From Streptomyces sp. Root431 (GTDB lineage: Bacteria > Actinomycetota > Actinomycetes > Streptomycetales > Streptomycetaceae), in NCBI RefSeq assembly GCF_001426585.1, contig NZ_LMEI01000013.1, positions 524,462-588,461 of the forward strand: a stretch of 64,000 bases of DNA, in the 5' to 3' direction. Numbering within the stretch: position 1 is the first letter of the stretch; every line of letters begins with the position of its first letter. A program made the translations under genes and the position numbers. This document shows positions 1 through 64,000 of this stretch, piece after piece. The notes beneath the pieces were generated by a model that was not told the origin of the DNA, made no database searches, and was given only the letters and a program-made list of their open reading frames with translations.

Positions 1-386
1 GCGGCGAGCCGCTTCTCGTCGTAGTACGTGGCGGCCGTGTCCCAGACCTCGTCGCTCACCGCGTCGGGCTGGTCGGCCATCCGTGTCGCGGCCTCGGCGA
101 GCCCGAGGGCCGCGCGCTCCGCCGCGGTGAAGTACGGGGCCTCGCGCCAGGCGGCGACCGCGGCGAGCCGCTCGTCGTTCACACCGGCCGCACGGGCCGT
201 CCTGGTGCCGCCGTCGACGCAGGCGGAGCAGCCGTTGATCTGGCTGACCCGCAGGTGGACGAGCTCCAGCGTCTGCCCGTCCACGCCGCCGGAGCGCACG
301 GCGCCGAGGAGCTCCTGGACGGGGCGCATCGCGGCGGGCAGCACGGCGACGGGGTTCTGCATGCGGGACCGCGGTTCGCTCGGCAC
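1..386 (-). CDS. Carboxymuconolactone decarboxylase / AhpD-like protein (partial, 3' end outside window)
   Basis: The reverse strand encodes a small alpha-helical protein with the CxxC motif CSAC following LVHLRVSQINGC, the hallmark of AhpD-like alkylhydroperoxidases and carboxymuconolactone decarboxylases. AhpD-type proteins use this Cys pair in peroxide reduction; the actual substrate here cannot be told. A GTG start at 386 preceded by GAAGAGGTGAAGAG fits better than the ATG at 362, which has no adjacent ribosome site. The gene runs off the left edge, so about 128 residues are seen. It diverges from the HTH/NB-ARC regulator at 563. Confidence 0.8.
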   Translation of the reverse strand, partial: MPSEPRSRMQNPVAVLPAAMRPVQELLGAVRSGGVDGQTLELVHLRVSQINGCSACVDGGTRTARAAGVNDERLAAVAAWREAPYFTAAERAALGLAEAATRMADQPDAVSDEVWDTAATYYDEKRLA

Positions 387-562
387 CTCTTCACCTCTTC
401 CGGGTCGGTGCCCCGTTCCCTCGGGGCGTGGCTCCATGACAGCCCGTTCCGCCCGCCCCGGCCATCGCGATGGGACACCGTGGGACAGCTCAATCATCCT
501 TGACCTGCGACGAGTTGGCTCGGAAGACTTCGCCCCGCGCGGGACACGACGACGGGGGAACC

Positions 563-3001
563 ATGGACGACGTACGACCGGCCGACTCACACGGCAGAGC
601 CTCGGGGGCCGACCCGCAGGAGGAACTGGCCGCCCGGCTGCGCCTGCTCCACGAGCTGTCCGGGCTCGGCGTCCGGGCGCTCGCGCGCGACACCGGCCTC
701 AGCTCCTCCTCGCTCTCCCGCTACCTCAACGGCCTGACCGTGCCGCCCTGGCCCGCGGTGGTCGCCCTCTGCCGCCTGGTGAAGCGGGACCCGCGCCCGC
801 TGCGGCCCCTGTGGGAGCGGGCCTCGAACCCCCTGCCCGCGCCGCCGAAGAGCAGTCGGCAGATCCGGCCGCTGCCCCGCAACGACCTGCCCCGCGACGT
901 GCCCGACTTCACGGGGCGCGAGGAGCGGCTCGCCGCCGTGTTCGCCGCTGTCGAGAGCCACCGCGCGGTCTCCGTCGACGGCATGGCGGGCGTCGGCAAG
1001 ACCTGCCTCGCGGTGCACGCCGCGCACCGCCTCGCCGCCGACTTCCCGGACGCCCAGCTGTACGTGGACCTGCACGGCTTCACCGAGGGCCGGCCGCCGC
1101 TCGACCCCGACTCGGCGCTGCGGATGCTGCTCGCCGCGCTCGACGTGCCCTCCGAGAAGGTCCCGCGCGAAGGCGTCGAGGAGCTGTCCGCCTGCTGGCG
1201 GTCGGAGCTGGCGCGCCGCCGGGTCGTCGTCGTCCTCGACAACGCCGCCGACGCCGAGCAGGTCCGCCCGCTGCTGCCCGGCGCCGGGCCGTCCGTCGCC
1301 CTGATCACGAGCCGCAACCGTCTCCTCGGCCTGGACGAGGTGCCCCCGGTCTCGCTCGACGTGCTGAGCCCGGAGGAGAGCGCGGAGCTGCTCTCCCGCG
1401 CCAGCGGCGACCCGGGCGGCCCCGACGGCAGGCTCGGCCGCGATCCGGAGTCCGCCGCCGAGGTGCTGCGGCTGTGCGGCCGGCTGCCGCTGGCGCTGCG
1501 GCTGGCCGCGGCGCGGCTGCGGCACCGGCCGGGCTGGACCGTGGGCATCCTCGTCGAGCGGATGTCGGAGGGCGCGGACGAGGGCGCGAGCGAGGTCGAC
1601 GCCGAGTTCGGCGCGGCGTTCGCCATGTCGGTACGGCAGCTCGACCGCGCCCTGGCCCGGCTGTTCCGGAAGCTCGGCCTGCTGCCGGGGGAGTCGTTCG
1701 ACGCGTACGTGGTGGCGGCGCTCGCGGACCTGCCGCTGCGCGAGGCGCGGGCGGCCCTGGAGGACCTCCTGGACGCGCACCTCGTCCAGGAGCCGACGCC
1801 GGGCCGCTACCGGCTGCACGACCTGGTGCACCAGCACGCGCGCCGGGCGGTGGCGGAGCAGGACACGGCGTCCGAGCGGGAGCGGGCCCTCCACCGCGTA
1901 CTCGACTACTACGTCCACGCGACGGCGGCGGCCGATGCCGCGATGCCGTACCTGGCGCCCGGCCGCCCCGCCTCCGCGGGCCTGCCGCCGGCCGCGCTGC
2001 CCCGGTTCGCGGACAAGAACGCGGCCTTCACCTGGCTCGTCACGGAGTACGGAAACCTCCTGGCCGCCTTCGAGACGGCCGCCGCCGTCGGAGCCGACAC
2101 GCACGTGTGCGAGCTGCCGCGCTTCCTCCGGGCGTACTTCGCGCGCCGCTGCGGCACGTCCCACCTCAACTACCTCTTCGAGCGGTCGCTGGCCGCCGCC
2201 GAGCGCCTGGGCGACCCGCTGCAGCTGGCCGAGGCGCACAGCGACCTGGGCTTCGCGCGGTACAACGCGGGCCGGATGGCGGAGGCCACCGCCTCGTACG
2301 AGGAGGCCGGCGTCCTGGCGGCCCGCGCGGGGGACACCCGGGCGGAGGCCGAACTGGCCCTGCGCCGCGGCTACCTGAGCTGGGACGCCGGACACGTCGA
2401 GGAGCCGCTCGACCTCTTCCGGCTGGCGGGGAAGCTGTACGAGGAGGCCGGCAGCCCGACGGGCGCGGCCCACGCGGCCGCCTCGGAGGCCTGGGCGATG
2501 CTCCAGCTGGGCCACCGGGAGGAGGCCGCGGAGCGGGCCCGGGAGGTGCTGGGCATCCCGCACTCCGACCCCACGTGGCCTCCCGCGCTGACCGCCCGGA
2601 TCACCCTCGGGGTGGCCGTCGCGCACGAGCGGCCCGAGGAGGCGGTGGAGCACCTGGGTCGGGCACTGGCGGTGGCCCGGGACGACGGGCACCTCCACAA
2701 CCAGGCGTGGTGCCTCAACTGCCGGGGCGTCGCGCTGCGGCAGATGGGCCGGTACGAGGAGGCCCTGGCCAGTCACCGGGAGGCGTTCGCGCTGCTCGAC
2801 GAGGTCTTCGAGGAGCACTGGAAGATCCACTTCCTGGACGGTTACGCCGAGACGTACCGCCTCGCGGGCCTCCCCGACGAGGCCCTGCGACTGCACCGGC
2901 AGGCCCTGGAGCTGGCCGGGAAGCTGGGCAACCGGCACGCGGAGGCGCAGGCCCACGAGGGGATCGCGGTCCTGCGGGAGCTCGCCCCCGAGGTGTTCTG
3001 A
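563..3001 (+). CDS. HTH-XRE / NB-ARC ATPase / TPR regulator
   Basis: The protein is 812 residues. An N-terminal helix-turn-helix of the Xre type (about residues 23-75, containing GLSSSSLSRYLNG) is followed by a short linker and an NB-ARC/STAND ATPase with a P-loop GMAGVGKTCLA near residue 140 and a Walker B stretch VVVVLDN. The C-terminal half is helical and TPR-like (repeated YNAGRMAEATASYEEA-type segments). This is the architecture of AfsR-like signal-transducing regulators, but without a SARP/BTAD DNA-binding domain. Start chosen at ATG 563, behind GGGGGAA. Ligand and target genes cannot be inferred. The gene diverges from the AhpD-like gene. Confidence 0.85.
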   Translation: MDDVRPADSHGRASGADPQEELAARLRLLHELSGLGVRALARDTGLSSSSLSRYLNGLTVPPWPAVVALCRLVKRDPRPLRPLWERASNPLPAPPKSSRQIRPLPRNDLPRDVPDFTGREERLAAVFAAVESHRAVSVDGMAGVGKTCLAVHAAHRLAADFPDAQLYVDLHGFTEGRPPLDPDSALRMLLAALDVPSEKVPREGVEELSACWRSELARRRVVVVLDNAADAEQVRPLLPGAGPSVALITSRNRLLGLDEVPPVSLDVLSPEESAELLSRASGDPGGPDGRLGRDPESAAEVLRLCGRLPLALRLAAARLRHRPGWTVGILVERMSEGADEGASEVDAEFGAAFAMSVRQLDRALARLFRKLGLLPGESFDAYVVAALADLPLREARAALEDLLDAHLVQEPTPGRYRLHDLVHQHARRAVAEQDTASERERALHRVLDYYVHATAAADAAMPYLAPGRPASAGLPPAALPRFADKNAAFTWLVTEYGNLLAAFETAAAVGADTHVCELPRFLRAYFARRCGTSHLNYLFERSLAAAERLGDPLQLAEAHSDLGFARYNAGRMAEATASYEEAGVLAARAGDTRAEAELALRRGYLSWDAGHVEEPLDLFRLAGKLYEEAGSPTGAAHAAASEAWAMLQLGHREEAAERAREVLGIPHSDPTWPPALTARITLGVAVAHERPEEAVEHLGRALAVARDDGHLHNQAWCLNCRGVALRQMGRYEEALASHREAFALLDEVFEEHWKIHFLDGYAETYRLAGLPDEALRLHRQALELAGKLGNRHAEAQAHEGIAVLRELAPEVF

Positions 3002-3039
3002 CCGACCCGACCGAACAGCGTTTGGCACCACTCAGACCG

Positions 3040-3190
3040 ACGGCCGCGGCTGCTTCGCGATCAACGCCGCCGTCGAGGCCTCCGGCCCGGACCAGGACGT
3101 CCGTACTACGGGCTGCGCGTCCTCGGCCGCGTCCGGCGGGACAGGCAGGCCCTGCCGGCCACCGTGGACGGCACCCTCGCCGAGCTCTGA
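3040..3190 (+). pseudogene. Possible remnant of a TetR-family regulator C-terminus
   Basis: Just after the NB-ARC gene, a stretch reads GRGCFAINAAVEASGPDQDVR in one frame and, one frame over, YYGLRVLGRVRRDRQALPA followed by a stop at 3190. The first part resembles the C-terminal region of TetR/AcrR repressors (GCF.NAA.E). No start codon, ribosome site or HTH precedes it. The call rests on pattern resemblance only and could be chance. Confidence 0.3.
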
Positions 3191-3250
3191 GCCTGCCCGG
3201 GACCACCGGGACCACCCGGGACCACCGGGACCACCCCGGACCACCGGAAA
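3188..3250. repeat. Degenerate GGGACCACC tandem repeat
   Basis: Four to five imperfect copies of a roughly 11-base unit (CCGGGACCACC) lie in the non-coding gap between the NB-ARC gene and the tRNA-Ala terminator. The copies differ slightly, as expected for slippage in GC-rich DNA. No function is evident. Confidence 0.6.
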
Positions 3251-3262
3251 AGGGCACAAAAA

Positions 3263-3299
3263 CACCCCCTTGATCACGTTTCCGCTGATCAAGGGGGTG
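3263..3299 (-). terminator. Rho-independent terminator of tRNA-Ala
   Basis: A perfect 14-bp stem (CACCCCCTTGATCA at 3263-3276 pairing with 3286-3299) with a 9-base loop is followed on the reverse strand by TGTTTTTG. It lies directly downstream of the tRNA. Confidence 0.9.
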
Positions 3300-3307
3300 C
3301 ATCCAGG

Positions 3308-3380
3308 TGGAGCCTAGGGGAGTCGAACCCCTGACATCTGCCATGCAAAGACAGCGCTCTACCAACTGAGCTAAGGCCCC
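3308..3380 (-). tRNA. tRNA-Ala (anticodon TGC)
   Basis: The reverse strand folds as a complete 73-nt tRNA starting GGGGCCTTAGCTCAG, with anticodon loop TTTGCAT, T-arm GGTTCGACTCC and discriminator A. The acceptor stem carries the G3-U70 wobble pair that identifies alanine tRNAs. The CCA end is not encoded, so it must be added by the PcnA-type nucleotidyltransferase family, a member of which is encoded at 36745. Confidence 0.97.
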
Positions 3381-3457
3381 GGAACGAGAACAGCGTACCG
3401 GGTCACCCCCCATGTCCGGCAAAAGGATAGGGACTCCCGGTCCACGACCACTCTCCG

Positions 3458-3491
3458 TAAGATGCTGATCGAGGTTCGCAGTGGCGAACCT
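3458..3491 (+). promoter_or_regulatory. Putative promoter -10 and palindromic operator upstream of the HTH gene
   Basis: TAAGAT at 3458-3463 could serve as a -10 element. It is followed by a perfect palindrome with 8-bp arms, AGGTTCGC (3472-3479) and GCGAACCT (3484-3491), spaced by AGTG. The palindrome ends 18 bases before the ATG of a helix-turn-helix protein, a typical place for an autoregulatory operator. Confidence 0.55.
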
Positions 3492-3509
3492 AAGGGATGG
3501 GGAGAAGTA

Positions 3510-4058
3510 ATGGACGCAGCGCAGCAGGAAGCCACGGCAAGAGCCAGAGAGCTTCAGCGCAGTTGGTACGGGGAGCCGTTGGGGGCGCTCTTCCGTCGGC
3601 TGATCGACGATCTCGGGCTCAATCAGGCCAGGCTCGCGGCCGTCCTCGGGCTTTCCGCGCCCATGCTGTCCCAGCTGATGAGCGGCCAGCGGGCCAAGAT
3701 CGGCAACCCTGCCGTCGTCCAGCGCGTCCAGGCCCTCCAGGAGCTCGCCGTCCAGGTCGCCGACGGCAGCGTCAGCGCCGCCGAGGCCACCGACCGCATG
3801 GACGAGGTCAAGAAGTCGCAGGGCGGCTCCGTCCTCACCAGCACCGCCCAGGCCCCGACCGGCTCCGGTGCGCCGACCGTGCGCCGCGTGGTCCGCGAGA
3901 TCCAGTCCCTGCTGCGGTCCGTGGCGGCCGCGGGCGACATCATCGACGCGGCCGACTCCCTCGCCCCGGCCCACCCGGAACTGGCAGAGTTCCTCCGGGT
4001 GTACGGCGCGGGGCGCACCGCTGACGCGGTCGCGCACTACGAGTCGCACCAGAACTGA
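3510..4058 (+). CDS. Small helix-turn-helix DNA-binding protein
   Basis: The protein is 182 residues. The N-terminal third carries an Xre-like HTH (LNQARLAAVLGLSAPMLSQLMSGQRAKIGNP), followed by a helical stretch and a C-terminal domain ending LAEFLRVYGAGRTADAVAHYESHQN. ATG 3510 was chosen because GGGGAGAAG lies just upstream. The Ser/Thr kinase gene starts 64 bases downstream on the same strand, so the two are probably cotranscribed and functionally linked, perhaps with the regulator as a kinase substrate (inference). A palindrome upstream suggests autoregulation. Confidence 0.85.
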   Translation: MDAAQQEATARARELQRSWYGEPLGALFRRLIDDLGLNQARLAAVLGLSAPMLSQLMSGQRAKIGNPAVVQRVQALQELAVQVADGSVSAAEATDRMDEVKKSQGGSVLTSTAQAPTGSGAPTVRRVVREIQSLLRSVAAAGDIIDAADSLAPAHPELAEFLRVYGAGRTADAVAHYESHQN

Positions 4059-4121
4059 CGCGGTACCGGCACTCGGCCGGTATCGGGGGGACACGAGACG
4101 ACGGGGAGCGGGCGCAGCGCG

Positions 4122-5435
4122 ATGGGTGAGGTCTTCGCTGGCCGGTACGAGCTGATCGACCCGATCGGACGGGGCGGGGCGGGCGCGGTGTGGCGCGCCT
4201 GGGACCACCGGCGCCGACGGTACGTGGCGGCCAAGGTGCTCCAGCAGAGCGACGCCCACACGCTGCTCCGCTTCGTCCGCGAGCAGGCGATGCGGATCGA
4301 CCATCCGCACGTCCTCGCCCCGGCCAGCTGGGCCGCCGACGACGACAAGGTCCTCTTCACGATGGACCTGGTCGCCGGCGGCTCGCTGGCGCATGTCGTC
4401 GGGGACTACGGCCCGCTGCCGCCCCGCTTCGTCTGCACCCTGCTCGACCAGCTGCTCTCCGGTCTGGCCACGGTGCACGCCGAAGGCGTCGTCCACCGGG
4501 ACATCAAGCCCGCCAACATCCTTCTGGACGTCACCGGAACCGGGCGGCCGCACCTGCGGCTGTCCGATTTCGGCATCTCGATGCGCAAGGGCGAACCCCG
4601 GCTCACCGAGACCAACTACGTGGTCGGCACGCCCGGTTACTTCGCTCCCGAGCAACTCCTCGGAGCCGAGCCGGACTTCACCGCCGACCTGTTCGCCGTC
4701 GGCCTGGTCGCGCTCTATCTGCTCCAGGGCCGCAGCCCGGACTCCCAGGCCCTCGTCTCGCACTTCCTCACGTACGGCACCCCGAGCGCCCCCGAGGGCA
4801 TCCCGGAACCGCTGTGGCAGGTCCTCGCCGGGCTGCTCCAGCCCGACCCGCAGGCCCGCTTCCGGACGGCCACCGGCGCGCGCAAGGCGCTGGACGCCGC
4901 CGCCGAGATGCTGCCCGAGCCGCGTCCCGACGAGCCGCCGGTCGAGATCTTCGACCAGATCGGCCCGCTGCCGGCCGGCTTCGGCCCCCAGGGCCCGGCC
5001 GGCCCCGCCGACGCCATGCCGCCCGTAGCACCCCCCGTGCCGCCCGTGCCGCCCGTACCGACCCAGCAGCACCCCGCACAGGCCTACCAGCAGCACCAGC
5101 AGCCCGTATCGGCGCCGACCGCGCCCGTCCCGCCCGCCTCCGAGACGGGCAGCTTCCACCTGCCCCCGCCGGTCACGCACCCGACCCCCTCCTTCGACCA
5201 GGCCCCCACGGCCGCGGCGCCGTTCGGACCGGCCCCTACTCATCCATACACCGCTCGACCCGTTCAGGTTCCCGGTCAGCACACCGCACCGGCGCACCAC
5301 GCGCAGCCCGCGTCCCCGGCCACGGCTCCGGTCCCCGTACGCCGACCGGGACCGCCCCCGAAGGTGACGGTCCCGGTCCTGCTGCTCGCCCTGATCTGCC
5401 TGGCGGTCGGCTTCTGGGCCCTCGCCCAGACCTGA
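4122..5435 (+). CDS. Membrane-anchored Ser/Thr protein kinase (PknB/Hanks type)
   Basis: The protein is 437 residues. The kinase domain occupies about residues 8-270, with Gly-rich loop GRGGAGAV, catalytic Lys in VAAKVL (K38), HRDIKPAN (H125-N132) and DFG (149-151), so it looks catalytically intact. A Pro/Gln/Ala-rich linker (about 290-405) leads to one C-terminal transmembrane helix (VLLLALICLAVGFWAL) with almost nothing outside, so the kinase faces the cytoplasm and has no extracellular PASTA sensor. It lies just downstream of the small HTH regulator. The ATG at 4122 follows GGGGAGCGGGCGC. Confidence 0.93.
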   Translation: MGEVFAGRYELIDPIGRGGAGAVWRAWDHRRRRYVAAKVLQQSDAHTLLRFVREQAMRIDHPHVLAPASWAADDDKVLFTMDLVAGGSLAHVVGDYGPLPPRFVCTLLDQLLSGLATVHAEGVVHRDIKPANILLDVTGTGRPHLRLSDFGISMRKGEPRLTETNYVVGTPGYFAPEQLLGAEPDFTADLFAVGLVALYLLQGRSPDSQALVSHFLTYGTPSAPEGIPEPLWQVLAGLLQPDPQARFRTATGARKALDAAAEMLPEPRPDEPPVEIFDQIGPLPAGFGPQGPAGPADAMPPVAPPVPPVPPVPTQQHPAQAYQQHQQPVSAPTAPVPPASETGSFHLPPPVTHPTPSFDQAPTAAAPFGPAPTHPYTARPVQVPGQHTAPAHHAQPASPATAPVPVRRPGPPPKVTVPVLLLALICLAVGFWALAQT

Positions 5436-5574
5436 GCAGCCCGGACTTGAGCCGCCCGCACCCGAGCCGCCCAGACCTGAGCCAACCCAGACCCGAGCCA
5501 ACCCAGACCCGAGCCGCCCAGACCCGAGCCATCCGCAAGGGCCCGGACAGGGCCCTACACCGCCCTACACCGCC
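5436..5574. repeat. Non-coding convergent gap with two tandem repeats
   Basis: The gap between the kinase gene and the convergent membrane-protein gene holds about six degenerate 15-16-base units of the type CCAGACCCGAGCCAAC (about 5442-5535) and then three copies of GCCCTACACC (about 5552-5581), the last overlapping the stop codon of the next gene. No gene or clear terminator hairpin is seen. Confidence 0.6.
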
Positions 5575-6927
5575 CTACACAGCCCGCCGCCGCGCCACCA
5601 GCGTCCACGCGCCGAGCCCGAGCAGCAGCACGCTCCCAGTGCCGATCCCGGCCACCGCGACGAACTGCATGGCGCCGCTGTCCTCCGCCGCCTGCGAGCC
5701 GCTCGCGCCGTTCGCCGCCGCCTCCTTGTCGTCGGCGGTCACGGCGAACGGGCCCGGGTCCCCGACGTACCCCGGCCCGGGCTTCGCCGCCCCCGTGACG
5801 TTCACCCGCAGCGTCAGCGGCACCGGCTTGTCCCCGTACTCCTGGGCGATCGCCGGATTGAGCGTGGCCGACAGGTAGTACCAGCCCGCGAACCGCATGC
5901 CGCTCGCGGCGTCGTTGTACGACGTGCGGTTCTCGTGCGCCACCGGCCGCTGCGCGTCGAGCACCAGCGTCGTCTGCTTCCCGTCGTAGCTTCCGGTGTT
6001 CTCGTCGACGTGACCGAGCGCCGGGTTGTCGAGGGAGAGCACCAGCGCGTTGCCGACGTACTCGTCCGCGGCGGCGCTGCTGCCGAGCTCCGCCGTGGCG
6101 AAGAGCTGCTGCCCCCAGTCGACGGGCACCCGGAAGAAGAGCGTCTGGCCGGGCCGGATGTCGGACCGCCACTCGCCCTGCGTCAGCGAGACGGCGTCGT
6201 GGAAGCCCGCGCCGCCCTGCCGCTTCTGCGGGCCGCCCGTCGGCGGCGGGGGCGTGGCGGAGGACCAGGCCTCGGGGAGCTCGGTCGGGCCGGCCTTCTT
6301 CAGGCCCGGCTCGGAGAGGTGCCGGATCTCCAGCTCCCAGTCGTCCGAGGCGGAGGTGGGCTTCGACGTGCGCTCGACGAGCACGTAGAAGGCGCCCGCC
6401 TTCTGGCAGCTGGAGCTGTCCGGGTCGACGATGCGGCGGGCGTACCCGGCGAGCGGCCGCGCGTACTCGGCGGAGGAGAACGACACCTGCTGGTAGCCGC
6501 AGTCGGTGCCGGAGCCGTCCTGCATGCTCACCTTGAAACCGTCGCCGTACTCGACCTTGCCACCGGGCTTCGGTACGGCCACCACGGAGACGTAGCTGTT
6601 GAGCTTGTCGTCGAGGTCGACGCGGTAGTAGACCTTGCCGTCCTTCTTGAGCGTGTCCCGGTAGGTCTCCCCGGTCTTCAGCTGCACGGCGTCCGAGCTC
6701 GAAGCGGCCCCCTTGACCCGCTGGGCCGTGCCGTCGAAGGCGTACGGCGGGAGCGTGCCCCCGTCGGCCGCCCGTGCCTGGCCCGGCAGCGCCGTGACCG
6801 CGCCCACGGCCGCGACAGCGACGCCCACCGCCGCGACCAGGGCGACCCCGGTCCCGCGCCTGAAGCGCTCGACACGTCCGATGCGCCCCATGCCTTCGAC
6901 ACGTCCCATGCCGGCCTGCGTCCTCAC
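5575..6927 (-). CDS. Secreted, C-terminally membrane-anchored protein of unknown function
   Basis: The protein is 450 residues. An N-terminal Arg-rich region and hydrophobic stretch (GTGVALVAAVGVAVAAVGAVTAL) ending near GQARAADG form a Sec signal peptide. A long polar domain follows, and a final hydrophobic helix (MQFVAVAGIGTGSVLLLGLGAWTLVA) plus RRRAV acts as a stop-transfer anchor. Two halves both open with a hydroxylated/aromatic jelly-roll-like pattern (KTGETYRDTLKKDGKVYYRVDL; IRPGQTLFFRVPVDW), suggesting repeated beta domains. GTG 6927 follows GGGGAGAGG. I do not recognise a function; a cell-surface role is inferred. Confidence 0.8.
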   Translation of the reverse strand: MRTQAGMGRVEGMGRIGRVERFRRGTGVALVAAVGVAVAAVGAVTALPGQARAADGGTLPPYAFDGTAQRVKGAASSSDAVQLKTGETYRDTLKKDGKVYYRVDLDDKLNSYVSVVAVPKPGGKVEYGDGFKVSMQDGSGTDCGYQQVSFSSAEYARPLAGYARRIVDPDSSSCQKAGAFYVLVERTSKPTSASDDWELEIRHLSEPGLKKAGPTELPEAWSSATPPPPTGGPQKRQGGAGFHDAVSLTQGEWRSDIRPGQTLFFRVPVDWGQQLFATAELGSSAAADEYVGNALVLSLDNPALGHVDENTGSYDGKQTTLVLDAQRPVAHENRTSYNDAASGMRFAGWYYLSATLNPAIAQEYGDKPVPLTLRVNVTGAAKPGPGYVGDPGPFAVTADDKEAAANGASGSQAAEDSGAMQFVAVAGIGTGSVLLLGLGAWTLVARRRAV

Positions 6928-6978
6928 GCGCCTCTCCCCTTTACTCAAGCAAGCAAATTGTTCGCTCAGGCAAAGCAA

Positions 6979-7009
6979 AGCCCCGGCCCGCTCACGCGCG
7001 GCCGGGGCT
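6979..7009 (-). terminator. Terminator after the DLW-39 gene
   Basis: A perfect 10-bp stem (AGCCCCGGCC at 6979-6988 with GGCCGGGGCT at 7000-7009) and an 11-base loop lie 20 bases beyond the DLW-39 stop codon, followed on the reverse strand by TTGCTTTGC. Confidence 0.8.
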
Positions 7010-7031
7010 CCACCCACAGACGGTTCTCGTC

Positions 7032-7166
7032 TCAGACACCCGAACCTGCGGGCACGGAGTCGGTCGCCTCCGTCCACAGATCCTGCTCGGCGCGATCCGC
7101 CTGGATCTGGCGGTACACGAGGAGCCCGCCGATGGCGGCCAGTGCGACCAGGAGAAGCTTCTTCAC
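7032..7166 (-). CDS. DLW-39 family small protein
   Basis: This 44-residue protein opens with a hydrophobic segment (KKLLLVALAAIGGLLVYRQI) followed by a charged segment containing ADRAEQDLW. That DLW signature and size match the actinobacterial DLW-39 family found near the gyrA/gyrB-tRNA-Ile region. It is probably a single-pass membrane peptide with a cytoplasmic C-terminus. GTG 7166 is preceded by GACGAGG. It lies between tRNA-Ile and a strong terminator. The function of the family is unknown. Confidence 0.85.
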   Translation of the reverse strand: MKKLLLVALAAIGGLLVYRQIQADRAEQDLWTEATDSVPAGSGV

Positions 7167-7293
7167 CGCGCGACCTCGTCTTTCGTTGACGTAGGAGACT
7201 TCTGACGCCCACTCTACACATCGACCGATACCGATCGGTGACCTGTACGAGTTTCAAACCCTCGACGCGCCCTCGTCTTCCCCGGACAAACAA

Positions 7294-7326
7294 ATCGACC
7301 CGGACGGAGGAACCGTCCGGGTCGAT
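7294..7326 (-). terminator. Rho-independent terminator of tRNA-Ile
   Basis: A perfect 14-bp stem (7294-7307 with 7313-7326, arm ATCGACCCGGACGG) with loop AGGAA lies just downstream of the tRNA and is followed on the reverse strand by TTGTTTGT. Confidence 0.9.
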
Positions 7327-7334
7327 CGATACTG

Positions 7335-7408
7335 TGGGGCTAACAGGATTTGAACCTGTGGCCTCATCCTTATCAGGGATGCGCTCTAACCAACTGAGCT
7401 ATAGCCCC
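7335..7408 (-). tRNA. tRNA-Ile (anticodon GAT)
   Basis: The reverse strand starts GGGGCTATAGCTCAGTTGG, carries anticodon loop CTGATAA with GAT, T-arm AGGTTCAAATCCTGT and discriminator A; 74 nt. The acceptor stem GGGGCTA pairs fully with TAGCCCC. CCA is not encoded. It sits between the gyrA-side DUF3566 gene and the DLW-39 gene, the usual actinobacterial placement. Confidence 0.97.
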
Positions 7409-7506
7409 GCCGCGCTTTGCGGTGTGTGTCCCGCGCGCTGACTCCTGAAGATTAGCGCACGTGGGGGCCAGTCCCAAAATCGGTTCCGGCCCGGCCCCCT
7501 CGCAGG

Positions 7507-8196
7507 TCATTCGTCCTCGGCGAGCGTGAGCTCCACGCCTCCGACGAAACCGGCCGACAGGTTGTAGATGAACGCGCCCAGCGTCGCCAGAGCGGTCATC
7601 AGAACGACGTCGATCACGGCGATCACCGAGGTGAACATCAGCACCCGCGGCAGCGACAGGAACGACTGCAGGTCGAAGCCGTTGGACTCGTTCGAGCCCG
7701 TCGCCTCGCTGATCGTGCCGCCGACGGTCGAGAAGACGCCCATGGCGTCCATGACCATCCACAGCACCGCAGCGGCGACGACCGTGCAAATGCCCAGCGC
7801 GATGGAGAGCAGGAAGCTCACCTTCATCACCGACCACGGATCGGCCTTGGCCACCCGCAGCCGCGCCTTGCGCGTCCGGGGCGTGGTGCGCGCCCCCGTA
7901 CGCGGCCGGCGCACGGCCCCGGCGCCCGTCTGGCCGCCCAGCGTCCCGCCGCCCGCCTGACCGCCCGGCGCCGGAGCGCCGTACGCCTGCGGCGGGTGGT
8001 ACGGGCCGCCCGGCTGCTGCGCACCCGTGCGCTCGCCGGGCAGCGGCCCGCTGTAGCTCTCGTACGAGGGCTGCTGCCCTCGGGTATCCGTCACCGCAAC
8101 CCCCTGGGAGTCCGTGGCGGGGCCACGGGCGCCGTTCGCTCCAGCACCAGCAGAAGCTCCGGCAGCCGCCGATCCGGCGCCCGTGGCTCCACTCAC
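7507..8196 (-). CDS. DUF3566 transmembrane protein
   Basis: The protein is 229 residues. The first 120 residues are Gly/Ala/Pro-rich and disordered; the C-terminal half has two transmembrane helices (VSFLLSIALGICTVVAAAVLWMVM and FTSVIAVIDVVLMTALATLGAFIYNL) and ends in acidic LAEDE. This matches the DUF3566 family that follows gyrA in actinobacteria. GTG 8196 begins 4 bases after the gyrA stop; the ribosome site GAGGAG lies within the last gyrA codons, implying translational coupling with gyrA. Confidence 0.88.
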   Translation of the reverse strand: MSGATGAGSAAAGASAGAGANGARGPATDSQGVAVTDTRGQQPSYESYSGPLPGERTGAQQPGGPYHPPQAYGAPAPGGQAGGGTLGGQTGAGAVRRPRTGARTTPRTRKARLRVAKADPWSVMKVSFLLSIALGICTVVAAAVLWMVMDAMGVFSTVGGTISEATGSNESNGFDLQSFLSLPRVLMFTSVIAVIDVVLMTALATLGAFIYNLSAGFVGGVELTLAEDE

Positions 8197-8200
8197 GCTC

Positions 8201-10810
<2,610 letters not shown>

Positions 10811-10851
10811 TGCTGGTCGTCAGTCCTTTCGTACGGTCAGCTGAGACCGAC

Positions 10852-13243
<2,392 letters not shown>

Positions 13244-13825
13244 CTACCCGTACGTGTCCCCGGGCCCCACGGACCCCGGCGCCCGCAGCGGCCCGTACCC
13301 CCGCCGCGGCGCCCCCGGCCCCAGCACCTTGATGACCCGCACCGTCCCGTGCCCCAGGTCCTCGTTCAGCCGGGCCACGAGCCGCGGCGCGAGCAGCCGC
13401 AGCTGCGTCGCCCACGCCGTGGAGTCGCACTGCACGGTGAGGACCCGCGCGTCCGGCTCGTCGTCGAACTTCAGCGGTACGCAGTGCTTCGCCAGGTCCT
13501 CGCCGACGATCTGCGGCCAGCGGCCCATGACCCCGCCGACCGCAGCCGGGGTCTCCCAGCCGCGCTCGGTGATCAGCCGGTTGATCGCCGCGCCGAGCGC
13601 CATCGGGTCGCGCCCGTCGGCGCGCGCGCCGGAGCGCAGTCCACCCCCTCGCCGGGCCTGCTTCTTCTGCTGCGCGGCGGCGCCCCGCGCCTTCGCCTGC
13701 TCCTTGGCGGCGCGCAGCGCGACCCGCGCCAGATCGATGCCCGAGGACTCGGGGACCTTGGGGGCTTCCGGCGGCTCCGACGCCCCGGCGCCGGACCCGG
13801 CGCCCAGTGACTGCTGCTCGCTCAT
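13244..13825 (-). CDS. DUF721/DciA-like protein (replicative helicase operator/loader)
   Basis: The protein is 193 residues: an Ala/Lys/Arg-rich N-terminal part and a C-terminal DUF721 domain (about 80-170: [38 protein letters not shown]...[17 protein letters not shown]). DUF721 proteins of the DciA group help load DnaB helicase at oriC in bacteria lacking DnaC, and no dnaC is in this window. The ATG overlaps the recF stop by 4 bp (ATGA), so translation is coupled to recF. Confidence 0.85.
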
Positions 13826-14943
13826 ACCCGCTCCACCGTCCCGCTGGCCACCTCGTACCGCGTCCCCGCGAGGACCCCCGGCACGTCGTCGTCGACCGCC
13901 GCCGTCACGAGCACCTGCTCGCCGCCCGCCACCAGCTCCGCGAGCCGCTCGCGCCGGCGCGCGTCCAGCTCGGCGAAGACGTCGTCGAGGACGAGGACCG
14001 GCTCGTTGCCCTCGGAACGCAGCAGGTCGTACGAGGCGAGCCGCAGCGCCAGCGCGTACGACCAGGACTCGCCGTGGCTCGCGTACCCCTTCGCCGGCAG
14101 GTCGCCGAGCTTGAGCAGCAGCTCGTCCCGGTGCGGTCCGACGAGCGTCACGCCCCGCTCGATCTCCTGCTTGCGGACCTCGGCGAGGGCGGCGATCAGC
14201 TGCTCGTACAGCTCCTCGCGGGTCTGTCCGGCGCCCGGCGCGGAGGGGCGGTACTCCAGCAGAATCGGTCCGCCGCCCGGCGCCAGCTGCTCGTACGCCT
14301 TGTCGGCGAGCGGCTGGAGGGTGTGGATGAGGTCGAGGCGCTGCGCGAGCAGCTCCGCACCGGCCCGCGCGAGGTGCTGGTCCCACACGTCGAGGGTGGA
14401 CAGGTCCATGCCGCGGCCGCCGTGCCGGCGGGCCATCGCCGCCGACTTCAGGAGCGTGTTGCGCTGCTTGAGCACGCGCTCGTAGTCGGAGCGCACGCCC
14501 GCCATGCGCGGTGTGCGCGCGGTGATCAGCTCGTCGAGGAAGCGGCGCCGCTCGCCGGGGTCGCCCTTCACCAGGGCGAGGTCCTCCGGCGCGAACAGCA
14601 CGGTCCGGACGATCCCGAGGACGTCACGCGGCCTGACCTGCGAGGACCTGTTGATACGGGCACGGTTGGCCCGGCCCGGATTGAGTTCGAGCTCGATCAG
14701 CTGGGAGCGCTCGCCCTGTGTGACGGCGGCCCGGATGACGGCCCGCTCCGCCCCCATCCGTACGAGCGGGGCGTCCGAGGCGACGCGGTGGCTGCCGAGG
14801 GTCGCGAGATAGCCGACGGCCTCGACCAGGTTCGTCTTGCCCTGGCCGTTCGCGCCCACGAACGCGGTGACGCCCGGGTCGAGCGGAACCTCGACCCGGG
14901 CGTACGAGCGGAAGTCGGCCAGCGACAGATGCGTGACGTGCAT
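13822..14943 (-). CDS. recF: DNA replication/repair protein RecF
   Basis: The protein is 373 residues with an SMC-like ABC ATPase fold: Walker [15 protein letters not shown] near residue 30, the signature-like region [14 protein letters not shown] and Walker [15 protein letters not shown]. It binds gapped DNA and helps load RecA with RecO and RecR. It starts at ATG 14943, about 60 bases downstream of gnd, and overlaps the DUF721 gene by 4 bp. Confidence 0.96.
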
Positions 14944-15002
14944 GGTGGGCGCCGACCTTCTTCCCCCGGCGGCTGTGCACCGCGGGGTGCACAGCCTGTG
15001 GA

Positions 15003-15881
15003 TTACTTCTTCGTCTCGACCGCGTGGCCACCGAACTGGTTGCGCAGCGCGGCGATCATCTTCATCTGCGGGGAGTCGTCCTGCCGCGACGCGAACCGCG
15101 CGAACAGCGACGCGGTGATCGCCGGCAGCGGCACGGCGTTGTCGATGGCGGCCTCGACGGTCCACCGGCCCTCGCCGGAGTCCGACGCGTAGCCGCGCAG
15201 CCCGTCCAGGTGCTCGTCCTCGTCCAGCGCGTTCACCGCGAGGTCCAGCAGCCAGGAACGGATGACCGTGCCCTCCTGCCAGGAGCGGAAGACCTCGCGC
15301 ACGTCAGTGACGGAGTCGACCTTCTCCAGGAGCTCCCAGCCCTCGGCGTAGGCCTGCATCATCGCGTACTCGATGCCGTTGTGGACCATCTTCGCGAAGT
15401 GGCCGGCGCCGACCTTGCCCGCGTGCACCGAGCCGAACTCGCCCTCGGGCTTGAGCGCGTCGAAGATCGGCTGGACCTTCGCCACGTCCTCGGCGGAGCC
15501 GCCGTACATCAGCGCGTAGCCGTTCTCCAGGCCCCAGACGCCGCCGGAGACGCCGCAGTCGACGAACCCGATGCCCTTGGCCGCGAGCTCCTCGGCGTGC
15601 TTCTCGTCGTCGGTCCAGCGGGAGTTCCCGCCGTCCACGACGATGTCGCCGGGGGCGAGCAGGTCGGCCAGCTCGTCGATCGTGGACTGGGTCGCGGCAC
15701 CGGCGGGGACCATGACCCACACGACGCGCGGACCCTTGAGCTTGCCCACAAGCTCTTCGAGGCTGTGGACATCGGCGAGGTCCGGGTTGCGGTCGTATCC
15801 GATGACGGTGTGGCCTGCGCGGCGGATGCGCTCGCGCATGTTGCCGCCCATCTTGCCGAGACCGACGAGACCGAGCTCCAT
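15003..15881 (-). CDS. gnd: 6-phosphogluconate dehydrogenase, decarboxylating (short form)
   Basis: The protein is 292 residues, the length of the short (GndA-like) class. The NADP-binding motif [12 protein letters not shown] is N-terminal, followed by VVDGGNSRW and [14 protein letters not shown] and the catalytic region [13 protein letters not shown]. It converts 6-phosphogluconate to ribulose-5-phosphate with NADPH formation. The ATG at 15881 lacks a strong ribosome site but aligns with the Rossmann start. Its insertion between dnaN and recF is characteristic of Streptomyces; why a pentose-phosphate gene sits there is unexplained. Confidence 0.95.
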
Positions 15882-16003
15882 CAGAAATTCCTTAAGCGTC
15901 GTGTGCGGTGTACCCGGGTCCGAGCCTACGCCCGGCCCCGGGTGCACACCTGTGGGGTCAGCCGCTCAGGCGACGACCCCCACGAGGCGCGTTCGGCCAG
16001 GCC

Positions 16004-17134
16004 TCAGCCGCTGAGCCGCACCGGCATGATCAGGTACTTGTAGGCCTCGTCCGCCTCGGCGTCCAGGGCCGGCTTGCCGCTGAGCAGCGCCGGCTTCGTG
16101 GAGGTCGTGAAGGAGAGCTGGGCGACCGGGGAGTCGATCGCGCTCAGGCCGTCCAGGAGGAAGGTCGGGTTGAAGGCGATCGAGATGTCGTCGCCCTCCA
16201 GCTGCGCGTCCACACGCTCCACAGCCTGTGCGTCGTCGCTGGAGCCGGCCTCCAGGATGAGCACGCCCTGCTCGAAGCTCAGACGGACCGGCGTGTTGCG
16301 CTCGGCGACCAGGGCCACGCGCTTGACGGCCTCGACGAAGGGCGCGGTCTCGATCACCGCGACCGAGTTGAACTCGGTGGGGAAGAGCGTGCGGTACTTC
16401 GGCAGGTCGCCCTCGAGCAGCCGGGTGGTGGTGCGGCGCCCCGCGCCCTCGAAGCCGATGAGGCCCTCGCCCTTGCCGGAGCCGGAGAGCGCCAGCGTGA
16501 CCGTGTCGCCGCTCGTGAGCGCCTTGGCGGTGTCCAGGAGGGTCTTCGCGGGCACCAGGGCGACCGCGGAGGCGTCCGGGGACTCCGGCTTCCACAGGAA
16601 CTCGCGGACCGCGAAGCGGTAGCGGTCGGTGGAGGCCAGGGTGACCGTGTCGCCCTCGATCTCGATGCGCACACCGGTGAGGACGGGCAGCGTGTCGTCA
16701 CGGCCGGCGGCGATGGCCACCTGCGCGGCGGCGGAGGCGAAGACCTCACCGGGGACGGTGCCGGTCGCGGTGGGCATCTCCGGCAGTGCCGGGTACTCCT
16801 CCACAGGCAGAGTGTGGAGGGTGAAGCGGGAGGAGCCGCAGACCACGGTCGCCCGTACACCGTCTGTGGAAATCTCCACCGGCCGGTTGGGGAGGGCGCG
16901 GCAGATGTCGGCGAGCAGCCGGCCGGAGACCAGGACGGTGCCGTCCTCCTCGACCTCCGCCTCGACGGAGACCCGGGCCGAGACCTCGTAGTCGAAGCTC
17001 GAGAAGCTCAGCGCGCCGTCCTCGGCCTTCAGCAGAAGGCCCGCGAGTACGGGAGCCGGCGGACGGGCCGGGAGGCTGCGGGCCACCCAGGCCACCGCCT
17101 CGGCAAGTACGTCGCGCTCCACCCGGATCTTCAC
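16004..17134 (-). CDS. dnaN: DNA polymerase III beta subunit (sliding clamp)
   Basis: The protein is 376 residues with three tandem clamp domains; typical stretches are MKIRVERDVLAEAVAWVARSLP at the start, FAVREFLWKPE mid-protein and the C-terminal PVRLSG. The clamp tethers polymerase III and other proteins to DNA. It starts beside the left end of oriC and is transcribed away from it. The start codon is ATG at 17134. Confidence 0.98.
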   Translation of the reverse strand: MKIRVERDVLAEAVAWVARSLPARPPAPVLAGLLLKAEDGALSFSSFDYEVSARVSVEAEVEEDGTVLVSGRLLADICRALPNRPVEISTDGVRATVVCGSSRFTLHTLPVEEYPALPEMPTATGTVPGEVFASAAAQVAIAAGRDDTLPVLTGVRIEIEGDTVTLASTDRYRFAVREFLWKPESPDASAVALVPAKTLLDTAKALTSGDTVTLALSGSGKGEGLIGFEGAGRRTTTRLLEGDLPKYRTLFPTEFNSVAVIETAPFVEAVKRVALVAERNTPVRLSFEQGVLILEAGSSDDAQAVERVDAQLEGDDISIAFNPTFLLDGLSAIDSPVAQLSFTTSTKPALLSGKPALDAEADEAYKYLIMPVRLSG

Positions 17135-17142
17135 CGGAACCG

Positions 17143-17913
17143 CCTCCTGCTTGTTGCTGGCTCTTCGTCGACTGCGGGAACCAGTCTGACGTACGCCGCC
17201 GACACTCGGTGCTGCTCGGGGTCAAGTCGCGACGAGGGCGCGTCGGAGCTCCGGCGGCGAGTTGTGCACAGGCCCCACTTCGAAGCGGATTCCTAGCTAA
17301 CTCTAAGTGGGAGTAGTAGTAGGGCCTGTGGAAACGGTGGATAACGTCGTTTTCGCAGGTCAGGCCCAGTTTTTTGTCCACCGACCCTGTGGGTGGAACC
17401 CGTGGAAAACCAGGGCTCTCTGTGGACACCCAAAAGTTCTGCACACCCGGTACACAGGCCATGGGGAGTTCTCCCCAGCGCTGTCCCCAGCTTTACCCAC
17501 GTTCCCCACAGCCCAACCGTCTCCCTTGGTGTGACCGCTTTCACTCGACGCGGTGAGGCCGGGCGATTCGTTGCCGAACAGTGGACAGGGGTGTGGAGAA
17601 GCTGTGGGCAACCACCGGCCCCCTGTGGGCAGCCAGTGGACAACTTTCCGGGCCCCCTGTGGACGAAGATTTCATCCACAGGCTGTGGAAAGAAGTTGCC
17701 AACAAATCCACAAGGGCCTGACCTGGGGTGATGATCTGTCACCAGCCGGACCTGTGGACACAATCCGGATAACTCGACAGTCCCCACCCTGTGGACGGGA
17801 GATCATCCCCCAATCTGTGGAGAACCCGCCACCGGAACGGAGTAATCGAACACCCCGCGCTCGTACACAGCTGTGCACAGCGAACAGGGGCACCCTCGGA
17901 AGGGGTTCGAGAA
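17143..17913. other. oriC, chromosomal replication origin
   Basis: This non-coding stretch between dnaN and dnaA is packed with 9-mers related to the Streptomyces DnaA box TTGTCCACA in both orientations. Nine have a single mismatch: 17262-17270, 17374-17382, 17421-17429, 17592-17600, 17603-17611, 17635-17643, 17658-17666, 17753-17761 and 17816-17824. At least nine more have two mismatches (for example 17336, 17580, 17624, 17672, 17684, 17790). About nineteen boxes of mostly imperfect sequence is what is known for Streptomyces oriC. None inside the region is a perfect consensus. Confidence 0.93.
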
Positions 17914-17957
17914 CGCCGAAGGGCGCCCCAGGAGGTGTCCTGGAGCGCCCTTCGGCG
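17914..17957 (-). terminator. dnaA terminator
   Basis: A long hairpin (13-bp outer stem CGCCGAAGGGCGC at 17914-17926 with 17945-17957, plus an inner CCAGGA/TCCTGG stem) lies 20 bases downstream of the dnaA stop codon. It insulates oriC from dnaA transcription. Confidence 0.85.
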
Positions 17958-17976
17958 GTGCTGCGGCGGCGGTCCG

Positions 17977-19731
17977 TCAGCCGTTCTTGATGCGGTTCGT
18001 GAGCTCGGTGACCTGGTTGTAGATGGAGCGCCGCTCCGCCATCAGCGCGCGGATCTTCCGGTCCGCGTGCATCACCGTCGTGTGGTCGCGGCCGCCGAAC
18101 TGCGCGCCGATCTTCGGCAGCGACAGGTCCGTCAGCTCACGGCACAGGTACATCGCGATCTGCCGCGCCGTCACCAGCACGCGGCTGCGCGACGATCCGC
18201 AGAGGTCCTCCACCGTCAGCCCGAAGTAGTCGGCCGTGGCCGCCATGATCGCGGGGGCGGTGATCTCCGGCGAGCTGTCCTCGCCGCCGGGGATCAGGTC
18301 CTTCAGGACGATCTCGGTGAGTCCGAGGTCCACCGGCTGCCGGTTGAGGCTCGCGAAGGCCGTCACCCGGATCAGCGCGCCTTCCAGCTCGCGGATGTTC
18401 CGCGAGATCCGGGAGGCGATGAACTCCAGCACCTCCGGCGGGGCGTTGAGCTGCTCCTGTACGGCCTTCTTGCGGAGGATCGCGATCCGCGTCTCCAGCT
18501 CGGGCGGCTGCACGTCGGTGGTGAGACCCCACTCGAAGCGGTTGCGGAGCCGGTCCTCCAGCGTGACCAGCTGCTTGGGCGGCCGGTCCGAGGAGAGCAC
18601 GATCTGCTTGTTCGCGTTGTGCAGCGTATTGAAGGTGTGGAAGAACTCCTCCTGCGTCGACTCCTTGCTCGCGAGGAACTGGATGTCGTCGACGAGCAGG
18701 ATGTCCACATCGCGGTAGCGCTTGCGGAAGGCGTCGCCCTTGCCGTCGCGGATCGAGTTGATGAACTCGTTGGTGAACTCCTCGGAGCTCACGTACCGCA
18801 CGCGCGTGCCCGGGTAGAGGCTCCGCGCGTAGTGGCCGATGGCGTGCAGCAGGTGGGTCTTGCCGAGCCCCGACTCCCCGTAGATGAAGAGCGGGTTGTA
18901 CGCCTTCGCCGGCGCCTCGGCCACCGCGACGGCGGCGGCGTGCGCGAAGCGGTTCGAGGAACCGATGACGAAGGTGTCGAAGAGGTACTTGGGGTTCAGC
19001 CGCGCGTGCTGCTCGCCCGGTGCGCCGGAGCCCTGCCCGGAGGAGGAGCCGGGACCGCCGTGGACCGGACCGCCGCCGGGCCGGGGGCCGGGGCGGGCGC
19101 CGGGGCCCTGCGGGTCGGGCAGCTCGGCGCGCTCGGGCCGCTGCGGCTGCTCGTATCCCCGGGAGGGCTCGTCATAGCGGGTCTGCCGGGACTGCTCCGG
19201 ACCGGTGTACGGGGCACGCTCCTGGTAGCCGCCGAGCCGCGGCTGCTGCCAGGACAGGTCCTCCTGCGTGCGCGGCCAGGCGCCGGGGTCGGGCCGCTGC
19301 GGCTGCTGGTAGTCCGGGTAGGCCGGCCGCGCGGTGGGCAGCCCGTCGTCGGGCATCGGACGGTGACCGTAGCCTTCGTACTTCTCGTACGGCTCGGGCT
19401 GCTGGCGGTCGTCGTAGCGGGGCTGCTGCGTCGGCGGCGCGGGCGGGGTCGGTTCACCGACGGAGTCGTCGACGGTGATCGCGATCCGGATCGGGCGACC
19501 GCACTCACGGCTCAGGGTCTCGCTGATCAGCGGAGCGAGCCGGCCCTCGAGGACGCGCTTGCCCCACTCGTTGGGTACGGCGAGGAGAGCGGTGTCCGCG
19601 ACCAGGGCCAGCGGCTGGCAGCGCTCGATCCACTGCTTGTCCTTGGCTTCGATCCCCTGCTGGCCTTCGCCGAGAAGGTACTCGAGGACGCGTGGCCACA
19701 CTGCGGCAAGATCGGCAGGTACGTCAGCCAC
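17977..19731 (-). CDS. dnaA: Chromosomal replication initiator DnaA
   Basis: The protein is 584 residues from GTG 19731 ([23 protein letters not shown]). Domain I is N-terminal; domain II (about residues 95-255) is a very long Pro/Gln/Arg/Tyr-rich linker typical of Streptomyces; domain III has Walker [12 protein letters not shown] and Walker [15 protein letters not shown]; domain IV has the DNA-binding signature [14 protein letters not shown]. It binds oriC boxes and melts the origin. The ribosome site is weak. A consensus DnaA box lies upstream (19889), suggesting autoregulation. Confidence 0.98.
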
Positions 19732-20126
19732 GGGGCACGCTTTCTCGCAGGTCCCACGATGGTGTGGTTCTCGGGGACGGTGGGTCGAAGTCCGTGAGGA
19801 CGGGTCCGTTGAGGACAGGTGAGGACAGAACGGAAAAGACTGTGGAGTCTCACCACGGTAGTCGGGGCGGCTGACGTGGTTCAAGTTGTTGTCCACAGCC
19901 TGTGCATAATGGACCATGGCGACAGGTCGGTTTGACCGGATGGCGTAGCCGCGCGTACCGTGACCAGGTCGAGTTGTCGATGGCTGCTGCCGCCTGCCTC
20001 CGATGGGCAAAGATCACGTTTTGTGATCGCGAAGCGGTGCTATCGGGCGTTACGAGCTACTCGTGGGCGCACGGTGACAGCCAGGCGATGTCCCGCCACC
20101 ACCCGAATCATTTCTGGAGCCCCCGA
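19732..20126. promoter_or_regulatory. Divergent dnaA / rpmH promoter region
   Basis: This 395-bp gap must hold both the dnaA promoter (leftward) and the rpmH operon promoter (rightward). On the reverse strand CATTAT (19905-19910) could be a dnaA -10 element and lies a few bases from the consensus DnaA box at 19889-19897. An inverted repeat GATCACGTTTTGTGATC lies at 20012-20028. No gene is seen. Confidence 0.7.
19889..19897 (+). promoter_or_regulatory. Consensus DnaA box in the dnaA promoter region
   Basis: TTGTCCACA is a perfect match to the Streptomyces DnaA-box consensus, in contrast to the imperfect boxes of oriC. It lies about 160 bases before the dnaA start and may mediate repression of dnaA by its own product, as described for other DnaA systems. 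Confidence 0.8.
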
Positions 20127-20264
20127 GTGAGCAAGCGCACCTTCCAGCCGAACAACCGTCGTCGCGCGAAGACCCACGGCTTCCGCCTGCGCATGCGCAC
20201 CCGTGCCGGCCGCGCCATCCTGGCGAACCGCCGTGGCAAGGGTCGCGCGAGCCTGTCCGCCTGA
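20127..20264 (+). CDS. rpmH: 50S ribosomal protein L34
   Basis: This 45-residue, strongly basic protein ([20 protein letters not shown]...GKGRASLSA) is a full-length L34. The GTG start at 20127 follows TGGAG. It leads the conserved rpmH-rnpA-yidD-yidC-jag cluster that diverges from dnaA. Confidence 0.97.
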
Positions 20265-20285
20265 TCCACTTAAACAGGTCATGAC

Positions 20286-20657
20286 GTGCTGCCTACCGAG
20301 AATCGGCTGAGGCGGCGCGAGGACTTCGCAACCGCGGTACGCCGAGGTCGCCGGGCTGGTCGCCCGCTCCTCGTCGTCCACCTACGCAGCGGTGCAACGG
20401 ACCCGCACGCGCCTGGGGAGAGCGCTCCCCCGACGCGTGCGGGTTTCGTCGTGAGCAAGGCCGTGGGCGGTGCGGTCGTACGCACCCAGGTGAAGCGTCG
20501 CCTGCGCCATCTCCTCCGCGACCGACTGTCCGAGCTGCCCCCCGGTAGCCTGGTGGTCGTACGGGCGTTGCCCGGAGCCGGTGACGCCGACCACGCACAG
20601 CTGGCCCGAGACCTGGACGCCGCTTTTCAGCGGTTGCTGGGAGGGGGCACGCGATGA
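20286..20657 (+). CDS. rnpA: Ribonuclease P protein component
   Basis: The protein is 123 residues and basic, with the signature [29 protein letters not shown] (RNR-type motif) and N-terminal [14 protein letters not shown]. It assists the RNase P RNA in 5' maturation of tRNAs. GTG start 21 bases after rpmH; its last codons overlap the yidD start by 4 bp. Confidence 0.96.
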
Positions 20658-20980
20658 AGTACCCGCTGCTGGCTCTCATCAAGCTGTACCAGTGGACGAT
20701 CAGCCCTCTTCTGGGGCCCGTCTGCCGGTACTACCCGTCGTGTTCCCACTACGGATTCACGGCCATCGACCGGCATGGCGCGATCAAGGGCACGGCCCTG
20801 ACCGCCTGGCGCATCCTGCGGTGCAACCCGTGGTCGCCCGGCGGTGTGGACCATGTCCCCCCGCGGAAGCGCCCTCGCTGGCACGAAATGCTGAGGAACG
20901 CGCTGCGCGGCGACAAGGGCGGGTCCACCGCCGAGACGAGCCCGGCCGCCGAGACCTCGCCCAATGCTCAAGGAGCCTGA
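20654..20980 (+). CDS. yidD: Membrane protein insertion efficiency factor YidD
   Basis: The protein is 108 residues and contains the family core [27 protein letters not shown] and [17 protein letters not shown], with an amphipathic N-terminus. It is proposed to aid YidC-dependent membrane insertion. The ATGA overlap with rnpA and its place before yidC are conserved. The C-terminal tail is longer and low in complexity. Confidence 0.95.
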
Positions 20981-20983
20981 TTA

Positions 20984-22309
20984 GTGGACACGATTGCCAG
21001 TCTGTTCAGCTTCATCACCTGGCCCGTTTCCTGGGTCATCGTCCAGTTCCACAAGGTGTACGGGGCGGTCTTCGGCCCTGACACGGGCTGGGCCTGGGGC
21101 CTGTCCATCGTGTCTCTCGTGGTGCTGATCCGTATCTGTCTGATCCCGCTGTTCGTCAAGCAGATCAAGTCGACGCGGAACATGCAGGCGCTCCAGCCGA
21201 AGATGAAGGCGATCCAGGAGCGCTACAAGAGCGACAAGCAGCGTCAGTCCGAAGAGATGATGAAGCTGTACAAGGAGACGGGTACCAACCCGCTCTCCTC
21301 GTGCCTTCCCATCCTGGCGCAGTCGCCGTTCTTCTTCGCCCTGTACCACGTGCTGTCCTCGATCGCCTCCGGCAAGGAGATCGGTGTCATCGACGGCCCG
21401 CTGCTCGCCAGCGCCCGTCAGGCTCACATCTTCGGCGCCCCGCTGGCCGCGAAGTTCACCGACAGCGCCGCTGAGGTCGCCGCTCTCGACGCTTCGCTGA
21501 CCTCGGTCCGCATCGTCACCGCGGTCATGATCGTCCTGATGTCGGCCTCGCAGTTCTTCACGCAGCGCCAGCTGATGATGAAGAACGTCGACCTCTCGGT
21601 GAAGACCCCGTACATGCAGCAGCAGAAGATGCTCATGTACATCTTCCCGGTGATCTTCGCCGTCATGGGTATCAACTTCCCCGTCGGTGTCCTCGTCTAC
21701 TGGCTGACCACCAACGTGTGGACCATGGGCCAGCAGATGTACGTGATCAACCAGAACCCGACCCCGGGCAGCAAGGCGCAGGACTCCTACCTCCAGCGCC
21801 TGCTGAAGAGCGTCACCGCGCACGGTGAGGTCCGCGGCCGCCGTCGGAAGAACATCGTCAAGGTCATCGTCGCCAAGGGCGGCGACCGCAACGAGAACGA
21901 GCGCCGCTTCTTCGCGGGTCTGACCAAGGCCGGTTTCGCGGCCCAGGCCGACGGCACCGTGATCAAGAGCGACACGATCGAGGCCGAGGCCGAGGGCGGC
22001 GCCACCGCCAAGCGCCAGCAGCCCAAGCGTCAGACCAAGGCCCAGCGCCAGGCTGCTGCGGCGCAGCACGTCGTGGCGAAGGACGCCGAGGAAGACTCCG
22101 AGCCGGCCGCCGAGCAGGCGACCACCTCGCTGGAGAAGAAGCCGCAGGATTCGGCCAAGGCCGACGCCGAGGCGAAGGACGAGGCGCAGGACCAGGCGCA
22201 GGGCGACAAGCCCGCGCGCCCCCGCGCCAACTCCGGCGGCTCCCGCCAGGGCAAGTCCGGTCAGCGCAAGGGTCAGCAGCGGCCCAAGCACCCGTCGTCC
22301 AAGAAGTAA
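20984..22309 (+). CDS. yidC: Membrane protein insertase YidC
   Basis: The protein is 441 residues. It has an N-terminal helix ([15 protein letters not shown]), the YidC/Oxa1 core with helices such as [23 protein letters not shown], a cytoplasmic coiled segment [26 protein letters not shown], and [20 protein letters not shown] charged Ala/Lys/Gln-rich tail of about 140 residues is typical of actinobacterial forms. It inserts and folds inner-membrane proteins. The start is GTG 20984, 4 bases after yidD. Confidence 0.96.
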
Positions 22310-22323
22310 GAAGGAGACCATCC

Positions 22324-22836
22324 GTGACGGAAGGCATCACCTCCGCCGCCGCCGAGGGTGGCGACACCCTGACCCGCCTGGAGCAGGAGGGTGAGATCGC
22401 GGCCGACTACCTCGAGGGTCTGCTCGACATCGCCGATCTCGACGGCGACATCGACATGGACGTCGAGGCGGACCGCGCCGCGGTCTCGATCGTCAGCGAC
22501 TCCAGCAGCCGTGACCTGCAGAAGCTCGTGGGCCGCGACGGCGAGGTCCTGGAGGCTCTCCAGGAGCTGACGCGCCTGGCCGTGCACCGTGAGACGGGCG
22601 ACCGCAGCCGGCTCATGCTCGACATCGCCGGTTTCCGCGCCCAGAAGCGCACCGAGCTCGCCGAGCTGGGCGCCAAGGCCGCGGACGAGGTCAAGTCCAG
22701 CGGGCAGCCGGTCAAGCTGGACCCGATGACGCCGTTCGAGCGCAAGGTCGTGCACGACGCGATCGCCGCGGCCGGTCTGCGCAGCGAGTCCGAGGGCGAG
22801 GAGCCGGAGCGCTTCGTCGTCGTGCTCCCGGCCTGA
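22324..22836 (+). CDS. jag: Jag/KhpB-type KH-R3H RNA-binding protein
   Basis: The protein is 170 residues. A KH-like domain (VSIVSDSSSRDLQKLVGRDGEVLEALQEL) and a C-terminal R3H domain (PMTPFERKVVHDAIAAAGLRSESEGEEPERFVVV) are clear. The N-terminal Jag domain present in Firmicutes is replaced by an acidic segment. It binds RNA and in other bacteria affects cell shape and division. It follows yidC by 14 bases with AGAAGGAGA as ribosome site. Confidence 0.93.
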   Translation: MTEGITSAAAEGGDTLTRLEQEGEIAADYLEGLLDIADLDGDIDMDVEADRAAVSIVSDSSSRDLQKLVGRDGEVLEALQELTRLAVHRETGDRSRLMLDIAGFRAQKRTELAELGAKAADEVKSSGQPVKLDPMTPFERKVVHDAIAAAGLRSESEGEEPERFVVVLPA

Positions 22837-22850
22837 TCCTTCTCGTAGTG

Positions 22851-22885
22851 TCGGCCCCGTCTGTTCACAGGCGGGGCCGATCTTT
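22851..22885 (+). terminator. Terminator after jag
   Basis: A 9-bp stem TCGGCCCCG (22851-22859) pairs with 22872-22880 and is followed by TCTTT. It closes the rpmH-jag operon before rsmG. Confidence 0.85.
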
Positions 22886-22952
22886 GTCAGCCTGATAGTC
22901 AGCCACCACAGTGCGCCCGCAGGATTGCGTGCGGTACGGAAGGACGGTTCCC

Positions 22953-23678
22953 GTGACGGAGGCAGCGGAGGCAGCGGAGCTCCCGGAGGCGCCGGAGCAG
23001 GCGCGGACAGTCTTCGGTGAGTACTTCCCGGAGGCCGTGCGGTACGCGGAGCTTCTCGCGGACGCGGGTGTGAAGCGCGGCCTGATCGGCCCGCGTGAGG
23101 TCCCGCGGCTGTGGGAGCGGCACATGCTGAACTGTGCCGTCCTCTCGGAGGTCGTGCCCGAGGGCGTCACGGTCTGCGACGTGGGCTCGGGAGCAGGTCT
23201 TCCCGGCATCCCGCTGGCTCTGGTCCGCCCGGACCTCAAGATCACCCTCCTGGAGCCGCTGCTGCGCCGGACGAACTTCCTTCAGGAAGTCGTCGAGCTG
23301 CTGGGCCTCGACCACGTGACCGTGGTCCGTGGCCGTGCGGAGGAGATGCTCGGCAAGATCACGCCCGTCCACGTGGTGACCGCCCGCGCGGTGGCTCCGC
23401 TGGACCGACTGGCCGGCTGGGGCGTTCCTCTGCTCCGCCCCTACGGCGAGATGCTGGCCCTCAAGGGCGACACCGCGGAGGAGGAGCTCAACGGCGCTCG
23501 CGCCGCGCTCTCCAAGCTCGGTGTGGTCGAGACCTCGGTGCTGCACGTGGGCGAGGGGATCGTCGATCCGCTGTCCACGGTCGTCCGGGTGGAGGTCGGC
23601 GAGAGCCCGGGTGGTGTGCGGTTCGCGGCCAAGCGCGCCAAGGCCGCCCGGACGAGCAAGACCCGTCGGCGCCGCTGA
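22953..23678 (+). CDS. rsmG: 16S rRNA (guanine-N7) methyltransferase RsmG
   Basis: The protein is 241 residues with the SAM-binding motif VCDVGSGAGLPGIPLALVRP and downstream LLEPLLRRTNFLQEV, typical of GidB/RsmG. It methylates G527 (E. coli numbering) of 16S rRNA; loss gives low-level streptomycin resistance in Streptomyces. GTG 22953 was preferred over the upstream in-frame ATG because GAAGGA precedes it. The lysine/arginine-rich tail ends at KTRRRR. Confidence 0.94.
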   Translation: MTEAAEAAELPEAPEQARTVFGEYFPEAVRYAELLADAGVKRGLIGPREVPRLWERHMLNCAVLSEVVPEGVTVCDVGSGAGLPGIPLALVRPDLKITLLEPLLRRTNFLQEVVELLGLDHVTVVRGRAEEMLGKITPVHVVTARAVAPLDRLAGWGVPLLRPYGEMLALKGDTAEEELNGARAALSKLGVVETSVLHVGEGIVDPLSTVVRVEVGESPGGVRFAAKRAKAARTSKTRRRR

Positions 23679-23739
23679 GCGTCGCATACGTACCATTTCG
23701 GAGTGTCGAACGGCTCCGACCGGGCAGCAGGGGCATGGT

Positions 23740-23753
23740 GTTTCACGTGAAAC
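23740..23753. other. parS site 1 (ParB-binding)
   Basis: Perfect GTTTCACGTGAAAC in the rsmG-parA gap, 175 bases before the chosen parA start. Confidence 0.97.
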
Positions 23754-23851
23754 GTCACTCCCTGCTGCAGGGGATCATCAGCCGCGGTCGCGCGGCTGCC
23801 ACGCCCCGGGACCGTAAGCCCCGCGCGAAGCCACTCGCGAGGGTTACGGAG

Positions 23852-23860
23852 TTGTCCACA
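23852..23860 (+). promoter_or_regulatory. Consensus DnaA box in the parA upstream region
   Basis: TTGTCCACA, a perfect Streptomyces DnaA box, lies between parS sites 1 and 2 and about 55 bases before the parA start. TTCACCCACA follows at about 23870. Binding is not proven. Confidence 0.6.
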
Positions 23861-23914
23861 GAGGTGGATTCACCCACAGAACCACCGACCTCGCTGGTTC
23901 ACGACCCCGAAAGC

Positions 23915-24991
23915 ATGGCAGGCTCTGCTCATCGCGAGCCTGAAGCCGAGGAGAGTGAATCCTTGCGGTCCGACGCCAACATCGCGGGACCGATGACCGA
24001 TCCGGTCCCCGGTCCCCGAACCGAATCGGTGGGGGAGGATGTTTCACGTGAAACATTGCCCCCGATGGACGACACCCCCATTGGTCGTGCTGCCCAACTG
24101 GCAGTAGAAGCCCTGGGCCGTGCCGGTGAGGGACTTCCCCGACCGGCCCAGACGCGTGTGATGGTGGTCGCCAACCAGAAGGGCGGCGTGGGCAAGACGA
24201 CCACGACGGTCAACCTTGCCGCCTCCCTGGCACTGCACGGCGCCCGAGTCCTGGTCATCGACCTGGACCCGCAGGGCAACGCCTCCACGGCGCTCGGCAT
24301 CGACCACCACGCCGAGGTCCCCTCGATCTACGACGTCCTGGTGGACAGCAGGCCGCTGTCCGAGGTGGTGCAGCCGGTACTGGACGTCGAGGGCCTCTTC
24401 TGTGCCCCCGCGACCATCGATCTCGCCGGTGCGGAGATCGAGCTGGTCTCGCTGGTGGCGCGTGAGAGCCGTCTGCAGCGGGCGATCCAGGCCTACGAGC
24501 AGCCGCTCGACTACATCCTCATCGACTGCCCGCCCTCACTCGGCCTGCTCACGGTCAACGCCATGGTGGCGGGAGCCGAGGTGCTGATCCCGATCCAGTG
24601 CGAGTACTACGCACTGGAGGGTCTCGGCCAGCTGCTGAGGAACGTCGAGCTGGTCCGCGGCCACCTGAACCCGGGGCTCCACGTCTCGACGATCCTGCTC
24701 ACCATGTACGACGGCCGGACGAGGCTTGCCTCCCAGGTAGCCGACGAGGTGCGCACACACTTCGCCGAGGAGGTGCTGCGGACCAGCATTCCCAGGTCCG
24801 TCCGCATCTCCGAGGCACCGAGTTACGGGCAGACGGTCCTCACGTACGACCCGGGCTCCAGCGGCGCCCTGTCGTACCTGGAAGCGGCTCGTGAGATCGC
24901 CCTGCGGGGTGCTGCTCTGCACTACGACCCGCAGCACGCCCACACAGGGCAACAGAACAACCAGCGCAGCATGTCGGAGGGGATCCAGTGA
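23915..24991 (+). CDS. parA: Chromosome-partitioning ATPase ParA
   Basis: The protein is 358 residues from ATG 23915. A disordered, acidic N-terminus (about 100 residues) precedes the deviant Walker A KGGVGKTTTTVNLA, then DLDPQGNASTALGI and IDCPPSLGLLTVNA. It moves ParB-parS complexes during sporulation-associated segregation. The frame is open further upstream, so an earlier start is possible, but this start fits what I remember of Streptomyces ParA. parS site 2 lies inside codons 43-47 and encodes VSRET. The stop overlaps parB by 4 bp (GTGA). Confidence 0.95.
   Translation: MAGSAHREPEAEESESLRSDANIAGPMTDPVPGPRTESVGEDVSRETLPPMDDTPIGRAAQLAVEALGRAGEGLPRPAQTRVMVVANQKGGVGKTTTTVNLAASLALHGARVLVIDLDPQGNASTALGIDHHAEVPSIYDVLVDSRPLSEVVQPVLDVEGLFCAPATIDLAGAEIELVSLVARESRLQRAIQAYEQPLDYILIDCPPSLGLLTVNAMVAGAEVLIPIQCEYYALEGLGQLLRNVELVRGHLNPGLHVSTILLTMYDGRTRLASQVADEVRTHFAEEVLRTSIPRSVRISEAPSYGQTVLTYDPGSSGALSYLEAAREIALRGAALHYDPQHAHTGQQNNQRSMSEGIQ
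24041..24054. other. parS site 2, inside parA
   Basis: Perfect GTTTCACGTGAAAC within parA, translated as VSRET (residues 43-47) in the disordered N-terminus. Confidence 0.97.
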
Positions 24992-26085
24992 GCGAGCGAC
25001 GTAGGGGATTGGGGCGTGGGCTCGGTTCGCTGATTCCTTCGGCTCCCCAGGAGCGGCAGACGCCGATGGTCGGTGTCGGCGCGGGTACGAGCACCGCGGG
25101 TGCCGGGCCTGCCCTGAGCTCGGAGCGGGGTGTGGCCGCCGCGAAGCTGGCATCCCTCCCGCACAGCAGCCCGTCCCCCGATGCGTCGGGGCCGTGGAGC
25201 GAGGCCGAGACGGTGACCACGCCGGAGCCTCCGGCAGGTGCCTATTTCACTGAGCTCCCGCTCGACGCCATCGTTCCCAACCGGCACCAGCCTCGTGAGA
25301 TCTTCGACGAGGACGCCCTGGCGGAGCTCGTCGTCTCCATCAAGGAGGTCGGCCTGCTCCAGCCCGTGGTCGTGCGCAAGGTCGCTGACGAGCGCTACGA
25401 GCTCGTCATGGGTGAGCGTCGTCTGCGGGCCTCGAAGGAAGCCGGCCTTGAGCTGATTCCGGCGATCGTCCGGGACACCGATGACGAGAAGATGCTCCTG
25501 GACGCCCTCCTGGAGAACCTCCACCGGGCTCAGCTGAACGCGATCGAAGAGGCTCATGCCTACGAGCAGCTGCTCAAGGACTTCGGCTGCACGCACGACC
25601 AGCTCGCGGACCGGATCGGGCGCTCCCGCCCGCAGATCTCCAACACGCTGCGTCTGCTGCGTCTCTCTCATCCGGTGCAGCGGAGGGTCGCCGCCGGCGT
25701 GCTCTCCGCCGGCCACGCGCGGGCCCTGCTCGGCGTGGAGGACGCGGAGGCCCAGGACCAGCTGGCCTACCGGATCGTTGCCGAGGGCCTCTCGGTGCGT
25801 ACCGTCGAGGAGATCGTGAGCCTCATGGGCTCCGAGCAGCCCGCCGCGGTCAAGCCGAAGGGCCCGCGTGCCGGGGGACGCGTCTCGCCCGCGCTCACGG
25901 ATCTTGCCACCCGTCTCTCCGACCGCTTCGAGACCCGGGTGAAGGTCGACCTGGGGCAGAAGAAGGGCAAGATCGTCGTCGAGTTCGCGTCGATGGACGA
26001 TCTGGACCGGATCCTCTCGACCCTCGCCCCCGGTGAGGGGAAGGTCATGGACCACAACAACGCCGCGCAGGGCGAGCAGGGCTGA
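24988..26085 (+). CDS. parB: Chromosome-partitioning protein ParB (CTPase clamp)
   Basis: The protein is 365 residues. The N-terminal CTP-binding domain has VPNRHQPREIFDEDALAELVVSIKEVGLLQPVVVRK and the GERRLRASKEAG box, followed by the HTH region LADRIGRSRPQISNTLRLLRL that reads parS, and a C-terminal dimerisation domain. It starts at GTG 24988 overlapping the parA stop. It loads at the parS sites scattered through the right half of this window. Confidence 0.97.
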   Translation: MSERRRGLGRGLGSLIPSAPQERQTPMVGVGAGTSTAGAGPALSSERGVAAAKLASLPHSSPSPDASGPWSEAETVTTPEPPAGAYFTELPLDAIVPNRHQPREIFDEDALAELVVSIKEVGLLQPVVVRKVADERYELVMGERRLRASKEAGLELIPAIVRDTDDEKMLLDALLENLHRAQLNAIEEAHAYEQLLKDFGCTHDQLADRIGRSRPQISNTLRLLRLSHPVQRRVAAGVLSAGHARALLGVEDAEAQDQLAYRIVAEGLSVRTVEEIVSLMGSEQPAAVKPKGPRAGGRVSPALTDLATRLSDRFETRVKVDLGQKKGKIVVEFASMDDLDRILSTLAPGEGKVMDHNNAAQGEQG

Positions 26086-26110
26086 CGTTCCCGCTGCGCT
26101 GAGGCCGCCC

Positions 26111-26154
26111 AGGGCGGGTCGTGTTCCGGTCTTCACCGGAGCCCGGCCCGCCCT
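26111..26154 (+). terminator. parAB terminator
   Basis: AGGGCGGG (26111-26118) pairs with CCCGCCCT (26147-26154), with an inner CCGG/CCGG pairing, and is followed by TTT. Confidence 0.75.
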
Positions 26155-26245
26155 TTGGCTGAGAGCGGTGTCCCCGTGATCGCCCGGTCGATACGATTCT
26201 GAGAGGCGTATCCGTACTCGGTGGCGAGGGAAGCGAGGGGCAGCC

Positions 26246-26863
26246 GTGGGGCGTCGGCTCGTACCGCTCACGCTGGACAACCTTCCGGATCTTCCCCAGC
26301 GGTGTCGCTCCTGCGTCTTCTGGGAGCTCGACCCGGTCAGTGGGGAGGCCGCCGTGAAAGCGGGGCGTCCGGCGCTGGAGAAGGAAGCCTGGATCTCCGC
26401 CGTCCTCCTGGAGTGGGGGTCCTGCGGGCGGGTGGTCTACGTGGACGAGGTGCCCGTCGGCTATGTCCTCTACGCTCCCCCGGCTTATGTGCCGCGATCG
26501 ACGTCCTTCCCGACCAGCCCGGTGGCGGCGGACGCCGTGCAGTTGATGACGGCCTGGATCATGCCGGGGTATCAGGGCCAGGGGCTGGGTCGGATGGTCG
26601 TGCAGACCGTGGCCAAGGACGTGATGAGGCGGGGCTTCAAGGCGATCGAGGCATTCGGCGATGCCCGCTGGAAGGAGCCGGCCTGTGTGCTGCCGGCCGA
26701 TCATCTGCTCGCCGTGGGCTTCAAGACGGTCCGGCCGCACCATGCCTTCCCCCGGCTGAGGTTGGAGCTGCGGACGACGCTCTCCTGGAAGGAGGACGTC
26801 GAGATGGCCCTGGACCGACTGCTCGGCGCCGTCCAGAAGGAGCCCGCCCTGAGGCCCCTCTAG
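26246..26863 (+). CDS. GNAT-family N-acetyltransferase
   Basis: The protein is 205 residues. The acetyl-CoA-binding pattern PGYQGQGLGRMVVQTV near residue 110 identifies the GNAT fold; an N-terminal CRSCVFWELDP segment is distinctive for this conserved actinobacterial parB neighbour. GTG start. Substrate unknown. It follows parB by 160 bases after a terminator. Confidence 0.88.
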   Translation: MGRRLVPLTLDNLPDLPQRCRSCVFWELDPVSGEAAVKAGRPALEKEAWISAVLLEWGSCGRVVYVDEVPVGYVLYAPPAYVPRSTSFPTSPVAADAVQLMTAWIMPGYQGQGLGRMVVQTVAKDVMRRGFKAIEAFGDARWKEPACVLPADHLLAVGFKTVRPHHAFPRLRLELRTTLSWKEDVEMALDRLLGAVQKEPALRPL

Positions 26864-26876
26864 TACCGGGACATGA

Positions 26877-26909
26877 GAACGGCCCGCCCCTTGTCGGGGC
26901 GGGCCGTTC
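26877..26909. terminator. Bidirectional terminator between GNAT gene and trxA
   Basis: A perfect 14-bp stem (GAACGGCCCGCCCC with GGGGCGGGCCGTTC, loop TTGTC) lies in the convergent gap, so it can serve both strands. parS site 3 follows 16 bases later. Confidence 0.9.
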
Positions 26910-26925
26910 GTGTTTCACGGTCCAT

Positions 26926-26939
26926 GTTTCACGTGAAAC
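26926..26939. other. parS site 3
   Basis: Perfect GTTTCACGTGAAAC in the convergent GNAT/trxA gap, 10 bases from the trxA stop. A half-site GTTTCACG lies at 26912-26919. Confidence 0.97.
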
Positions 26940-26949
26940 GGAGAGCGTG

Positions 26950-27282
26950 TCAGCCGTTCGCGGGCTCGACGAAGCCTTCCAGGTCGCGCAGAATCGCGGC
27001 CTTCGGCTTGGCACCGACGATCGTCTTCACGACCTCGCCGCCCTGGTAGACGTTCAGCGTCGGGATGGACATGACGCCGTACTTGGCGGCCGTGGCCGGG
27101 TTCTCGTCGATGTTGAGCTTCACGATCTCGATCTCGCCGTGCTCCGCGGCAATGGCCTCCAGCGACGGGGCGATCTGGCGGCACGGGCCGCACCACGCCG
27201 CCCAGAAGTCCACCAGGACGGGCTTGTCGCTCTTGAGGACGTCCTCTTCGAAGGAAGCGTCGGTCACAGTCTTCAGGGCCAC
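26950..27282 (-). CDS. trxA: Thioredoxin
   Basis: The protein is 110 residues with the active site WCGPC (Cys31, Cys34) and the cis-Pro motif SIPTL. GTG 27282 follows an ideal AAGGAGG. It reduces protein disulphides using electrons from TrxB, encoded 47 bases upstream in the same operon. Confidence 0.97.
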
Positions 27283-27329
27283 GGCGGCCTCCTTGTTTTC
27301 GCGGGGTGTGGGGTCAGGAAGAGCGAGGG

Positions 27330-28295
27330 TCAGACCGCGGGGGTCTCGGCCAGCTTCTCGCTGTCGGCGAGGGCGGCCAGGAAGCGCTCGGCGTCGAGCG
27401 CGGCGGAGCAGCCGGTACCGGCGGCCGTGATGGCCTGACGGTAGGTGTGGTCGACGACGTCGCCCGCACCGAAGACGCCCGTGAGGTTCGTACGGGTCGA
27501 CGGCGCGGCCACCTTCAGGTAGCCCTCGTCGTCCAGCTCCAGCTGGCCCTTGAAGAGCTCGGTGCGCGGGTCGTGGCCCACGGCGATGAAGAGGCCGGTG
27601 ACGGGCAGCTGGCGGGTCGCGCCGGTCTTGGTGTCGCGCAGGGTCAGACCGCTGAGCTTCTGCTCGCCGTGGATCTCGGTGACCTCGCTGTCCCAGGCGA
27701 AGGAAATCTTCGGGTCGGCGAAGGCGCGCTCCTGCATGGCCTTGGAGGCACGCAGGGTGTCGCGGCGGTGGACGATCGTGACGGACTTGGCGAAGCGCGA
27801 GAGGAAGGTGGCCTCCTCGATCGCGGTGTCGCCGCCGCCGACGACGGCGATGTCGTGGTCCTTGAAGAAGAACCCGTCGCAGGTGGCGCACCAGGAGACA
27901 CCGCGGCCCGAGAGCGCGTCCTCGTTGGGGAGGCCGAGCTTGCGGTGCTGGGAGCCCGTGGTGACGATGACGGCCTTGGCGCGGTGCACCGTGCCGGCGG
28001 TGTCGGTGACGGTCTTGATGTCGCCGGTCAGGTCCACGGCGATGACGTCGTCGGGGACCAGCTCGGCGCCGAAGCGCTCGGCCTGGGCCCGCATGTTGTC
28101 CATCAGGTCCGGGCCCATGATGCCGTCACGGAAACCGGGGAAGTTCTCGACCTCGGTCGTGTTCATCAGGGCGCCACCAGCGGTGACGGCGCCCTCGAAG
28201 ACCAGGGGGTTCAGCGACGCTCGGGCCGTGTAGAGCGCAGCGGTGTAACCCGCGGGCCCCGAGCCGATAATGATCACGTTACGGACGTCGCTCAC
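27330..28295 (-). CDS. trxB: Thioredoxin reductase (NADPH)
   Basis: The protein is 321 residues: FAD-binding [16 protein letters not shown], redox centre CATC ([11 protein letters not shown]), NADPH-binding [15 protein letters not shown] and C-terminal FAD motif [26 protein letters not shown] start at 28295. A SigR-type promoter lies about 75 bases upstream (28368-28394), so trxBA is likely induced by thiol-oxidative stress. Confidence 0.97.
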
Positions 28296-28367
28296 GGGTT
28301 GCTTCCTCGTCTCTGCAGACTGCCACTGCCTACGGGGGCGGTTGTCTCGGTCACTCTCACCCCACCC

Positions 28368-28394
28368 AACGGATCCTACGGGGGATGCATTCCC
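28368..28394 (-). promoter_or_regulatory. SigR-type promoter of trxBA
   Basis: On the reverse strand GGGAAT (28394-28389), a 17-base spacer and CGTT (28371-28368) match the known SigR consensus GGGAAT-N16/18-GTT. trxBA is an established SigR target in S. coelicolor. Confidence 0.85.
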
Positions 28395-28434
28395 GAGATG
28401 GCCGCGCGGCACGTGGCCGAGTTGCCGAGCGAGA

Positions 28435-29373
28435 TCAGGAGCGCGGATAGGTCTCGCTGAGCAGAAGCTCGGCTGCGGGGCTTCCGGTGCTCGTGGGCAG
28501 GTCGGCGCAGGAGGCGTCGAGGACGAAGGCCTGGACCCGGGTGCTGTCCGTGGGGTCGGTCAGGACGAGCAGATAGGCGGGATTCCCCTGGTACTCGCCC
28601 CGCTCGTGGGCGAGCACGGCGTCGGTACGGCCGGTGCCGGCCAGGACACAGCCGGGGACGGCGATGTCCCTGTTGCGCTGGGGGCTACTGGTCGTTCCCT
28701 CGGCGGCGGACATCGACTCGGGACCGATTCCCTGAGGGGTCTTGGCCGCACTGCTCTGCTCACCGAGGAGCGTGTGGACGCGTTCCTCGACCGGTGTCCC
28801 GGAGAAGGGGCTCGTGGCCACACTGCGGGCGTCGGCCTTTGTGGAGCCGTCCGCGCTCCCGAGGGTCGGGCCGCTGCCCTGGCTGAGGAGGAGGCTCGTA
28901 CCGAGGACGGCGGCGGCGAAGGCGGCGCCGAGGGTGGAGACGAGGGCGATCCGGCGCCGGCGGGGCTTTCCGGGGCGGCCGGGGCCGGTGGCCGCAGTCG
29001 GCCGGCCGGCAGGGCGCTCCGCGGCAGGGGAAGGCGCACCGGAGGGGAGCGGCTCGCTGCGGGGACGCGATGTTTCACGTGAAACGGGGCTGCCGTTCTC
29101 CGGCGCGGTGGCCTGGAGGAGGGCTTCGGCGGCGAGCGCGGCGTCGATCCGGCCGGCGATCTCGGCGGGCATGCGGGGCGGTCCGGGCAGCGTGCCCAGG
29201 AGGCCCCGGATCTCCTCCAGGGAGGTCCGTACGTCGGCGCAGAGGGGACAGCCGTCCAGATGGCGGCGTACGGCTGCGGAGCGGCTCGGTGACAGGAGCC
29301 CCTCGGTCAGATCGGAGATCTCCGAGACGTCCGGGTGCTGTGTCGTGTCGGCATTGCCGGTCGTGGAAGTCAC
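28435..29373 (-). CDS. Zinc-finger anti-sigma factor (partner of the SigM-type sigma factor)
   Basis: The protein is 312 residues. The N-terminal ZAS motif HxxxCxxC (H38, C42, C45: [10 protein letters not shown]) binds the cognate sigma factor; one transmembrane helix spans about 142-164, and the outer domain has two Cys residues (PGCVLAG and DASCADL) that could form a disulphide. The start overlaps the sigma gene by 4 bp. parS site 4 is inside codons 97-101 and again encodes VSRET. Known counterparts sequester SigM until a membrane or redox signal arrives. Confidence 0.9.
29072..29085. other. parS site 4, inside the anti-sigma gene
   Basis: Perfect GTTTCACGTGAAAC, read by the gene as VSRET in the disordered segment between the zinc motif and the transmembrane helix. 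Confidence 0.97.
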
Positions 29374-30074
29374 GCGCGCCCACCTCCGCCCTTCACAGCA
29401 GCTGGATCTGTCGGTCCGGTATTCGTCGGCCCCGGCACCGGTGGGACGGATGTCCCCGGCGTCCGGTTCCTTCCCCCTTCGGCGGCCTCGTTACCCACCG
29501 TGTCGGTGCGCAGATGAGTGACCATCGGGAGCAGGCGTGACCGCCCTCGTGCGCAGCGGCTTTTCACGGTTCCGGTGGGAACGCCGAGGATACGTGCCGC
29601 CTCCGCGACGGGGTATCCCTGCATGTCGACGAGGATGAGCGCGGCGCGCTGGTCCGCAGGGATCAGTGCGAGCGCCGCGAGGACCTGCCGGTGCAGATCC
29701 TGGCGCTCCACGGGCGCCTCGGCGGACTCGTGCGGGTCGAGGAGCTGCTCGAAGCGGTCGGTGTCGTCGACGGGTGAGGTGCGGCGGGAGGCGGCCTTGC
29801 GGGCGCGGTCGAGGCAGGCGTTCACCGTGATGCGGTGGAGCCAGGTCGTGACGGCCGACTGACCCCGGAAGGTGTGGGCGGCCCGGAACGCGGACAGCAG
29901 GGCGTCCTGGAGGGCGTCGGCGGCCTCCTCGCGGTCCCCCAGGGTCCGCAGGGCCACCGCCCAGAGCCGGTCGCGGTGACGCCGCACGAGCTCACTGAAG
30001 GCGTCCGGATCCCCGGCGACATGGCGCTCCAAAAGCTCCTGGTCGCCTGTGGTCTCGTCTATCGGAGCGTCCAA
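29370..30074 (-). CDS. sigM: ECF RNA polymerase sigma factor, SigM type
   Basis: The protein is 234 residues. Region 2 (AFSELVRRHRDRLWAVALRTLGDREEAADALQDALLSAFRA) and region 4 (ALALIPADQRAALILVDMQGYPVAEAARILGVPTGTVKSRCARGR) are typical ECF sequences; a Pro/Gly-rich tail follows. Its place between the MurJ/pseudokinase genes and trxBA, overlapping its anti-sigma gene, matches actinobacterial SigM. It probably directs an envelope/oxidative stress regulon. Confidence 0.92.
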   Translation of the reverse strand: MDAPIDETTGDQELLERHVAGDPDAFSELVRRHRDRLWAVALRTLGDREEAADALQDALLSAFRAAHTFRGQSAVTTWLHRITVNACLDRARKAASRRTSPVDDTDRFEQLLDPHESAEAPVERQDLHRQVLAALALIPADQRAALILVDMQGYPVAEAARILGVPTGTVKSRCARGRSRLLPMVTHLRTDTVGNEAAEGGRNRTPGTSVPPVPGPTNTGPTDPAAVKGGGGRA

Positions 30075-30099
30075 CGGTGAGCCCCTCCCCGTGCGGTGA

Positions 30100-31785
30100 T
30101 CAGCCCAAGATCTTGATCTCGGTCAGCTTGCCGCGGTATCCCCCGTCGTTGGAGGGGAGTTCCGTCAGCCAGACCAGAACGTAGCGGGTCGTGACCGGCT
30201 TGGTGGGCTTCAGGGTCACGTTGCTGCCCGATCCGTCCGCCTGGGTCGTGAAAGCGTCGGGCGTGGAGGGTGCGGAAGAGGCGTCGGCGGGCGCGGTGCG
30301 GAGTTCCACCGAGGTGTGGCCCACGAACGACAGGTCGACCGAGCTGATCTCCTGGGCCGTGCCCAGGTCGAGGATCAGGCCGACACCTGACTTCAGGTTG
30401 GCGAAGCCGACACCGCGGTAGTTCTCGGTGTACCAGAAGGTGCTGGGGTCACCGTCGTAGGCGAGGTCTATGGCGTGGGGCTTCTCGGAACCGTTGCCCA
30501 GCGGGTCGAAGTCCTGGGCGGACACGATGGGGATCGGCTTGAGCGGCTTGGGCTTCTCGTCGACCGTGGGGGACGTGACCGGCGTCTTGGTGGTCGGCTC
30601 CTGGTCGAGCAGCCGGTCGGCGATCTGCCAGCTGCCGAGGCCCAGGGCGGCGATCAGGAGGGCCGAGACGGCCCACTTCAGCGCGGTGCCGGTGCGGCTC
30701 TGGAGCGGGGCGGGCGGCACCATGACCGGCTGGGTGACGGCGGGATGTGCCTGGGGGCGGCCGTAGGTGCCCTGCTGGTACGTCGTGCGCTGGTAGTCGG
30801 GCGGGGTGGGGAACTCCGGCTCCGGCGGCTTGACGCGGGGCATCGCGGCCACGGCCTTGGCGAGCTCGTCCGGGGTCGTGCAGGGCGGTTCCTGGCGCGA
30901 GGCGGTCGCGCCGTCGTTGGCGAGGGCCCGCATGGCGATCTCGGAGAGGCCGCGGTGGACCCCGGCCCGGACCTGGTCGGGCGGGAGGAGCCCCACACCC
31001 TTGGGGAGGCCGGAGAGCCCGTAGGCGTCGCTGTCGTACGGCCAGCGCTGCGTGAGCGCGGCGTACAGCAGGGCGCCGATGGCCTCGGTGTCGGTGCGCT
31101 GCGGGCGCTCGGCGGTGATGCCGCGCAGGGCGGCGTTCACGGCGAGGCCGCGGATCCGGTACTGGCCCGTGGAGCTGCGCAGGACGGCGCTCGGGGTGAG
31201 CCGGAGGTGCGCGAGTCCCTCGCGGTGGGCGGCGGCCATGGCCTGCGAGACCTGGCTGACGAGCTGGTAGGCGTCGTGCGCCTCCATCGGGCCGGTCGCG
31301 AGCAGCGCGGTCAGCTCGGTGGAATCGGGCAGCCACTCGTGCACGACGTACACGAGGTCGTTCTCCTCGACGGCGTCGAGGACCTGGACGAACCGGGGGT
31401 CGCCGAGCAGCGCTGCCGAACGGGCCGCGGCCAGGACGGAGCGGGCCCGGGGGTGGTCGGCCGGCAGGAGGTGGACCCCGACGGCGCGGCGCAGCTTCTC
31501 GTCGACGGCACGCCAACTGCTGAAGCCGTCCAGTCGGGTGACGCACTCCTCCAGCCGGTACCGTCTGGCCAGCTTGTGGCCGCTGTGCAGTTCGGGTGCC
31601 GTCATGGAGGGCTGTTCGCCGCTCTGTCGTTCGACCGCCTTGTTCTCCGTGGCTTCGGCGGTCATCTCCGCCGTCTTCTGCGTTTCCGCCACCCCGTCGG
31701 TCGCGGCCTTGTCCGCCTTGGCGGTCAGCGGGTCGTCACCGCTGTTGTCGGCCACGTCGACGGCAGCCGTGCTACGTTCCGCCAC
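30100..31785 (-). CDS. Membrane pseudokinase with discoidin-like extracellular domain
   Basis: The protein is 561 residues. A Ser/Thr kinase-like domain (about 70-330) lacks the catalytic residues: the invariant Lys region reads VGVHLL, HRDxKPxN is replaced by HLRLTPSAVL and DFG by RGL. A transmembrane helix (WAVSALLIAALGLGSWQIA) precedes an outer domain with DLAYDGDPSTFWYTENYRG and LILDLGTAQEISSVDLSF, as in F5/8 type C folds. In mycobacteria the same domain is fused to MurJ and recruits FhaA; here it is a separate gene 116 bases after murJ. GTG 31785 follows AGGACGACG. Confidence 0.88.
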   Translation of the reverse strand: MAERSTAAVDVADNSGDDPLTAKADKAATDGVAETQKTAEMTAEATENKAVERQSGEQPSMTAPELHSGHKLARRYRLEECVTRLDGFSSWRAVDEKLRRAVGVHLLPADHPRARSVLAAARSAALLGDPRFVQVLDAVEENDLVYVVHEWLPDSTELTALLATGPMEAHDAYQLVSQVSQAMAAAHREGLAHLRLTPSAVLRSSTGQYRIRGLAVNAALRGITAERPQRTDTEAIGALLYAALTQRWPYDSDAYGLSGLPKGVGLLPPDQVRAGVHRGLSEIAMRALANDGATASRQEPPCTTPDELAKAVAAMPRVKPPEPEFPTPPDYQRTTYQQGTYGRPQAHPAVTQPVMVPPAPLQSRTGTALKWAVSALLIAALGLGSWQIADRLLDQEPTTKTPVTSPTVDEKPKPLKPIPIVSAQDFDPLGNGSEKPHAIDLAYDGDPSTFWYTENYRGVGFANLKSGVGLILDLGTAQEISSVDLSFVGHTSVELRTAPADASSAPSTPDAFTTQADGSGSNVTLKPTKPVTTRYVLVWLTELPSNDGGYRGKLTEIKILG

Positions 31786-31901
31786 CGTCGTCCTGCCTCC
31801 CCATCCGTTGCGCCACTTCCAACAGCCATGCCAATTGTGCCCACAGTCCGACGCTATGCACGACACGCGGTCCCCGCCGATGGTTGTGCGGGGTTGCCGA
31901 T

Positions 31902-34139
31902 TTAGCGTCCCAGGCGTCCCCGCACCATCCCGACCAGGGTGTTCAGTTCGGCGATCCGCATGCGCTTGGCCGCGACGAAGAAGACACCCAGGAGGACGGC
32001 TCCGCCGACGACCAAGGCGACGAGGGAGCCCAGGGCGCCTTCGCCCAGGAGCTTCAGCAGTCCGAAGCCGACGGCGCCGGCGACGATCGCGGCAGGCACG
32101 GAGGCCATGCAGAGTCGCGCGTAGGTCCGCATGACGTGGGTGCCGTCCAGGTCGCCGCCGAGGCGGTTGCGCAGACGGCGCCAGGCGATGCCGACGCCGA
32201 CGGCGTAGGCCAGCCCGTAGGAGGCGGCCATGCCGACGACGGCCCACTGCGCGGGCAGGAGGACGTAGCAGAGGGCCGAGGCGGCCGCGTTCACGGCGGC
32301 GACGATGACCGTGTTGTAGAAGGGCGTCCGGGTGTCCTCGTAGGCGTAGAAGCCGCGGAGCACGACGTACTGGACGGAGTAGGGGATCAGGCCGAGTCCG
32401 AAGGCCATCAGGATGAAGCCCATGCCCTGGGCGGCCTGGACGCCGCTGGAGGCGTAGAGCAGGGTACACATCGGGACACCGAGCGCGAGGAAGGCGAAGG
32501 CGACCGGGACGATCGCGACGGCCGAGTTGCGCAGGCCCTGCGAGATGTCGTCGCGGACGGCGCCGGGGTCGTTGTCGTGGGCGGCGCGGGAGATCCGCGG
32601 CAGCAGCGCGGCCATGACGGAGACGGTGATGATGGCCTGCGGCATGCCCCAGATCAGCTGGGCGTTCGAGTAGGCGAGGAAGCCGGCGCCGTTCTTCCCC
32701 GACTCCTGGCCGGCGGCCGTGGCGAGCTGGGTCACGACCAGGACGCCCGCCTGGTTGGCGAGGACGAAGAGGACGGTCCACTTGGCGAGCTTCACCGTCT
32801 TGCCGAGGCCGTGGCCCTTCCAGTCGAAGCGGGGCCGGAAGCGGAAGCCCGTCTCGCGGAGGTACGGGATCATCGCCAGGGCCTGCACGACGAGGCCGAG
32901 GAGGGTGCCGATGCCGAGCAGGCGGATGCCCTCGTCAGGAATGGTCTGGACGCCCATGTGGGACTCGGCGGAGGTGCCGTAGACCCAGATGAACAGGCCG
33001 AACGTGACGATCATGACGATGTTGTTGAGGACCGGCGTCCACATCATCGCGCCGAACTTGCCGCGGGCGTTGAGGATCTGGCCCATCACGACGTGCACGC
33101 CCATGAAGAAGATCGTGGGCAGGCAGTAGCGGGCGAAGGTCACGGCCACGCTGTTGGCCGCGGCGTCGTCGGCGATCGTGTTCGACATCAACCGGACCAG
33201 GATCGGCGCGGCGAGGACGGCCGCCACCACGATCAGGCCGAGCGCCACCATCACAAGGGTGAGCAGGCGGTTGGCGTAGGCCTCGCCGCCGTCCTCGTCG
33301 TTCTTCATGGAGCGGACGAGCTGCGGGACGAAGACCGAGTTGAGGCCGCCGCCGACGGTGAGGATGTAGATCATCGTCGGCAGGGTGTACGCGATGGTGA
33401 AGGTGTCACCGAGCAGTGCGGCACCGAGCGCACCGGTGATCACCAGGCTGCGGACGAAGCCGGTGAGCCGGGAGACCAGGGTGCCGGCCGCCATCACGGC
33501 GCTCGACTTGAGCAGCCCGGAGGCGCGGCCTGACGTCTTCGGCGCGGGGGCGGGGACGGGCATGGGGTCCGGCTCCGTGGCAGGCGGGGGCACCTGGCCG
33601 GGCGTCTGCTGGTCCCGGTAGAGGTGCGCGAACGCGTCCGGCTCGGGCTGCTCCTCGCCCGCGCGGGTCACCAGGTCGTCGACACCGGTGAACTGCACCG
33701 TGCGGGCGTCGTCGCCGTACGGCAGGTGACGCGAGGGGCCTTCGGGCTCGGGTGCCGGGGTCTGCGCCCACACGCGGGGGTCCGGAGCGTGCTGGGGCGC
33801 GGCGGGCTGCTGGTAGAGCGGCTGGGGCTCCTGGTAGGTGCCGGGCGGGGGCGGCGGGTGCGCGGCGCGGTCGTAGAGCGCCTCGGTCACCGGGTCCTGT
33901 GCGGAGAGGTCCTGGGCCCGGTACGGGTCGTGGGCGAAGGCGTCCTGGACGTAGGGGTCCTGGGCGTACGGGTTCTGCTGCTGTGCGTAGGGGTCCTGCC
34001 CGTGCGGGTCGGGCACGCCCTGCTGAGGGGAGGGCGGCACCGGTGGGTACCCGGAACCGGGGGGTGCCGCGGGGGTCCCACCGGACGGCGAGGTGCCGCC
34101 CGCGCCCTGGCCGCGGTCACCGTCGTACGGCGCGTTCAT
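31902..34139 (-). CDS. murJ: Lipid II flippase MurJ/MviN
   Basis: The protein is 745 residues. About 205 N-terminal residues are Pro/Gln/Tyr-rich with DPYAQ-type repeats and predicted cytoplasmic; the rest is a MviN/MurJ core beginning LLKSSAVMAAGTLVSRLTGFVRSLVITGALG with about 14 membrane helices and GGGLNSVFVPQL. It flips lipid II for peptidoglycan synthesis. It lies between DUF6049 and pseudokinase genes, all leftward. Confidence 0.95.
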   Translation of the reverse strand: MNAPYDGDRGQGAGGTSPSGGTPAAPPGSGYPPVPPSPQQGVPDPHGQDPYAQQQNPYAQDPYVQDAFAHDPYRAQDLSAQDPVTEALYDRAAHPPPPPGTYQEPQPLYQQPAAPQHAPDPRVWAQTPAPEPEGPSRHLPYGDDARTVQFTGVDDLVTRAGEEQPEPDAFAHLYRDQQTPGQVPPPATEPDPMPVPAPAPKTSGRASGLLKSSAVMAAGTLVSRLTGFVRSLVITGALGAALLGDTFTIAYTLPTMIYILTVGGGLNSVFVPQLVRSMKNDEDGGEAYANRLLTLVMVALGLIVVAAVLAAPILVRLMSNTIADDAAANSVAVTFARYCLPTIFFMGVHVVMGQILNARGKFGAMMWTPVLNNIVMIVTFGLFIWVYGTSAESHMGVQTIPDEGIRLLGIGTLLGLVVQALAMIPYLRETGFRFRPRFDWKGHGLGKTVKLAKWTVLFVLANQAGVLVVTQLATAAGQESGKNGAGFLAYSNAQLIWGMPQAIITVSVMAALLPRISRAAHDNDPGAVRDDISQGLRNSAVAIVPVAFAFLALGVPMCTLLYASSGVQAAQGMGFILMAFGLGLIPYSVQYVVLRGFYAYEDTRTPFYNTVIVAAVNAAASALCYVLLPAQWAVVGMAASYGLAYAVGVGIAWRRLRNRLGGDLDGTHVMRTYARLCMASVPAAIVAGAVGFGLLKLLGEGALGSLVALVVGGAVLLGVFFVAAKRMRIAELNTLVGMVRGRLGR

Positions 34140-34184
34140 GGTTACCCCACCTCATCGTCCCCGGCCGACCGGCCACGACATCGC

Positions 34185-36566
34185 TCAACGGTCCACTTTC
34201 TCACCCGGGCCCGACGGGTCACCGCTTTCGGACCCGGTGTCCGGCGTCGGGTCACTCGGCTGCTCGGGTTCGTCGCCCTCGACGTCCTCCGGCGCCGGTC
34301 CCGGCTCCGTCCCGGTGCTCGCCTCGGCCTGCGCGGCCTCGGCACCGGATTCCTCGGCCCCTTCGGCCTCCGTCTCGGCCTTCCTGGCGGCGACCCGCTT
34401 GCGCTGGCTGTACATCCGCACTCCGGCGAGGACGAGGAGCAGCACACCGCCGGCGATCACGAGCATCACCGTGGCGGTGATCTCGGAGACCTTCACGTTG
34501 AAGGTCATCGGCTGACCGTACGGGGTGCCGTCCACGGTGTAGAGCTGGGCCGTCATCGGCACCTGGCCGTTGACGTTGGCCGAGACCGGGAACTTCACCG
34601 ACTGGCTGTGCCCGGCGTTGATCTTCACGGGGAGCTCGGCATAGCGCTCGCCGTTCAGCTCCAGCCGGCTCTTGTTGCTGGAGGTGAGGCGCAGCACCAG
34701 ATCGTCCACGCCCTGCAGCAGCTGGTTCTGGACGGTCACGGGGATCGTCGCGCTGCGGCCGGACAGGGTGAGGTCGGACTTGTCGACCAGCTGGATGCCC
34801 TCGGAGAGGTCCTGGAGGTACTGCAGGACGTCGTTCCGGTAGACCGCGGCCGCTCTGGCCTGGCCGCGCCAGGAAGTGGACATCTCGCGGTTGATCGCGT
34901 TGCCGACGGGCACCACGACCCGGTCCGGGACGGTCAGGACGACCTTGAAGTCGTCCAGCTCGTCGCGGGTGGTCTTCATGTCACGGAAGGTCTGGACGGT
35001 CAGTTCCCGGTCGCGCAGCTGCTTCGGGTACCGGGAGCCGCTGGGCACGGTGGTGGACGCGTCCGGGTCCGGTTTCGCCGCGGCGGCCGCGGGCAGGTCG
35101 ATCGGCGTGGTCCAGCGCCGGGCGGACAGCCCCCGCAGGGCGGTCGCCATCGTCTGCGCCTGGGAGACGCTCGGTACCCGCTGCGGGGCGACCACGACGC
35201 TGCGCTGCTGCTCCGGCTGTTCGAGGGTGATCGCGAGCGACTGCGCGAGGAACTCCTGGACCGCGAGGGTGGAGTTCTCCGTGCGGACCATGTCGCCCTC
35301 GAAGGCGGTGGACAGGAGCTCGTCGCTCACCACGGCGGTGGTGCTGCCGTTGCCGAGGGGACGGGCCGCCGTCGGCGTGTAGGAGAGGTCGTCACGGACG
35401 CTGTCGCTGCGGGCGATGACCTTGTTGGCACCGGCCGAGGTGGCGACGGCCACGATCGAGGGGTCGACTGCCCCTTCCACGGGCCAGGCGAAGTCGGTGG
35501 ACGGCTGGACGTGGAGGACGGTCTCCACGGTCGTGGCCGCCAGCGAGGTGGCCGACTGGAGGTGTCCCAGGGAGCCGGGGACGTCCTTGCCGCGATGGGC
35601 CAGGGAGGCGAGGTCGGGGTCGGCGAACGGCAGCGCGACGACCTTGTGCCCCTGCACCGCCGTCTCCAGGGCGTTCAGCCACTGCTCGGCCACGGCCTTG
35701 TTCTTGCCAGGGACGTGGACCGTGCCGTCCTTGACGCGGTAGCCGTTGGCCATGGCGTCGACGGTGGCCAGCAGATCAGGGTCGATCACCCAGGTCACCG
35801 GCAGGTCCTTGCCCAGCGAGACCATCTGCTCCAGACGGCCGCCGGGACGCAGCTCGGCGGCCAGGGCGTCGTCCTCGAAGACCGGGGTCTGCTGGTCGTC
35901 GGTGGCCGTCTCCGCGGAGACGTGGGACGAGGAGATCAGCGGCCAGAGGTAGGTGAGCTGGGTCTTCTTCTCGGTGGCTTCCGGCTGGTACGGCAGGAAG
36001 GTCCGCTCGATGCCGAGCACCCGGTCGTAGCGCTGGTCCGAGGTCTGGCCGGTGAGCGAGACACCCAGCTGGTAGACACCCGACTCGTCGAGGCCGAGAT
36101 CGGAGACCGGGATCGAGAGGGAGAAGTCCGCGCTGAGCCCGGCGCCGAGGCGAGGGATTTCGACGGAGGGGGCCTCGTCGAGCGGTGCGGGGTCGCTGTC
36201 GTTCCGGTACCCGGTGCGGCCCGACACCTGGTCGATCTCGCTGCGGCTCGTCATCATCGGGCCGACCCGCAGATCCACGGTCGCGTCGGTGATGGTCTTC
36301 TTTCCCCGGTTGGTGACCGTCCCCGAGACGGTGACGGTGTCACCTTCCACGGGTGCGCTCGGGGACAGCGTGTCGAGGGACACATCGACGGTCTTGGAGA
36401 CGGTCCCGTCCTCGGCGGCGGCCGCCGGTGCGACGGTCGGGGCCTGGAGCAGACCGGCGAGGAGCGGCGCGCCGACGGCGACCGTGATGGTGCGCCGCAG
36501 CCATCGGCGGGCAGGTGAGGGACCGGTTCCCTGAATGTCTGCCGCCTCGCCCACGCGTTCGCCCAT
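34185..36566 (-). CDS. DUF6049-family secreted membrane protein
   Basis: The protein is about 793 residues. A signal peptide (RRTITVAVGAPLLAGLLQAPTVAPAAAA) precedes a large outer region with beta-sandwich-like repeats, and one C-terminal helix (ATVMLVIAGGVLLLVLAGVRMY) with basic SQRKRVAARK, then an acidic cytoplasmic tail. The family is always next to murJ in actinobacteria, so an envelope role is inferred. ATG 36566 was chosen; an in-frame ATG at 36626 is possible. Confidence 0.83.
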   Translation of the reverse strand: MGERVGEAADIQGTGPSPARRWLRRTITVAVGAPLLAGLLQAPTVAPAAAAEDGTVSKTVDVSLDTLSPSAPVEGDTVTVSGTVTNRGKKTITDATVDLRVGPMMTSRSEIDQVSGRTGYRNDSDPAPLDEAPSVEIPRLGAGLSADFSLSIPVSDLGLDESGVYQLGVSLTGQTSDQRYDRVLGIERTFLPYQPEATEKKTQLTYLWPLISSSHVSAETATDDQQTPVFEDDALAAELRPGGRLEQMVSLGKDLPVTWVIDPDLLATVDAMANGYRVKDGTVHVPGKNKAVAEQWLNALETAVQGHKVVALPFADPDLASLAHRGKDVPGSLGHLQSATSLAATTVETVLHVQPSTDFAWPVEGAVDPSIVAVATSAGANKVIARSDSVRDDLSYTPTAARPLGNGSTTAVVSDELLSTAFEGDMVRTENSTLAVQEFLAQSLAITLEQPEQQRSVVVAPQRVPSVSQAQTMATALRGLSARRWTTPIDLPAAAAAKPDPDASTTVPSGSRYPKQLRDRELTVQTFRDMKTTRDELDDFKVVLTVPDRVVVPVGNAINREMSTSWRGQARAAAVYRNDVLQYLQDLSEGIQLVDKSDLTLSGRSATIPVTVQNQLLQGVDDLVLRLTSSNKSRLELNGERYAELPVKINAGHSQSVKFPVSANVNGQVPMTAQLYTVDGTPYGQPMTFNVKVSEITATVMLVIAGGVLLLVLAGVRMYSQRKRVAARKAETEAEGAEESGAEAAQAEASTGTEPGPAPEDVEGDEPEQPSDPTPDTGSESGDPSGPGEKVDR

Positions 36567-36744
36567 CCTCGTCGTTGTCTGTGGTGCCAGTGGTGTCGAT
36601 GGTTCCCGGTTGCTGTGTCCAGGCATGGTAACGAGGCACGCTGGGGGCAAGTGCCGGGGACTGCTCCAGCCGATGGGGCCGTGTGCCCTGCCCAGGGCAA
36701 AACGGGGACGCCGCGGTGGACCGGGGCACGTACCCTTTTCTGTT
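36567..36744. promoter_or_regulatory. Divergent promoter region, DUF6049 block / pcnA
   Basis: This 178-bp gap must drive both the leftward envelope block and pcnA. No convincing palindrome or sigma-factor consensus was found. The pcnA GTG has no ribosome site upstream (TTTTCTGTTGTG), so its message may be leaderless. Confidence 0.5.
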
Positions 36745-38211
36745 GTGCCGAACGCCAACGAAGACACCCCGACCGCACTGAGCCAGGTGCAACGCCGCGC
36801 GGTCAGCGAACTGCTGCGTGTGTCCCCTGTCGCCGACGACCTTGCCCGCCGTTTCCAGGAGGCCGGGTTCAGCCTCGCGCTGGTCGGCGGCTCGGTACGG
36901 GATGCCCTGCTCGGCCGGCTCGGCAACGACCTTGACTTCACCACCGACGCCCGCCCCGAGGACGTCCTGAAGATCGTCCGCCCCTGGGCCGACGCCGTCT
37001 GGGAGGTCGGGATCGCCTTCGGGACGGTCGGCTGCCAGAAGGACGCCCGCGTCGGAGACGTCGACCAGCGTTTTGAGATCGAGGTCACCACGTACCGCTC
37101 CGAGGCGTACGACCGGACCTCGCGGAAGCCCGAGGTCTCCTACGGCGACTCCATCGACCAGGACCTCGTCCGGCGTGACTTCACCGTCAACGCCATGGCC
37201 GTGGCTCTCCCCGAGAAGGAGTTCATCGATCCGTACGGCGGTCTCGAAGACCTCGCCGCCCGGGTCCTGCGCACGCCGGGCACGCCCGAGGAGTCCTTCT
37301 CCGACGACCCCCTGCGCATGATGCGGGCCGCGCGTTTCGCCGCGCAGCTCGACTTCGAGGTGGCACCCGAGGTCGTCACGGCGATGCGCGAGATGTCCGG
37401 CCGGATCGAGATCGTCTCCGCGGAGCGCGTCAGGGAAGAGCTCAACAAGCTGCTGCTCGCGGCCCACCCCCGGAAGGGCCTCGGCCTGCTCGTGGACACG
37501 GGTCTCGCCGACCACGTGCTGCCCGAGCTGCCCGCGCTGCGCCTGGAGAGCGACGAGCACCACCGGCACAAGGACGTCTACGAGCACTCGCTGATCGTGC
37601 TCGAGCAGGCCATCGACCTGGAGGAGGACGGCCCCGACCTGGTGCTGCGCCTCGCGGCCCTGCTCCACGACATCGGCAAGCCGCGCACCCGTCGCTTCGA
37701 GAAGGACGGCCGGGTCTCGTTCCACCACCACGAGGTGGTGGGCGCGAAGATGACCAAGAAGCGCATGACCGCGCTGAAGTACTCCAACGAGATGATCAAG
37801 GACGTCTCGCGGCTGGTCGAGCTGCACCTCCGCTTCCACGGTTACGGGGACGGCGAGTGGACCGACTCGGCCGTGCGCCGCTACGTCCGGGACGCCGGGC
37901 CGCTGCTCTCGCGACTCCACAAGCTGACCCGCTCGGACTGCACCACGCGCAACAAGCGCAAGGCTGCGGCGCTCTCCCGCACCTATGACGGCCTGGAGGA
38001 GCGCATCGCCCAGCTCCAGGAGCAGGAGGAGCTGGACGCGATCCGTCCGGACCTGGACGGCAACCAGATCCAGGAGATCCTCGGCATCGGGCCCGGTCCG
38101 GCCATTGGCCAGGCGTACAAGTTCCTGCTGGAGCTCCGGCTGGAGAACGGCCCGATGGAGCACGACCAGGCGATCGCGGCGCTCAAGGAGTGGTGGGCGG
38201 CGCGCGACTGA
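36745..38211 (+). CDS. pcnA: CCA-adding tRNA nucleotidyltransferase (PcnA/Cca family)
   Basis: The protein is 488 residues. The class II nucleotidyltransferase motif LVGGSVRDALLGRLGNDLDFTTDA and RRDFTVNAMA are followed by an HD domain (ALLHDIGKPRTR...FHHHEVVGA). It adds or repairs the CCA end of tRNAs, needed because the two tRNA genes here do not encode CCA. GTG 36745 was chosen since homology starts right after it; no Shine-Dalgarno is visible. Confidence 0.95.
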   Translation: MPNANEDTPTALSQVQRRAVSELLRVSPVADDLARRFQEAGFSLALVGGSVRDALLGRLGNDLDFTTDARPEDVLKIVRPWADAVWEVGIAFGTVGCQKDARVGDVDQRFEIEVTTYRSEAYDRTSRKPEVSYGDSIDQDLVRRDFTVNAMAVALPEKEFIDPYGGLEDLAARVLRTPGTPEESFSDDPLRMMRAARFAAQLDFEVAPEVVTAMREMSGRIEIVSAERVREELNKLLLAAHPRKGLGLLVDTGLADHVLPELPALRLESDEHHRHKDVYEHSLIVLEQAIDLEEDGPDLVLRLAALLHDIGKPRTRRFEKDGRVSFHHHEVVGAKMTKKRMTALKYSNEMIKDVSRLVELHLRFHGYGDGEWTDSAVRRYVRDAGPLLSRLHKLTRSDCTTRNKRKAAALSRTYDGLEERIAQLQEQEELDAIRPDLDGNQIQEILGIGPGPAIGQAYKFLLELRLENGPMEHDQAIAALKEWWAARD

Positions 38212-38236
38212 GACGAGCCGGGTCGATCGGGTCGAT

Positions 38237-38250
38237 GTTTCACGTGAAAC
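38237..38250. other. parS site 5
   Basis: Perfect GTTTCACGTGAAAC 25 bases after the pcnA stop, in the convergent pcnA/MFS gap. Confidence 0.97.
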
Positions 38251-38284
38251 ACCCGCCCGATCGGGGCCGAGACAGCGGTGCTGT

Positions 38285-38320
38285 GGAGGGGTGGTGTTTC
38301 ACGTGAAACATCACCCCTCC
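38285..38320. terminator. Terminator-like palindrome containing parS site 6
   Basis: Thirty-six bases form a palindrome with 17 of 18 arm positions matching (arm GGAGGGGTGGTGTTTCAC), centred on a perfect parS. It lies between convergent pcnA and the MFS gene and includes the MFS stop codon. Confidence 0.65.
38296..38309. other. parS site 6
   Basis: Perfect GTTTCACGTGAAAC at the centre of a 36-base palindrome and just outside the MFS stop codon; 59 bases from parS site 5. Confidence 0.97.
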
Positions 38321-39570
38321 GTGCGTTCCCTTCGCAGCGCCAGCGCGATCGCCGCGTAGACCACGGCAACCAGAACGACCAGCAGCGGAGAGCGACCGTC
38401 CGGCGGCAGCACCAGCGCCGCGACACCGGCAGCGCCGACGAAGGCGACGTTGAACAGCACGTCGTAGAGGGAGAAGACCCGTCCCCGGTAAGCGTCGTCC
38501 ACCGTCGTCTGCACCACCGTGTCCGTCGCGATCTTGGCTCCCTGGGTGATGAGCCCGAGGACGAAGGCGGCGACGAGGAAGGGCGCGGGGTCGAAGAACA
38601 GACCGAGCGTCGGCACCAGGACGGCGGCGAGCCCGGCGCAGAGGGTCATCCAGCCGAAGGGGCCCAGTCGCCCCACCGCCCAGGGGGAGAGGACGGCGGC
38701 CGCGAAGAACCCGGCGCCCGAAGCGGCGACGGCGATCCCCAGGAGGCCGAGACCCTCGGACTCCGTGGTGCTCCAGGCGTAGCGGCTGAGCATCAGCACG
38801 GTGACGAGCAGGGCGCCGTAGCAGAAGCGCATCAGCGCGACCGCGGTCAGCGCTCGCGCGGCCGGCCGTCGTTCGGCGAGGTGTCGCAGTCCCTCGGCCA
38901 GCCCGCGGGCCGTGGAGGCCAGGGCGGAGGTGAGCCGCTGCGGGGTGACCGTGGAGTCGGGTCCGAGGAGCCCCTGGGGGATCCGCAGGGAGGCGAGGGC
39001 GGCCAGGAGGTAGAGGGCGGCGCCGAAGGCCACCACGACCGCGTCGGAGTTGTCGGCGATCAGTCGGACGCCGAAGGCCAGACCGCCCCCGACAGTCGCG
39101 GCGAGCGTGCCGGCCGTAGGGGAGAGCGAATTCGCCACGACCAGTCGCTCCTCGTCGACGACGCGGGGGAGCGCGGCCGAGAGTCCCGCGAGCACGAAGC
39201 GGTTGACCGCCGTGACGGAGAGGGCGGAGGCGTAGAAGAGCCAGTCGGGGACGGAGGCGACGACGAGGACGGCGGTCCCGCAGGCGAGCAGGGCCCGCAG
39301 GAGGTTCCCGTACAGGAAGACCTGGCGGCGCTGCCAGCGGTCGAGGAAGACTCCGGCGAAGGGTCCGACCAGCGAGTACGGGAGCAGGAGTACGGCCATG
39401 GCGGAGGCGATGGCGGTGGGCGAGGTCTGCTTCTCGGGGGAGAAGACGACGTACGTGGCGAGGGCCACCTGGTAGACGCCGTCGGCGCACTGCGAGAGCA
39501 GCCGGACGGCGAGCAGGCGGCGGAAGTTCGTCAGGCGCAGGAGTACGCGCAGATCACGTACGACGGACAT
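38311..39570 (-). CDS. MFS transporter
   Basis: The protein is 419 residues with about 12 membrane helices and MFS-like loops (LVGPFAGVFLDRWQRRQVFLYG between helices 2 and 3). Opening sequence SVVRDLRVLLRLTNFRRLLAVRLLSQCADGVYQVAL is typical of an actinobacterial exporter subgroup. ATG 39570 is preferred; a GTG at 39585 is in frame. Substrate unknown. Confidence 0.88.
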   Translation of the reverse strand: MSVVRDLRVLLRLTNFRRLLAVRLLSQCADGVYQVALATYVVFSPEKQTSPTAIASAMAVLLLPYSLVGPFAGVFLDRWQRRQVFLYGNLLRALLACGTAVLVVASVPDWLFYASALSVTAVNRFVLAGLSAALPRVVDEERLVVANSLSPTAGTLAATVGGGLAFGVRLIADNSDAVVVAFGAALYLLAALASLRIPQGLLGPDSTVTPQRLTSALASTARGLAEGLRHLAERRPAARALTAVALMRFCYGALLVTVLMLSRYAWSTTESEGLGLLGIAVAASGAGFFAAAVLSPWAVGRLGPFGWMTLCAGLAAVLVPTLGLFFDPAPFLVAAFVLGLITQGAKIATDTVVQTTVDDAYRGRVFSLYDVLFNVAFVGAAGVAALVLPPDGRSPLLVVLVAVVYAAIALALRRERTEG

Positions 39571-39588
39571 GGCAGCAAGACTCACATA

Positions 39589-39628
39589 CGAAGAGGGCCC
39601 CCGGGCAGCGCCGCGGGGACCCTCTTCG
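39589..39628 (-). terminator. Terminator after ino1
   Basis: CGAAGAGGGCCCCCG pairs with CGGGGACCCTCTTCG around a GC-rich loop, 18 bases after the ino1 stop. It separates ino1 from the MFS gene. Confidence 0.8.
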
Positions 39629-39645
39629 ACAAGCGTGGCGGGCGC

Positions 39646-40728
39646 TTAGCGCTCGACCTCACCCTTGATGAACTTCTCGACGTTGGCCAGGGCCTCGTCG
39701 TCGAAGTACTGCACCGGCGGGCTCTTCATGAAGTAGCTCGACGCGGAGAGGATGGGGCCGCCGATGCCGCGGTCCTTGGCGATCTTCGCGGCGCGCAGGG
39801 CGTCGATGATGACACCCGCGGAGTTCGGGGAGTCCCAGACCTCGAGCTTGTACTCCAGGTTCAGCGGAACGTCACCGAAGGCGCGGCCCTCGAGGCGCAC
39901 GTACGCCCACTTGCGGTCGTCCAGCCAGGCCACGTAGTCCGACGGGCCGATGTGGACGTTCTTCTCGCCCAGCTCGCGGTCCGGGATCTGCGAGGTGACG
40001 GCCTGCGTCTTCGAGATCTTCTTGGACTCGAGGCGGTCGCGCTCGAGCATGTTCTTGAAGTCCATGTTGCCGCCGACGTTGAGCTGCATGGTGCGCTCAA
40101 GACGGACACCGCGGTCCTCGAACAGCTTCGCCATCACGCGGTGCGTGATGGTGGCGCCGACCTGCGACTTGATGTCGTCGCCGACGATCGGGACGCCCGC
40201 CTCGGTGAACTTGTCCGCCCACTCCTTGGTGCCGGCGATGAAGACCGGGAGAGCGTTGACGAACGCGACCTTGGCGTCGATGGCGCACTGCGCGTAGAAC
40301 TTCGCAGCGGCCTCGGAGCCCACGGGCAGGTAGCAGACGAGAACGTCGACCTGGCGGTCCTTGAGGACCTGGACGACGTCGACCGGCTCCTCGGCGGACT
40401 CCTCGATGGTCATGCGGTAGTACTTACCGAGACCGTCGAGCGTGTGACCGCGCTGGACCGTGACGCCCGCGTTCGGGACGTCGCAGATCTTGATGGTGTT
40501 GTTCTCGCTGGCGCCGATGGCGTCGGAGAGGTCGAGGCCGACCTTCTTCGCGTCGACGTCGAAGGCGGCGACGAACTCGACGTCACCGACGTGGTAGTCG
40601 CCGAACTGGACGTGCATCAGGCCGGGCACCTTGGCCGCCGGGTCGGCGTCCTTGTAGTACTCGACGCCCTGGACCAGCGAGGCGGCGCAGTTGCCCACGC
40701 CGACGATGGCTACGCGAACCGAACCCAT
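39646..40728 (-). CDS. ino1: Inositol-3-phosphate synthase
   Basis: The protein is 360 residues, the short actinobacterial form. The NAD-binding motif [16 protein letters not shown] is N-terminal and the family signature [25 protein letters not shown] is clear. It makes myo-inositol-3-phosphate, precursor of mycothiol and phosphatidylinositol. It follows padR by 50 bases and probably shares its promoter and operator. Confidence 0.97.
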
Positions 40729-40778
40729 TTCCGGTTGCTCCCTGTTGTGATCGTGGAAGCCCTGCTGTGTGCAGGGTT

Positions 40779-41459
40779 TCACTTGGCGGTGTCGTCGGAC
40801 GGATCCGGCCGGGTACTGCCCCCGTGCCGGGGCAGGCCGCCCGTTTCTCCAGAATCGTTGTCGTGCAGAGCGGGGGCGTCGGGGCCGGATCGCTGATCCC
40901 GTCCCGCCCTCTCGCTCTCGATGAGCTCGTTCAGCCAGCGCACTTCGCGCTCCACGGACTCCATGCCGTGGCGCTGCAGCTCAAGTGTGTAGTCGTCGAG
41001 TCGCTCGCGGGTCCGGGCCAGGGAGGCGCGCATCTTCTCCAGGCGCTCCTCCAGTCGGCTGCGGCGGCCTTCGAGCACCCGCATCCGTACTTCGCGCTCG
41101 GTCTGGCCGAAGAAGGCGAAGCGGGCGGCGAAGTGCTCGTCCTCCCAGGCGTCGGGGCCGGTGTGGGTGAGGAGCTCCTCGAAGTGCTCCTTACCTTCCG
41201 GTGTCAACCGGTAGACGATCTTGGCCCGGCGTCCTGCGAGTGAAGCGGCGAGCGCCTCCTCGGGGGCGCTGCCCGGCTCCTCGATCAACCAGCCGTTGGC
41301 GACCAGCGTCTTGAGGCAGGGATACAGCGTCCCGTAGCTGAAGGCCCGGAAGACCCCCAGCGAGGTGTTGAGGCGCTTCCGCAGCTCGTACCCGTGCATC
41401 GGGGCCTCGCGGAGCAGGCCGAGAACGGCGAACTCGAGGATGCCTGAGCGCCTGCTCAT
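40779..41459 (-). CDS. PadR-family transcriptional regulator
   Basis: The protein is 226 residues. The winged helix [52 protein letters not shown] is typical PadR, followed by a coiled-coil helical dimerisation part ([25 protein letters not shown]). ATG 41459 follows GGAGGAGG. A 31-bp palindrome upstream (41495-41525) is the likely operator, so it probably represses itself and ino1. Confidence 0.93.
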
Positions 41460-41494
41460 CCGTCGCCTCCTCCGCTTCTCGGGACCCTTATGCC

Positions 41495-41525
41495 GTGCTG
41501 ATGTATCGACTCGATACATCAGCAC
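41495..41525. promoter_or_regulatory. PadR operator (31-bp perfect palindrome)
   Basis: GTGCTGATGTATCGA (41495-41509), one central base, and its exact reverse complement (41511-41525). ATGTATCGA-type half-sites are known for PadR regulators. It lies 35 bases before the padR start, where a repressor would block transcription. Confidence 0.8.
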
Positions 41526-41662
41526 GATAGAACGGCCGCACTGTCCCGACAAGTGGGACCGCCGTGACCGGCGTCACATCGTCAATTCACAGGGATCGAC
41601 TTGCCTGATTTGGGGTGAACTCCGGCCCTACGTGGGTTTTGGTCGTGCGTAGTCTGTGCGGC

Positions 41663-41833
41663 ATGCAGACCACCGGGAACCAAGCGATGCCGTGGGGCGT
41701 CAGTGCTGCGGGTGACCGGCTGCGTTCCGGAGGGACCTCCGATGGGGTTCCGTCCGTGCGCATTTCGGGGGGACCGGAACTCAACTGCCGCTTCCAGGCG
41801 TACGCGCCTGCCCGAGGAGTAGTCGTTCGATGA
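41663..41833 (+). CDS. Possible small leader ORF overlapping the pbp start
   Basis: A 56-codon frame (MQTTGNQAMPWGVSAAGDRL...) ends in TGA that overlaps the pbp ATG as ATGA, which would couple translation. It has no strong Shine-Dalgarno and no family I recognise, so it may be incidental. Otherwise the 370-bp gap 41460-41829 contains the PadR operator and the promoter of the PBP gene. Confidence 0.3.
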   Translation: MQTTGNQAMPWGVSAAGDRLRSGGTSDGVPSVRISGGPELNCRFQAYAPARGVVVR

Positions 41834-44643
41834 GCGAGCATCGTCGCAGAATGCCGCCGCAGGAGCCGCCGACCGGTGGCCGCGCGGCGGCACGACGCGC
41901 TGCCCAGCAGCCGGTGGGCCGCAGGTCGGCCCCGGCCCAGGATGTCGTCGGTAGGGGGGCCCCTTCGGCCTCGTACGGGCCGCCTTCTTCCCATGGGGAG
42001 GAGCCGCGGCCCTACGGCGGCCGCGCGGAGGCCCGACGGGCCGCGCAGCGCGGCGGCCGCCGAAAGGGTGCCGAAGCCGGCCCCGGGGGCCCTGGTGGTC
42101 CCGCCGGTCCCGGTGGAGGACGGCGCGGTGGCGGCGGTGGTGGCGGCGGTCGCGGCAGTGGTCCGGGGCGCGGCTCCGGTGGTCGTCCGCCGGGCAAGAA
42201 GCGGATCATCGACTACCCGCGGTACGACAAGTACGGCTGGCGTCGCTGGATGCCGTCGTGGAAGCTCGTGACGGGCACGTTCCTGGTGTTCGTCGGTGTG
42301 CTGATGGGCGGCGCGGTCTTCGCGTACTCCCAGGTCGGCATCCCTGAGCAGGACGATTCCGCGACCTCGCAGAACAACATCTACTACTGGGCCGACGGCT
42401 CGCGCATGGTCGCGACCGGCAGCGGCACCAACCGGCAGATCGTCGGCATCGAGCAGATCCCGCGGGTCATGCAGGAGGCCGTTGTCTCGGCCGAGAACAA
42501 GACCTTCTGGGACGACTCGGGCATCGACCCGATGGGCATGGGCCGCGCCGTGTGGAACATGGCCAAGGGCGGCGAGACCCAGGGTGGTTCGACCATCACC
42601 CAGCAGTACGTGAAGAACAACCGGCTCAACGACCAGTCGCAGACCCTCACCCGGAAGGTGAAGGAACTCTTCATCTCCATGAAGGTCGGCAACGAGCTGG
42701 GCAAGGGCCAGATCATGGCCGGCTACCTGAACACGTCGTACTACGGGCGTGGTGCCTACGGCATCCAGGCGGCCTCCCGCGCGTACTTCAACAAGGACGC
42801 CAAGTACCTCAACGCCAGTGAGTCGGCGCTGCTCGCCGCGGTGCTGAAGGGCGCGACGTACTACGACCCGGCCGGCTACCCGGAGATCGACCCCGAGGCC
42901 ACGCCCGAGAAGAACCTCGACCGTGCCACCAAGCGGTGGAGCTGGATCCTCGACGAGATGGTCAAGGACGGCAAGATCACGGCCGAGGAACGCGCCAAGT
43001 ACACGACGCTGCCCAAGGTCCAGAAGCGCAAGCAGGACGCGGCGCTGACCGGCCAGATCGGCTACCTCGTCAGCTCGGCCAAGGCGAACTACATCAACAG
43101 CAACACCGATGGGGTCGGCACCAAGGAGCTGGAGCGCGGCGGCTACGAGATCTACACCACCTTCGACAAGAAGAAGGTGAACCAGCTCGAGAAGGCGGTC
43201 CAGAGGGTCTACAAGGAGAACATCGACCCGAAGAAGCGGCCGACGAAGGACACCCACGTCCAGTTCGGCGGTGCCTCCGTCGACGCGAAGACCGGCGCGG
43301 TCGTCGCGATCTACGGCGGCCAGAACGCGACGAAGCACTTCACCAACAACGCCGACCAGACCGGTGCCCAGGTCGGATCGACCTTCAAGCCCTTCGTGCT
43401 GGCCGCCGCGATGAAGGACGGAGTCCGGGACAAGGACCTCGGTCCCACCCAGGACGCGGCCTCCCGCACGATCGTGGACCCCGACAAGAGCCGCTACTCC
43501 GGCAAGAACGGTCTGAAGATCCGGGAGTACAACGGCGAGATCTGGCAGAACGAGAAGGGCGAGGAGTGGCTCCAGACCAATGACGGCGACGAGAGCTACG
43601 GCTCCATGACCCTTCGTCGGGCCATGATCAAGTCGGCCAACTCGCCGTACGTTCAGCTGGGCATGGACATCGGCATCGACAGGGTCCGCGCGGCTGCGGT
43701 CAGTGCCGGTCTGCGCGAGAACTCGCTCGTCAAGGGCGAGGTGCCCTCCTTCTCCCTCGGTATCTCCAGCCCGAGCGCCATCCGGATGGCGGGCGCCTAC
43801 GCGACCTTCGCCAACAACGGAGAGCAGAACGACCCGTTCTTCGTGACGAAGGTGGTCAAGGGCGGGAAGACCGTCTACAAGCACGAGAGCAAGACCGTGC
43901 AGGCCTTCTCGCCGGCCATCGCCAGCAACGTCACCGACGTGCTCCGGTCCGTCGTGGAGGACCCGGAGGGCACCGGCCGCAAGGCCGCGATCCCGGGCCG
44001 TGCCGTGGCCGGCAAGACCGGTACGACCGACGGCAACAAGTCGGCCTGGTTCGTGGGCTACACCCCGCAGCTGTCCACCGCCATCGACATGTTCCGCTTC
44101 GACGACGACGAGTCGAAGAAGAACCGCGAGTTCGAGGAGATGTACGGCACGGGTGGCAAGGACACGATTCACGGTTCGTCGTTCCCGTCGCAGATCTGGA
44201 ACGACTACATGACGGAAGCCGTCGCGGACATGCCGGACGTGAAGTTCCCGGAGCCCGAGAAGCTGGACGACGCCAAGCCGGTCTTCGGCGGCGGAGCCAC
44301 CAGCCCGACGCCGTCGCCGACGCCCACCCCGACGCCCACGGAGACCACGGCCGCGCCGACGACGACGGCACCGACGACGACTCCCCCGGCCACGCCGACG
44401 ACGAATCCCCCGACGACGGCGACGAAGCCGCCGAAGCCGGACAAGACGACCTGTGACGTCTTCGACTGGGACTGCAACAACCCGGGTGGCGACCCGGGCG
44501 GCAACACCGGTGAGCCCACGACCACGCCGCCGACCACGACGGACGAGCCGACACCGACCGGCGACCCGACGACGGAGGACCCGGGCGGCTCCACCGGCAA
44601 GCCCGGCGGCGGAAGCGGCGGGAACGGGGTCTGGACTCCCTGA
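41830..44643 (+). CDS. Bifunctional class A penicillin-binding protein
   Basis: The protein is 937 residues. A low-complexity Arg/Gly-rich cytoplasmic start (about 135 residues) leads to one membrane helix (LVTGTFLVFVGVLMGGAVFAYS), a GT51 glycosyltransferase domain (AENKTFWDDSGIDPMGMGRA; GGSTITQQYVKN; LNTSYYGRGAYGIQAA), and a transpeptidase domain with STFK (Ser517), SAN (KSANSPYV) and KTGT (Lys729). A Thr/Pro-rich tail with two Cys follows. It polymerises and crosslinks peptidoglycan. It corresponds by synteny to mycobacterial PonA1. Confidence 0.95.
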   Translation: MSEHRRRMPPQEPPTGGRAAARRAAQQPVGRRSAPAQDVVGRGAPSASYGPPSSHGEEPRPYGGRAEARRAAQRGGRRKGAEAGPGGPGGPAGPGGGRRGGGGGGGGRGSGPGRGSGGRPPGKKRIIDYPRYDKYGWRRWMPSWKLVTGTFLVFVGVLMGGAVFAYSQVGIPEQDDSATSQNNIYYWADGSRMVATGSGTNRQIVGIEQIPRVMQEAVVSAENKTFWDDSGIDPMGMGRAVWNMAKGGETQGGSTITQQYVKNNRLNDQSQTLTRKVKELFISMKVGNELGKGQIMAGYLNTSYYGRGAYGIQAASRAYFNKDAKYLNASESALLAAVLKGATYYDPAGYPEIDPEATPEKNLDRATKRWSWILDEMVKDGKITAEERAKYTTLPKVQKRKQDAALTGQIGYLVSSAKANYINSNTDGVGTKELERGGYEIYTTFDKKKVNQLEKAVQRVYKENIDPKKRPTKDTHVQFGGASVDAKTGAVVAIYGGQNATKHFTNNADQTGAQVGSTFKPFVLAAAMKDGVRDKDLGPTQDAASRTIVDPDKSRYSGKNGLKIREYNGEIWQNEKGEEWLQTNDGDESYGSMTLRRAMIKSANSPYVQLGMDIGIDRVRAAAVSAGLRENSLVKGEVPSFSLGISSPSAIRMAGAYATFANNGEQNDPFFVTKVVKGGKTVYKHESKTVQAFSPAIASNVTDVLRSVVEDPEGTGRKAAIPGRAVAGKTGTTDGNKSAWFVGYTPQLSTAIDMFRFDDDESKKNREFEEMYGTGGKDTIHGSSFPSQIWNDYMTEAVADMPDVKFPEPEKLDDAKPVFGGGATSPTPSPTPTPTPTETTAAPTTTAPTTTPPATPTTNPPTTATKPPKPDKTTCDVFDWDCNNPGGDPGGNTGEPTTTPPTTTDEPTPTGDPTTEDPGGSTGKPGGGSGGNGVWTP

Positions 44644-44672
44644 CCCGGGCCGCGCCTTCACCCGGGCACGCA

Positions 44673-44730
44673 GCGAGGGCCGTCGCGTCCGTCCGTACTT
44701 TCCGTACGGGCCGGACGCGGCGGCCCTCGC
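44673..44730 (+). terminator. Terminator after the PBP gene
   Basis: A very long hairpin (GCGAGGGCC... with ...GGCCCTCGC, about 24 bp with two mismatches, loop around TTT) lies 30 bases after the stop codon and before the next gene. Confidence 0.8.
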
Positions 44731-44764
44731 CGCTTTCCCAGGGACGTACGGCAGGATGTCCCCC

Positions 44765-46339
44765 ATGCCGAGCCTCCAGAAGACGCGCGAGCCGCAGGAC
44801 CGGCCGCAGGGCCCGCCGGCGGTCATCCCCACCCATCGGGACGAGGTGGCCGCCGCGGGCAGCGAGCTGATCGGCGGCCCCTTCGGCCGCCGCGCCCTGA
44901 TCGGCGGCGGTCAGTTCACGCCGGTGCGGGTGATCGCCCTCGTGGCCATCGGGATGTTCGCCCTCGGCATGGTGCAGAAACTGCCCTGCTACAACTGGGC
45001 CTGGTTCCGCGGCACCACCTCGCAGTACACCCACGCCTGTTACTCGGACATCCCGCACCTCTTCTCCGGACGCGGGTTCGCCGACGGCCTGGTGCCCTAC
45101 TTCGACCGGCTGACCGGCGACATACCGTTCCTGGAGTACCCGGTCCTGACGGGCCTCTTCATGGAGGTCGCGGCCTGGCTGACGCCCGGCAGCGGCACCA
45201 TGGACCACCGCGAGCAGACGTTCTGGATGGTCAACGCTGGCATGCTGATGGTCTGCGCGGCCGTCCTCGCGGTCTGCGTGACACGGACGCACCGGCGCCG
45301 CCCCTGGGACGGTCTCCTGGTCGCCCTGGCGCCCTCCATCGCGCTCACCGCCACGATCAACTGGGACATACTGGCCGTCGCCCTGACGTCCGCCGCCGTC
45401 CTCCTGTGGTCGCGCGGCCGGCCGCTCGGCTTCGGCATCCTGCTCGGCCTGGCCACGGCCGCGAAGTTCTACCCGATACTGCTGCTCGTCCCGCTGCTGC
45501 TGCTCTGCTGGCGCGCGGGGAAGTGGCGGGAGTACGGGACGGCCGTGCTCGGCGCGGCGGGCGCGTGGCTGGTCGTGAACCTGCCCGTGATGCTGATGGC
45601 TCCCGAGGGGTGGAAGCAGTTCTACCTCTTCAGCCGTGACCGGAACGTCGACTTCGGTTCGGTCTGGCTGCTGGTCAGCCAGCGGACGGGCACGTCGATC
45701 CCGCCGGAGAAGGCCAACCTGTACGCGCTGATGCTGATGGTGGTCGCGGTGGTCGCCCTCGGCTTCCTGGCGCTCAACGCCCCCCGCAGGCCCCGCTTCG
45801 TCCAGCTGGCCTTCCTGATCGTCGCCGCGTTCGTCCTGACCAACAAGGTCTACTCGCCGCAGTACGTGCTGTGGCTCGTCCCGCTCGCGGCCCTCGCCCG
45901 GCCGCGCTGGCGCGACTTCCTGATCTGGCAGGCGTGCGAGGTCATGTACTTCCTGAGTATCTGGATGTACCTGGCCTTCATGAACAGCGGCAACAAGCAG
46001 GGACTGCCGGTCGACGGCTACCAGTTCGCGATCGTCCTGCACCTGCTCGGCACGCTGTACCTGTGCGTCATGGTCGTACGCGACATCCTCATGCCCGAGA
46101 AGGACCCGGTCCGGCAGGACGGCTCGGACGACCCCTCGGGGGGCGTCCTGGACGGCGCGGAGGACGTCTTCGTCACGGGCAGGGCGGCGCACCCGGCACG
46201 GCACGCCGCACGGACGGTGGAGGGGCCGCGGGTGGAGTGGGGCACGCCCGGAGAACGAGAAACTCCTGAAGAACTGGAAACCCCGGGAGAACGAGAAACC
46301 CCCGGAGAGCCGGAAACGGGTCCGGACCCCCGGGGGTGA
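44765..46339 (+). CDS. GT87-like polytopic membrane protein (glycosyltransferase family)
   Basis: The protein is 524 residues with about 10 membrane helices. The pattern FDRLTGDIPFLEYPVLTGLFMEVAAWL and TINWDILAVALTSAAVLLWSRGRPLGFGILLGLATAAKFYPIL fits GT87 (DUF2029) polyprenyl-phosphate-dependent mannosyltransferase-like proteins. In mycobacteria a homologue sits at the same place after ponA1. The C-terminus ends in four GERETP-like repeats. ATG 44765, behind GGCAGGAT, was preferred to ATG 44756. Substrate unknown. Confidence 0.82.
   Translation: MPSLQKTREPQDRPQGPPAVIPTHRDEVAAAGSELIGGPFGRRALIGGGQFTPVRVIALVAIGMFALGMVQKLPCYNWAWFRGTTSQYTHACYSDIPHLFSGRGFADGLVPYFDRLTGDIPFLEYPVLTGLFMEVAAWLTPGSGTMDHREQTFWMVNAGMLMVCAAVLAVCVTRTHRRRPWDGLLVALAPSIALTATINWDILAVALTSAAVLLWSRGRPLGFGILLGLATAAKFYPILLLVPLLLLCWRAGKWREYGTAVLGAAGAWLVVNLPVMLMAPEGWKQFYLFSRDRNVDFGSVWLLVSQRTGTSIPPEKANLYALMLMVVAVVALGFLALNAPRRPRFVQLAFLIVAAFVLTNKVYSPQYVLWLVPLAALARPRWRDFLIWQACEVMYFLSIWMYLAFMNSGNKQGLPVDGYQFAIVLHLLGTLYLCVMVVRDILMPEKDPVRQDGSDDPSGGVLDGAEDVFVTGRAAHPARHAARTVEGPRVEWGTPGERETPEELETPGERETPGEPETGPDPRG
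46250..46321 (+). repeat. Four 18-base coding repeats at the GT87 gene 3' end
   Basis: Imperfect 18-base units encode GERETP, EELETP, GERETP and GEPETG at the extreme C-terminus of the membrane protein, just before the convergent racemase-like gene. Likely a variable, disordered tail. Confidence 0.7.
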
Positions 46340-46354
46340 ACGTGCTCGGCCGGC

Positions 46355-47386
46355 TCAGCGCTCCACGAGCCGGTCGAACTGCGTCGTGGTGTGGCGAAGA
46401 TGCGCCACCAGCTCGTCGCCGACGCGAGGCTCCGTGGCGTCGGAGGGCACGAACAGGATCGACACCTGCATGTGCGGCGGCTCGGCGAACCAGCGCTGCT
46501 TGCCCGCCCAGACGAACGGCGACAGGTTCCGGTTGACCGTGGCCAGACCGGCCCGTGCGACGCCCTTGGCGCGCGGCATGACGCCGTGCATCGCCTTGGG
46601 GGCCTCCAGGCCCACGCCGTGCGAGGTGCCGCCGGCGACGACGACCAGCCAGCCGTCGGACGCGGCCTTCTGCTGGCGGTAGCCGAACCGGTCCCCCTTG
46701 GCGACCCGGGTCACGTCGAGGACGGCGCCCCGGTACTCGGTGGCCTCGTGGTCGCCCAGCCAGAGCCGGGTGCCGATCCGCGCGCGGAAGCGGGTCTGCG
46801 GGAACTGCTGCTGGAGCCTGGCCTGCTCCTCGGCCCGCAGGTGGCTCACGAACATGGTGTGCAGCGGCAGGCGGGCGGCCCGCAGCCGGTCCATCCAGGC
46901 GATGACCTCCTCGACGGCGTCGGTGCCGTCCGGGCGGTCCAGCGGGAGGTGGAGGGCGAAGCCTTCGAGGCGTACGTCCTCGATGGCGGCGTGGAGCTGC
47001 TGGAGCTCCTCCTCGTGGACGCCGTGACGCTTCATCGAGCTCATGCACTCGATCACGACGCGGGCGCCCACCAGGGCGTGGACGCCGTCCACGGAGGACA
47101 CGGAGCGGATGACCCGGTCCGGCAGCGGAACCGGTTCCTCGCCCCGGCGGAAGGGGGTGAGGACCAGCAGGTCGCCGCTGAACCAGTCCTTGATGCGCGC
47201 GGCTTCGTAGGTGGTGCCGACCGCGAGCATGTCGGCGCCGAAGCGGGCGGCCTCGTCGGCGAGGCGCTCGTGCCCGAAGCCGTAGCCGTTGCCCTTGCAG
47301 ACCGGGATCAGACCGGGGAACTGGTCGATGACGGTCTTCTGGTGCGCGCGCCAGCGAGCGGTGTCGACGTAGAGGGAGAGCGCCAT
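46355..47386 (-). CDS. Alanine-racemase-like PLP protein
   Basis: The protein is 343 residues with an alanine-racemase-like barrel: the motif [11 protein letters not shown] has the PLP Lys, though the usual sequence is KANAYGHG. C-terminal sequence includes [17 protein letters not shown] and [20 protein letters not shown]. It differs from canonical Alr and sits 82 bases after femX, so it may serve a cell-wall amino acid step. ATG 47386 follows the start of a conserved [12 protein letters not shown]. Function is inferred only. Confidence 0.8.
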
Positions 47387-47468
47387 GGCCGGCCCGGAAC
47401 CTTTCTGGTGGCAGCGGTGTATCAAAGATATGTACGAGACTACGGAACAGTCGCCGAAGCGACGCCGC

Positions 47469-48587
47469 TCAGCGGCGGGACATGTAGATGTCGAGCGCCT
47501 TGTGCAGCAGCTTGTTCAGCGGGAAGTCCCACTCGCCGACGTACTCGACGGCCTCGCCGCCCGTGCCCACCTTGAACTGGATGAGCCCGAAGAGGTGGTC
47601 GGTCTCGTCGAGCGAGTCCGAGATGCCCCGCAGGTCGTAGACGGTCGCGCCCATCGCGTAGGCGTCGCGCAGCATCCGCCACTGCATCGCGTTCGAGGGC
47701 CTGACCTCGCGTCCGATGTTGTCGGAGGCGCCGTAGGAGTACCAGACGTGGCCGCCGACGACGAGCATGGTCGCGGCGGACAGGTTCACGCCGTTGTGGC
47801 GCGCGAAGTACAGCCGCATGCGGTTGGGGTCCTCGTTGTTGAGGACGGTCCACATGCGCTGGAAGTACGAGAGCGGGCGCGGCCGGAAGTGGTCGCGGAC
47901 GGCCGTGATCTCGTAGAGCCGCTGCCACTCGGCCAGGTCCTCGTAGCCGCCCTGGACGACCTCGACGCCGGCCTTCTCGGCCTTCTTGATGTTGCGGCGC
48001 CACAGCTGGTTGAAGCCCTTGAGGACGTCGTCGAGCGAGCGGTTCGCGAGGGGGACCTGGAAGACGTAGCGGGGCTGGACGTCACCGAAGCCGGCGCCGC
48101 CGTCCTCGGCCTGCTGCCAGCCCATCTTCCGCAGCCGGTCCGCGACCTCGAAGGCGCGCGGCTCGATGTGGGTGGCCTCGACGTCCTTGAGGCGCTTCAC
48201 GTCCGGGTCCTGGATGCCGGACTTGATGGCCGCGGCGTCCCAGCGGCGGATGACGACGGGCGGGCCCATCTTCACCGAGAAGGCGCCCTGCTGCTTGAGG
48301 TGCGCCAGCATCGGCTGCAGCCAGTCGTCGAGGTTCGGCGCGTGCCAGTTGATGACCGGACCCTCGGGCAGGTACGCGAGGTAGCGCTTGATCTTCGGGA
48401 GCTGGCGGTAGAGCACCAGGCCGGCGCCGACGAGCTCGCCGTTCTTGTCGAACCAACCGAGGTTCTCCGAGCGCCACTCGGTCTTCACATCAGCCCACGC
48501 CGGGACCTGGCAGTGGCTCGCCGCGGGCTGGCTCTGGATGAATCCCAGATGCTGCTCACGGCTGATGGTCCTCAGGGTCAGGCTCAT
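47469..48587 (-). CDS. femX: FemX/FemABX peptidoglycan bridge aminoacyltransferase
   Basis: The protein is 372 residues. The FemABX double-GNAT fold shows in [32 protein letters not shown] and [29 protein letters not shown]. In S. coelicolor FemX adds the first Gly to the peptidoglycan stem, using tRNA-Gly. It precedes the racemase-like gene in the same direction. ATG 48587. Confidence 0.92.
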
Positions 48588-48728
48588 GCGGGGCGCTCCT
48601 CGGCAGGTGTGTCCCCATCGGTCAGGGGCTCCGGCTCTCGCGCCGAAGCCTACTGTGACCGGGGAGCGCCCCGGATGGGCGTGTGCGCCCTGACGTGCCG
48701 CTGGGCCCGCCCTGACGTGCCGCCGGAC

Positions 48729-49045
48729 TCAGTAGCTGATGACGCCCCCGAAGAGTCCGCCGTGTGCCATGCCGAGGTAGAAGCCCACCCCGGCCAGGCC
48801 GAGTCCGACGACCAGGGCGAAGCGCTCGCGGGTCGTGGCGGAGATGAATTGGCCGTACGCCCCGGTCAGGATGCCGATGAGCCCCGCCCAGGAAGTCAGC
48901 AGGTGGAGGTTGTGGAACTGGGCGGTGACGAAGGAGAGGACTCCCAGCACCAGCGTCACGCCGAGGAGCGTGTCCTGGAGGGGGTGGGGCTTGCCGTCGG
49001 TCGCGAAGAGGGAGTGGCCGGGTCGGGTCGCATTGCCTGTGCCAT
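48729..49045 (-). pseudogene. Small membrane-protein gene with an apparent 5-bp frameshifting duplication
   Basis: Reading from ATG 49045 with an ideal AGGAGG site, the frame gives MAQAMRP then diverges and stops at 48956. Downstream, the frame carrying [27 protein letters not shown] continues to 48729 with three membrane helices. A tandem GGTCG GGTCG (49021-49030, forward strand) sits between. Removing one copy joins both parts into one 103-residue protein [28 protein letters not shown]... Otherwise translation could begin at GTG 48959, giving 76 residues. Confidence 0.65.
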
Positions 49046-49154
49046 GAGGGCACCTCCTGGCGTGCCTGCCGGACGGCGGCGCATCTTAGCGCCGCCGACA
49101 TCCGATGTGTACAGATTGCGTCCCCTCACCGGGGAATTTCAACCGGAGGCCGAT

Positions 49155-49180
49155 GTGCAGGTACTCTGTACGGTCTGCAC
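49155..49180 (+). promoter_or_regulatory. Hairpin in the rpsF leader, candidate S6/S18 feedback element
   Basis: GTGCAG-GTAC, a TCT loop, GTAC, a GGT bulge and CTGCAC form a bulged stem, followed by CGGTG. Another hairpin (CCCCTCG with CGAGGGG) lies at 49219-49237. Bacterial rpsF leaders often carry an S6:S18-binding structure; this one is only a candidate. Confidence 0.4.
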
Positions 49181-49331
49181 CGGTGTCTGCCCTGGTCCGT
49201 CCTGGATCCCGACCGTGCCCCTCGTTCGTCGAGGGGGATTGTCAGTGGTGGCGGATACCGTTGCTTACGCATCACGACCCTCCTGCCACGGAACGACCGT
49301 GGCCGCTGAGTCCAAAGGAGGTGGGTTCCAC

Positions 49332-49622
49332 ATGCGTCACTACGAGGTGATGGTCATCCTCGACCCCGATCTGGAGGAGCGCGCTGTCGCCCCCCTGATC
49401 GAGAACTTCCTCTCCGTCGTCCGTGAGGGCAACGGAAAGGTCGAGAAGGTCGACACCTGGGGCCGTCGTCGTCTCTCGTACGAGATCAAGAAGAAGCCCG
49501 AGGGCATCTACTCGGTCATCGACCTGCAGGCCGAGCCTGCGGTCGTCAAGGAGCTCGACCGCCAGATGAACCTGAACGAGTCGGTCCTCCGGACCAAGGT
49601 CCTCCGCCCCGAGACCCACTGA
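49332..49622 (+). CDS. rpsF: 30S ribosomal protein S6
   Basis: The protein is 96 residues ([19 protein letters not shown]...[23 protein letters not shown]), full length without extra tail. AAAGGAGG is 9 bases before the ATG. It starts the conserved rpsF-ssb-rpsR-rplI operon, with S18 (its binding partner) encoded two genes later. Confidence 0.98.
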
Positions 49623-49695
49623 GCTTCTAGCTCAGAGGTCATCGGGTTCGAGTAGCTACAAGCAGCCAGAAGCAATCCCGCCGAGAGGTTCCCCC

Positions 49696-50295
49696 ATGGC
49701 AGGCGAGACCGTCATCACGGTCGTCGGCAATCTTGTCGACGACCCCGAGCTGCGCTTCACCCCGTCCGGTGCGGCGGTCGCGAAGTTCCGTATCGCGTCC
49801 ACCCCCCGCACCTTCGACCGTCAGACCAACGAGTGGAAGGACGGCGAGAGCCTCTTCCTCACCTGCTCGGTCTGGCGTCAGGCGGCGGAGAACGTCGCCG
49901 AGTCGCTTCAGCGAGGCATGCGCGTTGTCGTGCAGGGCCGGCTGAAGCAGCGGTCCTATGAGGACCGTGAGGGCGTCAAGCGCACGGTCTACGAGCTGGA
50001 CGTCGAGGAAGTCGGCCCCAGCCTCAAGAACGCCACGGCCAAGGTCACCAAGACCACTGGTCGCGGTGGTCAGGGCGGCTACGGCGGCGGTGGCCAGCAG
50101 CAGGGTGGCGGCAGCTGGGGTGGAAACTCCGGCGGCGGTGCCCCGCAGGGTGGTGGCGGTGCTCCCGCCGACGACCCGTGGGCGACCGGTGCTCCTTCTG
50201 GCGGTTCCGGCGGTTCCGGCGGCCAGCAGGGCGGCGGAGGCGGCGGCTGGGGTGGGAACTCCGGCGGCGGCTACTCGGACGAGCCTCCCTTCTAG
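49696..50295 (+). CDS. ssb: Single-stranded DNA-binding protein
   Basis: The protein is 199 residues. An OB-fold (about 1-115; [28 protein letters not shown]) is followed by a Gly/Gln-rich disordered linker and the acidic tip SDEPPF, the docking motif for RecO, DNA polymerase and other partners. ATG 49696 follows AGAGGTTCCCCC, a weak site. Confidence 0.97.
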
Positions 50296-50353
50296 GGCAC
50301 ACGCCCTCGAAGCAGCTCGTATCCCCACTTCTTGATCACACAGGAGAAACACC

Positions 50354-50590
50354 ATGGCGAAGCCGCCTGTGCGCAAGCCTAAGAAGAAGGTCTGCGCGTT
50401 CTGCAAGGACAAGACCGCGTACGTGGACTACAAGGACACGAACATGCTGCGGAAGTTCATTTCCGACCGCGGCAAGATCCGTGCCCGCCGCGTCACCGGC
50501 AACTGCACGCAGCACCAGCGTGACGTCGCCACGGCCGTCAAGAACAGCCGTGAGATGGCGCTGCTGCCCTACACGTCCACCGCGCGATAA
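50354..50590 (+). CDS. rpsR: 30S ribosomal protein S18 (zinc-ribbon, C+ form)
   Basis: The protein is 78 residues. CAFC and CTQH are retained, so it is the zinc-binding C+ form; Streptomyces often keep a second, cysteine-free copy under Zur control elsewhere. ATG 50354 follows ACAGGAGAAAC. Confidence 0.97.
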
Positions 50591-50608
50591 GGAAAGGGTG
50601 ACCGAAAA

Positions 50609-51055
50609 ATGAAGATCATCCTGACCCACGAGGTCTCTGGCCTCGGCGCCGCCGGCGACGTCGTCGACGTCAAGGACGGCTACGCTCGCAACTACCTGGT
50701 CCCGCGTGGTTTCGCGATCCGCTGGACCAAGGGTGGCGAGAAGGACGTGGCGCAGATCCGCCGCGCCCGCAAGATCCACGAGATCGCGACCATCGAGCAG
50801 GCCAACGAGATCAAGGCCCAGCTCGAGGGCACGAAGGTTCGCCTGGCCGTTCGCTCCGGCGACGCCGGCCGTCTCTTCGGCTCCGTGACCCCGGCCGACA
50901 TCGCCTCGGCGATCAAGACCGCGGGTGGCCCCGACGTCGACAAGCGTCGCGTCGAGCTCGGTTCGCCGATCAAGACCCTGGGCTCGCACCAGGTCTTCGT
51001 GCGTCTGCACCCCGAGGTTGCCGCGAAGCTCGGCGTCGAGGTCGTCGCCGCGTAA
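50609..51055 (+). CDS. rplI: 50S ribosomal protein L9
   Basis: The protein is 148 residues with the N-terminal signature [25 protein letters not shown] and a C-terminal RNA-binding domain. ATG 50609 is 18 bases after rpsR, with GGAAAGGGTG as ribosome site. Last gene of the rpsF operon. Confidence 0.98.
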
Positions 51056-51087
51056 CGCTGCCCTTGGCAGTCTGCGCTCAGCAGTAA

Positions 51088-51121
51088 GGAAGGGCCGTAC
51101 CCCTCGGGGTGCGGCCCTTCC
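51088..51121. terminator. Terminator after rplI
   Basis: GGAAGGGCCG pairs with CGGCCCTTCC, with an inner ACCCC/GGGGT stem and loop TCG. parS site 7 begins 4 bases later, and the convergent MATE gene ends beyond it. Confidence 0.9.
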
Positions 51122-51124
51122 GCT

Positions 51125-51138
51125 GTTTCACGTGAAAC
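51125..51138. other. parS site 7
   Basis: Perfect GTTTCACGTGAAAC in the convergent rplI/MATE gap, directly after a terminator hairpin. Confidence 0.97.
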
Positions 51139-51140
51139 GT

Positions 51141-52478
51141 TCAGCGTGTGGCGCCCGTGACGATCCAGCGGCCGGAGCGTGAGCGCAGCCAGAGCGTCAC
51201 CATCCGGACGGTCATCATCAGGGTCATCGCCCACCAGAGGGCGGTCAGCCCGCCACCGAGCACCGGAACGAGCAGGGCGACCGGGGCGAAGACCACGAGG
51301 GTCAGCAGCATGGCCCAGGCCAGATAGGGGCCGTCGCCCGCGCCCATGAGGACGCCGTCGAGGACGAAGACGACCCCGGAGATCGGCTGGGACAGCGCGA
51401 CCACCAGCAGGGCGGGGAGCAGGGTGTCCTGGACGGTGGTGTCGCTGGTGAAGAGCGGGACGAACAGGGGGCGGGCGGCGATGAGGAGCGCGCCGAGCAC
51501 CACTCCGGAGAGCACGCCCCACTGGACCATGCGTCGGCAGACCTGGCGGGCGCCCTCGGCGTCGTTCGCACCCAGGTAGCGGCCGATGATGGCCTGGCCG
51601 GCGATGGCGATCGCGTCGAGGGCGAAGGCCATCAGGCTCCACAGGGACAGGATGATCTGGTGGGCGGCGACCTCGGCGTCACCCATCCGGGCGGCGACGG
51701 CGGTGGCGATCATCAGGACCGCGCGGAGCGAGAGCGTACGGACCAGGAGCGGGGCGCCGGCCTGGGCGGAGGCCCGGATGCCGGCCGCGTCCGGGCGGAG
51801 GGAGGCGCCGTGGCGCCGGGCACCCCGTACGACCACGAAGAGGTAGGCGACGGCCATGCCGCACTGGGCGATGACCGTGCCCCAGGCCGAGCCGGCGATC
51901 CCCAGGCCGGCGCCGTAGACCAGTCCGACGTTGAGCGCCCCGTTGACCGCGAAGCCGCCGATGGCCACGTAGAGCGGCGTACGGGTGTCCTGGAGGCCCC
52001 GCAGGACGCCGGTGGCGGCCAGGACGACCAGCATGGCGGGGATGCCGAGGCTGGAGATCCGCAGATAGGTCACGGCATAGGGGGCGGCGGTGTCGGAGGC
52101 GCCGAAGAGGTCGATGAGCCAGGGGGCGGTGGGCAGGGTAAGGGCGACGACGGCGGCGCCGAGGAGGAGGGCGAGCCAGATGCCGTCCATGCCCTGTCGG
52201 ATGGCGGCCTGGAGGTCGCCCGCGCCGACGCGCCGGGCGACGGCCGCCGTGGTCGCATAGGCGAGGAAGACGAAGACGCTGACGGCGGTGGACAGCAGGG
52301 CGGCGGCGATCGCGAGACCCGCGAGCTGGGGGGTTCCGAGGTGGCCGACGATGGCGCTGTCGACCATGAGGAAGAGCGGCTCGGCGACGAGCGCACCGAA
52401 GGCCGGCAGGGCGAGGGAGACGATCTCGCGGTCGTGCTGTCGGCGGACGGCCTTGGAGGTCGCGGGGGCCTGGATCAT
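51141..52478 (-). CDS. MATE-family efflux transporter (DinF-like)
   Basis: The protein is 445 residues with 12 predicted membrane helices; EIVSLALPAFGALVAEPLFLMVDSAIVGHLGTPQLAGLAIA is a typical MATE start. DinF-type members export drugs or metabolites using Na+ or H+ gradients. ATG 52478. Substrate unknown. Confidence 0.92.
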   Translation of the reverse strand: MIQAPATSKAVRRQHDREIVSLALPAFGALVAEPLFLMVDSAIVGHLGTPQLAGLAIAAALLSTAVSVFVFLAYATTAAVARRVGAGDLQAAIRQGMDGIWLALLLGAAVVALTLPTAPWLIDLFGASDTAAPYAVTYLRISSLGIPAMLVVLAATGVLRGLQDTRTPLYVAIGGFAVNGALNVGLVYGAGLGIAGSAWGTVIAQCGMAVAYLFVVVRGARRHGASLRPDAAGIRASAQAGAPLLVRTLSLRAVLMIATAVAARMGDAEVAAHQIILSLWSLMAFALDAIAIAGQAIIGRYLGANDAEGARQVCRRMVQWGVLSGVVLGALLIAARPLFVPLFTSDTTVQDTLLPALLVVALSQPISGVVFVLDGVLMGAGDGPYLAWAMLLTLVVFAPVALLVPVLGGGLTALWWAMTLMMTVRMVTLWLRSRSGRWIVTGATR

Positions 52479-52902
52479 GGGGTCAATCTAATCTTCCACA
52501 GGTAAGCGACACAATGGCCAAGAGGCTATTACTTTACTGGGGAGCGGGGCTTCGGGTGTGGGCCGTTTGTTCTGATCTTGGTCCGGGTGGAGAACTTTTT
52601 CTCCCCCACAGGCCGTGGATGGAAAAGATGCAGGTCAGATGGGTAAGGGTGGGGGTGTTATGAGTTTGTCCACATGGCTGTCCCCCGCTCCGTGCACAGG
52701 ATCCGGGGAGTTCTCCACAGCATCTGGCCGTTCACCCACAGGCCCTGTGGATAACCAGATTGGCTGACGCTCCTCGCGGGCCTACCGTGGTCCGGCGCCC
52801 GACGCGCCAGCAGCGGTCGCAAAGCCACTTGTTGATGAAGGCCGTGGCGTAAGAAAGAGTGGCACGGCGAGGTCCGCGGAGCGGACGGGAGGAGGTGGCT
52901 TG
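52479..52902. promoter_or_regulatory. MATE/dnaB divergent gap carrying a DnaA-box cluster
   Basis: This 424-bp gap holds two perfect boxes, TTGTCCACA (52666-52674) and TGTGGATAA (52746-52754, reverse of TTATCCACA), and weaker ones at 52602-52610 (TCCCCCACA), 52711-52719 (TTCTCCACA) and 52732-52740 (TCACCCACA). It must also contain the dnaB promoter. Confidence 0.75.
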
Positions 52903-54384
52903 GTGAGCGTTACCGAGCCCATGGACGACCCCTGGGCCGACAGCGGACCAAGCGACCGGTTGCCCACCCGTACCCGAGGAGAAGGACGCGGCCGGGGCCG
53001 CGGGCGCGACGACCAGCACGAGCGCGGCAACGACGGCCCGTGGGACGGTGGACTCTCCGGATTCGAGCGCGTCCCCCCGCAGGACCTCGACGCCGAGCAG
53101 TCCGTCCTCGGCGGCATGCTGCTCTCCAAGGACGCCATCGCGGACGTCGTGGAGATCATCAAGGGCAACGACTTCTACAAGCCCGCCCACGAGACCGTCT
53201 ACGCGGCGATCCTCGACCTGTACGCCAAGGGCGAGCCCGCCGACCCCATCACCGTCGGCGCCGAACTCACCAAGCGCGGTGAGATCACCCGCGTCGGCGG
53301 CGCCTCCTACCTCCACACCCTGGTCCAGTCGGTACCGACCGCGGCCAACGCCTCGTACTACGCCGAGATCGTCCACGAGCGCGCCGTCCTGCGCCGCCTC
53401 GTGGAGGCCGGCACCAAGATCACGCAGATGGGCTACGCGGCCGACGGAGACGTCGACGAGATCGTGAACTCGGCCCAGGCCGAGATCTACGCGGTCACCG
53501 AGCAGCGCACCACCGAGGACTACCTGCCGCTCGGCGACATCATGGAGGGGGCCCTCGACGAGATCGAGGCGATCGGCTCCCGCAGCGGCGAGATGACGGG
53601 TGTGCCGACCGGCTTCACCGACCTCGACTCGCTCACCAACGGTCTGCACCCCGGCCAGATGATCATCATCGCGGCCCGTCCCGCCATGGGTAAGTCGACC
53701 CTCGCCCTGGACTTCGCCCGGGCGGCCTCGATCAAGCACAACCTGCCCAGCGTCATCTTCTCCCTCGAAATGGGCCGCAACGAGATCGCGATGCGCCTGC
53801 TCTCGGCGGAGGCCCGGGTCGCGCTCCACCACATGCGCTCCGGCACGATGACCGACGAGGACTGGACGCGCCTCGCCCGCCGCATGCCCGATGTCTCCCA
53901 GGCGCCCCTGTACATCGACGACTCCCCCAACCTGTCGATGATGGAGATCCGGGCGAAGTGCCGCCGGCTCAAGCAGCGCAACGGCCTCAAACTCGTGATC
54001 ATCGACTACCTGCAGCTGATGCAGTCCGGTGGTTCGAAGCGGCAGGAGAGCCGTCAGCAAGAGGTCTCCGACATGTCGCGAAACCTCAAGCTCCTCGCCA
54101 AGGAGCTGGAGCTGCCGGTGATCGCGCTCTCCCAGCTGAACCGTGGCCCCGAGCAGCGCACCGACAAGAAGCCGATGGTCTCCGACCTGCGTGAGTCCGG
54201 CTCGATCGAGCAGGACGCGGACATGGTCATCCTGCTGCACCGCGAGGACGCCTACGAGAAGGAGTCACCGCGAGCGGGCGAGGCCGACATCATCGTCGGC
54301 AAGCACCGTAACGGTCCGACGGCCACGATCACCGTCGCCTTCCAGGGCCACTACTCCCGCTTCGTGGACATGGCCCAGACCTGA
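52903..54384 (+). CDS. dnaB: Replicative DNA helicase DnaB
   Basis: The protein is 493 residues. An N-terminal DnaB-N domain (FERVPPQDLDAEQSVLGGMLL) and RecA-like ATPase (Walker A ARPAMGKSTLALDFA; LKLVIIDYLQLM; LSQLNRGPEQR) are complete with no intein. Partner of the DUF721/DciA protein at oriC. GTG 52903, after GGGAGGAGG, is preferred over the TTG just upstream. Confidence 0.98.
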   Translation: MSVTEPMDDPWADSGPSDRLPTRTRGEGRGRGRGRDDQHERGNDGPWDGGLSGFERVPPQDLDAEQSVLGGMLLSKDAIADVVEIIKGNDFYKPAHETVYAAILDLYAKGEPADPITVGAELTKRGEITRVGGASYLHTLVQSVPTAANASYYAEIVHERAVLRRLVEAGTKITQMGYAADGDVDEIVNSAQAEIYAVTEQRTTEDYLPLGDIMEGALDEIEAIGSRSGEMTGVPTGFTDLDSLTNGLHPGQMIIIAARPAMGKSTLALDFARAASIKHNLPSVIFSLEMGRNEIAMRLLSAEARVALHHMRSGTMTDEDWTRLARRMPDVSQAPLYIDDSPNLSMMEIRAKCRRLKQRNGLKLVIIDYLQLMQSGGSKRQESRQQEVSDMSRNLKLLAKELELPVIALSQLNRGPEQRTDKKPMVSDLRESGSIEQDADMVILLHREDAYEKESPRAGEADIIVGKHRNGPTATITVAFQGHYSRFVDMAQT

Positions 54385-54479
54385 CCGGAGGCCGGTCGGT
54401 CCTCGACGGGCTGATCCTCACCCTGCTGTTCACCGACGTCCCCCTCGGCGGCGGTCGCAGGCTCACCGCGCTCGGCGTC

Positions 54480-54617
54480 ATGGAGACCGTCGGCTGCACC
54501 AACCACGCCTGGGAGACGCTCGCGACGATCTGCGTCGCCCCGACCGCCGTGTGGGGACCGGCGATCATCGCTCTCGCGATCGCCTACTACCGACGCCGGA
54601 CCCGTGCCGCCGGATGA
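54480..54617 (+). CDS. Possible small or truncated membrane protein after dnaB
   Basis: From ATG 54480 the frame encodes 45 residues (METVGCTNHAWETLATICVAPTAVWGPAIIALAIAYYRRRTRAAG) with one membrane helix. The same frame extends upstream without start to 54385 and looks similar in character (LDGLILTLLFTDVPLGGGRR), suggesting an N-terminally truncated membrane protein. It overlaps the end of the convergent epimerase gene by 31 bases. Confidence 0.35.
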   Translation: METVGCTNHAWETLATICVAPTAVWGPAIIALAIAYYRRRTRAAG

Positions 54618-55528
54618 GGCAGTTGGGCGGCGGCGAGGGCCCGTACGCCCGCCAGGCTGTCGTCGTGGGTGGGCGACCAGCCGAGTTCCCGTTCGGCCTT
54701 GCCCGCGTCGAGGCGCAGCTGGGAGGTCATGGCCGTGTGGGCCAGGGGAGCCGGCTTGAGCAGCCAGAGCGGGACCCGCAGGGGCTTGGGGGCACCGAAG
54801 GCCGCGGCGACCTCCTGGAGGTGTCTGCCGAAGGGGAGCGGGGTGCGGTCGGCGATGTTGTAGGCCTGGCCGGGGGTGCCGCTCTCGACGGCGAGGACGA
54901 CGGCCCGTGCCGCGTCGTCGACGTCCACCCAGGAGAAGGCGCGTCCGTGGTCGGCGACCACGGGCAGGGAGCGCTTGCGCAGGAGGGGGAGCACGTCGGT
55001 ATCGGTGACTCCGGAGCCGTAGAAGAAGCCGAAGCGCAGGCTGATCCCTTCCAGTCCCTCCGCGGTGAAGGCCAGGCGCTCCTTGGTGCGCATGGCATCG
55101 ACGTGGCGCTCCAGCCAGGCGTTGGTGCCGCGCGGGCCGAAGGGGGTGTTCTCCTCGGTGATGAGGCCGGTGCCGTGGTCCCCGTACCCGTAGCCGAACA
55201 TCATCGACTCGACCACGAACCGGCGGGCACCGGTCGCGCGGGCGGCGGCGAGCAGGTTCTCGGTGCCCCGGGTCCGCAGGGCGTTGGTCGGCACCATGCT
55301 CTGGTGGCGTGCCATCGACTCGCCCTTGAGCGCGGTCGCCGCGTGGACGACCGCGTCGAAGGCGAGCCCGTCCACGGCCCTGAGGACCGCGTCGGCGTCC
55401 AGGAGGTCGGCGCGCAGCGTGTTCGTGGCACCCCGGCCGAGCCCCGCGACCTCATGGCCGGCAGCGGTCAGCTGTCGGGTGGCGCTCCGGCCCAGTGCGC
55501 CGCTCGCTCCTGCCAGCAGAACCCTCAT
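54587..55528 (-). CDS. NAD-dependent epimerase/dehydratase-like protein (extended SDR)
   Basis: The protein is 313 residues. The Rossmann motif GASGALGRSATRQL is N-terminal and the fold continues with FDAVVHAAT and RFGFFYGSG, as in extended SDRs. I do not see the usual YxxxK catalytic pair; the aligned stretch reads NAWLERHVD, so activity is uncertain. It is divergent from the serine hydrolase gene. Confidence 0.85.
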   Translation of the reverse strand: MRVLLAGASGALGRSATRQLTAAGHEVAGLGRGATNTLRADLLDADAVLRAVDGLAFDAVVHAATALKGESMARHQSMVPTNALRTRGTENLLAAARATGARRFVVESMMFGYGYGDHGTGLITEENTPFGPRGTNAWLERHVDAMRTKERLAFTAEGLEGISLRFGFFYGSGVTDTDVLPLLRKRSLPVVADHGRAFSWVDVDDAARAVVLAVESGTPGQAYNIADRTPLPFGRHLQEVAAAFGAPKPLRVPLWLLKPAPLAHTAMTSQLRLDAGKAERELGWSPTHDDSLAGVRALAAAQLPHPAARVRRR

Positions 55529-55574
55529 GTTCGTACTCCCTTCCGATCCGGTGATGTCGAGGGGACGGATCGGG

Positions 55575-55631
55575 AAGCTTCGAATGTGACATCACGTTGG
55601 ATGGGATCTATGACGACATCTTTCGAAGCTT
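55575..55631. repeat. 10-bp inverted repeat flanking the serine hydrolase start
   Basis: AAGCTTCGAA (55575-55584) and its exact reverse complement TTCGAAGCTT (55622-55631) flank the start codon at 55610, 37 bases apart. It could be a regulator site or chance. Confidence 0.4.
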
Positions 55632-56992
55632 TGTTGCCCGGTACCGAGAGGGCCCTGCTGCACCGTGTGGCGGTCGCCCAGTCCGAGGGGCGCGCGCCCT
55701 CCTTCGTGGGGGCGGTGGTCCGTGACGGCGCGCTGGTGTGGAGCGGCTCGCGCAGCTGTGTGGACGGGCACGCGCCGGACGCCGACACGCAGTTCAGGAT
55801 CGGCTCACTCACCAAGGTCTTCACGGCCGTGCTCGTGATGCGCCTGCGGGACGAGGGACTGCTCGCCCTCGACGACCCGCTGGAGCGCCACCTCAAGGGG
55901 ACGGGCGTCGGCGAGGTGACGATCGCTCAGCTCCTCGGCCACAGCGGTGGTCTCGCGGCCGAGACGCCCGGCCAGTGGTGGGAGAGGTCTTCCGCCACGT
56001 TGCGCCCGGAGCTCTCCGACGTCCTGGGGGAGCGGCCCTCGCTCCGGACTCCGGGGCGCGGCTTCCACTACTCCAACCCCGGCTACACGCTGCTCGGTTC
56101 GCTCATCGAGGAGGTGCGGGGGGTCTCCTGGGCGGAGGCGCTGCGGCGCGAGATCCTGGAGCCGCTGGGGATGAGCCGTACGACGCTCGACCCGGTCGCC
56201 CCGCACGCGGGCGGCTGGGCGGTGCACCCCTGGGCCGATGTGATGCTGCCCGAGCCGTCCGAGGATCTGGGACTGATGGCGCCGGCCGGGCAGTTGTGGT
56301 CGACGGCGGCGGATCTCGGCCGGTTCGCCGTGTTCCTCGCGGCGGGCGACGAGCGGGTGCTCGTGGCGGCCTCCGTGGAGGAGATGCGGGTTCCTGCCTC
56401 TCCCGCCGGTGAGGGCGACTGGGAGGGGAGCTACGGGCTCGGTCTCCAGCTGCTGCGCAGGGACGGCCGGACGCTGATCGGGCACACCGGCTCGCTGCCG
56501 GGCTTCGTCGCCTGCCTGTGGGTGAGCGTGGAGGACGGGCTGGCGGGCATCGCCCTCGCCAATGCCACGTCCGGGCCGCTGACGGCAGCCGTGGCGGCCG
56601 ATCTCGTACGGATCGTGGCGGACGCCGAGCCGAGGTTCCCGGAGCCCTGGCGGCCCCTTCCTGAGGCCGAGGTCGACGAGGAGCTGCTGTCCCTGACGGG
56701 GCCCTGGTACTGGGGCACGTACTCCTACGGGCTCCGGCTCGGGCCCGAGCGGTCCGTGGTGCTGGAGCCGCTGAGGGGAGCCGGGCGGCGGGCTCGCTTC
56801 CGTGCGCTGCCCGAGGGCGGCTGGGTCGGGCTCAACGGCTACTACGCGGGAGAGACGCTCCGGGTGGTGCGGCGCCCCGACGGCAGTGTGAGCCACCTCG
56901 ACCTGGCGTCCTTCGTCTTCACCCGGGAGCCGTACGAGCCGGGGGACGCCGTACCGGGAGGGGTGGACGAGGCGGGCTGGCGCGGCCTCTGA
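55610..56992 (+). CDS. Serine hydrolase, class C beta-lactamase/penicillin-binding family
   Basis: The protein is 460 residues. SxxK (Ser66, Lys69 in GSLTKV), YSN (HYSNPGYTLLGS) and HTG (GHTGSLPGF) are all present, so the catalytic site is intact. No signal peptide is visible, so it is likely cytoplasmic and more probably an esterase or peptidase than a secreted beta-lactamase. ATG 55610; ATG 55601 is also in frame. Confidence 0.9.
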   Translation: MTTSFEALLPGTERALLHRVAVAQSEGRAPSFVGAVVRDGALVWSGSRSCVDGHAPDADTQFRIGSLTKVFTAVLVMRLRDEGLLALDDPLERHLKGTGVGEVTIAQLLGHSGGLAAETPGQWWERSSATLRPELSDVLGERPSLRTPGRGFHYSNPGYTLLGSLIEEVRGVSWAEALRREILEPLGMSRTTLDPVAPHAGGWAVHPWADVMLPEPSEDLGLMAPAGQLWSTAADLGRFAVFLAAGDERVLVAASVEEMRVPASPAGEGDWEGSYGLGLQLLRRDGRTLIGHTGSLPGFVACLWVSVEDGLAGIALANATSGPLTAAVAADLVRIVADAEPRFPEPWRPLPEAEVDEELLSLTGPWYWGTYSYGLRLGPERSVVLEPLRGAGRRARFRALPEGGWVGLNGYYAGETLRVVRRPDGSVSHLDLASFVFTREPYEPGDAVPGGVDEAGWRGL

Positions 56993-57032
56993 GCCGTCCG
57001 GCCGGTGGTGCGGTCCCTACGGGCCACCTCGT

Positions 57033-57046
57033 GTTTCACGTGAAAC
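57033..57046. other. parS site 8
   Basis: Perfect GTTTCACGTGAAAC between convergent serine hydrolase and GNAT genes, sharing its last base with a 12-bp terminator stem. Confidence 0.97.
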
Positions 57047-57075
57047 AGCGCGCCGGGGCGGTTCCCGGCGCGCTG
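57046..57075. terminator. Bidirectional terminator, serine hydrolase / GNAT
   Basis: Perfect 12-bp stem CAGCGCGCCGGG / CCCGGCGCGCTG with loop GCGGTT between two convergent genes. Confidence 0.9.
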
Positions 57076-57115
57076 TCCGCGCAGTGCCCGGTCCGCTGTT
57101 GGACCGTGGGTGGCC

Positions 57116-57568
57116 TCAGAGGTTCTTCTTGAAGCCCACGTGGGAGGCCTCGAAGCCGAGCCGCTCGTAGAAGCGGTGGGCGTCGGTGCGGGTGGCGTCG
57201 GAGGTCAGCTGGACCAGTCCGCAGCCCTGGCGGCCGGATTCCTCGACGGCCCACTCGATGAGCTGCGTCCCGAGCCCGCTGCCGCGCTCGTCGGCGTGGA
57301 TGCGGACGCCTTCGATGATCGAGCGGGTGGTGCCCCGGCGGGAGAGCCCGGGGATCACCGTCAGCTGGAGCGTCCCGACGACCTTCTCGCCGCGGACCGC
57401 CACGACGACGTGCTGGTGGGGGTCGCTCGCGAGGCGCTCGAAGGCGGCGAGGTACGGGGAGAGGTCGTCGGGCGACTCGCGCTGTGCGCCCAGCGGATCG
57501 TCGGCGAGCATGGCCACGATGGCCGGCAGGTCGGTCGCGGCGGCGGGGCGTATTTCAAGATCGCTCAT
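57116..57568 (-). CDS. GNAT-family N-acetyltransferase
   Basis: The protein is 150 residues: GNAT fold with IIEGVRIHADERGSGLGTQLIEWAVEESGRQGC (acetyl-CoA site) and RFYERLGFEASHVGFKKNL. Substrate unknown. It precedes convergent bla-like gene and shares its terminator. Confidence 0.92.
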   Translation of the reverse strand: MSDLEIRPAAATDLPAIVAMLADDPLGAQRESPDDLSPYLAAFERLASDPHQHVVVAVRGEKVVGTLQLTVIPGLSRRGTTRSIIEGVRIHADERGSGLGTQLIEWAVEESGRQGCGLVQLTSDATRTDAHRFYERLGFEASHVGFKKNL

Positions 57569-57611
57569 GCCCGCAGCGTACGTATGCCCGGCTGACGCTG
57601 CCTCCTACGGG

Positions 57612-58070
57612 TCAGACGGTGACGGTTGCGCCCTCGACGACCTGGACCAGCGGGGCGAGCTCCGGGTTCTTCGCGGCTTCGTCGAGGGCTTCGCGCAGCG
57701 CGCTGTCGTTGGTGGGACGGGCCTCTTCGAGGAGCTTCAGGCCGGACTCGGTGACATCGGTGTAGATGCCGCGCCGATCGGTGGCGCAGAGGTACCGGGT
57801 GAGCAGGCCGCGGTCCTCGAGCCGGGTGACGAGCCGGGTGGTGGCGCTCTGGCTCAGCACGACGGCGTCGGCGACCTGCTTCATCTGGAGGTGACCGCCC
57901 GGGCCGCTGTGCTGGCGGCTGAGGACGTCGAGGAGCGAGTACTCGCGGACGCTCAGGCCGTGACGGGACTCCAGGGCGCGCTCGATGTGGGCCTCGATCC
58001 TGCCGTGCAGCAGGGAGAGGGCGCACCAGCGCTGGGAGAGCGCGGTCAGTGCGGGGTCCGTGGCGGTCAT
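57612..58070 (-). CDS. MarR-family transcriptional regulator
   Basis: The protein is 152 residues. The winged HTH reads MKQVADAVVLSQSATTRLVTRLEDRGLLTRYLCATDRRGIYTDVTESG. ATG 58070 follows GGAGAGACC. A near-perfect tandem GTCTCTCCTCG duplicates just upstream (58072-58096). Targets unknown; the GNAT genes on both sides are candidates. Confidence 0.93.
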   Translation of the reverse strand: MTATDPALTALSQRWCALSLLHGRIEAHIERALESRHGLSVREYSLLDVLSRQHSGPGGHLQMKQVADAVVLSQSATTRLVTRLEDRGLLTRYLCATDRRGIYTDVTESGLKLLEEARPTNDSALREALDEAAKNPELAPLVQVVEGATVTV

Positions 58071-58173
58071 GGTCTCTCCTCGGTCTCTCCTCGGCGCCGG
58101 AGCGGCTCATGACCAGCGTAGACGATGCAACGCAATAATGGGCGTCTGCAAGTAAATCGGATCCGGGCGGGTC

Positions 58174-59037
58174 CTAGCCCGCCGCGACGGTCACCGGAGC
58201 GAAGCGCCGGCGCCAGTCGCCGGGAAGGTCCGGCAGGGAGCGGACCATCACCGAGGTGTTGGCGATCGAGTCGATGCCGTTCCCCTTCACCCAGCTCAGC
58301 AGCTCCGTGTGGCGCACGTCGATGTCCGTGCGCAGCGGGCGGTCGGTGGCGGCGGCCAGGGAGGCGATCAGCGCCTGGGCCGTGGCCGGGTCCTTGGCGA
58401 TCAGCGGTCCGACGACATGCGTGTCCATGTTGGGCCACGCCGCCGCGAAACCGGTGATCTCGCCGTTCTCCTCCGCGACCCGGAGATGGTCCGCGAACGC
58501 GGGCAGTCGCGTGATGATGTGCGTGCGGTCGAGGCCGAAGACCTCGCGGTCCAGGCGCAGGATCGCCTGGAGGTCATCCGCGGTCGCCGGGCGGACGGGA
58601 GCGTCCGGGGCGGGCGTGGTGAAGCTGAACCGCCCGCTCACCATCTCGGCCCGGCTCGTCTCGACGAAGCCGAGCTGCTCGTACAGGGGCTGCCCGTTGG
58701 TCGTCGCGTACAGGGTGAGTGCGGTGTCGCCGGCCTCCGCCAGGACGTGCTCCATGAGCCGGCGGCCCACCCCTTGGCGTGCGTACGACTCGGCGACGAG
58801 CACCATGCCGATCGCGGCGAGCCCCGGGCCGTAGGAGGTGACCACGCAGCAGGTGATCAGCCCCGTGCCGGACGGGTCGTCGATGCCGTATCCGGTACCC
58901 GAGGTGAGGAGATGGCCCCACTTGTACTCCTCGCGCAGCCACCCCCTGTTCTCGGAGAGGTCGGCGCAGGCGAGGAGGTCGTCCGTGGTGAGGCGCCGGA
59001 TGGGAAGCTGAGCGAGAGCGGCAGGGGGCGTAGGCAT
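58174..59037 (-). CDS. GNAT-family N-acetyltransferase with C-terminal second domain
   Basis: The protein is 287 residues. The first half has the acetyl-CoA motif SYARQGVGRRLMEHVLAEAG and YATTNGQPLYEQLGFV; the second half is a YitH-like GNAT-related domain. Substrate unknown. ATG 59037. Confidence 0.9.
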   Translation of the reverse strand: MPTPPAALAQLPIRRLTTDDLLACADLSENRGWLREEYKWGHLLTSGTGYGIDDPSGTGLITCCVVTSYGPGLAAIGMVLVAESYARQGVGRRLMEHVLAEAGDTALTLYATTNGQPLYEQLGFVETSRAEMVSGRFSFTTPAPDAPVRPATADDLQAILRLDREVFGLDRTHIITRLPAFADHLRVAEENGEITGFAAAWPNMDTHVVGPLIAKDPATAQALIASLAAATDRPLRTDIDVRHTELLSWVKGNGIDSIANTSVMVRSLPDLPGDWRRRFAPVTVAAG

Positions 59038-59140
59038 GCCTTTCAGGCTGGCCGAAGCGGTGATCTTCCGTCCACCGGTTTACGAGATCCGGCCGATTAC
59101 CCGGGGAAGCGTTGATTCCCTTCCCTGGGATGCGGACGAT

Positions 59141-59154
59141 GTTTCACGTGAAAC
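59141..59154. other. parS site 9, with adjacent half-site
   Basis: Perfect GTTTCACGTGAAAC, followed by a second CACGTGAAAC (59157-59166) that matches 10 of 14 parS positions. It lies in the divergent GNAT/HAD gap. Confidence 0.95.
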
Positions 59155-59180
59155 CGCACGTGAAACCGAGTGAATCCATC

Positions 59181-59822
59181 GTGTCCCGACACGGCAGACT
59201 CCACCTCTTCGACCTCGACGGCACGCTGATCCGAGGCTCGGCCGCCGCTGTGGAGATCTCCCGCCAACTGGGACTCGTGGAAGAGATCGCCGCGTTGGAG
59301 GAGGGGTTCCTGCGGGGGCTCACTCCGGACGAGTTCGCCGTGCAGGCCCACGCGCTCTGGTCCGCGCTGACCCCGGACCAGGTCGCCGCCGCCTTCGAGG
59401 GCGCGCCCTGGCTGGAGGGCATCCGCGAGGTCTGGGCCGATATCCGGGCCCGGGGCGAGCACTGCGCGGTCATCTCCCTCTCGCCGGACTTCTTCGTCAA
59501 GCGCCTGCTCGACTGGGGCGTCGACACGGCACACGGTTCGCTCTGGCCCGCCGTCCCCTTCACCGAGCCGATCCACCGGCCCGGCATCCTCGACGCGGCG
59601 GCGAAGGTACGGATCGCCCGGGAGCTGTGCACGGAGTACGACGTGGAGTGGGCGGACTGTGTGGCCTACGGGGACTCGATGTCCGACGCCGAGCTCTTCG
59701 CGATCGTGCGGGACACCGTGGCCGTGAACGCGGACCACCATCTCGCCGGGATCTCCCGTCACAGCTACACCGGCGGGGACCTGCGCGAGGCCTACGGCTT
59801 GGTCCGAAACAGCGCAGCTTAG
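59181..59822 (+). CDS. HAD-family hydrolase (phosphoserine-phosphatase-like, subfamily IB)
   Basis: The protein is 213 residues. HAD motif I is FDLDGTLIRG, motif II VISLSPDFF, motif III/IV VAYGDSMSDAELF. The cap is alpha-helical as in subfamily IB. GTG 59181 gives the usual short start (SRHGRLHLFDLDGTL); an in-frame ATG at 59139 would place parS 9 in the coding region. Likely small-molecule phosphatase. Confidence 0.88.
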   Translation: MSRHGRLHLFDLDGTLIRGSAAAVEISRQLGLVEEIAALEEGFLRGLTPDEFAVQAHALWSALTPDQVAAAFEGAPWLEGIREVWADIRARGEHCAVISLSPDFFVKRLLDWGVDTAHGSLWPAVPFTEPIHRPGILDAAAKVRIARELCTEYDVEWADCVAYGDSMSDAELFAIVRDTVAVNADHHLAGISRHSYTGGDLREAYGLVRNSAA

Positions 59823-59927
59823 CCAGAAACCCGGCCCTATGGGCCGAGAACACCGCTTTCCGTCCGAAGCGGTGCTCGGCAGGGTCATGCTGCGGGCACG
59901 GAAGCCGGCCAGCGCGAGGCGAGGCAC

Positions 59928-61166
59928 ATGATGGATGCTCCGACCACCACGACGGACGGGACGGAGGCCCGAATACCCGAAGAGGTCTCCGCTCAAGAGG
60001 TCTCCTCCGACGCGTTTCTGGTCCGCCGCACCCTGGCGGAGATCGCACCCGTCGCCGACCAGGTGACCTCGTACTTCTACGCCCTGCTCTTCGTCCGGAA
60101 CCCCGAGCTGCGCGAGATGTTCCCCGCGGCCATGGACACCCAGCGGGACCGGCTCCTGAAGGCCCTCCTGACGGCGGCCGAGCACCTGGACGACGTACCC
60201 GTCCTCACCGCGTACCTGGAGAACCTCGGCAAGGGGCACCGGAAGTACGGCACGAGGGCCACCCACTACCCGGCCGTCGGCGAGGCCCTCATCGGGGCGC
60301 TCGTCCGGTACGCCACGGCGAGCTGGGACGAGAAGACCGAGGCGGCCTGGGTCCGTACGTACACGACGATCTCCCAGATCATGATCGACGCGGCGGCGGA
60401 GAACGAGCAGCACGCGCCCGCCTGGTGGCAGGCCGAGGTGGTCTCCCACGATCTCCGCACCCCCGACGTCGCCGTCGTCACCCTCCGGCCCGACCAGCCG
60501 TACCCCTTCCTGGCAGGGCAGTACACGACACTGGAGACCCCCTGGTGGCCGCGCACATGGCGCCACTACTCCTTCGCCTCGGCGCCCCGGCCCGACGGGC
60601 TGCTCTCCCTCCACGTCAAGGCGGTCCCGGCGGGATGGGTGTCCAATGCGCTGGTCCACAGGGCGCGCCCCGGAGACGTCCTGCGGCTCGGCCCGCCGGC
60701 CGGCTCGATGACGGTGGACCACTCCACCGACACCGGACTGCTCTGCCTCGGCGGCGGCACCGGGATCGCGCCGATCAAGGCCCTGGTCGAGGACGTCGCC
60801 GAGCACGGCGACCGGCGGCCGGTCGACGTCTTCTACGGGGCGCGCAGCGGTCACGGCCTGTACGACATCGACACGATGCTGCGGCTCCAGAAGACCTTCC
60901 CCTGGCTCTCCGTCCACCCGGTCACCGAGGAACAGGGGCGCCTCCCGGACGCCGTCTGCCGCTACGGGTCCTGGGAGGAGCGCGACGCCTACCTCTCGGG
61001 CCCGCTCGGCATGGTCCGGCGCGGGGTCGACGCCCTGCGCGGCGCGGGGGTGCCATCGGACCGCATCCGGCACGACTTCCTGGCAGAGCTCACCCCCGCG
61101 AGCGGGGATCAGCCCAGGTCAGGGGCGTGCATGGCGCGAACCCCCTCGATGTTGCCGTCGAGGTAG
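59928..61166 (+). CDS. Flavohaemoprotein-like nitric oxide dioxygenase
   Basis: The protein is 412 residues. A globin domain (1-about 165; Tyr in SYFYALLFVRNPELREMFP, proximal His in GKGHRKYG) joins an FAD domain (RHYSFAS) and NAD domain (GGGTGIAPIKALVEDV). Flavohaemoproteins convert nitric oxide to nitrate. The 3' end overlaps the convergent NUDIX gene by 58 bases; the last 15 or so residues are therefore unusual. Confidence 0.9.
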   Translation: MMDAPTTTTDGTEARIPEEVSAQEVSSDAFLVRRTLAEIAPVADQVTSYFYALLFVRNPELREMFPAAMDTQRDRLLKALLTAAEHLDDVPVLTAYLENLGKGHRKYGTRATHYPAVGEALIGALVRYATASWDEKTEAAWVRTYTTISQIMIDAAAENEQHAPAWWQAEVVSHDLRTPDVAVVTLRPDQPYPFLAGQYTTLETPWWPRTWRHYSFASAPRPDGLLSLHVKAVPAGWVSNALVHRARPGDVLRLGPPAGSMTVDHSTDTGLLCLGGGTGIAPIKALVEDVAEHGDRRPVDVFYGARSGHGLYDIDTMLRLQKTFPWLSVHPVTEEQGRLPDAVCRYGSWEERDAYLSGPLGMVRRGVDALRGAGVPSDRIRHDFLAELTPASGDQPRSGACMARTPSMLPSR

Positions 61167-61588
61167 TGGCGCAGGGAGAGAGGGACGAGGTGGACGGCGG
61201 CGATGCCGACCCGGTTGAACGGCACCCGGACGATCTCGTACTCGCCGATCGGCTCGTCGATCTCGGGGCCGTGTCGCAGGGACGGGTCCATGGAGCCGAG
61301 CCGGCACACGAAGAAGTGCTGGACCTTCACCCCGGAGACCCCACCGTCGACGATGTGCTCGACGGTGTCGACGAAGCAGGGCACCACATCGGTGATCTTG
61401 GCGCCGAGCTCCTCGAGCACCTCGCGGTGCAGGGCCTCGACGACGGTGGAATCGGAGGGTTCCACGCCACCACCGGGCGTGACCCAGTAGGGATCCATCC
61501 CCGGCTTGGTGCGTTTGATGAGGACGAGATCGTCCCCGTCGAGCAGGATGGCGCGTGCGGTGCGCTTGATCACGGGCCGTTCGGTCAT
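61109..61588 (-). CDS. NUDIX hydrolase
   Basis: The protein is 159 residues. The NUDIX box reads GGGVEPSDSTVVEALHREVLEELGAKI, matching GX5EX7REUXEEXGU. A GTG at 61627 overlapping the LysR stop as GTGA would add 13 residues and couple translation. Substrate unknown. Confidence 0.9.
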   Translation of the reverse strand: MTERPVIKRTARAILLDGDDLVLIKRTKPGMDPYWVTPGGGVEPSDSTVVEALHREVLEELGAKITDVVPCFVDTVEHIVDGGVSGVKVQHFFVCRLGSMDPSLRHGPEIDEPIGEYEIVRVPFNRVGIAAVHLVPLSLRHYLDGNIEGVRAMHAPDLG

Positions 61589-61623
61589 GGGAAGAAAATG
61601 GCCCGTCCGCGGTGTCCTGAAAC

Positions 61624-62520
61624 TCACCAGGCCCCTGCGGCCTGCAACAGACCCTCATGAGCGCGCGCGATGTGCGACAGCGCGAGCGTGCCGGTCCGCA
61701 CGACCAGGAAGTACGTCCGCAGCGGAGGCACCGGGGGATCGAGCAGCGCCACGAGCCGCCCCTGTGCCAAGGCCTCCTCGCACAGGAAGCGCGGCAGGAC
61801 GGCGAGACCGGCGCCGGACGCCGCGGAATCCCGTACGGCTCGCAGGTCGGGGGCGATCACGGTCGCGGCGGCCGCCGGCTTGGTCTCGAAGACGGCGGCC
61901 CAGTACCGCGAGACGAACGGCAGCGACTCGTGCACCTCGACCACGGGGAGCTGCTCCAGGACCACCGCCCCCTTGCTGAGCAGTACTTCGGGGGCGAGCC
62001 GGGCCGCCCAGCGCGGGGCCGCGACCAGGACGTGCTCCTCGTCGCAGAGCGGGGTTGCGGCGAACAGGCCGCCGCGCGGACGGGCGGTCGTCAGGGCCAG
62101 GTCGTGGTGGCCCGCCGCGAGCCCGTCGAGGATGTCCTCCGCGTTGCCCACGAAGGAGGCCCGTACGGCGAGACCCTGGCCGACCAGCGGCGTGAGCGCC
62201 GGCAGCGCACGGAGCGCCATGAACTCCGGGGGACCGGCGACATGGAGGGTGCGGACGCCGCTCTCCTCGTCGAGGCCGGTCTCGGCGATCTCGACCAGGG
62301 CGTCCAGATGGGGTGCGGCGCGGTGCGCCAGCTCGTCGCCGATCGTGGTCGGCGTGACCCCGCGCGCCTGCCGGAGGAACAGCGGCCGGCCCAGCTGCCG
62401 CTCCAGGGTCCTGATCTGGCTCGTGACGGCGGGCTGGGAGAGGCCCAGGAGCGCGGCGGCGCGGGTGAAGGAGCCGGCCCGGTGCACCGTGACGAACGTG
62501 CGCAGCAGGGCCAGATCCAT
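61624..62520 (-). CDS. LysR-family transcriptional regulator
   Basis: The protein is 298 residues. The N-terminal HTH (LLRTFVTVHRAGSFTRAAALLGLSQPAVTSQIRTLERQLGRPLF) and C-terminal type 2 periplasmic-binding-like domain are complete. Target unknown; no divergent partner gene is present in the 227-base gap to the right (62521-62747), only a terminator at 62687 and an A/T-rich segment ACTATAAATAAGTCGATAG near 62590. Confidence 0.93.
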   Translation of the reverse strand: MDLALLRTFVTVHRAGSFTRAAALLGLSQPAVTSQIRTLERQLGRPLFLRQARGVTPTTIGDELAHRAAPHLDALVEIAETGLDEESGVRTLHVAGPPEFMALRALPALTPLVGQGLAVRASFVGNAEDILDGLAAGHHDLALTTARPRGGLFAATPLCDEEHVLVAAPRWAARLAPEVLLSKGAVVLEQLPVVEVHESLPFVSRYWAAVFETKPAAAATVIAPDLRAVRDSAASGAGLAVLPRFLCEEALAQGRLVALLDPPVPPLRTYFLVVRTGTLALSHIARAHEGLLQAAGAW

Positions 62521-62686
62521 GTCCGCCCCCTCCCGGCCGTGCGGCCGTTCGACTCAGGCGGTCGGCTGACTGCGCCTCAGGACCGTCCAACTATAAATAA
62601 GTCGATAGGCCTCTGTCGCTACCGTGATTGGACACTGACGCACAGTCAACTAGCCTTGTTCAGGCGGTCTCCGCGCGTGGAACCGA

Positions 62687-62725
62687 GGGCGCTCCGAGCC
62701 ACGAGGGGGGAGGCTCGGAGCGCCC
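62687..62725 (-). terminator. Terminator of the cystathionine gene
   Basis: Perfect 14-bp stem GGGCGCTCCGAGCC (62687-62700) / GGCTCGGAGCGCCC (62712-62725), 22 bases after the stop codon. Confidence 0.9.
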
Positions 62726-62747
62726 CGTTCCTGCCGCCACCGGCACC

Positions 62748-63917
62748 TCAGCCGGCGGCTCCGGCCTCGTCGAGGGCCCGCAGGACGTCGGCGATCAGGT
62801 CTTCCGGATCCTCGGCGCCCACCGAGAAACGGATGAAGCCCTCCGCGACCGCGTCCCCACCCCAGCGTCCCCGCCGCTCCGCCGTGGAGCGCACGCCGCC
62901 GAAGCTGGTGGCGTCGTCCACGAGACGCAGCTCTTCGAGGAACCGCTCGGCCCGCTTCCGGTCCGCCAGCTCGAAGGAGACCACCGGACCGAAGCGCCGC
63001 ATCTGCCGGGCCGCCACCTCGTGCGAGGGGTCGCCGGGCAGTCCCGGGTAGCGCAAACCGGTCACGTCAGCGCGCTCGGCGAGGACGCGCGCGAGGGACA
63101 GGGCGGTGGAGCACTGCCGGTCGATCCGCAGCTGGAGCGTCGCCAGCGAACGGTGGGCCAGCCAGGCCTCCATGGGGCCGGGGATCGCGCCGACGACCTT
63201 GCGCCAGCGCCGTACCTCCGCCGCCCGCTGGGGATCCCGGCAGCTCACGTGCCCGAGCAGGACGTCGCCGTGCCCGGTCATGCCCTTGGTGTCGCTCGCG
63301 ACGGAGAAGTCCGCGCCCAGCTCCAGGGGCCGCTGGCCGAGCGGGGTGGCGAGGGTGTTGTCGACGGCGACGAGCGCCCCCGCAGCGTGCGCCTCGCGCA
63401 CCAGGCGCCGGATGTCGCAGACGTCGAGCCCGGGGTTGGACGGGGTCTCGATCCACAGCAGCCGGGCGCCTTCGAGGGCGGCGAGCTGCCCGTCGCCGCC
63501 GGTCGGCGCGGTGCGGACCTCGATGCCGTACGCCCTCAGCTGCTCGTGCAGCAGCGGCAGCGCCTGGTAGCCGTCGGTCGGCAGCACCACCGCGTCGCCG
63601 GCCTTCAGCTGGGAGAAGAGGACGGCGGAGATCGCGGCCATGCCGGAGGCGAAGACCAGCGTCTCGACGCCCCGCTCCCCCGGTGCCTCCAGCTCACCGA
63701 TCGCCCGTTCCAGGTGGGTCCAGGTGGGGTTCTCGTCGCGGCCGTAGGTGTACGGGCCGGTCGGTTCGCCGGGCAGATGGAAGTGGGCCGCGAAGACCGG
63801 TCCCGGCAGGGTCGGTTCGTACTTCACGGGCTCGGGGAGCCCGGCCCGTACGGCGAGGGTGCCGTCGCCGAGCGCGGCGGCCTCCCGCCGGTCGGGGTCG
63901 CTTGCCTGGTCGGTCAC
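62748..63917 (-). CDS. Cystathionine gamma-lyase/gamma-synthase (PLP enzyme)
   Basis: The protein is 389 residues of the Cys/Met metabolism PLP family: YTYGRDENPTWTHLE, the catalytic Lys in SDTKGMTGHGD, and WIETPSNPGLDVCDI. Lyase versus synthase cannot be decided by eye. GTG 63917 overlaps the stop of the upstream gene by 4 bp (GTGA). Confidence 0.92.
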   Translation of the reverse strand: MTDQASDPDRREAAALGDGTLAVRAGLPEPVKYEPTLPGPVFAAHFHLPGEPTGPYTYGRDENPTWTHLERAIGELEAPGERGVETLVFASGMAAISAVLFSQLKAGDAVVLPTDGYQALPLLHEQLRAYGIEVRTAPTGGDGQLAALEGARLLWIETPSNPGLDVCDIRRLVREAHAAGALVAVDNTLATPLGQRPLELGADFSVASDTKGMTGHGDVLLGHVSCRDPQRAAEVRRWRKVVGAIPGPMEAWLAHRSLATLQLRIDRQCSTALSLARVLAERADVTGLRYPGLPGDPSHEVAARQMRRFGPVVSFELADRKRAERFLEELRLVDDATSFGGVRSTAERRGRWGGDAVAEGFIRFSVGAEDPEDLIADVLRALDEAGAAG

Positions 63918-64000
63918 GCTGTCCGTTCCTCCACTTCCGCACGTACGGTCGCGAGCAGTCCCTCGCTCGCGGCCTCCACCATCTCAAGGCACTCCTCGAA
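63914..64000 (-). CDS. Partial gene upstream of the cystathionine gene
   Basis: Only the last 28 residues (FEECLEMVEAASEGLLATVR... ending ERTA) are inside the window. The stop overlaps the next start as GTGA, so the two genes are in one operon. Not recognised. Confidence 0.6.
   Translation of the reverse strand, partial: FEECLEMVEAASEGLLATVRAEVEERTA

Follow-up and report, generated by a model that had tools for sequence, protein, structure and literature searches.

A DnaA-box cluster at a nearly fixed distance from a predicted dnaB promoter in Streptomyces suggests control of the replicative helicase gene by DnaA

An association of DnaA with dnaB is already known from mycobacteria, where DnaA binds upstream of the gene, and from Caulobacter, where dnaB is a member of the DnaA regulon. 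DnaA of Mycobacterium tuberculosis pulled down five regions, one of them upstream of dnaB, and ChIP-seq analysis of M. smegmatis identified homologues of the same five regions. The same study reported that the M. tuberculosis DnaA variant I282T showed weaker binding upstream of dnaB together with lower dnaB expression (PMC7738170). The Caulobacter dnaB gene has predicted DnaA boxes upstream (Hottes 2005, as told in PMC8203912), and the review that relates this finding also lists the dnaA promoter of Streptomyces lividans as autoregulated (PMC8203912). The mycobacterial study was the only report on DnaA at an actinobacterial dnaB gene found in our search, and neither the box-to-promoter spacing described below nor its distribution nor its agreement with the dnaA promoter was met in the literature searched, most subscription papers lying outside that search in both cases.

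The window analysed here is a 64,000-nucleotide stretch of the genome of Streptomyces sp. Root431 that covers the Streptomyces oriC neighbourhood, with dnaN and dnaA, both on the reverse strand, located on either side of oriC. The dnaB gene and a divergent gene encoding a MATE family transporter flank a 424-bp spacer (52479-52902) that contains the box region under study (Table 1). The start of dnaB was placed at a GTG codon, and many dnaB homologues aligned from residue 2 of a TTG-started open reading frame. The cluster beside dnaB consists of high-scoring boxes outside oriC, 34.7 kb away from dnaA as measured from the end that faces oriC, and it was excluded as the origin itself because the dnaA-dnaN spacer with its 11 boxes occupies that role. 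The window also contains a match to the Rfam small RNA Scr3920 at 62604-62728 (118.9 bits).

Table 1. Features of the window discussed in the text (positions count from the first nucleotide of the window).
Feature	Position	Strand	Remarks
oriC	17262-17824		dnaN/dnaA spacer; 11 boxes with one mismatch to TTGTCCACA/TTATCCACA
-10 of dnaA promoter, TACCGT	19855-19860	-	28 bp from box pair
dnaA promoter box pair, TTGTCCACA (+) / TTATGCACA (-)	19889-19909		28 bp to TACCGT -10
MATE family efflux transporter gene	51141-52478	-	divergent from dnaB; TIGR00797, 344.9 bits
Predicted MATE promoter	-10 52485-52490; -35 52509-52514	-	by eye from alignment
Degenerate DnaA box, TCTTCCACA	52492-52500	+	conserved; in spacer of predicted MATE promoter
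Apparent decayed box, TCCCCCACA	52602-52610	+	three mismatches; 64 bp before A
DnaA box A, TTGTCCACA	52666-52674	+	about -129 to -121 from predicted dnaB start
DnaA box B, TTCTCCACA	52711-52719	+	45 bp after A; about -84 to -76
DnaA box C, TCACCCACA	52732-52740	+	two mismatches; 21 bp after B; about -63 to -55
DnaA box D, TTATCCACA	52746-52754	-	inverted (TGTGGATAA on + strand); 14 bp after C; about -49 to -41
Predicted -35 of dnaB promoter, TTGGCT	52760-52765	+	from window aligned with 39 relatives
Predicted -10 of dnaB promoter, TACCGT	52783-52788	+	17 bp after -35
dnaB, replicative DNA helicase	52903-54384	+	GTG start assumed

A strict DnaA box was defined as TTNTCCACA, and three such boxes were found within 89 bp of the spacer. 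By comparison, 5000 dinucleotide shuffles of the 424-bp spacer contained a mean of 0.011 strict boxes and a maximum of two, so that none of the 5000 reached three, and the cluster proposed in the preliminary description can be regarded as genuine. Its two perfect boxes, TTGTCCACA and TTATCCACA, were found where it had placed them (boxes A and D). It had further counted at least three weaker boxes; when up to two mismatches to TTGTCCACA/TTATCCACA were allowed, two of these (boxes B and C) fell inside the interval 52602-52754, while the third, TTCTCCACC at 52586 on the reverse strand, fell just outside it. Both perfect boxes were also said to be stronger than any box in oriC, which held with TTGTCCACA/TTATCCACA as the standard, but oriC contains two copies of TTCTCCACA (at 17592 and 17816) and the perfect actinomycete box according to one review is TT(G/C)TCCACA (PMC4285127). 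Nor does this ranking apply genus-wide, as TTGTCCACA or TTATCCACA was found in the oriC stretch of three other Streptomyces genomes (G022, G102 and G122). Among relatives, the position of box A was mostly occupied by TTGTCCACA or TTGTTCACA and that of box C often by TCGTCCACA or TCATCCACA. The site at 52602 looks like a decayed box, because many relatives have TTCTGCACA there, at the same 64 bp before box A. No hairpin signal was detected in the strand (z 1.55, with 189 of 200 shuffles folding at least as well).

Conservation of the boxes was surveyed in several sets of dnaB loci, which may share species. The first Streptomycetaceae set comprised 39 loci, including one Kitasatospora and one Saccharothrix record, and it was counted together with 41 other actinobacterial loci over 600 bp upstream of dnaB, while 800 bp were counted in all later sets, including the set from outside the class. 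Every one of the 39 Streptomycetaceae loci contained at least two strict boxes in the 600 bp (97 boxes), the remaining 259,675 bp of these loci contained none, and the 23,400 bp upstream of dnaB in this family contained no copy of the reversed motif. A lack of conservation between close relatives, which the preliminary description had named as speaking against its reading, was thus not observed. At least one strict box was present in all 12 further Streptomyces loci (800 bp, own genome counted), in 37/41 of the other actinobacterial loci of the first set (600 bp), in 20 of 36 further class members (800 bp; two boxes in 11/36) and in 18 of another 21 non-Streptomyces loci, all 21 of which had a box with at most one mismatch. 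The 40 further class stretches consisted of the 36 of the 36-locus count, of L146, L149 and L150, which were counted in the later survey of 12 Streptomyces and 21 other loci, and of L152, which was dropped as it was without the dnaB N-terminus; L151, a probable DnaB paralogue (55% identity), was kept. Outside the class Actinomycetes and within the same phylum, one strict box was found in 4/20 dnaB loci (800 bp) and two strict boxes in none of these 20 loci.

These counts bear on whether the cluster could be an artefact of chance or base composition. Single DnaA-box-like 9-mers do occur throughout the 6.5 Mb genome (69 strict sites, vs 13 for the reversed pattern), but a chance origin of the cluster was rejected on the basis of the shuffles and of its presence in all 39 Streptomycetaceae loci, and with the reversed motif absent from upstream of Streptomycetaceae dnaB and no strict-box pair at the 20 loci outside the class, we regard this explanation as scarcely credible.

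The same survey bears on the neighbouring gene. Of 34 loci from outside Streptomycetaceae that lack a divergent MATE gene, 30 still contained one or more strict boxes, which indicated that the boxes stay with dnaB when its upstream neighbour changes, and a role mainly for the MATE gene was rejected on this basis. It is accordingly very unlikely that the boxes serve the MATE gene, even though a conserved degenerate box is located inside the predicted MATE promoter and the flank of this box forms a 19-nt inverted repeat (79%) with the region of box D. The predicted MATE promoter itself (52478-52514, reverse strand) is possibly leaderless.

Directly after box D, the arrangement TTGGCT-17 bp-TACCGT was among the well-kept columns of the alignment of the window with 39 relatives, and the predicted -10 would place the dnaB transcription start near 52795. 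A distance of 28 bp separates the end of box D from this conserved -10-like TACCGT, which agrees with the published HrdB -10 pattern of A at -11 and T at -7, and the S. coelicolor dnaB gene (SCO3911) belongs to the modelled HrdB regulon (PMC6344877). A generic sigma-70 scan of the region returned no promoter, and the assignment of a dnaB promoter is for that reason based on conservation.

Box spacing, whose conservation in other Streptomyces had been put forward as a check, was nearly fixed in 40 Streptomycetaceae sequences when up to 900 bp upstream of dnaB were analysed. The 45-bp same-strand step from A to B was counted 39 times, the 21-bp step from B to C 35 times and the 14-bp step from C to D 31 times (the last for boxes with at most one mismatch), and a same-strand spacing of 64 bp was counted 18 times. 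The most gene-proximal box was followed by TANNNT at 28 bp in 34/40 and at 29 bp in 6/40 of these sequences. Among the 73 other loci with a box, the most gene-proximal box gave 28 TANNNT matches at 28-32 bp and 7 at 42-43 bp, with few at any other distance.

When any box with at most one mismatch was considered, TANNNT was located 28-32 bp on in all 40 Streptomycetaceae sequences (window included) and in 35 of 77 other Actinomycetes loci, four of which lacked any box and were counted as misses. Random positions gave a mean of 7.1 of the 77 loci with this spacing and a maximum of 14 in 1000 runs, a control that ignores kinship, as related sequences are not independent, while the reversed-motif control yielded one locus with the spacing, from 42 boxes in comparison to 349 real boxes. 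Microbacterium accounted for 9 of the 35 non-Streptomycetaceae loci with the spacing, and a count by lineage, again outside Streptomycetaceae, found the spacing in 17 of 46 genera or families (10/22 named labels and 7/24 unnamed families). Two other distance bins were raised in the lineage count, 38-42 bp (15/46) and 53-57 bp (14/46), both of which we interpret as probable additional boxes in these promoters; the 43-47 bp bin was intermediate (10/46) and those at 18-27, 33-37, 48-52 and 58-62 bp were not raised (2 to 4 of 46 labels each). Inverted boxes were located 28-29 bp and forward boxes 30-32 bp from TANNNT. The 28-32 bp spacing was further present in 12/12 additional Streptomyces loci, in 6/21 additional non-Streptomyces loci and in 3 of 20 loci outside the class, and the inverted pair with a promoter was also found in Arthrobacter koreensis (L044), a Nocardioides (L054) and an Arthrobacter (L058). 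The commonest same-strand box spacing in non-Streptomycetaceae dnaB regions was 12 bp (29 pairs). Overall, the values of 40/40 in comparison to 35/77, 17/46 and 6/21 indicated that the spacing is general in Streptomycetaceae and frequent but not universal elsewhere in the class.

The boxes, the promoter-like elements, their spacing and their conservation are features present in the DNA, while binding of DnaA in Streptomyces sp. Root431, the promoter itself, activation as the sign of control and any feedback are inferred. We consider it likely that the region is a dnaB promoter under DnaA control. Such control had already been suggested in the preliminary description, and it found partial support in the fixed box-promoter spacing in Streptomycetaceae and part of the class, in the retention of boxes whatever the neighbouring gene, and in the published mycobacterial DnaA binding upstream of dnaB (PMC7738170). 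DnaA would occupy boxes A to D, probably cooperatively, and the C-D inverted pair would position it at about -63 to -41, directly upstream of the weak -35 TTGGCT, with the TACCGT -10 presumably served by the housekeeping sigma factor. DnaA would then alter transcription of the helicase gene, most likely upward when active DnaA is plentiful, and helicase supply would thereby track the initiator level. Loading of the replicative helicase is one of the committing steps in the initiation of replication.

If DnaA controls dnaB, activation appears to be the likelier sign; it is favoured by the mycobacterial mutant data and by boxes that end just upstream of the -35. Alternatively, DnaA may repress dnaB from this site in a negative feedback like that of dnaA autoregulation. 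Repression would fit the dnaA promoter, which is listed as autoregulated in S. lividans (PMC8203912) and has the same box-28 bp-TACCGT module, but the boxes at dnaB stop short of the -35, with the core promoter left uncovered, and in M. tuberculosis weaker DnaA binding accompanied lower dnaB expression (PMC7738170), so that we think repression rather unlikely.

Upstream of dnaA, the order TTATGCACA-3 bp-TGTGGACAA-28 bp-TACCGT runs from 19909 down to 19855, and this layout was repeated with small box changes in G022, G102 and G122, the 28-bp step being present in 4/4 Streptomyces. A further 24 genomes of the class yielded 29 box-to-TANNNT pairs at dnaA, of which 11 had a distance of 26-28 bp, and 6/24 of these genomes passed the 28-32 bp test. 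A module shared by dnaA and dnaB thus appears clear in the four Streptomyces and is only suggestive class-wide. As the same box-28 bp-TACCGT module is found at both genes, dnaA and dnaB may respond together. A broader interpretation is that Streptomyces dnaA and dnaB share one DnaA-read promoter module, understood as a box pair whose end is about 26-32 bp upstream of the -10, which much of the class Actinomycetes would carry as an older trait and through which DnaA would set both levels and tie helicase supply to initiation by way of transcription. Given a DnaA-read dnaB promoter with dnaA-like spacing, initiator and helicase would be produced in a fixed relation to one another. This interpretation is weakened by the lineage count, with the spacing in 17/46 genera or families outside Streptomycetaceae, and we advance it with considerable doubt.

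The cluster may instead reflect titration of DnaA, as one of several high-affinity sinks around oriC, which would reduce the amount of free DnaA and hold initiation back. DnaA-box clusters in S. coelicolor repress untimely initiation according to a 2006 study, as cited in later work (PMC4585315, PMC10950094). The Root431 genome contains 22 strict boxes in 204 kb around oriC, with clusters near -56, -40, -22, +35, +73 and +88 kb relative to the oriC-side end of dnaA, and clusters were found at similar distances in G022 and G102 and in smaller number in G122, a comparison of distances only and not of flanking genes. A fixed position relative to the promoter and its -10, as the dnaB boxes have, is compatible with titration but not required by it, and the boxes remain beside dnaB after a change of neighbour. 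Furthermore, G121, from another family, had only the oriC and dnaB clusters within 100 kb, and in two Microbacterium genomes, in which dnaA was not located, no pair within 300 bp other than that at dnaB was present near the presumed oriC cluster. G087 had the dnaB pair plus one other cluster, and G147 and G134 had single strict boxes only (100 kb around). The cluster distribution in other genomes leans towards a role tied to dnaB, and we judge titration on its own to be a tenable but lesser possibility. Position does not separate a link to dnaB from a link to oriC, as dnaB lies near dnaA, at 21.8-143 kb, in all 38 genomes whose dnaA and dnaB share a contig without wrap-around (60 searched for DnaA). 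This count left out contig ends, genes on different contigs (e.g. G008, G030) and genomes with no clear dnaB place, and for several intein-bearing dnaB genes one part only was taken as the position.

Both roles could also be combined, in that a DnaA-controlled dnaB promoter would in addition hold a few DnaA molecules at a place near oriC that is doubled early. Boxes A and B, which do not belong to the promoter-proximal pair, are kept as well, and DnaA boxes are crowded around oriC in Streptomyces, while the interval 52602-52754 contains four boxes only (at most two mismatches); we see this combination as a serious possibility, if short of an even one.

Several other box groups were observed around oriC. 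Further clusters in the Root431 genome were located on contig C13 at about 486.5, 502.1, 520.3, 615.8 and 630.0-630.3 kb (L177, L178, L180, L181), and the cluster at 630 kb adjoins serS. The oriC-proximal clusters of the 2006 S. coelicolor study were reportedly named H69, H24 and D78, and the cluster beside serS, about 88 kb away, may be D78. At C13:502123-502145 (L177), two TTGTCCACA boxes are 14 bp apart and one has TANNNT 28 bp on toward a 516-aa open reading frame, which makes this pair a possible further DnaA-read promoter; G022 has a match similar to this pair at -37.7 kb. A perfect TTGTCCACA is located at 23852-23860 of the window between rsmG and a parB-family gene, and G022, G102 and G122 have a TTGTCCACA-TTCTCCACA pair about 6 kb from dnaA. 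In Microbacterium, a TTATCCACA pair just under 1 kb apart was found away from the presumed oriC group (G005 C1:974615/975591; G006 C4:659743/660718).

In comparison with known systems, the mycobacterial dnaB region belongs to the same class and concerns the same gene as the present locus, with DnaA bound upstream of it; the accessible part of that study describes no box-to-promoter spacing and no Streptomyces, and the spacing is the feature found here (PMC7738170). Caulobacter shares with Streptomyces the same gene with predicted boxes upstream, in its case within the DnaA regulon, but is a member of a different phylum, and common descent of the two arrangements is doubtful, as two strict boxes were found at none of the 20 loci outside the class and within the phylum. 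The double DnaA boxes of E. coli (PMC11317965), datA and DARS likewise have paired or clustered boxes, and the 12-bp spacing of non-Streptomycetaceae dnaB boxes corresponds to the 3-bp gap of the E. coli double boxes (PMC11317965). The autoregulated dnaA promoter of Streptomyces is like that of dnaB in that a box pair ends 28 bp before a TACCGT -10, but the two boxes of its pair begin 12 bp apart (3-bp gap) in comparison to 14 bp (5-bp gap) at dnaB, and the dnaB promoter, unlike the dnaA promoter, has two additional upstream boxes.
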